Position numbers and translations under genes: made by a program
In this document: in pieces, positions 1 through 43,225 of the stretch
Position numbering within the stretch: the first letter of the stretch is position 1
How the letters are laid out: every line of letters begins with the position of its first letter
From: Erysipelotrichaceae bacterium
GTDB taxonomy: Bacteria; Bacillota_I; Bacilli_A; Erysipelotrichales; Erysipelotrichaceae
Assembly (NCBI GenBank): GCA_021209625.1
Contig: JAJOHZ010000033.1
Span: 1 to 43,225 of the forward strand
Reading direction: 5' to 3'
Length of the DNA stretch: 43,225 bases
The notes under the pieces: generated by a model
Seen by the model: the letters and a program-made list of their open reading frames with translations, nothing else
Databases searched by the model: none
Told to the model about the DNA's origin: nothing

Positions 1-1250
1 TAGTAATCAATACTGTTAGTGCCTAAATAAATGACTTCAATGTGTACGTGAGGCCCAGTTGATGATCCACTGGAACCGTTTCTACCTATCACAGTCCCTT
101 GGGTCACAATTTGTCCCCATTTGATTGGAGAGTCTTTTTGTAGATGGAAGTAAATGACCAAATAAGATCGTCCTGCAATGTTGGTCACCAATAAAACCTG
201 GTTACCTCCAGAATTAACTCCTGGTGCGCCACAATTATTGCCTAAATAGCCATAAGTTGGACATGAATTTGCACTGTAGAGGACATAACCATTTCCCACT
301 GCTTTCACTTCTTTACCTACAGGTGCTGCAAAATCAACGCCTAGATGGACACCTCCTGATGGATAATACCATGCTCCAGCTGAAATTCTAAAACCTGGAT
401 CCATCGGTCTGATCCACCCCGGTGAAGCAGAAATCTGATTGAGAGCATTCCCTATTTTTTTGATTTGCTCATTGAACTCACTTAAATCAGAAAGTGCTTC
501 TTGCTCAAGTGTAATGAGTTCAGCTTCTTGCTTGCGAAATTCAGCTACAATGATTTCAATTTGCTCTTTTAATCCTGCCAGTGTTTCTTGATTGAGTTGA
601 ATGTTTTCACGATTGGCCACTAAAGCTTCTTTTTGACGATCCAATTCAATTTTTTCATTTTCAATGATTAAGAGTTCTTCTTTGATTTGAATAATGATGG
701 CTTTATCTGAATCTGTGATGTCTTTGATACCTTCAATGCGTCGAACTAAATCAGCCATGGAACTTGATCCCATGATGATTTCAATGTAACCATTCACATT
801 GATGAACCCTTGTAAAGCTAACATTCTTTCTTTAATGGTATTATTTCGAGTTTCAACACTGATTTCTAGGCGCTCAATGTTGTCTTCAATCTCAACAATG
901 CTTTTCTCCATAGACAAGATGGAGCGATTAAGTGTGTTGATTTGGCGTTCTAAGGTTTTAATGTCTTCTTCATATTGGCTTATTTGTGAAGTGTATTTAG
1001 TGATGTCTTTTCTAATGATACTGATATCGGCACGTAAACGATCCAAATCCTTCTTAGCATCAGATGCTTTTTTATTGAGGTAGTCTTGAAACGCTTTACA
1101 TGTAGCGACATTGTCTTTTACAGTCGTTCCTAAACAGAGTGCTTCATAGTACTCTTCATTTTTCGCAAAATCGGTGTTCGCATTGGATAGGGTTGCCCCT
1201 AAATCCACAGCTAACAAGAAGATGAGGAATGTAAGAATGATTTTTTTCAT
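1..1250 (-). CDS. M23 family metallopeptidase with N-terminal coiled coil (EnvC-like), truncated by window edge
   Basis: This is a peptidoglycan hydrolase or hydrolase activator expected to act outside the membrane with FtsEX at the division site. Reading the minus strand from 1250 gives 416 uninterrupted codons. They start with a signal-like hydrophobic stretch (MKKIILTFLIFLLAV), followed by a long Lys/Glu/Ile-rich coiled coil (about residues 45-265) and a C-terminal LytM/M23 domain. The zinc ligands are visible: HLGVD and GPHVHIEV, with YFHL between them, so the enzyme looks catalytically intact. The M23 domain carries an extra Cys-containing loop (SCPTYGYLGNNCG), and two more Cys lie near the N-terminus. 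The start ATG overlaps the ftsX stop (ATGA, 1247-1250), indicating translational coupling. The role beside ftsEX follows the EnvC, PcsB and CwlO precedents. The C-terminus lies outside the window. Confidence 0.9.
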   Translation of the reverse strand, partial: MKKIILTFLIFLLAVDLGATLSNANTDFAKNEEYYEALCLGTTVKDNVATCKAFQDYLNKKASDAKKDLDRLRADISIIRKDITKYTSQISQYEEDIKTLERQINTLNRSILSMEKSIVEIEDNIERLEISVETRNNTIKERMLALQGFINVNGYIEIIMGSSSMADLVRRIEGIKDITDSDKAIIIQIKEELLIIENEKIELDRQKEALVANRENIQLNQETLAGLKEQIEIIVAEFRKQEAELITLEQEALSDLSEFNEQIKKIGNALNQISASPGWIRPMDPGFRISAGAWYYPSGGVHLGVDFAAPVGKEVKAVGNGYVLYSANSCPTYGYLGNNCGAPGVNSGGNQVLLVTNIAGRSYLVIYFHLQKDSPIKWGQIVTQGTVIGRNGSSGSSTGPHVHIEVIYLGTNSIDY

Positions 1251-2146
1251 CGTTTCCACCTCAAGTGTTTTCCAACTGAGAGACCACTTCCAAATAATCC
1301 TACACCAATCGCAATTAGAATCATGATGGATGAGACATAGTATACAAATGGGAAGGGTTGGACAAGCGCAAACATCGGAGTGACAAATTGTCCTCCCATG
1401 GTATCAAATAACCAAATATATCCAAACGTAATTAATGCTATAGGGAAAATTGAGCCAAACAAACCAATAAGTATCCCTTCAAATAAGAAAGGAATACGTA
1501 TGAATCCGTTGGTTGCCCCTACCGTTCGCATGATTTGAATTTCTAATGCACGTGATGCAATGGAGAGTTTGATGGTGTTCGCAATCAAGAAGATAGCGAT
1601 CAAACCTAGTCCTCCAACTAAAATATAGACGAATTGACGGATATTTTCAAGTAACGCTAATAGTTCGATGACACGTACCCCTCCATAAGCCACGGCTTCA
1701 ACCCCTTCTAGACTACGAATGGAACCGGCAACGATTTCAATATCCACTCCTTCTTCAATCTCAACAAGGTAAGCCATACGCAGTGGATTGTCGGGTCCAC
1801 GATACGATTCAAAGATCGCACCACTTTCACCAAATGAAGCAATCATTTCATCCAGTTCATTGTCTTTGGAGGAAAACGTTGCTTCTTTTACCCCAACAAG
1901 GCTACGAATACTGACACCCAATGTGTTGACACTGGCATCGTCTTCATAACGTGGATCAATCTTAACATGAATATTAACACTGCCTTCAACCGCATACGTG
2001 AACTGTTCAATGTTGAGGGTAATGACCAAGAATAATCCAACAAATAAAAGTGTAATGGTAATGGTAGAGATGCTTGAAAGTGTCATGGCCATATGACGGA
2101 CTAAACCGATGAAAGCTTCTTTTAAATGACGAAGGATTCGACTCAT
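1247..2146 (-). CDS. ftsX: Cell division ABC transporter permease FtsX
   Basis: FtsX is the membrane subunit of the FtsEX complex, which transmits cytoplasmic ATPase activity to extracellular wall hydrolases. The 299-residue protein has the family layout: N-terminal TM (about 20-45), a large extracellular loop (about 50-165), then three TM segments (about 170-195, 215-245, 262-290). The cytoplasmic motif before the third TM (SRALEIQIMRTVGATNGFIR) is typical of FtsX. Its start overlaps the ftsE stop (ATGA, 2143-2146) and its stop overlaps the start of the M23 gene, so the three genes form a tightly coupled operon. Confidence 0.95.
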   Translation of the reverse strand: MSRILRHLKEAFIGLVRHMAMTLSSISTITITLLFVGLFLVITLNIEQFTYAVEGSVNIHVKIDPRYEDDASVNTLGVSIRSLVGVKEATFSSKDNELDEMIASFGESGAIFESYRGPDNPLRMAYLVEIEEGVDIEIVAGSIRSLEGVEAVAYGGVRVIELLALLENIRQFVYILVGGLGLIAIFLIANTIKLSIASRALEIQIMRTVGATNGFIRIPFLFEGILIGLFGSIFPIALITFGYIWLFDTMGGQFVTPMFALVQPFPFVYYVSSIMILIAIGVGLFGSGLSVGKHLRWKR

Positions 2147-2826
2147 TCTTTGTACCCTCCTGCCACTAAATCTGATACAAGATAACCATCTTGAAGTGCA
2201 ATCGTACGACGACGATGGTTGTTCACTAACGTTTGATCATGAGTCACCATCAAAATGGTGGTATTTTCATCACGATTGATTTTTTCTAAGATATCTATAA
2301 TTTCTTTGGATTTTGCAGGATCAAGATTTCCTGTTGGTTCATCACAGATTAACACTTTAGGTTGATTAGCAATCGCACGTGCAATGGCTGCACGTTGTTG
2401 TTGACCACCCGAAAGCTCATGTGGGTATGAACTGAGTTTGTCACTTAAACCAACGAGTGCACAAACTTCTCTTGCTCGTTTACGAGCACTCATCATAGGA
2501 GCATTCACAACTTCTAATGCGAAAAGCACATTCTCAAAGACCGTTTTCTTTTCAAGCAGTTTAAAGTCTTGAAAAACGACACCTAAATTACGACGGTATA
2601 CAGGAACTTTACTGTGACGCAGTTTTCCTACATTCACACCAGCTACTTCTACGGTGCCTTTGGTAGGAATTTCCTCACCGTTAAGAAGACGAATGACAGT
2701 CGATTTGCCTGAACCTGTCGGTCCAATCACATACACAAATTCGCCTTGTTCTATGGTTAAACTAATCCCATTGAGCGCATGAGTGCCATTAGGATAGGTT
2801 TTATGTACTTGCTTGAGAATAATCAT
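2143..2826 (-). CDS. ftsE: Cell division ATP-binding protein FtsE
   Basis: FtsE is the cytoplasmic ABC ATPase of the FtsEX division complex. At 227 residues it has the usual length. Walker A is GPTGSGKST (35-43), the ABC signature is LSGGQQQRAAIARA, and Walker B is VLICDEPTGNLD, followed by the switch histidine (MVTHD). Synteny with ftsX and a wall hydrolase makes the assignment secure against other MacB-type ATPases. The gene lies 41 bases downstream of yitT on the same strand and may be co-transcribed with it. A GGA ribosome site precedes the ATG, but no clear separate promoter is seen in the gap. Confidence 0.95.
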   Translation of the reverse strand: MIILKQVHKTYPNGTHALNGISLTIEQGEFVYVIGPTGSGKSTVIRLLNGEEIPTKGTVEVAGVNVGKLRHSKVPVYRRNLGVVFQDFKLLEKKTVFENVLFALEVVNAPMMSARKRAREVCALVGLSDKLSSYPHELSGGQQQRAAIARAIANQPKVLICDEPTGNLDPAKSKEIIDILEKINRDENTTILMVTHDQTLVNNHRRRTIALQDGYLVSDLVAGGYKE

Positions 2827-2867
2827 TGTTGTGTCCTATCTATTCAACCTTCCCCCACATAGGATGA

Positions 2868-3722
2868 TTACACTTTATATTGAAAACTAAATCCATACCC
2901 TTTGACCTCCGTTGAGTCAGTCACAATCAAAAAGGCATTAGGATCTACACTGGTGACTAAATCATTCAATTGAGGATACTGATTCTTCATGACCACGGTC
3001 ATTATGACTGGTTTTGGACTCCCTGTATACCCTCCACTGGCTTGAAGTATGGTTGTTCCTCGATCCACTTTTTCATGAATCAGTTTGAGAATTTGCTCAT
3101 AATGATCAGAAATAATATACACCATCTTAGCTTGGGTTTCACCAAACACTAAAACTCGATCAATCACATACGATGCAGCAAACACAGAGATAAAACCAGT
3201 TAAGACAGCTTGAAGACCATAGTTGAAGAAACCCAAAGCTACAGTGACTCCATCTATAATAAAGACCCATGTTGCGATTTCGATACCTGTAAACTTGTTC
3301 AAAACAAGTGGAGGAACATCCATGCCCCCCGTACTTGCACCTTGCCTTATTGTAATACCAACGCCTAATCCAGCAATGATTCCACCATATAGACTAGCTA
3401 ATAAAGGATCAACTCCTATCGCTGGCATGGTGCGTGTATACGTTAAGAATATCGGATAAAGGATGGAAGACAAAGCGGTGGTCATCGCAAACCCTTTACC
3501 TAGAATAAGTGCTCCTAACACAAACATTCCAATGACTAAAGCATCAATGATGACTTTAGGGTCTAGTGGTATGATTGGCTTTAAGGCAATGGCTAAACCA
3601 GCAACCCCACCTGAGAGAATATCATAAGGTAAGATAAAAGCGCCTACGGCTAAAGCGAGCAAATAATTGCCAATAACAATTAAGACAAGTTTCCTTATGG
3701 TCGTCATGGTGATGGATTTCAT
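2868..3722 (-). CDS. YitT family membrane protein (DUF161/DUF2179)
   Basis: This is a multi-pass membrane protein of the YitT family, whose transport substrate is not established. The N-terminal part has about five hydrophobic helices, including the family-typical SGGVAGLAI and GASTGGMDVPPLVL loops. The C-terminal about 85 residues form the soluble DUF2179 domain (KMVYIISDHYEQIL to FQYKV). The reading frame is open further upstream (to 3782). I chose the ATG at 3722 because a perfect TATAAT lies exactly six bases before it (3729-3734), which would place transcription start at the ATG (see findings). An internal ATG (MTTIRK, five codons later) is an alternative. B. subtilis YvjA, of the same family, lies between prfB and ftsE, so its position beside ftsE fits. 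Confidence 0.85.
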   Translation of the reverse strand: MKSITMTTIRKLVLIVIGNYLLALAVGAFILPYDILSGGVAGLAIALKPIIPLDPKVIIDALVIGMFVLGALILGKGFAMTTALSSILYPIFLTYTRTMPAIGVDPLLASLYGGIIAGLGVGITIRQGASTGGMDVPPLVLNKFTGIEIATWVFIIDGVTVALGFFNYGLQAVLTGFISVFAASYVIDRVLVFGETQAKMVYIISDHYEQILKLIHEKVDRGTTILQASGGYTGSPKPVIMTVVMKNQYPQLNDLVTSVDPNAFLIVTDSTEVKGYGFSFQYKV

Positions 3723-3728
3723 GACTGT

Positions 3729-3734
3729 ATTATA
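3729..3734 (-). promoter_or_regulatory. -10 box of yitT (apparently leaderless)
   Basis: Perfect TATAAT on the minus strand, separated from the chosen yitT ATG by six bases (ACAGTC). No Shine-Dalgarno sequence lies between them. No good -35 is visible at 16-18 bases. Confidence 0.5.
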
Positions 3735-3767
3735 ACAGAAGAAACTGCTCGCGATAACCCACATCAT

Positions 3768-3796
3768 TTGACAAACTGACAATTTATATGTATTAT
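3768..3796 (+). promoter_or_regulatory. Sigma-A-type promoter of the osmoprotectant operon
   Basis: Perfect -35 TTGACA (3768-3773), 17-base spacer, then TATTAT (3791-3796). It lies 47 bases before the lipoprotein start and points into the operon. It is divergent from the yitT promoter. Confidence 0.75.
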
Positions 3797-3842
3797 TGGG
3801 GTTGTTAGTTTTGTTTTTAAATCATGAATAGGAGGAAAATGA

Positions 3843-4820
3843 ATGAAAAAACTATTCTTACTTTTAACATTGTCGATTTTAGTCTTAGCGGGGTGTGCCC
3901 CTTCATCAAGCACAACCAAATTGACTTTTGCCAATGCGGGATGGGATTCCATTGCATTTCATAATGCTACCATGGGAACCATCATTGAAACCTTATATGG
4001 ATATGAATGGGAAGAGGTCATGGGATCAACTCCCATTACATATGAAGCCTTAATGAGTGGTGAGATTGATATCTATTCTGAAATATGGACTGATAATCTT
4101 GCTTCCTATGAAAACGATGTAGCGACAGGTCGTTTTGAACTGTTAGGTATGAACTTTAACGATAACAATCAAGGACTCTATGTTCCTCGTTATGTCATTG
4201 AAGGTGATCCAGAGCGTGGAATTGAGCCTATGGCCCCTAACTTACGTTATGTATCAGACTTACCTCAGTACTGGGAACTGTTTAGAGATGAAGAAGATCC
4301 ATCCAAAGGTCGTCTGTATGGAGGAATTCCTGGATGGGCTGTGGATGAGATTTTAAGAAACAAGTTTGATCATCTTAATCTTGGGGAAACCTTTAACTAT
4401 TTCTCACCAGGAAGTGATCCTGCCTTATCTGCCGCTTTAGCTGGGGCTTATCAACGTGGTGAAGCCATCGTCGGTTACTATTGGGAACCAACCTGGCTCA
4501 TGGGTTTATATGATTTTGTTTTACTTGAGGATGAGCCATTCAATGAAACATTATTCGCTGATGGTGTGGGTGAGTTTAAGAGCTCTGATGTCACCATTGG
4601 TGTACGCAGAGGATTCACAAGTGAATTTCCTGAAGTGGCTGAGTTCTTATCTCAATACACAACATCTTCTTCATTAACTTCAAGTGCCCTTTCCTACATT
4701 GAAGAAACAGGTGCAAGTTATAAGGATGCTGCTAAGTGGTTCATTCTTAATCATCAAGATTTAGTAGCCACATGGCTCAGTGCAGAAGAGTTTAATACCC
4801 TCATTGCTGCATTACAATAA
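3843..4820 (+). CDS. Glycine betaine/proline-type ABC transporter substrate-binding lipoprotein (OpuAC/ProX-like)
   Basis: This is the extracellular binding protein for a quaternary-amine osmoprotectant importer. A type II signal peptide ends in the lipobox LAGC (Cys17), so it is a membrane-anchored lipoprotein. The mature part carries OpuAC-type features: FANAGWDSIAFHNA near the N-terminus, YEALMSGEIDIYSEIWTDN, and a second lobe with GIPGWAVDEILRNKF and GYYWEPTWL. Several aromatic residues (Trp, Tyr) could form the betaine cage. At 325 residues it is of normal length. GGAGG lies eight bases before the ATG at 3843; an ATG at 3839 is out of frame. Permease and ATPase genes follow directly. The exact substrate (betaine, proline betaine, choline) cannot be fixed from sequence. 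Confidence 0.9.
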   Translation: MKKLFLLLTLSILVLAGCAPSSSTTKLTFANAGWDSIAFHNATMGTIIETLYGYEWEEVMGSTPITYEALMSGEIDIYSEIWTDNLASYENDVATGRFELLGMNFNDNNQGLYVPRYVIEGDPERGIEPMAPNLRYVSDLPQYWELFRDEEDPSKGRLYGGIPGWAVDEILRNKFDHLNLGETFNYFSPGSDPALSAALAGAYQRGEAIVGYYWEPTWLMGLYDFVLLEDEPFNETLFADGVGEFKSSDVTIGVRRGFTSEFPEVAEFLSQYTTSSSLTSSALSYIEETGASYKDAAKWFILNHQDLVATWLSAEEFNTLIAALQ

Positions 4821-4837
4821 AAAACAAGGAGAATATT

Positions 4838-5701
4838 ATGAACTGGATATACGAATTTCCTTTCCAGTTAACCATTGATACTTCAGCAATCGATCAAGGT
4901 GTGCGTTCATTTGCGCTCACCTTTGATTCTGTATTAAGGGTTATCAGGCAAGGCTTAACAACCATCTTATTAGCAATCTCAGATCTATTAACCTTTATCC
5001 CATGGTGGGTATTGGTGTTACTGGTGATTGTACTCTACTTTAAACAATCTAAACGTCTTTGGATGTCCATTATTTATGGTGTCTTACTGTCCATGATTGG
5101 TATGATTGGCTTATGGCCATTGATGATTAGCACATTATCGATTGTCATTACAGCTGTTATTTTAAGTGTCGCAATTGGCTTTCCATTAGGCTTACTCTTA
5201 AGTTTAAGTGAGCGTGCGAACATGATTATGCGTCCTGTGCTGGACACCATGCAGACGATGCCAGTGTTTGTTTATTTGATTCCTGCCCTACTCTTATTTG
5301 GGTTAGGTCGTGTGCCTGCTGTCATGGCCACGATTATCTATGCGATTGTCCCAATCATTCGCTTGACCAACCTTGGTATTCGTCAAGTTAATCCTGAAAT
5401 TGTGGAAGCTTCACGCTCCTTTGGAGCAACAACACTTCAAACTTTAATTAAGGTTCAGATTCCACAAGCATTCACTACCATCATGGCTGGTTTGAATCAA
5501 ACCTTAATGATGGCTATGGCCATGGTCGTGACCGCATCCATGATTGGTGCACCAGGTCTTGGTGCTGAAGTGCTCATTGCGGTGAATCGTATTGAGGTTG
5601 GACGAGGACTTGTCTCAGGAAGTGCGATTGTCATTGTAGCTATTATTCTGGATCGTTTATCTCAGGGGTGGGTTAAGCCGAGTGAGGAGGAAGGGATATG
5701 A
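4838..5701 (+). CDS. Osmoprotectant ABC transporter permease (OpuAB/ProW-like)
   Basis: This is the membrane channel subunit of the betaine-type importer. The 287-residue protein has an N-terminal amphipathic region, then about six TM helices. The BPD-type EAA loop near the C-terminal half reads EIVEASRSFGATTLQTLIKVQIPQA, the coupling helix that docks on the ATPase. AAGGAG precedes the ATG. The stop overlaps the start of the ATPase gene (ATGA, 5698-5701), so the two are translationally coupled. Confidence 0.93.
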   Translation: MNWIYEFPFQLTIDTSAIDQGVRSFALTFDSVLRVIRQGLTTILLAISDLLTFIPWWVLVLLVIVLYFKQSKRLWMSIIYGVLLSMIGMIGLWPLMISTLSIVITAVILSVAIGFPLGLLLSLSERANMIMRPVLDTMQTMPVFVYLIPALLLFGLGRVPAVMATIIYAIVPIIRLTNLGIRQVNPEIVEASRSFGATTLQTLIKVQIPQAFTTIMAGLNQTLMMAMAMVVTASMIGAPGLGAEVLIAVNRIEVGRGLVSGSAIVIVAIILDRLSQGWVKPSEEEGI

Positions 5702-6897
5702 GCATGATATTAAAAGTTGAAGGTGTGAATAAACTTTATGGTAAACATAAGGATGAAGCTTTAAAATTGGCTTCAAAAGGTCACACTAAAGAAGAAATCC
5801 TAGAAAAAACAGGCGTTACTTGCGCCTTACTGGATGTGAATCTAGAAATTAATAAAGGGGAGACCTTTGTGATCATTGGTTTATCAGGTTCGGGGAAGTC
5901 AACCTTAGTGCGCATGTTCAATCGTTTGAATGAACCGACTCAAGGTAAACTTTATTTTAAGAATCAAGAATTGTCTCAACTCAATAAAGAGCAACTTCGT
6001 CATTATCGCCGCGAAAAGATTGCCATGGTGTTTCAACACTTTGGATTAATGTCTCATCGTACGGTACTTAAGAATGTGGAATATGGCCTTGAAATTCGAG
6101 GAGTTGGTCCTCAACTTAAAACAGATAAAGCTATGGAAATGATTGAACTTGTAGGATTAAAAGGCTTTGAACATTCACGCATTGATCAATTATCAGGCGG
6201 GATGAAACAACGGGTTGGTTTGGCTCGTGCATTGGCCAATGATCCTGAAGTCTTACTGATGGATGAACCTTTCTCTGCATTAGATCCGCTTGTGAAGAAA
6301 GACATGCAATTTGAACTCCTTAAGATTCAACAAAAAATGAAAAAGACCATTGTGTTCATTACCCATGACATCAATGAAGCGTTTAAATTAGGTGATCGTG
6401 TGGCCATTATGAAGGATGGTCGTGTTATTCAAGTGGATACCCCCGAAGACATGATGTCAAATCCTGCTGATGAATATGTAACACGATTCATTGAAGGCGC
6501 AGATAAAACTGCTGTTATGAGTGTGAAACACGTCATGATTACACCAACGACCATTGTCTTTAAAGATGATGGATTCAATAAGGTGATTCGTGAGATGCGC
6601 AACAACAACGTCTCCAGTGCGTATGTGGTGGATGATGATATGAAACTACAAGGGGTTGTTAGTCTTGAGAATGCATTGAAACTGAAGGACAAGGTGTCTA
6701 CACTCATGGATATGGTGGAAGATGTGCAAATCATTTCACCAGATCAATCCATTTCTGAAATTTTACCATTGGCCTCTGTAGCTCGTGTACCACTTGCGGT
6801 GATTGAAGATGATAAGCTTGTGGGCATTGTATCTAAAGCCAGTGTATTAACTTACTTAGCTTCAGATCCTGTGGTGGAAGAAACCACTAACACTTAA
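5698..6897 (+). CDS. Osmoprotectant ABC transporter ATPase with tandem CBS domains (OpuAA/ProV-like)
   Basis: This is the energising ATPase of the importer. The 399 residues start with the ProV-specific N-terminal insert (KHKDEALKLASKGHTKEEI, about 15-35). The ABC core follows: Walker A GLSGSGKST (61-69), signature LSGGMKQRVGLARA, and Walker B VLLMDEPFSALD. The last about 120 residues form two CBS modules (VKHVMITPTTIVFKDDG, then STLMDMVEDVQIISPDQS). In OpuA these sense ionic strength and gate transport. The stop is followed within a few bases by a strong terminator. Gene order binding protein-permease-ATPase is the reverse of B. subtilis opuA but occurs in other lineages. Confidence 0.93.
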   Translation: MSMILKVEGVNKLYGKHKDEALKLASKGHTKEEILEKTGVTCALLDVNLEINKGETFVIIGLSGSGKSTLVRMFNRLNEPTQGKLYFKNQELSQLNKEQLRHYRREKIAMVFQHFGLMSHRTVLKNVEYGLEIRGVGPQLKTDKAMEMIELVGLKGFEHSRIDQLSGGMKQRVGLARALANDPEVLLMDEPFSALDPLVKKDMQFELLKIQQKMKKTIVFITHDINEAFKLGDRVAIMKDGRVIQVDTPEDMMSNPADEYVTRFIEGADKTAVMSVKHVMITPTTIVFKDDGFNKVIREMRNNNVSSAYVVDDDMKLQGVVSLENALKLKDKVSTLMDMVEDVQIISPDQSISEILPLASVARVPLAVIEDDKLVGIVSKASVLTYLASDPVVEETTNT

Positions 6898-6903
6898 CCA
6901 ATT

Positions 6904-6936
6904 GAGTTCCAATTAAGGAACTCTTTTTCTTTTTTT
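6904..6936 (+). terminator. Rho-independent terminator of the osmoprotectant operon
   Basis: Perfect 7-bp stem GAGTTCC/GGAACTC with a six-base AATTAA loop, followed by a 13-base T-rich tract (6924-6936). Confidence 0.85.
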
Positions 6937-6939
6937 TAA

Positions 6940-7053
6940 GTGCAAGTTATCTTTGTAAATGGTGCAGTTCATCCTGAAAGTCATGACTTTCTTACCTTCC
7001 TTGGGTACACTAAGCATCGACCCGATTGGGAAATTATAAGGAGATTTTTATGA
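6940..7053 (+). CDS. Possible 37-codon leader ORF upstream of the DUF4358 lipoprotein
   Basis: An open frame starts with GTG at 6940, directly after the terminator, and stops at 7051-7053. That TGA overlaps the ATG of the lipoprotein gene as ATGA. The peptide includes VNGAVHPESHDFLTFLGY and looks protein-like in composition. However, no ribosome site precedes the GTG, and I recognise no family. It could be a coupled leader peptide, the tail of a decayed gene, or chance. It contains a 16-bp palindrome (6976-6991). Confidence 0.25.
   Translation: MQVIFVNGAVHPESHDFLTFLGYTKHRPDWEIIRRFL
6976..6991. promoter_or_regulatory. Perfect 16-bp palindrome upstream of the acyltransferase operon
   Basis: GAAAGTCATGACTTTC is fully self-complementary with no loop, which is more like a dimeric regulator site than a terminator. 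It lies about 60 bases before the lipoprotein start. No regulator is identified. Confidence 0.35.
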
Positions 7054-7583
7054 AAAAAGGATTACTTAGTTTATTTGTGTTAGCACTGCTTGCGGGTTGT
7101 GCGAATGGGCCAAAAGAACCTGTGGTTGATGTGGATATCGCTGATATCGTAGCGGCCATTAAAGAGGAATACAAAGATGATTATGCTCCTAGTTTAGAGT
7201 ATGATGAAACACACATGGTTGAGCGTCTACAGATTGAAACCTCATGGGTTGAAGAGTTCTTTGGTGAAGGTCCAATGTTCACCATGAGCAGTGATGAAGT
7301 GATTGTGATTAAAGCCACTGAAGGCAATGTAGATAAAGTCATCGCTGCAATGGAAGAGTACCAACGTTTCCTTAAAGAAGAATCATTCCAATACCCAATG
7401 AACATGCCTCGTGTACAAAATGCAATGCTAGTATCAAATGGTAATTATGTCGCATTTATCTTAACGGGGAAACATTTTGAATATCCTAGTGATGGATCTG
7501 ATTTTGATGAGAAAGATGAAATTGATTTCATCAAGGCACAGTTTCAACGTGGAGTGGATGTCTTCAATTCATTCTTTGAATAA
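7050..7583 (+). CDS. DUF4358 family lipoprotein
   Basis: A lipoprotein of about 177 residues: signal peptide MKKGLLSLFVLALLAGC with lipobox LAGC (Cys17), then an acidic soluble domain. Its pattern of a short helix (VDIADIVAAIKEEY), the segment SSDEVIVIKATEGNVDKVIAAMEEY and a final hydrophobic strand matches the Bacillota DUF4358 family, of unknown function. Members are often encoded beside MBOAT and DHHW proteins, as here. The frame is open to 7026, but AAGGAG at 7038-7043 selects the ATG at 7050. The MBOAT gene starts two bases after the stop. A role as accessory factor for surface polymer acylation is inferred from context only. Confidence 0.75.
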   Translation: MKKGLLSLFVLALLAGCANGPKEPVVDVDIADIVAAIKEEYKDDYAPSLEYDETHMVERLQIETSWVEEFFGEGPMFTMSSDEVIVIKATEGNVDKVIAAMEEYQRFLKEESFQYPMNMPRVQNAMLVSNGNYVAFILTGKHFEYPSDGSDFDEKDEIDFIKAQFQRGVDVFNSFFE

Positions 7584-7585
7584 GT

Positions 7586-8950
7586 ATGATCTTCGCATCC
7601 ACAACCTTTCTCTTCCTATTCTTACCAAGTGCGATTCTCGCACTTTTATTCACTCCCCCACGCTTTCGTAGTGCCATCTTGTTGTTCTTTAGTTTAATTT
7701 TTTATGCTTATGGTGAGATCCGTTATGGTTTAATCATGATCTTCTCCATCGCATTGGATTACACCTGTGGCATCATGATTGAATCATCAAAAAAGGAAAT
7801 GAATCGAAAACTATGGTTATTAACCTCCATGGTTGGTAATCTTGGTTTACTGTTTTGGTTTAAATACAGTGGTTATTTGGCACGATTAATCAATCAAGCC
7901 CTTGATCTATCCCTGCCTATTCCGCAAATCTTACTGCCTTTAGGTATTAGTTTCTTTACCTTTCAAACCATGTCTTACTCCATTGATGTGTATCGTAAGG
8001 AAGTGAAAGCTGAGCGTAATCTTGTTGATTTTGGAGCGTATGTGACCATGTTTCCTCAATTGATTGCAGGACCGATTGTACGTTATAGCGACATTGCAGT
8101 CGAACTTAAGGCCAAAGTTAGTCTTTGGAATCGTTTAGATCATGGGTTTAACCTGTTTGTGTTAGGGCTAGGATCCAAAGTGTTGTTAGCCAATGCTTTA
8201 GCGGCTGCCATTGCTCCTATTGAAGCTTTAGCCCTAGAGAACACTTCCAAACTCTTATGGATGATTCAGACGCTTTACTTTGGATTTCAACTGTATTTTG
8301 ATTTTGCTGGATACTCTTTAATGGCCATCGGTTTAGGCTATATGTTAGGATTTACGTTTCCTGCCAACTTCAACTTCCCTTACATCTCAAGCAGTGTCAG
8401 TGAATTTTTCCGTCGTTGGCACATCACGTTAGGGGATTGGTTTAAATCGTATCTTTATATTCCTTTAGGGGGATCTCAGGTTCCTCTTAAGAAAGTGGTG
8501 TTTAACTTGCTTGTGGTCTGGTTCATCACTGGGTTATGGCATGGAGCTGACACACAGTTTGTGGTATGGGGATTGTGGTTAGGTCTTTGGGTGATTCTTG
8601 AGAAAATCGGTTTATCCAAACTTAAGCTTCCTTTATGGTTTAAACATACCTTAACGTTAGTGATTATCTTTATCAGTTGGAGCATCTTTAATGCTCCTTC
8701 CTTAACAGAGTGGACACAACGTTTCATTCACTTGGATTGGATGAGTTCTGCTTCTCTTGAAGGGGTCATGCTTCGTAATGGCTTAGGACTGCTCATCATC
8801 AGTATGATTTTGAGTGGACCTTGGATTAAGACATGGTTTGAGAAGTTGCCTTCTTGGTCCAAACAAGGTTTCTATACTTTGATCTTAATTCTAAGCATTG
8901 CTTCCCTCATTCATGGATCACTTAATCCTTTCTTATACTTTAGATTTTAG
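7586..8950 (+). CDS. MBOAT family O-acyltransferase (AlgI/DltB/PatA-like)
   Basis: This polytopic membrane enzyme is expected to pass an acyl, usually acetyl, group across the membrane to a cell-surface polymer. The 454-residue length and N-terminus (MIFASTTFLFLFLPSAIL) are typical of AlgI-like proteins. About ten hydrophobic segments are present. Conserved motifs include FPQLIAGPIVRYSDI, YFDFAGYSLMAIGLGYMLG, FFRRWHITLGDWFKSYLYIPLGGS and GLWHGADTQFVVWGL; the His in LWHG is the family's catalytic candidate. It lies in one operon with the DUF4358 lipoprotein (2-base gap) and the DHHW-like protein (8-base gap). The acceptor polymer is unknown. Confidence 0.9.
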   Translation: MIFASTTFLFLFLPSAILALLFTPPRFRSAILLFFSLIFYAYGEIRYGLIMIFSIALDYTCGIMIESSKKEMNRKLWLLTSMVGNLGLLFWFKYSGYLARLINQALDLSLPIPQILLPLGISFFTFQTMSYSIDVYRKEVKAERNLVDFGAYVTMFPQLIAGPIVRYSDIAVELKAKVSLWNRLDHGFNLFVLGLGSKVLLANALAAAIAPIEALALENTSKLLWMIQTLYFGFQLYFDFAGYSLMAIGLGYMLGFTFPANFNFPYISSSVSEFFRRWHITLGDWFKSYLYIPLGGSQVPLKKVVFNLLVVWFITGLWHGADTQFVVWGLWLGLWVILEKIGLSKLKLPLWFKHTLTLVIIFISWSIFNAPSLTEWTQRFIHLDWMSSASLEGVMLRNGLGLLIISMILSGPWIKTWFEKLPSWSKQGFYTLILILSIASLIHGSLNPFLYFRF

Positions 8951-8958
8951 GAGGAATC

Positions 8959-9986
8959 ATGAACACATTTAAATGGTACAGTGTCCTGGTCGGTGTGGTC
9001 ATTCTTCACCTCTTGACACAGCCCTTCAACGTTTATTCTGCATTAGAGCGTCGTTTACTTTCCACTGACGTAGAATGGTCTTGGGAGAACGCCCTTGATC
9101 AAACCTTTCAAGATTCACTTGAGAACACTTTAAATGATCAATGGTGACCCGAGAATGGTGGATAAAAGTGAACACACTTAAAGACACCTTATTGGGAAGA
9201 CTTATCTTTGATAAGGTCATGCCAAGTGAGCATGGTTTAGTGGAAGTGTGGTTTGAAGACAGCGATCAACTGAAACGAAATATTGAATTCTTAAAAGCAT
9301 TTGAAGCCAAAGTGAATGCGATTGTTAATGTGGTTCCCCACAGTGGATCACTTTTAGTTCCTTCGTATCATGATGATTCATTGCTTTATGATAGTGAGGG
9401 TTATCCTTCACTTCGTACCTGGTTAATGTCTCAATCCTCAGCGTCTTCCCTCATGTATCAAGGGGACCATCATTTGAATCATTTTGCGACGCCTTTGATG
9501 GCTGAGCATCTGTTAAATCAATTAGGTTTAAATCTCATACAACCTACATTATCGTATTGTGCTGATTTCTCAGGTACCCTTCAACCCTATTACTTATCAT
9601 TTAAGCCTAAACTGGATTCTTTATGGGTGTATGACACTCCCATTGAATCCATTCAGTTCAATAATCAAACCCATTCATCACTTCATGATTTAAGTGCTTG
9701 TGAAGGCAATAATGCCTATGGTGGTTTAATGCATGGCAATCAGGGATTTTCAAGCATTCAAACTGGCTTAAAAAACAATCAATCTTTACTGCTGATCAAA
9801 GACTCTCATGCTCATCAACTCATTCCTTTCTTAGCTCTTCATTACCAAACCATTGATGTGGTGGATTTACGTCATTTCAACGGTTCCATTCAAGCCTTGG
9901 TAGACCAAGGGTATGATGATGTGGTGGTGTTTGTAGGTGAAGGCAGTGTAAGAGATGATCGTAATTTTTTTAAACTCTCACGTTAA
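8959..9986 (+). CDS. DHHW-like SGNH-fold acetyltransferase partner of MBOAT, frameshifted near 9139-9147
   Basis: This extracytoplasmic partner of the MBOAT protein is anchored by one N-terminal TM (KWYSVLVGVVILHLL). It is split into two frames: 8959-9147 (62 residues, ending NDQW) and 9141-9986. One added base (CAA TTG GTG) would restore NDQ-L-VTREWWIKVN, which fits the family's conserved D-Q-F..R..W segment, and gives 342 residues. The DHHW motif appears as DHHLNHFATPLMAEHLL, with Leu in place of Trp. The C-terminal KDSHAHQLIPFLALHY and VVDLRHFNGS segments match the SGNH-like Ser and active-site region. AGGAGG precedes the ATG. Either an inactivating mutation or a sequence error explains the split; the ATGGTGA overlap alone is a weaker explanation because no ribosome site precedes 9141. 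Confidence 0.75.
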
Positions 9987-10008
9987 GCATCCTTAGGGAT
10001 GCTTTTAT
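9985..10008 (+). terminator. Terminator after the DHHW-like gene
   Basis: Stem AAGCATCC/GGATGCTT with a four-base loop, followed by TTATTAT. It starts within the stop codon of the DHHW-like gene. Confidence 0.75.
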
Positions 10009-10109
10009 TATGACTTTACATATCAAAGGAAGAAGAGTACACTAAAGATAGGAATATGGGATATTATGTGTTATGGGTGTTGACTCACGACACTGAAAGG
10101 AGACATCCT

Positions 10110-10427
10110 ATGAGTGAAAAAGTGTATTCCGCCGAAGACATTGAAAAGAACAAGGTCATTTCCGCGATTGCTTATGCGATTTTCTTCCTTCCTTTAGTGG
10201 TTGATAAAGATTCTGAGTTTGGAAAATTTCATGCGAATCAAGGTCTAATCTTACTGATTGTTTCATTAATTGGTAATGCGATTCTCACCATTAGTATTGT
10301 TGGATTACTTCTTGTTCCTGTACTAAATATTGCTGTGCTTATCTTGTTTGTGATGGGGGTGGTGAATGCAATCAATGGACAAGCAAAAGAACTTCCAATC
10401 ATTGGTAAATTTACCTTAATTAAATAA
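10110..10427 (+). CDS. Small DUF4870/Tic20-like membrane protein
   Basis: A 105-residue membrane protein of unknown function. A short polar N-terminus (SEKVYSAEDIEKNKV) is followed by three to four TM helices. The fingerprint KFHANQGLILLIVSLIGNAIL matches the F-H-x-N-Q-G motif of the DUF4870/Tic20-like family. The frame is open to 10056, but AAAGGAGA six to ten bases upstream selects the ATG at 10110. It stands alone between two terminators. Confidence 0.75.
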   Translation: MSEKVYSAEDIEKNKVISAIAYAIFFLPLVVDKDSEFGKFHANQGLILLIVSLIGNAILTISIVGLLLVPVLNIAVLILFVMGVVNAINGQAKELPIIGKFTLIK

Positions 10428-10441
10428 AGTCTTCCCAACAG

Positions 10442-10463
10442 AAAGGTTCATATGAACCTTTTT
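10442..10463. terminator. Palindromic terminator after the DUF4870-like gene
   Basis: AAAGGTTCATATGAACCTTT is a 20-bp perfect palindrome followed by two more T. It probably ends the upstream gene. The short T tail makes strength uncertain. Confidence 0.55.
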
Positions 10464-10521
10464 GGATGCATAAAAATTCATCATTCTATGATATTATGTT
10501 TTCAAATGAAATGAGATCGGT

Positions 10522-11568
10522 ATGAAGCATGTGAATGTGGTGGTGATCGGATGTGGAGTGGCAGGCAGTATCTTTGCGATGCATGCTCCTAAGCATCAAT
10601 CCCTATGTATCATTGATAAGAAAAACTTAAAAGAAGCTGTAGGATTGAAGAAACCTTGTGGTGGTTTATTAGCTCCTGATGCTCAAAAAACACTTGCAAA
10701 ATTGAAGATTCCACTACCCTTAGAGGTGTGTGCAAGTCCTCAGCTTTTTGGCGTGAAAACATATGATCTTCAATCTAAGATCACCCGCCATTATCAACGC
10801 CATTACATCAATCTTCATCGCGATCGCTTTGATCGTTATCTCGCTTCCCTCATACCCCCTCATGTGGATGTGGTGGATAAAGCCATAGTGAAATCACTTG
10901 ATCTTAAAAACAAGAAACTTACTTACATTCAAAATGATGAATCGCATGAACTGAGTTTTGATGTGTGTGTTGGGGCTGATGGAGCGAATTCATTGGTACG
11001 CTCTCACTTAAATGCTCCAAAGATGAGACACTATCTTGCGATTCAAGAACAGTTTGAACTTAAAGATTATCCTCCTCATTTAGGATGCTTCTTTGATGCT
11101 TCACTTACGGATTCTTATGCTTGGATTAACATCAAAGATGATATCTTAGAGTTTGGTGGAGCTTTTCCATTAAAAGATTCTCTAAAACGATATGAGACAT
11201 TTAAATCCAAGATGATTGATTTGGGTTATCCTTTAAAGACACCGCTTCATAAAGAAGCATGCTTGGTTAACTCACCTAAGACTCTTTCTGAGATTTATCT
11301 TGGACAAAAAGATGTGTTACTGATTGGGGAGGCAGCAGGTTGGATATCTCCTAGTTCTTTAGAAGGCATGAGTTATGCTATGGACAGTGCTCTTATAGCT
11401 GCAGAGTCCTTGAAATCATCTGATCCATATCTTAGTTACAGAAAGCTAAGTCGATCACTTAAACTAAAAATCTTCTTGAAGCAACTTAAATCCATTGTAT
11501 TGTATACCCCTTGGATTCGATGGTGTGTGATGAAGAGTGGATTGGATGAGGTCAAGGTAAGACAATAA
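10522..11568 (+). CDS. FAD-dependent oxidoreductase, geranylgeranyl-reductase-like
   Basis: This flavoprotein belongs to the PHBH fold, nearest in pattern to geranylgeranyl reductases. The N-terminal dinucleotide fold shows VVVIGCGVAGS (GxGxxG at 10-15). The segment LKKPCGGLLAPDAQ is the Cys-Gly-Gly stretch typical of prenyl reductases. A middle GADGANSLVR motif and a late VLLIGEAAGWISPSSLEGMSYAM (variant of the G-D-A-A-G FAD-ribityl motif, with Glu for Asp) support FAD binding. At 348 residues it is complete. It could reduce a prenyl chain such as a menaquinone or glycolipid tail, but a monooxygenase role is possible. Only a weak GAG ribosome site precedes the ATG. Confidence 0.7.
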   Translation: MKHVNVVVIGCGVAGSIFAMHAPKHQSLCIIDKKNLKEAVGLKKPCGGLLAPDAQKTLAKLKIPLPLEVCASPQLFGVKTYDLQSKITRHYQRHYINLHRDRFDRYLASLIPPHVDVVDKAIVKSLDLKNKKLTYIQNDESHELSFDVCVGADGANSLVRSHLNAPKMRHYLAIQEQFELKDYPPHLGCFFDASLTDSYAWINIKDDILEFGGAFPLKDSLKRYETFKSKMIDLGYPLKTPLHKEACLVNSPKTLSEIYLGQKDVLLIGEAAGWISPSSLEGMSYAMDSALIAAESLKSSDPYLSYRKLSRSLKLKIFLKQLKSIVLYTPWIRWCVMKSGLDEVKVRQ

Positions 11569-11571
11569 AAA

Positions 11572-11605
11572 AGAAGCACATACGATTTGATTCGTATGTG
11601 CTTTT
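11572..11605. terminator. Bidirectional terminator between converging genes
   Basis: Strong 11-bp stem AGCACATACGA/TCGTATGTGCT (11575-11585 and 11592-11602) with T tracts on both strands. It serves the FAD gene on the plus strand and the GH94-like gene on the minus strand. Confidence 0.85.
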
Positions 11606-11607
11606 GC

Positions 11608-14600
11608 TTATCTTAGATTATGCTTGTCCACACTCACAAGAATCTTCTCAATGCGTCCATCACGTTTGAATAGACTTTGACTTGTGGCTTCATCAAGGGT
11701 ATGGGTCAATGGATACTCAGCGATGGTTTGATCATGATAGACCACTGTGATGTGTGGTTGTTCAGCCAAGAAATAAATGATGGGGACTGTGCAGAAGGTA
11801 AAGCCTAATGAATCAGGTTCTAATTCAAGGGTGACTTCTTGCTTTGCATGAGGAAGCTTCCAAGTGGTCTTGGCTTGGAGGAATTCACTTCTTTCTAAGA
11901 GAAGTGGATTAAATGACACAAGACCACCATGGACCTTCACACCAAGTTCAGATAGGCGTGAAATAAAATCTTCTTTCACTTGTCCTGTAAGGCCTGGTTG
12001 TTGGACCCCAGAGAATGAAGGGGTATGGGAATAAGCATCGGTAGGGAAAGCTCCATACACAGCAGGTGATTTCTCAAGTCCTAAGCCTGCTTGGGTGGCT
12101 TTATAAGCTTCATGAAGTGCTCGTGTTGATTCACTCGGTCCATGAGCTAATACATCATAATACGTTTCTTGAGTGGCTAGGACCAATTTTGACACCATGT
12201 GCCAATAGATGGATCCTAATCCTTCGTATTTATAGAAGGTTCCTGAACGGCCTGTAAAGGCGTGGTGATTGAATAAGTGTGAGAAGATGTCTTTAACCAC
12301 TTGAATGTCTTCTTCTTTGTATGTGGTAGAAGCTCTTAAGGCTTTCGCAATGTCATTGCCATTACGGAATGAACCATTAAAGTGATAATGTCCATTCACA
12401 TCTTTAAGGATATACTTTGTGCCTCCTTTAGCCAGTTCTTCTTTAAGAATGGATGAGGTCATGACCACATCTTCTGGTACGATGTTTTTATCTAGGAAGC
12501 GTGGTAAGGCACGATTTGGATACAACATGTAACTGTCTTGATCTTCACGATAGATTGCACTGTCTTTTAACGCATGAAGCACATCCAAGCTTTCTTGACC
12601 ACTTAAAGCTTTTGAACTTAAGACAGAGACTTGTCCTTCTAACATCTCATACAAGTGGGATACCTCACAACGAGATCCATTGAACTTAATGAGATTGTAG
12701 GAATGATAAAGATTGTCTTCACGTTTGTTTTTATGAATGGAATCTTTAAGGTGAAGTAAGGTGATGTGAGTGAATGCTTCAATGGCTGCTTTACTGACAC
12801 TGACTTTCTTACCACTGAATCCGTGAGAGTACACTTTATTTCGATACGTTTCTCCCACTTCTCCTAACGCTTTCACCATATCAAAACGTTGTTCATCACT
12901 GATGGTTTGTCCAACTAAGGATTGGTGTTGTTTAAAGATGGTGGTCAGATCATGTAACATCTGTGCGACTTCAATGGATACTTCATATGAATCAAGATCC
13001 ATGTCTTCTAATAAGGAAATCATGAAGACTTGAAAGCGATGGAGGTAATACAAGGTCACCATGGATAAGCCATAGCCCACTAAGGCATTGTTGGCATCGT
13101 TCCATTCAGGACGTTGTGTGTTCATCCAAATGCCCCCCTTCAGGAACGTAGTTCGATAATTTAGCACACACCATCACAAGCAGTTTTTCAATCAGATTAA
13201 CGGTGTAACGCTCATCATTTTTCATAACAAGCTTCCCATCTGATCCAATGGATTTAACACGTTCATGAACGTTTTTATCTAAGGCATAATCATAAAGAAT
13301 ACTGTTGTGAGGATCAGCCATTAAGTCCGCAAACCCTTTAATGCGATAAGGAACATCCGCATACACAAAGACATCTTTATGTAAGAAATCCAAGAGTTTC
13401 TTAGGATGATACGCCTTGGATAACTCCATGAGTTTAAGGAGATAAATGATTTGATGATCTCCCCAGTAGCCAATGTTGGACCAAGGTTCATCTGGATTGA
13501 GTTCTTCCCAATCTAAACCATTTTTTGTAATTCGATAAGGATTATATCCATCCACCGTCGAAGCATTCACAAACTTCGCAATGATGCTTTCAATGTACTC
13601 TGGATATGAGAGAGATAATGCTTCCCAGTTTTGGAAGATGTCTCTCCAGTTGCCCTCAAAGTTCAGTTTCTTACTGCCATCTTCTTTGGCGATTTCAATA
13701 CTGAAACGATTCCAAGGACGACTTGGATCACCATGACGACGGCTAAAAGTAAGCGGTAAGTATTCAAGCACTAAACGCTCTAAGTCTTTGTTGCCTAGTT
13801 CTGTTGCCTTTAACACCAAGTCTTGATACATGAGTTGAGGTGGAAGAGCAGCTAAGACATCTTTAAACTGGGTGTAAATGGGTTTGTTCCACACCTTCAC
13901 AAAGGAAATGAAGTCTTCACTTTCAACATGATACCCATCCGCATACACTCCACCACGCATGATATTAAAGAGGGTGTTGGAGAAATGACGGAAACTGGTT
14001 TTGGTATTGGCTGTGCATTGAAGTCCATCCGCTTCAAACACCAGTTTGGATAAATTATCGCTGCCTTGTTCAATGCTCTTAAGGATGTTTGCTTTTAATT
14101 GTTCTGGTTGAGTGGATAACTCATGAATAAGGTCGTGTACATCTGAAGCGTTTTGACTGAGTTCTGCTACAATCATCCATGTTTGAGTTTCTGAAGGTGT
14201 TAGGGTTAAGGTATCACATACATAATAAGATCCACGTCTTCCCTTCACATCATGCTCAGTGACAATGGTTTCACCTGAAGCGAAGGCCTGAAGTTGTTGT
14301 TCAGAGAGTAGATAAGTTGGGGATGATAAACCCAATGAGAAGACAGTGGTGCATTTTAAGGATTCACTAGGTTCAGCTTTATCGGTAAGAATGGAACTTA
14401 AATTATAGATTCCTAGTCCAACCTCTTCAATGAGTTCACAACGTTTGTATCCATCAAGTAGCGTACTTAATGTGGTTTGAAGTTGAGTGTTGACTCCATA
14501 GGGAAGAATGTTACGTAATCCATCACATACTTTGACAGTCACTGTTTGATCAGACAAGTTAATGATTTGTGATTCTTTAACAAAACCATACTCTGCACTG

Positions 14601-15067
14601 TTCTTATACGTATATCGAAAAGCCACCTTTAAATCATGATTGATTTCCTCAAACATGACTTTATTCCCTAAGGTGTTTTTGTACAGATTACGAGTGATGG
14701 CGTAAACGTTGGAATGGTGCAACGAAAACGGTTTCCATAAAAAACTTTGTTCGTCTCTAGAGACGAGAATGATGGAATTAGATCCGGTAGTTTCTGCACT
14801 GTCATGAATTTTATCATCGGTGTAATATGGAAATAAAGCGTTCTCTGCGTTGACACGACCACAGGTTAATCCCCCTGTGCTTGAGATGAACATCCAGTGA
14901 TCGACATCACTGACAATGGTCATGAAGAAGGGATTCATTTGATTGACATTTTCAATCTTGAAGAAGGTTTCTTGATTGATCTCAACCGTATCTAAATGGG
15001 TTGTTCCTTGATTCAGGTTCAACGGTGTGCTTCCAAAATAAACTTTGGATTTCTGCATTATGGTCAT
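11608..15067 (-). CDS. GH94-like (alpha/alpha)6-barrel glycoside phosphorylase/hydrolase, large, frameshifted at a G6 run
   Basis: A cytoplasmic-looking protein with no signal peptide. It is split into 15067-13106 (653 residues) and 13167-11608 (519). Removing one G from the six-G run at 13133-13138 joins YVPEGG to IWMNTQRPEWNDANNALVG and yields 1152 residues. The N-terminal half looks like a beta-sandwich (VDHWMFISSTGGLTCGR). A barrel follows with NRFSIEIAKEDGSKKLNFEG, DGYNPYRITKNGLDWEELNP, GYWGDHQIIYLLKLMELS and EWNDANNALVG. The last resembles the catalytic G-D-W-N-D motif of GH94 phosphorylases. Substrate unknown. A good promoter and two operator-like palindromes lie upstream. The break falls about ten residues before the putative catalytic Asp, so if real it abolishes activity. 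Confidence 0.6.
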
Positions 15068-15098
15068 TCCTCTCTTGATTAATTAATCCTACACTTTG

Positions 15099-15127
15099 AT
15101 TATATAGTGCCACAATTAAAAGGACAA
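15099..15127 (-). promoter_or_regulatory. Promoter of the GH94-like gene
   Basis: On the minus strand TTGTCC (15122-15127), 17-base spacer, then perfect TATAAT (15099-15104), 32 bases before the ATG. An AGAGAGGAA ribosome site follows. Confidence 0.7.
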
Positions 15128-15140
15128 TGCGGTTTTCGCA
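15128..15140. promoter_or_regulatory. Operator-like inverted repeat abutting the -35 box
   Basis: TGCGGTTTTCGCA is an interrupted palindrome (TGCG-N5-CGCA) directly upstream of the -35 of the GH94-like gene. The position suits an activator or repressor. No regulator is assigned. Confidence 0.35.
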
Positions 15141-15169
15141 ATTAGTTGTCGAGTTATTTGATAGTTTAG

Positions 15170-15183
15170 TGAAAACGTTTTTC
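15170..15183. promoter_or_regulatory. LacI/CcpA-type operator-like palindrome
   Basis: TGAAAACGTTTTTC contains the perfect palindrome AAAACGTTTT (15172-15181) around a central CG, as in LacI-family and catabolite-responsive elements. It deviates from the strict cre consensus at the last two positions. It is the main feature of the otherwise AT-rich 234-base gap 15068-15301, besides the promoter and the other palindrome. Confidence 0.4.
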
Positions 15184-15301
15184 TTAAATTGTGGTTTTGC
15201 ATGAATTTTAAGAGTTTTTGCTCTATTTAGTGTCTTTTTTGAAATTCTTGCACTCTTTTAGTTTGACATAGAAAAGAACATTTTCATGTCCTTTTTATGT
15301 C

Positions 15302-15931
15302 TTATTTGAGTTCAACTATCGTATCAGCCATGGCTTTAGCATCTTCCACATCATGAGTCACCATGATAACGGTAACCCCTTTTTGTTTGAACCAGACTTT
15401 CATGAGTCCTCTCATTCTCTCCTTGAGTTCTTGATCAAGGTTAGAGAATGGTTCATCCAAACACAACACTTTAGGTTGAGATGCTAAAGCACGTGCAATC
15501 GCAATGCGTTGTTGTTGACCACCAGAACACTGTGAAGGTTTGCGATGATGAAAATCCTTTAGATCCATCATGCCAAGCAACTCGTTCACAATCATTTTCT
15601 TAAACGCTTTATCTTCTTTTCTTACACCATAACCAATGTTGTCAGCCACACTCATGTGTGGAAACAAGGCATAGTCTTGAAACAACAGCCCTACTTTTCT
15701 TGCGTGAGGTTCAATATGAATGTCGTCTGACGTGAGTGTGTTTCCATCCAATACAATGCTTCCAGACACTGGTTTTTCTAAACCCGCTAAACAGCGAAGC
15801 AATGTGGTTTTTCCTTTACCACTAGGTCCTAAAATCGCAGTGAAAGAACCTGCTTCAATACTCATGTTCAGGTTTTCAAATAAAACGGTTTGACCAAAAG
15901 CAAAGGTGAGGTTTTTTACTTCAAGAAACAT
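15302..15931 (-). CDS. Fe3+-type ABC transporter ATP-binding protein (FbpC/PotA-like)
   Basis: This is the ATPase of an importer for ferric iron or a similar ligand. It has Walker A GPSGKGKTT (Lys for the usual Gly/Ala, functional in form), signature CSGGQQQRIAIARA, and Walker B VLCLDEPFSNLD followed by MVTHDVEDAKAMAD. At about 209 residues it lacks the C-terminal TOBE-like regulatory domain of full FbpC/PotA ATPases. The frame is open to 15958, but AAGGAGG before the ATG at 15931 and the family N-terminus MFLEVKNLTF fix the start. One base separates it from the permease stop, so they are coupled. Confidence 0.85.
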   Translation of the reverse strand: MFLEVKNLTFAFGQTVLFENLNMSIEAGSFTAILGPSGKGKTTLLRCLAGLEKPVSGSIVLDGNTLTSDDIHIEPHARKVGLLFQDYALFPHMSVADNIGYGVRKEDKAFKKMIVNELLGMMDLKDFHHRKPSQCSGGQQQRIAIARALASQPKVLCLDEPFSNLDQELKERMRGLMKVWFKQKGVTVIMVTHDVEDAKAMADTIVELK

Positions 15932-15932
15932 A

Positions 15933-17512
15933 TTAATCCTCCTTATTGACGGAAGCAATCACGGGATATAAGAATACCATAGAAATGATGATAATGGCCA
16001 GTGAAGGGATTGCTGCTTCAAACAAGCGTTCATCTCCCGCATAGCGATACACTTGGGTGGCTAAGGTATGATAGTTAAAGGGTCTAAGATTAAGTGTTAA
16101 AGGAAGTTCTTTAATCACATCAATGAACACCAAGGCAAAGGCTGCAAGCAACGAATGATTTAAGTAATGGCACTTCAATTTGAAACAAACCTTGAAGATA
16201 AGTTTTCCCTAATGTTTGAGAAATCTCATTGTTTTTAAGACCAATCTTTTTAAAGCCCCATTCAATGTTTTGATAACCCAAACCTAAATAGCGAATGATG
16301 AGTCCATACATGAGCATTCCAAGTCCTGCCGTCAGCAAGAGATTGAACTGTTGAGATAAGGTAATGAACGCAAAGAGCACTAAAATGGCCATCACACTAC
16401 CAGGAATAGAATACCCCAGTAATGTAATCTTGGATACCACAATGGACCATGGGGTATGTTTTAAGCGGGTATAGTTTCCAATCACAAAACCAATGATCAC
16501 AATCGCACTGGTGACCACCAGTCCTAAAAACATCGTATTAATGAGTTGAGAACCAAAATCATTCCAGTAAATGCGACTAAAAGTAATGAAAGCCCAACTG
16601 GTTAAATGAAAGAGTGGTAGTCCTAAAGCAATGAAAAGAATAAAGATGAAGTAACTAACCAAAGCAACGTGTTTGATGCCTTTGAGTTGTTTACGTTTCA
16701 GTGGGCGAATGTTAGCGGGCATGACTTGCTTGGTGTTTTTGCGTAAAACATGTTCAATGATGAGGATCATAAACACAATGATGAGTAAGAATCCTGCTAA
16801 ACGCAGTGCACTATCAAAATCTCTTAACGCAAACCAGCTTCTAAAGATGGCGATAGAAAAGGTTGGAATATTAAGATAAACCACAGTACCATAATCCCCT
16901 AACACTTCTAAGGCGACAAGCACCATTCCTCCAATGAAGGCATTCATGGCTAAAGGTAAGGCTATCTTAAAGAAAATGCCTGTTGAGCGAAGAACCTAAG
17001 GTTCGTGCTGTTTCCACATAGTTGCCCATGAAACGTTCTAAGAACGATTTGGTTGAAATATACACATAAGGATACAAGGTCATGGAAAACACAATCATGC
17101 CTAAAACCATGGCATTCCATTCAAACCATTCGGGTTTGAATATCCCAAAAGAGCGAAGCGTGGTTTGAAGAAATCCCGTATATCCAATGAAATGAGTTAG
17201 GACATACGCAAAAATATACGGTGGAATGGCTAAAGGAAAATAAAGCAGAAAGCGAATCCACCGTCTAAACTTAAACTCAAAGGTCACCACAAAGTAAGCA
17301 CTTAAAACCCCAAGTACCCCTGTTAGAAGCATTGTGCCTATAACTAAAATAAGGGTGCTTGACGTAATGTTGGGTAAGGTGACTGAAACCACATGTTGCC
17401 ACGTGTCTGAAGCCTTCACAAAGAAACGTGAGAAACTCTCTGAAAGCACAAAAAGGATAGAGACTATCCAAATTGTGCTGAAGATGGTACTAAACGTGGC
17501 GACTTTCTTCAA
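15933..17512 (-). CDS. Fe3+-type ABC transporter permease (FbpB-like), carrying two frameshifts
   Basis: This is a double-length permease with two BPD domains, expected to be about 525 residues with about 12 TM helices. It is now split into three frames: 17512-16967, the frame containing 16947-16120, and the frame ending at 15933. Dropping one base near 16981-16992 joins ETARTLGSS to STGIFFKIALPLAMNAF, restoring the first EAA-type loop. Dropping one T near 16140-16152 joins KSFVA to AAFALVFIDVIKELP, restoring the second loop (FFQIEVPLL-type context, then DVIKELPLTLNLRP). Both repairs rebuild family-typical motifs, so the protein was recently whole, or the sequence holds two errors. It lies between the binding protein and the ATPase genes. 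Confidence 0.8.
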
Positions 17513-17515
17513 AAA

Positions 17516-18541
17516 TTACTCCCATTTCACTGCATCAAACATCATGAGTGCTGCAGCGTATTCTCTTCCTAGTTTTTCATAATCAATTGGAGCAGTGGTA
17601 AAGCTTCCCCATGATTGGATTTGATCATTAAGTTGGACATCACTTCTGACAGGGAACTCACCATTGCCATTCATGAAGAGGGTTTGGTTTTCTGCCGTTA
17701 AGAAGTAATCAATGAGTTTTTGTGCATTCGTTGCATTAGGTGCATTCTTTAAGATCGCTGCATAAGAAATGTTTAAGTGAGTGTTTTCAGGTAAGATCAC
17801 TCCGATCTTAGAAGCCACCTCTCTTTCAGCTTGATCGGCACTGTTGATCATCAAGCCTAAGTAGTAGGTATTCATGATCCCTAAATCGCCTAATCCAGCC
17901 ACAACCGCTGCTGCTTGCGCACGATCATTACCTGTAGGACGACGAGCAAAGTTATTAGCAACGCCTTGGGCCCATTCACGAGCCTTCTGTGATCCATCAT
18001 TGAGAATGAAGGATGCAAGTAAGGCAATATTGTAAGAGTTAGTGGATGAGCGAACAAGAATTTGATTCGCGTATTTCTCATCGACTAAATCATAATACGA
18101 ATCAATGTCTAATCCTTCTGGATACTTCTCTTTATTGTAGACAATGACACGCGCACGCTTGGTGTAAGCCACCCAGTTTTCGCCATAGAATTGATCATCC
18201 AAGACGTTGGCCACGGATGAAACATCCACCGGTGCAAATAAATCTTCATTGAGAGCAGTATAGAGTGTTTCTGCTCCAACCGTTAAAAATAGGTCTGCTT
18301 GTGGGTTGGATGATTCACGAATCATACGCTCAAGCAGTTCATTCCCATTACCTTCAATCACATTCACTTTGATGCCTGTTTCAGCTTCAAAGCTAGCGAT
18401 CATGGTCTTATCTAAATCATAATGGCGAGCGGAGTAGACATTCAATACTTTTGACCCCTCATTAGGATCTGTTGGGGTTGTCGGTGCACATCCCGCTAAA
18501 AACAACACTAGCGTAAACAAAACTAAAGCAAACTTCTTCAT
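17516..18541 (-). CDS. Fe3+-type ABC transporter substrate-binding lipoprotein (FbpA-like)
   Basis: This is an extracellular binding protein of the FbpA/FutA class. The signal peptide MKKFALVLFTLVLFLAGC has a lipobox (Cys18). The mature N-terminus LNVYSARHYDLDKTMIASFE matches the ferric-binding YSxRH pattern. Other family segments are ADLFLTVGAETLYTAL, NQILVRSSTNSYNIALLASFI, NDRAQAAAVVAGLGDLGIMNTYYLG and NAQKLIDYFLTAENQTLF. Two adjacent Tyr near NTYYLG are candidates for metal binding. The frame is open to 18583, but AAAGGAAA and the signal peptide point to 18541. The permease gene starts four bases downstream. Iron is the likely ligand, not proven. Confidence 0.87.
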   Translation of the reverse strand: MKKFALVLFTLVLFLAGCAPTTPTDPNEGSKVLNVYSARHYDLDKTMIASFEAETGIKVNVIEGNGNELLERMIRESSNPQADLFLTVGAETLYTALNEDLFAPVDVSSVANVLDDQFYGENWVAYTKRARVIVYNKEKYPEGLDIDSYYDLVDEKYANQILVRSSTNSYNIALLASFILNDGSQKAREWAQGVANNFARRPTGNDRAQAAAVVAGLGDLGIMNTYYLGLMINSADQAEREVASKIGVILPENTHLNISYAAILKNAPNATNAQKLIDYFLTAENQTLFMNGNGEFPVRSDVQLNDQIQSWGSFTTAPIDYEKLGREYAAALMMFDAVKWE

Positions 18542-18605
18542 ACTATTTCCTTTCGCAGTATTAAGTATTATCTTTGCCTGCATGAGTATCGTATCAAATC
18601 AAAAG

Positions 18606-18643
18606 AAAACAACTCAACTTTTTCATCGTTTTTGAGTTGTTTT
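18606..18643 (-). terminator. Terminator of prfB
   Basis: Inverted repeat AAAACAACTCAA/TTGAGTTGTTTT (12 bp) with a 14-base loop, between prfB and the binding-protein gene. On the minus strand it is followed by TTTTCTTTTG. Confidence 0.65.
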
Positions 18644-18680
18644 TTAGATGTTTATTCACTTTTTGTGACGTTACTCACAA

Positions 18681-19782
18681 TTATTTCACATTAGACTTTA
18701 ATACGGCATAAATAAACTGATCAATATCCCCGTCCATGACCTTAGCCACATTCCCTTCTTCCACTCCAGTTCTTACGTCTTTGACTAAAGTATAAGGAGC
18801 AAAGACATAGGATCGGATTTGTGAACCCCACTCAATGGCACGTTGTTCACCCTTAATGTCTTTAAGCTTGGCTTCTTGTTTCTCAATTTCAAGTTGATAC
18901 AGTTTAGACTTAATCATGTTTAAGGCTTCTTCACGGTTTTGAATTTGTGAGCGTCCACTTTGACACGTGACCACAATGCCTGAAGGAAGATGAGTCATAC
19001 GCACAGCGGAATCAGTTTTATTGATGTGCTGTCCTCCTGCGCCTGAGGCGCGCATGGTTTCCACTTCCAATTCATGTGGAGCAATGTTGATTTCAATGTC
19101 ATCATTGAACTCAGGCATGACATCCACCGAGGCAAAGGATGTATGACGACGCCCTCCAGAATCAAATGGAGAAATTCGCACAAGACGATGGACCCCTTTC
19201 TCACTCTTAAGCAATCCAAAAGCCATTGGACCTTCAACTTTAAATGAAACCGATTTAATCCCCGCTTCTTCACCATCAAGGTAATGAAGCACACTGACTT
19301 TAAAGCCTTTCTTTTCAGCCCAACGGGTGTACATGCGATACAACATGGAAGCCCAGTCTTGACTTTCTGTTCCACCCGCTCCTGGATGAAGTTCCACAAT
19401 GGCATTATGTTGATCATAGTCATGAGAGAGTAACACTTTAACTTCAAAGTTTTCAAAAGCTTCAATGCCTTCCTCATACTCCATCTCTACCATTTGCTTC
19501 ATTTCTTCATCAAAAGATTCTTTAAGAAGATCCACAGTGCTTTCAAGCCCTTTGAATTGAGTGGTGAGGGATTGCAGGGTTTCTAACGTGTTACGTAACC
19601 CATTGAGTTCATCAATGACTTTCGCACTTTCCTTTTTATCACCCCAAAAGCTTTCTTCATCCATCTTTGCTTCAAGTTCTTGAATGCGTTGTTGTTTACG
19701 TGGTAAGTCAAAGAGAGTCTTCAAGCGCTTTAAGCTTGAAGACGATGTCTTGACAACCATTCTTTAATTCATACAGTTCCAT
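18681..19782 (-). CDS. prfB: Peptide chain release factor 2, made by programmed +1 frameshift
   Basis: RF2 ends translation at UGA and UAA. The true start is the ATG at 19782 (MELYELKNGC...), one base after the secA stop. After 24 codons the ribosome meets the classic CTT TGA C site (19713-19707) and shifts +1 into the long frame (DLPRKQQRIQELEAKMDEESFWGD), giving 366 residues. The catalytic GGQ is present (MRASGAGGQHINKTDSAVR), as is the anticodon-like SPF tripeptide (VRISPFDSGGRRHTSF). The upstream Shine-Dalgarno-like stimulator usual in RF2 genes is weak or absent (GAAGACTCT). Low RF2 favours frameshifting, so the gene should be autoregulated. It is cotranscribed with secA. Confidence 0.95.
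19707..19713 (-). promoter_or_regulatory. RF2 programmed +1 frameshift site
   Basis: CTT TGA C, read in the frame that starts at 19782. The UGA at 19708-19710 is codon 25. Slipping by one base continues as GAC TTA CCA (D-L-P), the conserved RF2 sequence. Confidence 0.9.
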
Positions 19783-19783
19783 C

Positions 19784-22127
19784 TTAATTCTCTTTCTTCT
19801 CAATCTTTAAATTCAAACAATACAACACAGTTTCATTAGAAACACGCGCTAACATGTCTTCAAACAACGCAAATCCTTCTTCTACATACGCTTGTAAAGG
19901 ATTGTTTTGCGCATAAGAGCGCAAGTGAATACCTTCTCTTAATTTAGACATGGTATCAATGTGTTCCACCCAAGCACGATCCACAATGCGTAAGACTAAG
20001 GTCTTCTCCACAGGAATAACCACTTCTTTAAATGGTGCAATCTTCGTTTCATAGGACTGCCAAATCATGTCTGTGAGTTTAGCTTCAATCTCAGAAAGAG
20101 GTACATCCAACATGGTCGTTGGATTCAATGAAATGTCACTAAATCCTAATTTTTCAATGGCAGGAAGCAGTCCTTCCCAATCAATCTTCACTTCTTTACC
20201 CGTTGGTGTGGAATAGGAGCGAATCAGATTAAGAATGACACGATCAAACATGTCCTTCACAATGGAATGGACATCTTCATTTTCTAAAATAAAGTTACGC
20301 TGTTCATAAATGATTTCACGTTGTTGACGAAGAACATCATCGTATTCCAATAAGGTTTTACGAACATCAAAGTTCACTCCTTCAACCCGCTTTTGAGCTG
20401 AAGTGATGGAGCGTGTGATCATTTTTGATTCAATAGCCACATCCCCTAAGGTTTTAAAGAGTCCTTCCATGCGCTCAGATCCAAATCGAACCATCAGATC
20501 ATCTTGCACAGAAACAAAGAAACGAGAATATCCAGGGTCACCTTGACGACCGGAACGACCACGCAACTGATTGTCAATTCGACGTGATTCATGACGCTCT
20601 GAGCCTAATACCGCGAGTCCACCTAATTCTTTAACACCAGGTCCTAACTTAATGTCAGTTCCACGACCTGCCATGTTAGTGGCAATGGTGACCGATCCTT
20701 TATGTCCAGCTTTCGCAATAATATCCGCTTCACGCGCATGGTTTTTCGCATTGAGCACTTCATGAGGAATCTTACGTTGAGAGAATATTTTGGATAAGAA
20801 CTCTGAGGTTTCTACCGCAACCGTTCCCACAAGCACAGGTTGCCCTTTTTCATGAAGCTCTTTCACTTCCGCAATGAGGGCTTCAAATTTTGCTTTTTTT
20901 GGTTCCATAGACCGCATCAGGTAAATCTTCACGAGCAATAGGACGATTGGTAGGAATCTCCATAACACGCATATTGTAGATGGACAAGAACTCTTCTTCT
21001 TCGGTTTTCGCAGTCCCTGTCATACCAGAAAGTTTCTTGTAAAGTCTAAAGAAGTTTTGGTATGTGATGGTCGCCATGGTGGATGTTTCTTGTTTGATAG
21101 GGACATTCTCTTTCGCTTCAATCGCTTGGTGAAGTCCATCTGAATACGCACGACCTGGCATTAAACGTCCTGTAAACTGATCAACTATGACGATTTGACG
21201 CTCTTGAACCACATACTCCACATCTTTCGCAAAGATGTAGTTGGCTTTAAGGGCTTGTTGGAGATGGTGAACTAAGTTTGTGTTCTTTAAGTCATATAAA
21301 TTAGCCACTTGAAAGTGTTTCTCAGATTTCGCAACACCTGCTTCAGTGAGTGTCACCACTCTTGATTTGACATCTTTCTCAAAGTCTTCACCTTCAACCA
21401 AGCGCTTCACAAACTTGTCCACTGAGATGTAGATGTTTGCGGTTTGTCTTTGGCCACCTGAGATAATGAGTGGTGTTCTGGATTCATCAATGAGGATGGA
21501 GTCCACTTCATCCACTAAGGCAAAGTTGAGTGCTCTTAAAACACGTTCTTTCACATCCGTGACCATGTTGTCACGCAAGTAATCAAACCCAATTTCCGCA
21601 TTGGTGGTGTAAGTGATGTCTTTTAAGAAAGCCTCACGTTTTTGTGAAGGTGTCATAGCACGAATATTAACTCCCACACTTAAGCCTAAAAATTCATGAA
21701 TTTGACCCATCCATTTGGCATCACGTTGTGCTAAGTATTCGTTGACCGTAATCACATGGACACCTAGTCCTGATAAAGCATTAAGATACACGGGAAGCAC
21801 AGAGGTTAAGGTTTTTCCTTCCCCCGTCTTCATTTCCGCAATGTCCCCATCATGAAGCACAATGCCTCCCATGATTTGGACCAAGTATGGGTATTCTCCA
21901 ATGACACGATACGCCGCTTCACGCGCTGTCGCAAAAGCGTCCACTAAAATATCATCCAAAGATGATGTGATTAAACGTTCTTTAAGTTGAGGTGTCATGG
22001 CTTTGAGTTCATCATCACTCATGCTACGGTATTTAGATGATAATGCATCCACCTCTTTTGCTTTTTTCTCGATTTGATTTAAACGCTTTTTATCAAAATT
22101 AAAAAGCGAACTGATTAGATTGTTCAT
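19784..22127 (-). CDS. secA: Preprotein translocase ATPase SecA, with a one-base frameshift at an A7 run
   Basis: SecA is the essential motor ATPase that drives secretory proteins through SecYEG. The gene reads as two frames: 22127-20883 (414 residues) and one ending at 19784. Removing one A from the seven-A run at 20894-20900 joins DAVYGTKK to [19 protein letters not shown] and gives 780 residues, normal for a SecA without the zinc tail. Walker A is MKTGEGKTL and the DEVD box is [16 protein letters not shown]. Later motifs include [12 protein letters not shown] and [12 protein letters not shown]. The C-terminus ends in KKEN, with no CXCX8CH zinc motif. Loss of secA would be lethal, so a sequence error is the simplest reading. 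Confidence 0.93.
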
Positions 22128-22144
22128 GAATAGCCTCCTGTCTT

Positions 22145-22150
22145 ATTATA
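22145..22150 (-). promoter_or_regulatory. -10 box of secA (short leader)
   Basis: Perfect TATAAT on the minus strand, 17 bases before the secA ATG. Start of transcription would fall right before the AGGAGG ribosome site. A TTGGGA at 18-base spacing lies in the csp terminator stem. Confidence 0.4.
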
Positions 22151-22154
22151 AAAT

Positions 22155-22180
22155 AAAAAGCTGGGATTTCCCAACTTTTT
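22155..22180 (-). terminator. Terminator of the cold-shock gene
   Basis: Near-perfect stem AAAAAG(C)TGGG/CCCA(A)CTTTTT just after the csp stop. On the minus strand it is followed by further T-rich sequence. Confidence 0.7.
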
Positions 22181-22185
22181 AATGA

Positions 22186-22383
22186 TTAAAGCTTAACGAT
22201 GTTTTGAGCTTGTAAACCACGATCGCCATTAACGAGTTCGAATTCAACTAGAGCACCTTCTTCGATGGTCTTGAATCCGTCCATGTTTAATTGGCTGTAG
22301 TGGAAGAACACGTCGCGATCATCTTCTAGTTTGATAAAACCGAAGCCTTTTTCTTTGTTGAACTTCTTGACTTTGCCTTGCAT
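22186..22383 (-). CDS. Cold-shock domain protein (CspA family)
   Basis: This 65-residue single-strand nucleic-acid-binding OB-fold protein acts as an RNA chaperone. The RNP1 motif KGFGFI and RNP2 motif VFFHY are both present, with the typical start [13 protein letters not shown] and end [11 protein letters not shown] start at the ATG at 22383; a TTG two codons upstream is less likely. The gene is monocistronic with its own promoter about 60 bases upstream and a terminator. The leader of about 58 bases is compatible with csp-type post-transcriptional control, but no specific element was proven. Confidence 0.95.
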
Positions 22384-22447
22384 TAACAATGAAACCTATA
22401 CCCTTTCTGAATCTAAAATTATTCTAAGTAATTTCTGATACATTCAC

Positions 22448-22476
22448 ATTATACACACTCTATGGTGTTAATGCAA
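22448..22476 (-). promoter_or_regulatory. Promoter of the cold-shock gene
   Basis: Perfect TATAAT (22448-22453) with a 17-base spacer to a weak TTGCAT (22471-22476) on the minus strand. Predicts a leader of about 58 bases. Confidence 0.5.
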
Positions 22477-22511
22477 ATGAAGTTCATTTTATTGGTTTAA
22501 TTTGTCGACAT

Positions 22512-23010
22512 TTATCGATTGCTGGTATTTACGTTAACACTTGAAGAGCGTTCCATGTCCAAGACTGCATCAATGGCTAAAACCACCGCAATCACCATGT
22601 CTCTGTCTTGATCATTAAGAATATCCACTTCATAACTGTCCGCAAAGGAGAAAAAGGCCTTTGAGATGTTAGCTAAGACATCCCCTTGTTGATAAATGCT
22701 GTAGTGATGCGCTGTGAAGTTGCCTTCGATTCTTAATCCTAAACTTGGAATGTGATACACAGGTTTAAAAATGAGAATTGCTTTTCAAAGTATGAACTTC
22801 ATCTTTTAATGAAATTTCAAAGGTTGGTAAGAAATTAAACACTTTCTGTTTCACAAATGCCACTTCTTGCATGTCCATGGTGGACACACTGAGTTGTTTA
22901 CCAAAGGAAAATAACTTCCCTTCAACTTGCAAGACATCATTTTGATTTTCATCTTTAATGGTAAAACGATCTTTGAAGCTGAATAGTTTTTGCTTTATGT
23001 ATAGTTTCAT
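22512..23010 (-). CDS. YxjI/LURP-one-related (LOR) family protein, frameshifted at an A/T run
   Basis: A small cytoplasmic beta-barrel protein of the Tubby-like LOR family; the bacterial function is unknown. It is split as 23010-22765 (81 residues) and 22760-22512 (82). Removing one base from the five-A run at 22767-22771 joins SNSHF to KPVYHIPSLGLRIEGNFTAH and gives 165 residues, the usual length. Family features: MKLYIKQKLFSFKDRFTIKDENQNDVLQVEGKLF at the start, AFVKQKVFNFLPTFEI in the middle, and the hydrophobic helix DMVIAVVLAIDAVLDM at the end. A TATAAT (23030-23035) and a GAGG ribosome site precede the gene. Probably an intact gene with a sequence error. Confidence 0.75.
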
Positions 23011-23104
23011 AATTATACCTCTATATGTTATTATATATTATTTTTAGTAAAATCAATCTTCTTTCTCATATTTTCCCATAATACACATTGCAGTGAATAT
23101 ATTC

Positions 23105-23132
23105 TTTACTTTGTGAAAATCAAGCGTATAAT
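23105..23132 (+). promoter_or_regulatory. Promoter of the GntR pair
   Basis: TTTACT (23105-23110), 16-base spacer, perfect TATAAT (23127-23132), 23 bases before the first ATG. Confidence 0.6.
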
Positions 23133-23155
23133 TAATGATGCACAGGAGAGTATGT

Positions 23156-23893
23156 ATGTACTATTTAAACATTGATAAATCCTCATCCATCCCCATTTAC
23201 AAGCAACTTGAAAATGGGATTTTAGCTGCACTTGATGCACGAATATTAAGAACACATGATGTTCTTCCGAAAGAAGATGACTTATGTGATTTCTTTTCCA
23301 TCTCACGCACCGTGGTAAGACAAGCGTATCAATCATTAGAAGATCAAGGCATTTTGTATCGTGTCAAAGGAAAAGGAACCTTTATTTCTGCCATATCTCA
23401 TTTATCCTTCTCCACCAATGACATTTTAAGATTGGAGAAAGCTTTACTTGAAAAGAAAAAAGATATTTCTAAGTTTGTGGTGTTAAATGATTCCGCAACT
23501 GTTTTATCAGCTTCCACATTGGCAGTCCATTTTCCTATTCATTCCACTGTGAATGTTCATGCGGTGGTGTATTCTAATCCCTTTGGGCCCTTGTTGTATG
23601 TAGAAGATGTGTTTCATAGTAAAGTAGCTCAAGAAGTGAGCAATGCCTTGAGTCAAAATCACTCACCTTTTGAACTTCTTTCACCACAATTTAAAGGGGC
23701 TTCTTTGAGTGTTTCACTTGAGGATGCGGCAGGTCCAATCATTAGTTTATTAAAACTGGATTTACCTGACGCAATTCATCGCGTTAAAATTGCCTTTGTG
23801 GATGAAAACCAAGATGTCATTGTGTTAAGACAATACATCTTAAGTGGTAAAAACACTAGTTTTGAAACCTTAATTGAAGGAGATGAAGTATGA
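23156..23893 (+). CDS. GntR family transcriptional regulator with UTRA domain (first of a coupled pair)
   Basis: A DNA-binding repressor-type protein of about 245 residues. The winged helix-turn-helix is typical: SIPIYKQLENGILAALDARIL, then LPKEDDLCDFFSISRTVVRQAYQSLEDQGILYRVKGKGTFIS. A C-terminal UTRA-like ligand domain follows (FGPLLYVEDVFHSKVAQEV, RVKIAFVDENQDVIVLRQYIL). The frame is open to 23135, but AGGAG at 23144-23148 selects the ATG at 23156. Its stop overlaps the next start (ATGA, 23890-23893). The effector, probably a sugar phosphate or amino-acid-like metabolite as in the HutC class, is unknown. Confidence 0.85.
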   Translation: MYYLNIDKSSSIPIYKQLENGILAALDARILRTHDVLPKEDDLCDFFSISRTVVRQAYQSLEDQGILYRVKGKGTFISAISHLSFSTNDILRLEKALLEKKKDISKFVVLNDSATVLSASTLAVHFPIHSTVNVHAVVYSNPFGPLLYVEDVFHSKVAQEVSNALSQNHSPFELLSPQFKGASLSVSLEDAAGPIISLLKLDLPDAIHRVKIAFVDENQDVIVLRQYILSGKNTSFETLIEGDEV

Positions 23894-24660
23894 TTAGTCA
23901 ACCATTGTTTGAAATCGATCGTCGTAAAAAAGAAAGTGTGGATGTTCAGCTTTACAATACCATTGTACAAGCCATCAATAAGCAACTGCTTCCTTCTAAC
24001 ACGTTACTTCAACTCGATACCCTTCAGTCCTTTGTTCCTGAATTAAGTCAACAACGTGTCCTTGAGATTCTTGAAGATGTAGTGAATGCTGGTTTAGCTC
24101 GTAAACACAATGATGGATATGTGACCTTAACTCGTAAGTTTCCTCATATCACTTACCATCGTTTAGAAGCCTTACATGATATTCTTCAATCACAGTATTC
24201 CAATGTTAGAGAAGAGATTGCTCAAGTCAGCATTACCAAGCATTATCCTAAGAAATTTAAAGATGCTGAGTTTAGAGATCGTGAGTTGTTGTGCGTGGTT
24301 CAACGTAAATATTACGTGCTCGATCAATTGATTGCCTTCTCAAACACCTATCTCCCTTTAAGAATGTTTAAGAAAATTGAGAAAGTTGATTTTACACAAG
24401 GCACCATTTATGAAACATTACAAAGAGAATATCCAGACTATTCCTTTGAATATTCTCGACGTATTTCTTCTGTTATTCCTTCCACCATTTATGTGAGTGA
24501 TGTCCTTGGAGTTACACGCAACACGCCTGTGTATTATGGTCGTATTCATTCCTTCACCAAACGTTATAAACAATTTGAATACTGTGATATGTATGTGCTT
24601 GCGAATTACTTTACGTATTCACGAGAATTCTCAGCCACAGAGCTCAAAAAGATACTTTAA
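23890..24660 (+). CDS. Second GntR/UTRA-like regulator, divergent from its partner
   Basis: A 256-residue protein with the same architecture as the preceding gene but weak identity. The N-terminus (VDVQLYNTIVQAINKQLLPSN) and wing (LVNAGLARKHNDGYVTLTR-like) match GntR, yet the recognition region (VPELSQQRVLEILEDVV) lacks the usual S-R-x-T-V-R-x-A core. The C-terminal part is UTRA-like (IPSTIYVSDVLGVTRNTPVYYGR, FEYCDMYVLANYF). It is translationally coupled to gene one, suggesting an obligate partner or heterodimer. A terminator follows directly. Confidence 0.65.
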   Translation: MISQPLFEIDRRKKESVDVQLYNTIVQAINKQLLPSNTLLQLDTLQSFVPELSQQRVLEILEDVVNAGLARKHNDGYVTLTRKFPHITYHRLEALHDILQSQYSNVREEIAQVSITKHYPKKFKDAEFRDRELLCVVQRKYYVLDQLIAFSNTYLPLRMFKKIEKVDFTQGTIYETLQREYPDYSFEYSRRISSVIPSTIYVSDVLGVTRNTPVYYGRIHSFTKRYKQFEYCDMYVLANYFTYSREFSATELKKIL

Positions 24661-24685
24661 AAACAGGCCTCAGCCTGTTTTCTTT
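24661..24685. terminator. Bidirectional terminator between the GntR pair and the mevalonate operon
   Basis: Stem AAACAGGC/GCCTGTTT with loop CTCA, followed by TTCTTT on the plus strand. It overlaps the end of fni on the minus strand. Confidence 0.75.
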
Positions 24686-25686
24686 AATTGTTCAATGCGA
24701 TGACTTAAATCCATATCCAAGATAAATGGGACTTTTCTTAATGCTTCTATGGATGAAGCATCCAACACACAACAAATCATTCTTAATTCTTCTTTTAAGT
24801 TTTCTACTCGCTCAATGGCCTCTTCCACAGTATGATTCGTAACTAGTTTTAAGAAATATGAAGATAATCCCGCTGCTTTCGCTCCTGCTGCGAGTGCTTT
24901 TGCGATGTCCATCGCATGTCGAATACCTCCACTGGCAATAAGATCGACATTGACGTCATCTTTGACACTGAGCAGACTTTCTAAGGTGGAATGACCCCAA
25001 CCATTGAAGAAAGCTAAAGGATGATTTCGTCGTTGATTTTCAATCCAAGCAAAATCAGTTCCTCCTTGCCCACTGACATCAATCATGGTGATGCCTCTTT
25101 GAGCAAGTTGTCGGATGGTGGATGGACTCATGCCAAACCCTACTTCTTTAACAATGAGTGGTGCTTTAGAATGTGCAATGCAATCATCTAAATCATTCCA
25201 CCATGAAGAAAAATCTTTATCTCCTTCAGGCATGACCATTTCTTGAAGTGCATTCACATGAATTTGACAGGCACTGGCTTGAACTAAATCAATGGCCGCA
25301 TTCACTTGTTCACTGCGATTGCCTGCACCCACATTCGCAAAACGCAGTCCAGTAGGATGAATCTTTTCTAGTATTGTAAAAGAATCCGCTAAGAAAGGAT
25401 CCTTAAGCGCAATGGACACCGATCCTGTTGCCATGACCAAATCACAAGCCTTGGCCACTTGGGCTAGTTTTTCATTAATCAACTTGCTTTGCTCACTTCC
25501 TCCGGTCATTGCATTGATGAAAAAAGGAGTGGAAAGTTTAAAGGGTCCTAAGGTGGTTGACAAATCAATGTGATTTAAGGATGTGTGTGGAATGGATGTG
25601 TGCACAAAACGCATCTTATCAAAATCATTGTGTTGATGATCTTGAGCTAAGGCATAGGCAATATGATCATCTTTTCTTTGACTCAT
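24670..25686 (-). CDS. fni: Type 2 isopentenyl-diphosphate delta-isomerase
   Basis: This FMN-dependent enzyme interconverts IPP and DMAPP, the last step before prenyl synthesis. The 338-residue TIM barrel shows the family motifs: SQRKDDHIAYA at the start, TPFFINAMTGGSEQSKLIN, ATGSVSIALKDP, RFANVGAGN, QIHVNALQEMVMPEGD, KEVGFGMSPSTIRQL, and the flavin-phosphate site DLIASGGIRHAMDIAKALAAGA. It is the last gene of the mevalonate operon and overlaps mvaK2 by four bases (25683-25686). It replaces the unrelated type 1 Idi. Confidence 0.95.
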   Translation of the reverse strand: MSQRKDDHIAYALAQDHQHNDFDKMRFVHTSIPHTSLNHIDLSTTLGPFKLSTPFFINAMTGGSEQSKLINEKLAQVAKACDLVMATGSVSIALKDPFLADSFTILEKIHPTGLRFANVGAGNRSEQVNAAIDLVQASACQIHVNALQEMVMPEGDKDFSSWWNDLDDCIAHSKAPLIVKEVGFGMSPSTIRQLAQRGITMIDVSGQGGTDFAWIENQRRNHPLAFFNGWGHSTLESLLSVKDDVNVDLIASGGIRHAMDIAKALAAGAKAAGLSSYFLKLVTNHTVEEAIERVENLKEELRMICCVLDASSIEALRKVPFILDMDLSHRIEQLKKTG

Positions 25687-26741
25687 GATGCCTCCTTATT
25701 AGAAAAGACTAACTCATCAAGAAGGATATATCCTTCTTGAATGAGGACATCATTTCCCATTTGTTGGCTTAAGATATCAGGATAAAGACACCAGATACAA
25801 TCGCCTCCACCTGCCCCAGAAACTTTAATAATGCCATTGAAAGGTTCAATTAAAGAGGCGATATGTTCCATGGTCTCGGTTTTAATGGTGATCTTTGTGT
25901 TTCGTTGCAACATGTCCAATGCTCGAGACAAGGATTTGGTGTGTTTAATCACATTGCTCATGCAATCTTGATCCATTGCTTTAGACAAAGGATCAATGAT
26001 GTTTTTAGTGGATTCAATAAACAAGGAGTAATAGGATTTGGTTTGGTGTTGCTTCATGGCTTTCACCATGGTTTGGGAATCCGCTGACGCATTGGTAAAC
26101 ACCAAAGACATGGGGAAAGCATGAGGTTTAATTGTTTCTATGGTTAAACTTGGCCAAACATGATGCAGTAACCATTCAATGTCTTTGTGGATGTGTTGAT
26201 ACAACCACGTGTCATCATACTTATGGTAAACAATCCATGTGTTATAAGCACTGACAGCCACATCCCCATAGGATGAATGAGCAAAGTGCTCTAGTTGAGA
26301 AAGCACAGCTAGCTTATAGATTTCTAAAGGTGTGAACTCAAAGCCATAGGCTTGAGTTAAGACTTTGATGACACTCACACAGACTGCTCCACTTGAACCC
26401 AATCCATACTTGGTAGTGGTGTTGTAATCGAGTGAACTTTCAATGTGTAAATGACCCCAAATGCATGGAATGTTTTGTTGCTGAGCATAGCGTTGTACCA
26501 TGTTTATCGCATCTTGGATCAACTGATTGGAAGGAATGGAGACTAACCCTAAGTGTTGAATGCATTCATAGCCTTTACTTTGTTGAGAAGAGGTAATACG
26601 CCATTTTTCTTCTAGAGTAAATGACGTGGTGACCCCCACTTGAGTGTTAAAGATGATGGCACTACTTTGGCCACTGACCACCGCATACTCACCCCCGAAG
26701 TACACTTTACCAGGGGCAAAAGCGGAGTATTTATTGTTCAT
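25683..26741 (-). CDS. mvaK2: Phosphomevalonate kinase
   Basis: This GHMP kinase converts mevalonate 5-phosphate to the diphosphate. The 352-residue protein begins SAFAPGKVYFGGEYAVVSG and has the ATP-binding motif KYGLGSSGAVCVSVIKVL. A late glycine-rich loop KVSGAGGGDCIWCL supports phosphomevalonate kinase over the other GHMP kinases. Its start overlaps the 3' end of mvaD by 11 bases (26731-26741), and it ends in ATGA with fni. All four operon genes overlap, consistent with one transcript from upstream of mvaK1. Confidence 0.95.
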   Translation of the reverse strand: MNNKYSAFAPGKVYFGGEYAVVSGQSSAIIFNTQVGVTTSFTLEEKWRITSSQQSKGYECIQHLGLVSIPSNQLIQDAINMVQRYAQQQNIPCIWGHLHIESSLDYNTTTKYGLGSSGAVCVSVIKVLTQAYGFEFTPLEIYKLAVLSQLEHFAHSSYGDVAVSAYNTWIVYHKYDDTWLYQHIHKDIEWLLHHVWPSLTIETIKPHAFPMSLVFTNASADSQTMVKAMKQHQTKSYYSLFIESTKNIIDPLSKAMDQDCMSNVIKHTKSLSRALDMLQRNTKITIKTETMEHIASLIEPFNGIIKVSGAGGGDCIWCLYPDILSQQMGNDVLIQEGYILLDELVFSNKEAS

Positions 26742-27683
26742 AGAGGATGTGTGCTCCTTTCGCTGGATGAGTCACCACAATGTCCTTGACTTTGTGTTGG
26801 TCCAAAACATTTAAAACTTGATTTAATGAGGCTTGATTGGTTAAGACCTTAACATGCATTCCAGCATCCATGGTAGGATAAGCAAATTCACCTTGTTTTT
26901 GCAAATCCATGATCGCATGAATGAGGTCCATGGATTGAGGTGTTAAGTATAAGGTTGGCGGGATGGTGGCTAGCATGCTTGCATGCATGGCTAAGGCTGA
27001 TGATTGGGTGAGTTCCCCAATGCTTTGAAGATCTTCAATATGATGGCATGTTTCATGGCTACTAAATCTTGCGTTGTTTTAGAAACCCATGTTTGATAAT
27101 ACGGTGAAGATTTCACTGTATTCTTCATGGCTTGTTTAGAGGAAATGGATTTCTTTTGATGGGTTAACAGGGCAAACACCATGATAAGATCAAATCCATC
27201 TTCACGGATGGTGTACACTTCCCCACTCTTTTCCCACACCACAAGTCCTGAGAACAAACTACGACAAGCACTGCCACTGCCCAAACGAGTGATGTTGGCT
27301 AAAACTTGATCACTGAAGTTTCTTTCAAAGAACACATTAGCTGCTTTGGCTAAAGCTGCAAATCCACTGGCACTGGACGCGACCCCACTGGCTGTAGGTC
27401 CTGTGTTTTCAGAGACAATGGATATGTTTTCTAACTCATGATCTTCCGCAAAGTGTTTTAAAAAGGTTTTAATCTTTAACGCATCTTCTTTAGTAGCACG
27501 CTTTCCATTGAGTGAAAAGGTGAAACCATGTCGAGTTTGAGTGATGGTGGTCTTGGTGTATAATTCACTGACACTTAATGAGAGTGAACCTGTATAGGGT
27601 ATCACTTTTTCTTCATCTTCTTTTCCCCAATATTTAATCAGGGCAATGTTGACTGGTGCAATGGCGGTTACGGTTGTTTTCAT
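26731..27683 (-). CDS. mvaD: Diphosphomevalonate decarboxylase, with a one-base frameshift
   Basis: The enzyme makes isopentenyl diphosphate from mevalonate diphosphate with ATP and loss of CO2. It is split into 27683-26991 (230 residues) and a downstream frame that ends at 26731. Adding one base near 27035-27045 joins VAMKHAI to IEDLQSIGELTQSSALAMHASMLATIPP, the conserved family stretch, and gives 317 residues. Key motifs: NIALIKYWGKEDEE at the start, TGPTASGVASSASGFAALAKA, RLGSGSACRSLFSG, and YPTMDAGMHVKVL near the end. Loss would break the only visible IPP route, so a sequence error is likely. It overlaps mvaK1 by ATGA (27680-27683). Confidence 0.92.
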
Positions 27684-28582
27684 TGTAAGTTAATACTCCA
27701 TACATAAGGGGTTTCTTGTTTTAATGCGTCTACAATACTTAAGACATGTTGATCTTCAGCTAAGGCTATCATACACCCTCCTAAGCCACCACCGGTTAGT
27801 TTTGCACCTAAGGCATGATGATAACGAGCAATGTCAACATAGTGATCCAAGGTAGGTGTACTGATGTTGAGTGCCTTTAAAATATCATGCGCTTGATTCA
27901 TGAGAGAACCAAGGGTCTTAATGTCTTGGTGTTGAATACATGTTTGAGCTTGTTTAGTGAGTGAACCTAATGTTTCAATTAGATGAATTCCATTTGAATG
28001 GACATACTCTGCGACGAGTTCAACAGCTTCTTTGGTTGATCCTGCTTGTGGGCTTTGTGCAATGATCAGTGTCGCAGGTAATGAAATGGTTAATGGTTGA
28101 GGTGGGGTTCCTTTAGTATAGACCCAAGCATAATCAAAGGAGGTGGTGAGGGCATCAATGCCTGAAGGATTGCCATGGGCAATGGTTTCAGCTTGTTGGA
28201 CCCAGTTAAAGAGAGTGTGATCATCCAATGAGGTCTGAGTGTAATCATAAAAGGCTTTGGTCATGGCAGAAGCCAATGCAGCACTGCTGCCTAAACCCGC
28301 AGAGAATGGAATTGACGATTGAATAGTAAGTTCAAGTGGACTAAGGTTAAAGTGGGCTTGTAGAGTGTTAAACAAGTGAATGATTGGATATAAAAGTCTA
28401 GGTGCATCCTTAAGTTCTCCTGTATAGAGATCACTCTTCATTGTGTTATGTGATGAAGGAAGGATCGTGACTTGACAAGTGAGTGCTTTAAAAGGGAGTG
28501 CGATGGCGAGTTGATGATACACCACACTGTGCTCACCCATAAAAATGACTTTCGCATGTGAAATGCCAATGCCTTGTTTCAT
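27680..28582 (-). CDS. mvaK1: Mevalonate kinase
   Basis: This GHMP-family kinase phosphorylates mevalonate at O5. The 300-residue protein has KVIFMGEHSVVYHQLAIALP at the N-terminus, the ATP loop IPFSAGLGSSAALASAMTKAF, GNPSGIDALTTSF with the catalytic Asp, and GAKLTGGGLGGCMIAL near the C-terminus. It is the first gene of the operon mvaK1-mvaD-mvaK2-fni. Promoter elements TTGATA and TATAAT lie upstream with an 18-base spacer, together with an inverted repeat that straddles the -10. AAGGAA is the ribosome site. Confidence 0.95.
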   Translation of the reverse strand: MKQGIGISHAKVIFMGEHSVVYHQLAIALPFKALTCQVTILPSSHNTMKSDLYTGELKDAPRLLYPIIHLFNTLQAHFNLSPLELTIQSSIPFSAGLGSSAALASAMTKAFYDYTQTSLDDHTLFNWVQQAETIAHGNPSGIDALTTSFDYAWVYTKGTPPQPLTISLPATLIIAQSPQAGSTKEAVELVAEYVHSNGIHLIETLGSLTKQAQTCIQHQDIKTLGSLMNQAHDILKALNISTPTLDHYVDIARYHHALGAKLTGGGLGGCMIALAEDQHVLSIVDALKQETPYVWSINLQ

Positions 28583-28603
28583 AGTAATTTCCTTCTATTT
28601 CTT

Positions 28604-28641
28604 GCATGTGTATTATAACTAATTATGACATGCTTTATCAA
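28604..28641 (-). promoter_or_regulatory. Promoter of the mevalonate operon with flanking inverted repeat
   Basis: On the minus strand TTGATA (28636-28641), 18-base spacer, TATAAT (28612-28617). GCATGT (28604-28609) and ACATGC (28628-28633) form an inverted repeat across the -10 and spacer, a plausible operator. The site is shared with the divergent LiaF-like gene. Confidence 0.55.
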
Positions 28642-28689
28642 ACAGGTGTTTGAATATGATATACTGAAAAATATAAGGAGGAAGAAGTG

Positions 28690-29145
28690 ATGAAGAAACG
28701 TTCATTGTTTGGTGGTTTAGCAGCCCTAGCTGTAGTAGGAGCAGCGGCAGCAGCTTCCATTGAAGTCATTAAAACCAATAAGAAGATGTCTTCCTACACC
28801 AAGAAGATTGTGTTTAAAGGGAATTTGATCGCCTATGAAGATGAATTTGAGAGTGATGAGTTGGCCATTTCCTTCTCTGGAATGCAACTGGATTTCACCA
28901 AAGCAACCTTAGTGAATAATCAAGGAAAACTGTCCTTGTTTGCGCATTACAGTGGTGTGGACATCATTGTTCCTGCCCATTGGAGAGTACTCACTGAAGG
29001 GCTCAATAATCGCTCTGGTGTATCCAACTTGTGTGATGGGGTTGAAGGTGATGTTCCTACTTTAACTATTGATTATGATTTATGTTTTGCTGGGTTAAGC
29101 ATTCGTAGTGCTCCTGCCAACGTGGATGAGCTTGTAGGACTTTAA
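28690..29145 (+). CDS. LiaF C-terminal-like (cell-wall-active antibiotic response) membrane-anchored protein
   Basis: A 151-residue protein with an N-terminal TM or signal segment (LFGGLAALAVVGAAAAASIEV) followed by a beta-rich domain. The segment FSGMQLDFTKATLVNNQGKLSLFAHYSGVDIIVPAHWRVL matches the repeat of the LiaF C-terminal/DUF2154 family, where the domain takes part in envelope-stress signalling. No LiaRS genes are adjacent; the window's two-component systems lie 2.5 kb and more away. AAGGAGG selects the ATG at 28690 over the GTG just before it. Function is inferred from the fold-type match only. Confidence 0.6.
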   Translation: MKKRSLFGGLAALAVVGAAAAASIEVIKTNKKMSSYTKKIVFKGNLIAYEDEFESDELAISFSGMQLDFTKATLVNNQGKLSLFAHYSGVDIIVPAHWRVLTEGLNNRSGVSNLCDGVEGDVPTLTIDYDLCFAGLSIRSAPANVDELVGL

Positions 29146-29161
29146 GAATCAAGGGTAGATT

Positions 29162-29190
29162 AAAACCAGTGTTGCCACTGGTTTTACTTT
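29162..29190. terminator. Bidirectional terminator
   Basis: Ten-bp perfect stem AAAACCAGTG/CACTGGTTTT with a four-base loop between two converging genes, with T-rich tails on both sides. Confidence 0.8.
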
Positions 29191-29699
29191 TAGTGATTAA
29201 CTTGTGCTTTCTTATCTTTGAAGATGAATGAACCTAACGCAATGAGTCCAGCTAATAGAGGTAGTGCCCAAAGGTTGTTTGTTGTTTTGCCAATTTCTAA
29301 ATCTTTAGTTCCAGTAGTGGTCATGATTGGATCAACAGCATTGGCTTCTTGTTCACGATAGGATTCAATGAGGGCTTCATCAACCAAATCATAGGTGTTC
29401 ATATCCAAGAAGAAGGTTTTTTCAACTTTGTCTTCTCCCACAAAGGCAATGACTTGATAGAAGCTGAGTTTGACTTCTGATGGGAAATCAATGATCCATG
29501 CGGAGCTAATGGTAATGGTAGGATGGATTTTTTCAATGAGGTTTTCTTCAATCTTAACTAAACTAGCCTCATCAGGAACTTTAAGTACCGCATGAGCATT
29601 GGAAGTAAAGAAGAACACAAATATAACACTTAGAAGTAGTGTGCTTATAAGTGTGGTGACTTTAAGATGAGAATGAGATAAGCTAAGAGTTGATGTCAT
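29190..29699 (-). CDS. Secreted, C-terminally membrane-anchored protein of unknown function
   Basis: A 169-residue protein with an N-terminal signal peptide (VTTLISTLLLSVIFVFFFTSNAHA, cleavage after AHA). A small extracellular domain of about 90 residues contains IEENLIEKIHPTITISSAWIID and KTFFLDMNTYDLVDEAL. The C-terminal TM (NNLWALPLLAGLIALGSFIF) is followed by KDKK. The end resembles a sortase-sorted tail, but no LPxTG motif is present, so it is more likely a plain membrane anchor. I recognise no family. AAGGAGG precedes the ATG, and a -10 box and an inverted repeat lie just upstream. Confidence 0.6.
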   Translation of the reverse strand: MTSTLSLSHSHLKVTTLISTLLLSVIFVFFFTSNAHAVLKVPDEASLVKIEENLIEKIHPTITISSAWIIDFPSEVKLSFYQVIAFVGEDKVEKTFFLDMNTYDLVDEALIESYREQEANAVDPIMTTTGTKDLEIGKTTNNLWALPLLAGLIALGSFIFKDKKAQVNH

Positions 29700-29703
29700 A
29701 GAT

Positions 29704-29728
29704 TGACCTCCTTGTTGAGGTCATTATA
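29704..29728 (-). promoter_or_regulatory. -10 box with overlapping inverted repeat around the ribosome site
   Basis: TATAAT (29723-29728, minus strand) overlaps by one base TGACCTC-N6-GAGGTCA (29704-29723). The 3' arm contains the AAGGAGG ribosome site of the downstream gene. It may be an operator at +1, or an RNA hairpin hiding the ribosome site if transcription starts further upstream. Confidence 0.4.
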
Positions 29729-29935
29729 ACTGAAAGTCATGTTTCAATCTTTGAGGAATGATAAAATGCATAAAATGAATGATAACTGACATTTATCCTC
29801 TGTTTTAGTGGTTATTTTGTAGGGTGTGTTGTAGTTTAGGGAAGGATTGGATATGATGATTCTAGTATGATATTTAGTTATTACCAAATAGAACTTGAAA
29901 CCTATTAAATCATTATATACGGGGGATTGATAACA
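29729..29935. other. Non-coding gap upstream of the HNH gene
   Basis: About 200 AT-rich bases with no convincing ORF. A GGGGGA ribosome site (29921-29926) precedes the HNH gene. TATGAT-like -10 candidates are present but without a matching -35. Confidence 0.4.
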
Positions 29936-31031
29936 ATGATAGAATTACCAAAATCAGAAGGATTAAACACTGTAGCATTTTCAATGATGTTTTCTTCAAT
30001 GACAAATTCATACAAGTTGCTATGGTTCAAAGCGATTTTTGATCACGTTCTTGAAGGAAAAACAGAGATTGCTGTCGATATATTGGTTCAATCGATGGTG
30101 ATAGAAGCATTTCCATTCATTCACAAGTACAAACTTGGATTCAGTGTACAGGATCAAATTGAGTCTACCTTAAGAACTATTCCCAATGCGTACCGAGGCA
30201 ATGGTGATTTCACCTCATTGTCAACGGTAATCAATCAGAAACAGCTTAAGAAACTTCATAAAGAGATCACCAATTATGTACCATATCGATTACTCACACC
30301 GTTCTAACAAAAACGTTAAATCAAAAAATGATGCCACAAGAAATAAAGACATTTCCAGGGCAATGTTGAGTGATGCTAACTCATTTTACTATTTCAACAA
30401 ATCTAATAATACTGTTCTAGTATCAGAAAAATGGATACAATACATTTTAACGAATCAAAACTTAATCCTGGGATGGTATAAGTATCATCTCATTAAATTT
30501 CTTCAAAAGCGTAATCCATCCACACCCAACATACCTGCAAAGATTGATGCTGTACGTGAAAATATTAATGATCAAAGAGCATTTTGGAAAAGAATAGCTC
30601 AGTTTGAACCGCGCATTGACTTTGATATCTATCAGAATATTTCATTTTCTACCCACTCACAAGAACAGTTAGGTTCATTTAGTTTAGATCATATTTTACC
30701 TTTCGATTTTGTTTCGCACGATTTGATATGGAACTTAGTGCCAACACATAAAAATATTAATAGTCAAAAAGGGACTAAATTACCTTCTCTTCAACTGATT
30801 GAGCGAGCTGTTGATACGCAATACTTATTCTTTAAAACCGCAAGAAAAGTTGATAAACTTTCAAAAAAAGAAATAAGCATGCTGCAAGAATACAAATACT
30901 TAAATCAAAAACTTGATTATTTGGATGAGTCAATCAATGAAGAGACATTCAAATATATCCTAAAAGAACAGCTCCAATCATTATATTCAATCGCATATAA
31001 TCAAGGATTTGAACCTTGGAGAAGTGAATAA
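29936..31031 (+). CDS. HNH endonuclease domain protein, frameshifted near 30300
   Basis: A predicted nuclease of about 364 residues, split into 29936-30307 and a second frame ending at 31031. The N-terminal part (SYKLLWFKAIFDHVLEGKTEIAVDILVQSMV) is helical. Skipping one base at about 30300-30308 joins NYVPYRLLTPF to NKNVKSKND, the point where homologues read V-P-Y-R-F-L-x-P-F. The C-terminal HNH core is FSLDHILPFDFVSHDLIWNLVPTHKNINSQKGTKLP, with His, Asn and Asn ligands in family positions, so the nuclease site is intact. The gene is visibly more AT-rich than its neighbours and has no operon partner, as expected for an acquired accessory gene. A defence role is possible but unproven. Confidence 0.7.
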
Positions 31032-31037
31032 CAAACA

Positions 31038-31066
31038 AAAACAGCCTCTTGCAATGGCTGTTTTGT
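31038..31066 (+). terminator. Terminator after the HNH gene
   Basis: Nine-bp stem AAAACAGCC/GGCTGTTTT with a nine-base loop, tail TTTTGTT. Confidence 0.7.
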
Positions 31067-31085
31067 TAACTTAGGAGAGACGATC

Positions 31086-31160
31086 ATGCGAGTAATGTCT
31101 TTATTGTTCAAGGGGTGTCCTTGTAAGACAAGTATACTTGATTCATTGATTGACTTCTAA
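31086..31160 (+). CDS. Possible 24-residue peptide with Cys-Pro-Cys
   Basis: A short frame beginning with ATG at 31086 is preceded by AGGAGA at 31073-31078 with ideal spacing. The peptide contains LFKGCPCKTS and ends LIDF. It sits between the HNH terminator and the converging histidine-kinase gene. It may be a small regulatory or secreted peptide, or a chance frame. No homologue is known to me. Confidence 0.3.
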   Translation: MRVMSLLFKGCPCKTSILDSLIDF

Positions 31161-31199
31161 CGTTAAACTAACGCAAAATACTCTCAAAACTGACGCAAG

Positions 31200-32180
31200 T
31201 CATTTTCTTGGTAGTGTAATCATGAAACTGGTTTCCATTTCATTGGATTCAATGCTCATGCTTCCAATAAGACGTTGTAGAATGCTTTTAACTAGATTTA
31301 ATCCTACCCCACTACCTGATGAATGTGGACCCTTATAGAATAAATCAAACATGTGTTCTTTTTCATCTATTGATAAGGCTGGACCATAATTTGAGAATGT
31401 GATTACACATTGATGTTCCTCTAGTGAGGTCTTCACCTTTAAGATGGATTCTTTGTAGGCATAATGAATCATATTATCAATTAAGTTGGACACCATTTCA
31501 TACACATAAGGTTCATAGGTGGTGATGATGCATTCTTCACTTTCTTCAAATTCCCACTCACATCCCTTCACTTCCCACAACGGTTGTTTAGAAATGATTT
31601 GACGACGAATCAATTCACTGATATTGGAAGCAGATAACGTAAGATGTTCCAAGGAGTCCACTTTAGATAAAGTGAGTAAGGTAGAAGTTAAGGAAGAAAG
31701 TTGATCTATCTCTCCCAGTAAACGATGCTTTAAGGGCTCATTCTCATTCATCCCTTGAATAAGACTCGACATGATGGTTAAAGGTGTCTTGTATTGATGA
31801 GACATGTTTTTAATGAACTCACGATTCAAATACTGATTGGAGGAAAGTGCTAGTTGCATGTCATTGAAGGTATGAATTAATGACGACAGTTCATCGTTCC
31901 CATGATCTTCAATGAGATGGGTGTAATTGCCATGTTTCACTCGCTCAGTCGCAGCTTGAAGTTGTTTAATGCGTTTCATGAAAATGAAATTAGAGATTAA
32001 GGCAAATAAACTTAAAGCCAAGAAAGCACTTAGTAATCCACCAATGAGCACCACTGGAGAATCGACAAACTCAACAGGAACCTTCATATTAAAGAAACGT
32101 ACCAACACACGAGGTATTAGGGTGGCCACAAAAAAAATAAAGATGATCGCAATCGCTAATTTTGTGTTCAGTTTTTTCAC
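31200..32180 (-). CDS. Sensor histidine kinase with H-Q variant phosphoacceptor motif
   Basis: This membrane sensor kinase is paired with the response regulator upstream. In its 326 residues, two TM helices (about 8-28 and 43-66) flank a very short extracellular loop, an intramembrane-sensing layout. A HAMP region follows (MKRIKQLQAATERVKHGNY). The phosphoacceptor box is EFIKNMSHQYKTPLTIM, with His128 followed by Gln instead of the usual Glu. The catalytic domain has an N box (EMVSNLIDNMIHYAY) and GSGVGLNLVKSIL. Its start overlaps the regulator stop (ATGA, 32177-32180). Together with the ABC exporter upstream it resembles BceRS-type antibiotic-sensing modules. Confidence 0.88.
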   Translation of the reverse strand: MKKLNTKLAIAIIFIFFVATLIPRVLVRFFNMKVPVEFVDSPVVLIGGLLSAFLALSLFALISNFIFMKRIKQLQAATERVKHGNYTHLIEDHGNDELSSLIHTFNDMQLALSSNQYLNREFIKNMSHQYKTPLTIMSSLIQGMNENEPLKHRLLGEIDQLSSLTSTLLTLSKVDSLEHLTLSASNISELIRRQIISKQPLWEVKGCEWEFEESEECIITTYEPYVYEMVSNLIDNMIHYAYKESILKVKTSLEEHQCVITFSNYGPALSIDEKEHMFDLFYKGPHSSGSGVGLNLVKSILQRLIGSMSIESNEMETSFMITLPRK

Positions 32181-32839
32181 TTAATCACCCCCTTGTAGCC
32201 AATTCCTCTCACCGTCAACACTTCAAAATCAGGACTGTTGACTTTCTCACGAATGGATTTAATGTGAGTATCCACCGTACGATCATAGGATTCACTTTCT
32301 TCTCCCCAGATCGCATCTAAAAGTTGTTGGCGAGTGAAAATGATGTTGGGATGTTTGAGTAAGTGAAATAATAGGTGAAATTCTTTTTTACTTAACACAA
32401 TGGGTTGATCATTCACTCGACATAATAGTTGTGTTTCATCAAGAAAACTATGAGGAAAAAGAAGTTGATGTCTTAAATCAATAAGGGAACGCTTCATTAA
32501 TGCTTGAATGCGATATCCCAATTCTTTAAAGTGATAAGGTTTCACAATGTAATCATCAGCTCCAAGTTCAAACGCTTTAGCTTTATCTTCCAATGATCCT
32601 AACGCTGTGGACATGATGATGAATGGCTTAGGATTGAGATAACGCAAACTCATGAGTAAAGCCACCCCATCCATTTCTGGCATCATCATGTCCACAATCA
32701 TGCCATGAATGGTCGTGTTCTTTAAGATTTCAAGTGCTTCTAAACCATGATGAGCAATCACACTCTCTAATTCAATGCTTTCAAGAAATGACGCCAATGA
32801 TTGGGCTAGTGTATGATCATCTTCCACAATCAGAATCAT
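32177..32839 (-). CDS. OmpR/PhoB family response regulator
   Basis: This DNA-binding regulator is paired with the following histidine kinase. The receiver domain starts MILIVEDDHTLAQSL, with phosphoacceptor Asp50 (GMIVDMMMPEMDG) and switch Lys in ADDYIVKPYHFKEL. The C-terminal winged helix includes SKKEFHLLFHLLKHPN and DRTVDTHIKSIREKV...VRGIGYKGVIK. The frame is open to 32869, but AAGGAGG selects the ATG at 32839. It lies 11 bases after the ABC exporter stop, in one operon with it. Confidence 0.92.
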   Translation of the reverse strand: MILIVEDDHTLAQSLASFLESIELESVIAHHGLEALEILKNTTIHGMIVDMMMPEMDGVALLMSLRYLNPKPFIIMSTALGSLEDKAKAFELGADDYIVKPYHFKELGYRIQALMKRSLIDLRHQLLFPHSFLDETQLLCRVNDQPIVLSKKEFHLLFHLLKHPNIIFTRQQLLDAIWGEESESYDRTVDTHIKSIREKVNSPDFEVLTVRGIGYKGVIK

Positions 32840-32849
32840 AAATTCCTCC

Positions 32850-35150
32850 TTATTCAGTTCGTAAGGCAACGACAGGGTCTTGTTTGGCCGCTAACTGACT
32901 TGGGAACAATCCCGCAATGAGGGTTAACCCTGCACTTAAGCTAATTAACATGGACGCATTCATTAAAGATAAAGACGAGAAAGATGCAACCCCCAATAAA
33001 GATTCAATCAAAGCATCCACACCAATGAGCAGTCCATAACTTAAACTGATTCCTAAAATACCTGCAAATAAACCGATAATCAATGCTTCAGCATTAAAGA
33101 TACGAGCAATGTCTTTCTTACGTGCTCCCAGTGAGCGCATAATCCCAATTTCTTTGGTTCTTTCAATCACACTCACATACGTAATGATGCCAATCATGAT
33201 GGAAGACACCACAAGTGAGATAGCCGCAAAGGCCGACAGAATGAGGGTAATGGTACTGATGAGCGAAGAAATGGTTGACGATAAGGTTTGCGCAATATCC
33301 GTCACAATAAGTTGTTGCTCATCCTTGACTCCTTCATTATAGGTAGTAAAGGCTTCTTTAATCAATGTCTTCGAATTAAAGTCTTTAGGATAAATCAAGA
33401 CCGATTGTGGGGTAAGATCAGCACCAATGGTTTTTAATGCCGCTTCATAGGTATTAAAGGAATTAAATGGAAGTCCACTAAGTACACTGGTTTCTTCATT
33501 GTCAAGTTGAAGTTGGGCAACTGCAGAGTTTTGTGCCTGAGTAAAATACGCTTCATTGAATGAAGGAAGTGTTCCAATTCCTACATTAAGAAATGAAGAG
33601 CCAGCATCTTCTTTAAGCCGAACCACACCGACAATGGTTAAGGATTGATTACGCTCATCATTAAATACTGTTTCATTCAAGGTTTGAGTGCTCACTAATC
33701 CATCTCTGACTTCATACAACACATCATGCGCTACAAAGGTATACGAATGATTCAAAAGTTGTGAGAATTCAAAGGGATTGGAAATGGACAAATGAAGTGC
33801 ATTGACCACTTCTTGATCAAGGGTGGAATCATCTTCAATCACAAACAAGGCTTCATTACTTTGGGTTGGGTATTCACCTGCCACTAAATCATACAAAGAC
33901 AACACAAACGATGCGTCATGAGGAAGTTCAAAAAACAACGATTGATTGGATGCCAATGGCCCCATACCAGAGCGAAGGGTGGTATTTACCACGGTTGGTG
34001 TAGAATTCACCATCGTAGCCACATTGAGTTGAATGTTACGTTGAAACGTCATGGAGTTAATCCATTGTGAATCAATGGATTGAATCATGGCCATGGCTTG
34101 TTCGTCAAAGACATTCACATGAGATACATTCTCACTGTTGGAATCCACGACACTTCCTTGAGTCGCATTGGAGGTTTCTGTGGGTTGAAATACCTCAGCT
34201 GGACGTTGAGATAAATCATTGAGCACCACGTTTTGATTCAGTTGCAAAGGAAATCCAGCTAAGGTTTCACTCTCAATGCGTGAAACATAACTTTCCATTC
34301 CTGAAGATAACGCAAGAACTAAGGCAATCCCAATAATCCCAATTGAACCCGCAAAGGAAGTGATGAGTGTTCTTCCTTTTTTAGTCTTCAAGTTTTTAAA
34401 GGAAGAGGATAATGCGGTCATAAAGGACATCGAAACGTTTTTGAATTTCCGCGAAACAGGTTGTGGATCAAAAGTGTAAGGATGTGAGTCATTGATCACT
34501 TCTCCATCTTTAAGTTGAATGATTCGTGAAGAATAGGTTTGGGCTAATTCTGGGTTATGAGTCACCATAATCACCAATCGTTGTGATGATAATGATTGAA
34601 TTAAATCCATAATGGAGGTGGAAGTTTGTGTATCTAGAGCTCCTGTAGGTTCATCTGCTAGTAGTATTTTAGGATCATTGACTAATGCACGGGCAATCGC
34701 AACACGTTGCATTTGTCCCCCTGAAAGCTGGTTGGGTTTTTTATGGAGCTGATCTTCTAACCCCACTTCTTTTAACACTTGGGTGGCCTTTGTGAGTCGC
34801 TCTTTTTTACTGACACCACTTAAGGTTAGTGCCATAGCTACGTTATCCAAGACACTTAAGTGAGCAATAAGATTGTACGATTGAAAGACAAAACCAACCG
34901 CATCATTGCGATACTTATCCCAATCGGCGTCTTTATAGTGTTGCGTTGAAACTCCATCAATGATGAGATCTCCACTGTCCATGTGATCTAAACCTCCAAT
35001 GAGGTTAAGTAAGGTGGTTTTCCCACAGCCTGAAGGACCTAGTATAGAGACAAATTCATGTTCTCTGAAGTTAAGATGAATGCCTTTTAGTGCAGGGACT
35101 TTGATGTCTCCTAATTGGTAAGATTTTTTAATGTTTTTTAATGCTAACAT
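32850..35150 (-). CDS. MacB/Bce-type ABC exporter, fused ATPase and FtsX-like permease
   Basis: A single 766-residue polypeptide carries an N-terminal ABC ATPase and a C-terminal permease. The ATPase (1 to about 225) has Walker [10 protein letters not shown], signature [14 protein letters not shown] and Walker [16 protein letters not shown] near 265-285 ([21 protein letters not shown]) leads to a large extracellular domain (about 290-640). Three further TM helices follow (about 650-680, 705-730, 735-755) with the FtsX motif [19 protein letters not shown]. Such proteins export or sense peptides or lipids, and the coupled two-component system suggests inducible resistance to envelope-active compounds. 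A GGAGAA ribosome site precedes the ATG. Confidence 0.9.
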
Positions 35151-35220
35151 GGGATTCTCCTTTTATAAAACATGCTTAGCATAAAATAAGATTGTGAAGT
35201 GAATATGAAGTCAAAACAAA

Positions 35221-35245
35221 ATCACCTTGGTTTGATCAAGGTGAT
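35221..35245 (-). terminator. Terminator of the HigBA locus
   Basis: Nine-bp perfect stem ATCACCTTG/CAAGGTGAT with a seven-base loop. On the minus strand it is followed by TTTGTTTTG. Confidence 0.7.
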
Positions 35246-35273
35246 GAATAACGTCTATTACTTTAATGACTTC

Positions 35274-35559
35274 TCATTGTGAATTTTCATCAATCGCAAC
35301 AAGCTTTAAATCCAATGCCTTGAAAAGTTTAAGTAGTGTGGAAAGATTAGGATACACCTGTGCAGTTTCTATTTTACTAATTTCACTTTGTTTTATTCCC
35401 GTGAGTTGCATAAGATCGGTTTTGCTTGAGATTATGTTTCTTTCGTGCATTGATAATCGCATTAGCAATTTCAATTTTTGCCATCTCAAACTCGTAAACT
35501 TTTACGAATTCAGGATCTTTCATATCTTCTTGTATCCGAGTTTTGATCTTACTTTTCAC
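35274..35559 (-). pseudogene. HigA-type XRE antitoxin, frameshifted
   Basis: This helix-turn-helix antitoxin was ancestrally about 94 residues. The start is a GTG at 35559 (KSKIKTRIQEDMKDPEFVKVYEFEMAKIEIANAIINARKK), after AAGGAGAG. The frame breaks in a four-T run at 35420-35423 (plus-strand sense). Removing one base joins KHNLKQ to TDLMQLTGIKQSEISKIE, a clean XRE helix-turn-helix, followed by YPNLSTLLKLFKALDLKLV. It overlaps the toxin stop as GTGA (35556-35559), the order toxin-antitoxin typical of HigBA. Annotated as decayed, because its partner carries two further lesions. Confidence 0.65.
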
Positions 35560-35887
35560 TTTTCTCTCCTTTTTTGATAATAAAGTTTTAGTTTAGATTG
35601 TGCTCGACTAATCTCTCTTCTTGGAGTAATCTGACTTTTCTTAACAAAGCCATGCGTAATCAAAAAACCGATCTTCTTTCTTGATCAAATGCCCATAGCA
35701 CTCTCACACTATTTGAACTTTGCTTGCATCTAAACTCATAGATCTTTTCTTTTAAATGATCGATTGAAGGAAAATGTCCAGTGTCTTCAATATTCACCAA
35801 CGCAACTTCAATCTTTGCTTTCAATTTAACATCTAGTGTATTAAGAAAATGTCGAAACTAAGCATCATCCACAAAATCAATAATCAA
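35556..35887 (-). pseudogene. HigB/RelE-type toxin, decayed (in-frame stop plus frameshift)
   Basis: Remnant of a RelE-superfamily mRNA interferase of about 110 residues. The reconstructed frame has an in-frame TAG (35858-35860), then HFLNTLDVKLKAKIEVALVN, HLKEKIYEFRCKQSSNSVRVLWAF and, after a one-base shift in the six-A run (35662-35667), LITHGFVKKSQITPRREI. These blocks match HigB/Gp49-type toxins. The start is uncertain (TTG at 35887 after AAAAGGAA). One nonsense and one frameshift lesion suggest a true pseudogene. Confidence 0.6.
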
Positions 35888-35986
35888 GATTATAATTCCT
35901 TTTCTAGTCTATTACATAGGTTTAAACATATATATCAAGTGTGACATCCTATCATTCGCATAAGATTTTATGTTTCCTAACAAAAA

Positions 35987-36003
35987 AGGATGCTTACGCA
36001 TCA
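35987..36003 (-). terminator. Terminator overlapping the stop of the CssS-like kinase
   Basis: Stem GATGC-TTAC-GCATC (35989-36002) with a minus-strand T tract (A-run 35982-35987). It includes the kinase stop codon. Confidence 0.65.
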
Positions 36004-37317
36004 CTTTTTAAACGTTAAGATAAAGGATGTACTCTCTTCATCAGACTGCACACGAACATGCCCACCATAGTGTTCCATGACACTTTGCACAATCGATAGT
36101 CCAATTCCAATGTGTCCTTGATCTCCTTTTTGAAAGCGATCAAAGATTTTATTCTGTAAGTCAGAAGGAATCATGGGTCCATCATTACTGATGCTCACTT
36201 CAATGGTGTTTCCTACCTCTATGACCTTCCATACCACTTTCGACTTTGCATACCTTAACGCATTGGTTAATAGATTAGTAATAACCTTGTGAAGGCTATG
36301 TTCATCCATTGATATGATCATCGCTCTAGAAGGAAAGTCGTAATGAGCTTCTATGTTTTTCTCTTGGAAAAGCACATTCATGGAAGACGTGGTTTCTTCA
36401 ATCATGTCTCTGATATCAATATGTTCGATTACCATATCCACTGAATGCGATTCAAGTCGTGTTAAAACCAGCAAATCATCAATGAGGGACTTAAGTCGTT
36501 CTCCTTGAGTATAAATCACATTGAGGGTTTGATCTTTATTCACAAAATCATATTGATACGCTTCAAGTTGTGCAAGGATGACCTGTAATGGAGTTCTTAG
36601 TTCATGAGAGACATTTTGAAAGAAAAGACGATTGGCTTGTTCCTGCTCATCCAAGTTCATGACCATGGTGTTCATGGCTTCTTGAAGCTGTACAAGTTCT
36701 GTTTCATGAAAATCATGATGATCTTTCTTACGATTGCCTTGTCCTACTGAACGAGCAAAATGAGAGAGTTGTGTTAATGGATGCGTCATGGATGAAGCAA
36801 TAAACCATATAATCACGAACCCCACTACCAACATGAAGGTCATGATGAGAAAAAGAATCAGATTAAGATTGTTTTTTAAATTGGCCAGCGTGGACATGGA
36901 GACATACAATACAATCCATTGTGAGGATTGATTTGGGTTTTCGATGATATTCACATAGAAAAGTTCATTGTTGATGCGTAATTCATGAATAAGTAAGGAA
37001 GGCATGATGCCATTGTTTTTTAATACTTCAGCCATGTAACGATGTAGCATCATCATGTGAGGGCTATGGAGCATGTTGGTATGAATGGCTTCATAGTCTT
37101 GTGACATCACAAAGTTTTGTGTCGACACAAAAAGACGTTGGTTATTGCGATCGGATGAGGTAATGATGTTGCGTGAATCCATGATCGCATCACGAGCATT
37201 GTTAAGAATGGATTCGTTTATAATCACATTGAATGATATCCCAATGATTAAAAACGTGCTTGCTAAAACCACGCTTATCACAAACGTCAATTTGCCTTTA
37301 AAGGTCATGAACTTCAT
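36001..37317 (-). CDS. Sensor histidine kinase (CssS-like)
   Basis: A membrane sensor kinase of 438 residues. TM1 (about 9-33) and TM2 (about 149-175) bracket an extracellular domain of about 115 residues. HAMP follows, then the phosphoacceptor FFQNVSHELRTPLQVI with His238. The catalytic domain has an N box (VITNLLTNALRYAKSK), DRFQKGD and GIGLSIVQSVMEHYGG. The start overlaps the regulator stop (ATGA, 37314-37317). It is divergent from an HtrA-like protease, as CssRS is functionally linked to htrA in B. subtilis, where it senses misfolded secreted protein. That role is inferred from context. Confidence 0.9.
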   Translation of the reverse strand: MKFMTFKGKLTFVISVVLASTFLIIGISFNVIINESILNNARDAIMDSRNIITSSDRNNQRLFVSTQNFVMSQDYEAIHTNMLHSPHMMMLHRYMAEVLKNNGIMPSLLIHELRINNELFYVNIIENPNQSSQWIVLYVSMSTLANLKNNLNLILFLIMTFMLVVGFVIIWFIASSMTHPLTQLSHFARSVGQGNRKKDHHDFHETELVQLQEAMNTMVMNLDEQEQANRLFFQNVSHELRTPLQVILAQLEAYQYDFVNKDQTLNVIYTQGERLKSLIDDLLVLTRLESHSVDMVIEHIDIRDMIEETTSSMNVLFQEKNIEAHYDFPSRAMIISMDEHSLHKVITNLLTNALRYAKSKVVWKVIEVGNTIEVSISNDGPMIPSDLQNKIFDRFQKGDQGHIGIGLSIVQSVMEHYGGHVRVQSDEESTSFILTFKK

Positions 37318-37997
37318 TGCGCTTCTACGACTTTAAAGCCATAGCCCCAAATGGTTTCAATGCCAATACCTGAATCAACGAGTTTTTTTCTTAAACGACG
37401 GATGGTATCATCACAAGCACGGGTTTCCACCATGGATTCATACCCCCATACCTTTTGAAGTAACACTTCACGTGAAATCGCCATGTCCGCATGACGAGTT
37501 AAATACAATAAGACGGCGTATTCCATGGGTGTTAAATCAATCGGTTTTTGACGTATGGTGGCTACTCTACTTTTAGGATCCATATAAAGAGTATGGAAGG
37601 CAACATGTTCTTGGTTTTGTTGGTTCAAATCAAGTTGTACACGACGAAGCAGTGCCTTAACACGCATGACTAAGTTGAGGGTAGAGAATGGTTTGGTAAT
37701 GTAATCATCAGCTCCCACATGAATTCCAAAGGCATAATCTAAATCTGCATCTCGTGCCGTTAGGATAATGACAGGAACATTGGATTGCTTACGAATGGCT
37801 TGAACAAGTTCAAACCCATTCATATTAGGCATATTGACATCAGTGATGAGACAGTCACATGGTTTTTGTGTGAATGTTTCTAAACATTCAAAAGCAGTTA
37901 AAAATCCCTTCGCTTCATAGTCATTGGCATTAAGAAAGGAACAAATGGTGTCGAGGATGACTTTTTCATCTTCACAAACATAGATTAGTTTTTTCAT
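37314..37997 (-). CDS. OmpR/PhoB family response regulator (CssR-like)
   Basis: A 227-residue regulator with a receiver domain (YVCEDEKVILDTI, Asp53 in CLITDVNMPNMNG, ADDYITKPFSTLNL) and a winged-helix output domain (LTPMEYAVLLYLTRHADMAIS...WGYESMVETRACDDTIRRLRKKL). The final segment IETIWGYGFKVVEAQ is typical. A perfect TATAAT lies six bases before the ATG, and no ribosome site is present, so the transcript may be leaderless. The cognate kinase follows directly. Confidence 0.92.
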   Translation of the reverse strand: MKKLIYVCEDEKVILDTICSFLNANDYEAKGFLTAFECLETFTQKPCDCLITDVNMPNMNGFELVQAIRKQSNVPVIILTARDADLDYAFGIHVGADDYITKPFSTLNLVMRVKALLRRVQLDLNQQNQEHVAFHTLYMDPKSRVATIRQKPIDLTPMEYAVLLYLTRHADMAISREVLLQKVWGYESMVETRACDDTIRRLRKKLVDSGIGIETIWGYGFKVVEAQ

Positions 37998-38003
37998 AAT
38001 TTA

Positions 38004-38009
38004 ATTATA
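38004..38009 (-). promoter_or_regulatory. -10 box of the CssR-like gene (leaderless candidate)
   Basis: Perfect TATAAT on the minus strand, six bases (TAAATT) before the ATG at 37997. The spacing equals that at yitT. Confidence 0.5.
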
Positions 38010-38080
38010 CATAAAACAGTGACAATAATTTCATGCAAAATTGCGTCAGTATATCACATGCATTCCTTTTAGAGTTGGTC

Positions 38081-38086
38081 TATAAT
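38081..38086 (+). promoter_or_regulatory. -10 box of the HtrA-like gene
   Basis: Perfect TATAAT 18 bases before the ATG. The -35 position is poor, which fits a promoter needing an activator such as the divergent regulator. Confidence 0.5.
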
Positions 38087-38104
38087 GACACTATAGGAGG
38101 TCCT

Positions 38105-38887
38105 ATGAAGAAAATAGTCATTGTTCTTTTATTTTTCTCACTTGCTTGGAGCGTATATCTTCAACAAGAAAGAATCAATCTTTTAGAAACTAACTTATCA
38201 CAACTTCAAAATACCTTAGCTCAACTCCCCTCCATGCCAACCTCCATTACGTTCACTGAAGATCAAGATGGTGTTGCCAACTTGCTTCCTAATGTTTTAG
38301 AAGGAGTGGTTGGTTTAAGAGTGGAAGCCATTGTTCGTCAACAAACCTGGTTTGGTGAACGCAATGTGCAAAGTGTAGGAACAGGATCGGGATTCTTTGT
38401 GTCTAATGATGGTTATTTGGTGACCAATGCTCATGTGGTTGAAAATGCGTTTCAAAATGAACAATCCACCATTACTGTAGTTTTGTTTGATGGTTCATCG
38501 TATATTGGATCCATTGTGAAGTATGATCGTAATCTTGATTTAGCGGTCGTGAAAATCAATGCAGAAGTTTCTTCTTTAAACTTTGCTTCGCAAATGCGTT
38601 TGGGTGAAACCGTCTTTGCGATCGGTTATCCTTTAGGATTTGATTTATCCTTATCCATCACTAAAGGCATTATCTCTGGATTAAACCGTGATTTAGGCAA
38701 CAGTGTACCACTGATTCAAACTGATGCCGCCATTAATCCTGGAAACAGTGGGGGTCCACTCTTCAACATGAGAGGCGAAGTGATAGGAGTCAACTCTTCT
38801 AAGATTGCATCTTCTGTTGTCGAAGGCATTGGCTTTGCGATTATGGGAGAGATTGTCACTGAATTCATAGAAGATGCCATTAATTAA
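38105..38887 (+). CDS. HtrA/DegP-type serine protease (S1C), without PDZ domain
   Basis: A membrane-anchored extracytoplasmic protease of 260 residues. The N-terminal TM is IVIVLLFFSLAWSVYL. The chymotrypsin-fold triad is complete: His110 (VTNAHVV), Asp145 (RNLDLAVVK) and Ser215 (NPGNSGGPL). GTGSGFFVSNDGYLVTNAHV is the usual HtrA block. The protein ends after the protease domain (EFIEDAIN), with no PDZ domain, unlike most HtrA proteins, so substrate recognition may differ. AGGAGG selects the ATG at 38105 over the upstream in-frame ATG at 38033. It is divergent from the CssRS-like pair and may be induced by it. Confidence 0.9.
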   Translation: MKKIVIVLLFFSLAWSVYLQQERINLLETNLSQLQNTLAQLPSMPTSITFTEDQDGVANLLPNVLEGVVGLRVEAIVRQQTWFGERNVQSVGTGSGFFVSNDGYLVTNAHVVENAFQNEQSTITVVLFDGSSYIGSIVKYDRNLDLAVVKINAEVSSLNFASQMRLGETVFAIGYPLGFDLSLSITKGIISGLNRDLGNSVPLIQTDAAINPGNSGGPLFNMRGEVIGVNSSKIASSVVEGIGFAIMGEIVTEFIEDAIN

Positions 38888-38890
38888 GGT

Positions 38891-38917
38891 AAAAGCGGTG
38901 AAAACATCGCTTTTTTT
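38891..38917 (+). terminator. Terminator after the HtrA-like gene
   Basis: AAAGCG(G)TG-AAAA-CA(T)CGCTTT hairpin with a run of T (38911-38917). Confidence 0.75.
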
Positions 38918-39014
38918 ATGTCACTAATTAATTATTTTCATTAATTCACAATCATTCTTTAGTAACAATTATGTGAATTTTATCAAATATGTATGTTTTG
39001 AATGCATATTTGAT

Positions 39015-39020
39015 TATAAT
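39015..39020 (+). promoter_or_regulatory. -10 box of the wall-anchored protein gene
   Basis: Perfect TATAAT, 23 bases before the ATG at 39044, followed by AAGGAG. TTGAAT lies 11 bases upstream, too close to serve as the -35. Confidence 0.4.
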
Positions 39021-39043
39021 ATTTCAAAGGAGACGTCAATTTG

Positions 39044-40864
39044 ATGACGACAATGACAATGAGAAACATATCTAAGATCATGTTTGCTTTAGCTTTACTT
39101 GCCGCCCTGATTCCTAGGGTCTCCCATCCTTTAGTGGCTTTTTCAGGATTTGTGGGTGGAGATGGGAGTGAGACCAATCCTTATTTGATTGAATCTGCTG
39201 ATCAATTGGATGCGATTCGAGATAATCTGGATGCTCATTATGCTTTGGTCAATGATGTGGATTTATCTACGTTTATTGGAACACTTGGAAGTTTAGACCC
39301 ATTTTATAATGAGGGTCGTGGGTGGTTCCCTATCGGTGGTGATGGTGATTATTTTAGGGGGAGTTTAGATGGAAGAGGTCATTCTATTTCAGGACTTGTG
39401 TTTTACATTCCAGAAACAGATACCGAAACCTATGAATTAGGATTGTTTGGTGGATTAGATGGAGCAACTATCTATAATCTTGATCTTGAAGGGGAAGCCT
39501 TAGTTGAACACAATGCGTTTGTGGCATTAGGATTATTATCTGCAATTTCAAGAGATTCCACATTAAGTGGTTTAAAAGTGTCAGGCACTATCACGGTACT
39601 CAGTGAAATCAACAGTATCGTAGCAGGTGTGTCTGCAGAAGCTCAAACCACATCATTTAATAATATCGATGTGAATGTTTCCATTCAAACCCATTCTTCC
39701 AATCAGGCTGGTGGATTGGTTGGGTACTCTGATTCAAATCAATTTCATAACGTAATCAATCGTGGTGATGTATTTGCCTTTAGAAGCGAGTATGTCGGTG
39801 GTATTGCAGGTTATTCACAAGATTCAGTGTACGATAGTGTACGTAATTTAGGAGACATTACCGGTTATGATTTTACTGGTGGTATTGTCGGTTGGGCACG
39901 CAGAACAGCGATGCTTGGTGTCCTCAACAAAGGGGATATCGTCACCAACACGTATCATGTGGGTGGTATTATTGGTAAATTGGATGATGAGCATGAATCA
40001 ACGACTGTAGATGGTCATCCACTCACATTCTTATTGAATGAAGGATCTGTATCCAGTTTACTTCAGGCCAACGATGCTCGCGTGGGTGGTTTGATTGGAA
40101 TGATTGAAATCAAGGATTATAGTGAGGATGATGTCTTAAACATGCGTGATCTGTTTGATCTAGGGACATCTCATCCTTTGGTTGGATTGATTCAAGAAAG
40201 TTTAAATGAGAACAGTTTAACCATTCTACTGCGTCGATCACGCAGTACATCCAATATGGCAGTGCTAACACAAAACACCAATTTAGGTTCAATTTCTATT
40301 GTGGATGAATCCACCTTCATTGAACCTGATGAATTAGCTGAGATTGCATCAGCCTTGAATGAACAAGATTATGAATTAGAAGCATCCATGATATCAAATG
40401 CTTTAGTCATTGATTTTGTGATGAATGTCTATTTAACTCAAGGCAAAATCAATGGTCCGATGTCTTTTGATTTACTGTTCCTTAACACCGTAGTGTTGGA
40501 AGTGTTACCAAGTTTCTCTGCGTTTTGGGTTCCTACTTTTGAAGATATGTCTGACATTGTGACTTGGGACTTCACATCCATGATTGGATGGAATACCAAT
40601 CAACAAGACACAGGTGATTTCTTCTATCCTGAGGATGAGTTTGTGTATGTTCGTGATACTGTCTTTATTCGCTTGTTTGCGACAGACATCCATCCTGATG
40701 ATGTTGAGGAAGAACCTCCTGTTGATGAAGAAGGCAATGAAGAGGATGTTGAAGGCGAAGAGGAAGAATCACTTCCTGATACTTCAGATTCAAAATCTTG
40801 GGGTGAGTTGTTGCTTGGTTTAGGTATATTAGCTTTAGCTTTATCAAAGAAATCTAAACATTAA
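39044..40864 (+). CDS. LPxTG-like wall-anchored surface protein with GLUG-type repeats
   Basis: A 606-residue surface protein. A signal peptide (about 1-33, ALALLAALIPRVSHPLVAFS) is followed by NPYLIESADQLDAIRDNLDAHYALVNDVDLS, the usual opening of GLUG-repeat proteins. Several repeats follow, each with a GGLVGYSD-, GGIAGYSQ-, GGIVGWAR- or GGIIGKLD-type strand and an N-x-G-D-I/V turn (about 220-325), suggesting a right-handed beta-solenoid. Near the C-terminus is an acidic Glu/Asp-rich linker, then LPDTS, a hydrophobic helix (WGELLLGLGILALAL) and KKSKH. This is a sortase-type sorting signal with Ser in place of Gly. AAGGAG precedes the ATG at 39044. Adhesion is a guess from the fold. Confidence 0.75.
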   Translation: MTTMTMRNISKIMFALALLAALIPRVSHPLVAFSGFVGGDGSETNPYLIESADQLDAIRDNLDAHYALVNDVDLSTFIGTLGSLDPFYNEGRGWFPIGGDGDYFRGSLDGRGHSISGLVFYIPETDTETYELGLFGGLDGATIYNLDLEGEALVEHNAFVALGLLSAISRDSTLSGLKVSGTITVLSEINSIVAGVSAEAQTTSFNNIDVNVSIQTHSSNQAGGLVGYSDSNQFHNVINRGDVFAFRSEYVGGIAGYSQDSVYDSVRNLGDITGYDFTGGIVGWARRTAMLGVLNKGDIVTNTYHVGGIIGKLDDEHESTTVDGHPLTFLLNEGSVSSLLQANDARVGGLIGMIEIKDYSEDDVLNMRDLFDLGTSHPLVGLIQESLNENSLTILLRRSRSTSNMAVLTQNTNLGSISIVDESTFIEPDELAEIASALNEQDYELEASMISNALVIDFVMNVYLTQGKINGPMSFDLLFLNTVVLEVLPSFSAFWVPTFEDMSDIVTWDFTSMIGWNTNQQDTGDFFYPEDEFVYVRDTVFIRLFATDIHPDDVEEEPPVDEEGNEEDVEGEEEESLPDTSDSKSWGELLLGLGILALALSKKSKH

Positions 40865-40898
40865 TCTTTCACTATCTTTGCATAGACTCTTTTAATTC

Positions 40899-40935
40899 AC
40901 CTCCACTCGCATTACAATGTGTTGTGGAGGTTTTC
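40899..40935 (+). promoter_or_regulatory. Hairpin covering the ribosome site of the ABC-2 ATPase gene
   Basis: ACCTCCAC (40899-40906) pairs with GTGGAGGT (40924-40931) over a 17-base loop. The GGAGG ribosome site is buried in the 3' arm. A TTTTCTT tail follows, so it may also terminate transcription from the wall-protein gene. Confidence 0.5.
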
Positions 40936-40937
40936 TT

Positions 40938-41942
40938 ATGATTGAAGTATCCCATGTTAGTAAAGATTTTATTAAGTATGAAAAAGAAAAAGGGCTTAAA
41001 GGACTTGTGAAAGGGTTTTTTAATGCAAAGAAGAAGATTTATAAAGCTGTGGATGATATTTCCTTTTCTATTAAAGAAGGTGAAATGGTGGGATACATTG
41101 GGGCAAATGGAGCTGGTAAGTCAACCACAATTAAAATGTTAACGGGAATTCTAACCCCTACTCATGGCGAAATCAAAGTGAATGGTATTGTGCCTACTCT
41201 TGATCGTAAAGCGAATGCGAAAACCATTGGGGTGGTCTTTGGTCAAAGAACGCAGTTATGGTGGGATTTGCCTTTGCAAGAATCCTTCAGTGTCTTGAAA
41301 GAGATTTACCAAGTGAGTGATGAAGACTATGAAGAGCGAATGGCTTTTTTTAATGAAGTACTAGGGCTCAATGAGTTTATTAAGTCTCCTGTAAGAACAT
41401 TATCTTTAGGACAACGCATGAGAGCGGATATTGCGGCTTCTCTCATTCACAATCCTAAAGTATTGTATTTGGATGAACCTACCATTGGTTTGGATGTGAG
41501 TGCTAAACTTGCGATGCGTCAAGCCATCAAGAAAATGAACGAAACATTCAAAACAACCTTGATTTTAACCACCCATGACATGGATGATATTGAAGACTTA
41601 TGTTCTCGTATCATGATTCTTGATCATGGCAAGATCATTTATGATGGTGATTTAAGTAAGATTAAAGAGAAGTATGGCACCATGAAGACATTGTCTTTCT
41701 CATGTGGTGAAGCTTTTGAACAAGTCAATGAATTAAAAGAAGCTTTTTCCTTTGATCCTGATTTCAGTGTTGAAGTGAATGAGTTAAACCTCATTATTAA
41801 ATTCAATAAACATACCACTAGTGTGAGTCAAGTGACGACGTTTGTGATGAAACATGTGGATGTGGTGGACATGAGCATGAGTGACACTGATATTGAAACT
41901 ATTGTGGCTTCAATCTATGAAGCGAAAGTGGTGAATGTGTGA
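40938..41942 (+). CDS. ABC-2 type transporter ATP-binding protein
   Basis: This is the ATPase of an ABC-2 exporter, of the ABC ATPase class that goes with two ABC-2 permeases. Its 334 residues carry the N-terminal insert KYEKEKGLKGLVKGFFNAKKKIYKAVDDISF. Walker A is GANGAGKST, the signature is LSLGQRMRADIAASLI and Walker B is VLYLDEPTIGLD, followed by LTTHDMDDIEDL. The C-terminal about 100 residues are less conserved. The frame is open to 40917; the ATG at 40938 follows TGGAGG. Its stop overlaps the GTG start of the next gene. Substrate unknown. Confidence 0.88.
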   Translation: MIEVSHVSKDFIKYEKEKGLKGLVKGFFNAKKKIYKAVDDISFSIKEGEMVGYIGANGAGKSTTIKMLTGILTPTHGEIKVNGIVPTLDRKANAKTIGVVFGQRTQLWWDLPLQESFSVLKEIYQVSDEDYEERMAFFNEVLGLNEFIKSPVRTLSLGQRMRADIAASLIHNPKVLYLDEPTIGLDVSAKLAMRQAIKKMNETFKTTLILTTHDMDDIEDLCSRIMILDHGKIIYDGDLSKIKEKYGTMKTLSFSCGEAFEQVNELKEAFSFDPDFSVEVNELNLIIKFNKHTTSVSQVTTFVMKHVDVVDMSMSDTDIETIVASIYEAKVVNV

Positions 41943-42751
41943 GTTTACGTCCTTATTTTGCTTTTTTTAAAGCTTATTTCTTAGTGTACTTGGCGTATCG
42001 TGTTCAAGTCATTTTGTGGTTCTTTACCAATGCTTTAGAGATTGCCTTTGCGATGTTGTTGTGGACTGCCATTTATGCTTCGTCCTCAGTGGACGTTTTG
42101 TATGGGTTCACCTTATCTGACATGCTTTTGTATCAACTGCTCATGACATTATCCTATTCCTTAACGGACATGAATCCGATTGATACGTTGTATGATGACT
42201 TCAATGATGGCAAGATTGCCATGTCTTTGATTAAACCTGTGAATTATGAAATTCAAACTTTCTTTCAAAACTTAGGAGCCAATGCCTTTAGAAACATGGT
42301 GTTACTGCTTCCAATGATTGGAATTATTCTCGTTTCTGGTTTACTCAATTCATCCAATGTGAGTTTATCATTGGCTTCATTAGGTCTATTTGTGTTAAGT
42401 ATTGTGATGGGGTTACTCATTAATTATTTTGTGAAGTTTGTGTTCTCCAACCTTGTGTTCTACACTGAAGCAAGCTTTGGTTTATGGCAACTTCAAGCGA
42501 TTGTGATTTCCCTTTTGGCTGGTGGGATTGTTCCCCTTCATTTCTTTCCTGATGTGATTGCGAATGTCCTTCGACTGCTTCCTTTTGCGTACATTCAATA
42601 TGTGCCTGTCATGGCTCTTATGGGTCGTATCAGTGGAAGTGAGTTGACTTCAGCCTTACTCATTCAATCGATTTGGGTGGGTGTGCTTGCGTTATTGGCT
42701 CACTTGGTGTGGAAACATTCCATTAAACACATGAAAGTGAATGGAGGTTAA
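41939..42751 (+). CDS. ABC-2 type permease, first subunit
   Basis: An integral membrane protein of 270 residues with about six TM helices. The N-terminal RPYFAFFKAYFLVYLAYRVQVILWF and the end (GVLALLAHLVWKHSIKHMKVNGG) match the ABC-2 permease that pairs with this ATPase class. The loop LYDDFNDGKIAMSLIKPVNYEIQTF is the conserved coupling region. It starts at GTG, overlapping the ATPase stop (GTGA, 41939-41942). The second permease starts two bases after the stop, and its GGAGG site lies inside this gene. Confidence 0.85.
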   Translation: MSLRPYFAFFKAYFLVYLAYRVQVILWFFTNALEIAFAMLLWTAIYASSSVDVLYGFTLSDMLLYQLLMTLSYSLTDMNPIDTLYDDFNDGKIAMSLIKPVNYEIQTFFQNLGANAFRNMVLLLPMIGIILVSGLLNSSNVSLSLASLGLFVLSIVMGLLINYFVKFVFSNLVFYTEASFGLWQLQAIVISLLAGGIVPLHFFPDVIANVLRLLPFAYIQYVPVMALMGRISGSELTSALLIQSIWVGVLALLAHLVWKHSIKHMKVNGG

Positions 42752-42752
42752 C

Positions 42753-43225
42753 ATGAAGCGTTTCTTTAAAATCTACATGACCTTTACGTCTCAATACATT
42801 AAACGATTGGTTCATTATCGTTTAGATTTTGCGATTGGGGTGCTTTCGTTTGTGTTTGTGCAGTTTTCTGGTATTTTACTCATTACCCTTGTTTTTCAAC
42901 AAATTCCCGATTTGAATGGGTATACCTTTGAACAGATGGTGTTCTTCTATGGATTCTTTCAACTTCCTCGTGGACTTGATCATTTGATTACCGACAACAT
43001 TTGGTTGATTCCTAACAAGATCCGTAAAGGTGATTTGGACCGACATTTACTTCGTCCCATTGACCCTTGTTTCAAATCATTGCGGAACGTTTCCAACATG
43101 AAGCCTTAGGTGAACTCATTGTTGGGGGACTCTTGATTGCGATCACTTTTCCTTCATTAGGCATCACACCCACCTTACCCATGATTGGGTTGATTGTGGT
43201 TTTGATTCTGATTGGTTCTTTGATT
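42753..43225 (+). CDS. ABC-2 type permease, second subunit, frameshifted and cut by window edge
   Basis: This is the partner permease of the exporter. The frame from 42753 runs MKRFFKIYMTFTSQYIKRLVHYRLDF through NKIRKGDLDRHLLRPIDP, then breaks to a stop near 43109. Adding one T near 43066-43070 continues the protein as LFQIIAERFQHEALGELIVGGLLIAITF to the window edge. The R-P-I-x-P-L-F-Q-x-I-A-x-R-F motif is typical of the family, so the frame was continuous, or the base is missing by error. GGAGG (42743-42747) is the ribosome site. Confidence 0.8.

Follow-up and report, generated by a model that had tools for sequence, protein, structure and literature searches.

The GH149 gene

The window (the whole stretch of DNA analysed, 43,225 nucleotides) had on its minus strand two overlapping open reading frames, 13106-15067 (653 aa) and 11608-13167 (519 aa). 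As proposed in an earlier reading of the sequence alone (hereafter the sequence-only reading), the two frames restore one protein and meet at a run of six Gs. The promoter, the palindromes, the predicted active-site motifs and the other features are collected in Table 1.

Table 1 Features of the GH149 gene and its upstream region in the window.
Feature	Position	Strand	Basis and remarks
Terminator-like hairpin after the GH149 gene, bidirectional	11572..11605		Consensus match only
GH149 C-terminal piece, with the predicted catalytic WND, in the other frame	11608..13132	-	NF058639, 6HQ6
YEGLGSIYWHM block, counterparts of E951 and H959 of Pro_7066	12196..12228	-	6HQ6 alignment; PMC6771811
WND motif, predicted catalytic Asp (D653 of Pro_7066)	13096..13104	-	6HQ6 alignment; PMC6771811
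G6 run, frame break point	13133..13138	-	C6 on the + strand
GH149 N-terminal piece, with the RD motif	13139..15058	-	NF058639, 6HQ6; start codon from sister proteins
RD motif (R470, D471 of Pro_7066)	13640..13645	-	6HQ6 alignment; PMC6771811
Intragenic operator-like site, GAAACCGTTTTC on the gene strand	14724..14735		Codons Trp-Lys-Pro-Phe-Ser
Sigma-70-type promoter, TTGTCC-N17-TATAAT	15099..15127	-	Kept in the genus
Other palindrome, TGCGGTTTTCGCA	15128..15140		Short arms; 5-genome alignment
Predicted upstream operator, GAAAAACGTTTTC on the gene strand	15171..15183		Conserved; genus mates GAAAACGTTTTC (n = 4)

The two pieces covered the NCBIfam model NF058639 end to end, from positions 5 to 627 with the N-terminal piece (967 bits) and from 624 to 1133 with the C-terminal piece (671 bits). 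NF058639 is an equivalog model for the GH149 1,3-beta-D-glucan phosphorylase with a cut-off of 1150 bits, and either window piece alone falls below it. The genes of two genus mates scored 1660 (G003) and 1680 (G004). The sole solved structure matching both pieces was that of Pro_7066 (6HQ6/6HQ8), with E values of 4e-205 for the N-terminal and 1e-141 for the C-terminal piece, and the alignment of both pieces to 6HQ6 had small gaps only. GH149 enzymes are characterised by an (alpha/alpha)6 barrel holding two additional domains. The active-site WND, RD, Glu and His of GH149 were all present across both pieces. For Pro_7066, D653 is described as the predicted catalytic residue, R470 and D471 as recognizing the sugar 1-phosphate, and E951 and H959 as part of the active site (PMC6771811). 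The N-terminal piece alone, as read in the record, would be without the catalytic Asp. From family and residues, the gene encodes a predicted GH149 beta-1,3-glucan phosphorylase, an enzyme of a known kind.

The protein had earlier been called GH94-like and longer than usual. It does belong among the glycoside phosphorylases of the GH94 clan, but its family is GH149 by NF058639, and the profile search against GH94 found no GH94 domain in Pfam: to E 1, the N-terminal piece had no family and the C-terminal piece only a chance-level match to BRCA2 (E 0.14). Membership of GH161 was rejected as well, with only 34 bits over residues 58-230 of the N-terminal piece and no match for the C-terminal piece. 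Among solved structures, one named cellobiose phosphorylase gave a weak match at the N terminus only. The protein is long against GH94 but not against GH149, the 6HQ6 chain having 1175 residues. The blocks DGYNPYRITKNG and EWNDANNALVG, noticed earlier, were present in the translation.

The start codon is likely the ATG at 15058, not 15067, based on a ribosome-binding site recognized by eye and on the sister proteins. The sequence-only reading saw no signal peptide; on visual inspection, the N terminus MQKSKVYFGST is free of hydrophobic stretches.

GH149 was found in 17 of the 195 genomes sampled from the family, in four of 59 genera. Of 589 public loci the best 80 were kept; the top ones are named as Erysipelotrichaceae in their records and share 61-64% identity along the C-terminal piece. 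A search of viral contigs found no relatives.

The frame break at the G6 run

An error, a knock-out and a phase-variable switch had all been suggested for the G6 run; our comparisons favoured the first and disfavoured the last. In the three genus mates covering the place (G003, G004 and G005) the frame is open and G runs are no longer than three. Among the best 80 of the 589 public loci, PEWND is continuous with the preceding peptide in 79, and the other one, L070, is without the exact string. The locus L019 has a G6 in frame at the same place, with the frame open.

Breaks were frequent in the window's genome, where they affected 9/33 genes with open sister counterparts. The reverse comparison, of the window genome's open frames with the sister contigs of G003 and G004, gave 0/36, these tests querying with open frames and the 36 including fragments of broken genes. 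Sister against sister, again querying with open frames, we found 0/8 and 0/13. With G004 contig 17 as guide, 5/16 window genes were broken: GH149, a permease (15936-17512, broken twice), secA, and two genes that we presume, from position and length, to be hpf-like and mevalonate-pathway-like. On stretches of contigs C12 and C42 of the same genome, 4/17 were broken, including a 126-aa ORF that is maybe no gene. The essential gene secA was unbroken within the stretch seen in all five genus mates, with 785 (three genomes), 747 and 722 open codons. Homopolymers lay at the breaks of GH149 (G6) and secA (A7) but not at every break, the permease break near 16990 having no run of four. The rpoB gene was intact in the window's genome, indicating that its indel load is not uniform, and split in the sister G001, indicating that breaks are not peculiar to the window's record. 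In G001 the GH16 match also covered residues 1-155 of 237 only. The alaS gene was not found in the window's genome, which is 60% complete.

Both halves of GH149 are under purifying selection, with an omega against G005 of 0.09 for the N-terminal piece and 0.115 for ~230 codons of the C-terminal piece.

The frame break is very probably an error of the record, a reading favoured by the many breaks here, secA included, where the compared sister contigs have none. By assembled sequence alone, a true loss-of-function mutation of the strain is indistinguishable from such an error, and the LacI, GH16, GH3 and one binding-protein gene of the regulon described below are likewise broken in the window's genome. 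We nevertheless consider this loss quite unlikely: the same window has breaks in secA and further conserved genes, 9/33 genes are broken overall, omega is ~0.1 on either side of the break, and the helix-turn-helix of the LacI leaves the frame briefly and then returns, as paired indel errors would give. A phase-variable switch is highly improbable. The homopolymer does sit just 5' of the catalytic block in the record, but the simple repeat expected of a phase-variable gene is not kept in the three genus mates covering the place, none of which has a G run above three; the in-frame G6 of L019 leaves the frame open, and secA is likewise broken at its A7. Six bases are also short for slippage switching. 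With the break read as an error, the window serves as a warning that indels in its record make genes look broken.

Promoter and predicted upstream operator

The good promoter of the sequence-only reading was present, and TTG-N17-TATAAT was found at the same place in 5/5 genus genomes. The pattern was shown by 14 of the 17 GH149 genomes, the exceptions being G076, G124 and G162.

Of the two palindromes proposed with it (15170-15183 and 15128-15140), the first is conserved in genus and family and the second is not. Within the window by itself, the first was at chance level (three found with two mismatches, 2.74 expected), and a scan of the window with the cre consensus missed it. Across the family, GAAAnCGnTTTC lay upstream of GH149 in 16/17 genomes. 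The window copy is one base off. It has one extra A compared with its closest sister G005, and the exact operator letters differ between genera. From the operator start to the -35 box there were 53-55 bp in 12/14 genomes and 75 bp in 2/14. This palindrome is a predicted conserved operator. The second has short arms, was not conserved in the 5-genome alignment and is probably due to chance.

A predicted LacI-linked beta-glucan regulon

The exact genus form of the operator, GAAAACGTTTTC, occurred in 14 copies in six genus genomes, against two for the reversed control. Only exact matches of the palindrome separate from the control; with one mismatch allowed, the six genomes gave 51 forward matches against 66 for the reversed control (11 against 10 in G000). 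The exact sites were found before GH149 (G001, G003, G004 and G005; that of G000, one base off, is left out of the 14), in the gap separating divergent GH16 and GH3 genes (G000:C42, G003:C30, G004:C30), and ahead of two binding-protein genes, with two sites on each of G000:C12, G003:C30 and G001:C195. The fourteenth, G003:C53:3546, lies at a contig end behind a GH16. Beta-glucan genes had 13/14 of the sites, and none was placed elsewhere.

We identified the regulon genes through family searches or alignment with G003. Pfam recognized GH3, GH16, GH30, GH5, a binding protein and LacI, and a 556-aa product was by sequence a distant solute-binding protein (E 6e-7). The GH16 gene adjoining LacI was preceded by GAAAACGATTTC on the gene strand, with one mismatch, at 5/5 loci (G000, G001, G003:C30, G003:C53 and G005). 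LacI itself was preceded by GAAAACGGTTTC on the gene strand, also with one mismatch, at 3/5 loci (G000, G003:C53 and G005); this site was not seen at G003:C30 and G001:C195. Along the stretch with the one-mismatch site in G004:C23, none of six regulon proteins matched.

A LacI with an identity of 60% or more to the G003 protein was found in 13/17 GH149 genomes and in 0/11 hand-chosen GH149-free genomes, in which the best match was 41%. Three of the four GH149 genomes without a full match are 68-79% complete; the fourth, G004 (90%), had a 116-aa LacI-type piece. G002, a genome of the genus without GH149 (83% complete), had neither the exact palindrome nor, at 1e-60, a match to the LacI of the regulon, and carried one other LacI-family gene. 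In the genus, where both were found, GH149 was on other contigs than the LacI/GH16/binding-protein cluster, the assemblies being drafts. The LacI protein matched PRK09526, which we take to be the LacI model, to position 336 of 358 only, and is probably without the tetramerising tail.

Promoters were recognized for GH16 (G000, G003), the first binding protein (G000, G001) and the second (G003). At these genes the operator comes after the core promoter, overlaps it or adjoins it. The pattern search found no promoter at LacI or at the GH16-GH3 pair. In the genus, the operator marks a predicted LacI-linked regulon of GH16, GH3 and binding-protein genes. The sugar-responsive control that the palindromes had been taken to imply is one that we infer from the genes of this regulon.

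Alternatively, the palindromes could belong to CcpA, as catabolite-response elements (cre), instead of to the linked LacI. Those of G004 and G001 do fit the cre consensus TGNAANCGNWNNCW quoted in PMC5483248, which describes GlyR3 and CcpA sites as alike. This is unlikely, because cre-like boxes such as TGTAAGCGCTTT occur separately in the promoters of GH16 and the binding proteins, G002 has a LacI-family gene yet no exact palindrome, beta-glucan genes account for 13/14 exact sites, and GH149 co-occurs with the linked LacI.

An operator-like site in the coding sequence

A second candidate site, GAAACCGTTTTC, lies inside the GH149 coding sequence. It was exact in 14/17 GH149 genomes belonging to three genera, and in none of the fourth genus, g35. 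The spacing from the upstream to the internal site was 430-474 bp; we looked by eye for a constant helical phase in these spacings and did not see one. Three public loci (L008, L009 and L013, maybe of the same species as some of the genomes and therefore left uncounted) carried the two sites, with no further match along their 13-17 kb, and L020 had the upstream site only.

The site is spelled by rare codons. Its TCG, 8% of the Ser codons, was found in 16/17 genomes and ranks first in codon constraint among 315 conserved columns, with the CCG of the site (14/17) in fourth place. At four-fold sites, the three between-genus pairs compared were 25-36% identical. Within the first 640 codons of the genus genes, outside the site, TCG makes up 0.9% of Ser and CCG 6% of Pro codons; at the internal site both are used in 5/5. 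Synonymous shuffles yielded the 12-mer with a probability of 0.013-0.094 per gene having the site. The product over eight representatives is 1.7e-12 if they are independent, all eight being drawn from genomes with the site and related genomes being treated as independent.

Such a pattern could also arise if the codons were retained for the speed of translation, the structure of the mRNA or some unknown signal. The likeness to an operator would then be fortuitous, and the upstream site alone would regulate GH149. Three of the 17 genomes (G030, G081 and G039) dispense with the 12-mer and keep the upstream site. Two of them, G081 and G039, retain TCG without the rest, suggesting that the codon constraint may in part be due to something else, and under shuffling Trp-Lys-Pro-Phe-Ser spells the 12-mer at the above rates. 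However, the conserved codons spell the regulon operator found independently upstream, and the opposite strand of the 12-mer gives the site that immediately precedes LacI in G000, G003:C53 and G005. In G003 a Val replaces the Trp and the operator's first G is still kept. On balance, we regard a non-operator origin as rather unlikely, though it is the likeliest of the alternatives considered here.

Proposed mechanism

We consider it reasonably likely that, as a whole, GH149 is controlled by the LacI via two candidate operators and that its frame break is an error. For the family, residues, operators, conservation, regulator co-occurrence and codon constraint, this model draws on sequence.

A cytoplasmic GH149 would cleave beta-1,3-glucan (laminari-oligosaccharides) with phosphate and release glucose 1-phosphate. 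The gene would be a detached member of a laminarin-type regulon, together with GH16, GH3 and the binding proteins of sugar ABC transporters. A LacI-family repressor, encoded beside a GH16 gene on another contig, would recognize operators of the form GAAAnCGnTTTC. When the inducer is absent, the repressor would sit on two sites ~450 bp apart, the first preceding the -35 box by ~54 bp and the second within the coding sequence. It would keep GH149 silent through a loop that spans the promoter, through a roadblock to RNA polymerase at the internal site, or both. The two sites would be freed of LacI by the inducer, which is probably a beta-1,3-gluco-oligosaccharide. The binding protein, the inducer, the choice of loop or roadblock, the cytoplasmic location and the nature of the break are suppositions of the model.

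The internal site is given a role because the GH149 operator is clear of its promoter, so that a repressor bound there needs another handle, which GAAACCGTTTTC may be. With the upstream operator above the promoter, looping or a roadblock at the internal site would be likeliest. Since the LacI seems to be without the tetramerising tail, a loop would need dimer-dimer contacts, and either such looping or a roadblock is favoured.

If correct, the regulon indicates how these Bacillota may use laminarin-type glucans. The internal operator would be a clean case of overlapping codes, for a protein and for a repressor site, accessible to silent codon changes.

Comparison with known systems

Pro_7066 (6HQ6, 6HQ8; PMC6771811, PMC5827456) resembles the window protein in matching over both pieces and in the active-site residues. 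Pro_7066 groups with Bacteroidetes, and the window protein is a Bacillota-type relative. Unlike that of Pro_7066, the window gene lies apart from its cluster and its frame is broken in the record. In the open-licence literature, one paper that mentions both GH149 and Erysipelotrichaceae names GH149 once, in a list of laminarinases.

What appears to be new is a repressor-type candidate site kept inside the GH149 coding sequence, besides the one before the promoter. Our search of open-licence papers turned up no report of a LacI-type operator located inside a GH149 gene. The type I clusters of Proteobacteria, as outlined in PMC5827456, hold GH149 with a LacI or AraC regulator and an ABC transporter, and so share with the present case the tie to LacI and to this transporter. 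In the genus, by contrast, GH149 is off the contigs of the cluster (in draft assemblies) and would be joined to it by operators.

Also comparable with the proposed control is GlyR3 of Clostridium thermocellum, a LacI-family regulator that responds to laminaribiose and is released at celC (PMC5483248). As proposed for the LacI here, it has a CcpA-like operator and a site within a coding region (manB). According to the same source, that site is in a different gene; it is weaker, and it shows no response to laminaribiose. The internal site described here differs in pairing with an upstream one on the same gene and in being conserved across genera. Roadblocking by LacI has been reported (PMC4132739).

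In the lac operon a distal operator lies within the first gene, lacZ, and GH149 would likewise carry a distal operator in its coding sequence. The E. coli lac operators O1, O2 and O3 form loops of 401 and 493 bp (PMC4725879), near the 430-474 bp found here, which indicates that such spacings can loop. The arrangement differs from lac in that one operator is upstream of the promoter and the regulator is seemingly without a tetramerising tail. The gal operon is also repressed through a loop. We give an even chance to the proposal that, in Erysipelotrichaceae-like bacteria, GH149 carries a two-operator LacI device, with one site at an almost constant distance upstream of the promoter and the other written in rare synonymous codons in three genera, as a naturally evolved Bacillota counterpart of the lac or gal loop.

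Frame breaks in the window and in related genomes

Beyond the β-1,3-glucan phosphorylase (GH149) gene, four window genes had broken frames, each open in G004, a sister genome of the same genus. An HNH_4-domain ORF (251 aa) was overlapped by a 126-aa ORF in a different frame, and the two are perhaps one more broken gene. Elsewhere in the same genome, the LacI gene of the predicted regulon carried, in its helix-turn-helix, a short out-of-frame stretch and a stop, whereas the frame of the copy in sister G003 was open. In sister G001, rpoB (contig C29) was split across two frames, and the match of the regulon GH16 ended at residue 155 of 237.

Coordinates of the features described here
Feature	Location	Frame in the window	Frame in G004
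ABC permease	window 15936-17512	two breaks	open
secA	window 19787-22127	break	open
hpf-like gene	window 22521-23010	break	open
mevalonate-pathway-like gene	window 26734-27701	break	open
HNH_4 and 126-aa ORFs	window 29927-31031		
Regulon LacI gene	L099 (own genome, C12) 7159-8154		
Regulon GH3 genes	L101:3337-6072 and L104:8998-11733		
GH3 C-terminal domain, G003 protein	residues 24-278		
GH3 N-terminal domain, G003 protein	residues 481-770		
Solute-binding protein	L102:498-3401		
Cas9 and Cas1 genes beside GH149, G004	C17 (L088 5582-9836)		

Regulon proteins, loci and promoters

The regulon GH3 of G003 (911 aa) had its C-terminal GH3 domain preceding the N-terminal one, and the G004 GH3 protein aligned to it over the full length. 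The solute-binding protein (967 aa) had a Pfam binding domain confined to residues 554-839, with a long N-terminal part lacking annotation. An additional LacI/GH16 locus was detected in G003 (contig C53, L103). Its LacI was 82% identical to the first and scored similarly to that of sister G005; the locus represents either a paralogue or contamination. Cre-like boxes, e.g., TGTAAGCGCTTT and TGTAAACGCTTT, adjoined the predicted LacI operators in the regulon promoters of L099, L102 and L106 (the GH16 locus of G001), suggesting, at the sequence level, a putative added layer of catabolite control.

GH149 neighborhood and operator-like sites

GH149 of G004 was adjoined by Cas9 (1090 aa) and Cas1 genes, which were absent from the corresponding place in the window. 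Operator-like sites were found near the GH149 start in three other loci, with GAAAGCGGTTTC in two and GAAACCGATTTC in one (L014, L016, L018). Each lay 271 nt ahead of the Trp codon of the Trp-Lys-Pro-Phe-Ser stretch, which holds the intragenic operator-like site in the window (14724-14735). These sites apparently fall within the first codons of GH149, and perhaps are candidates for a second type of intragenic operator in Bacilli.
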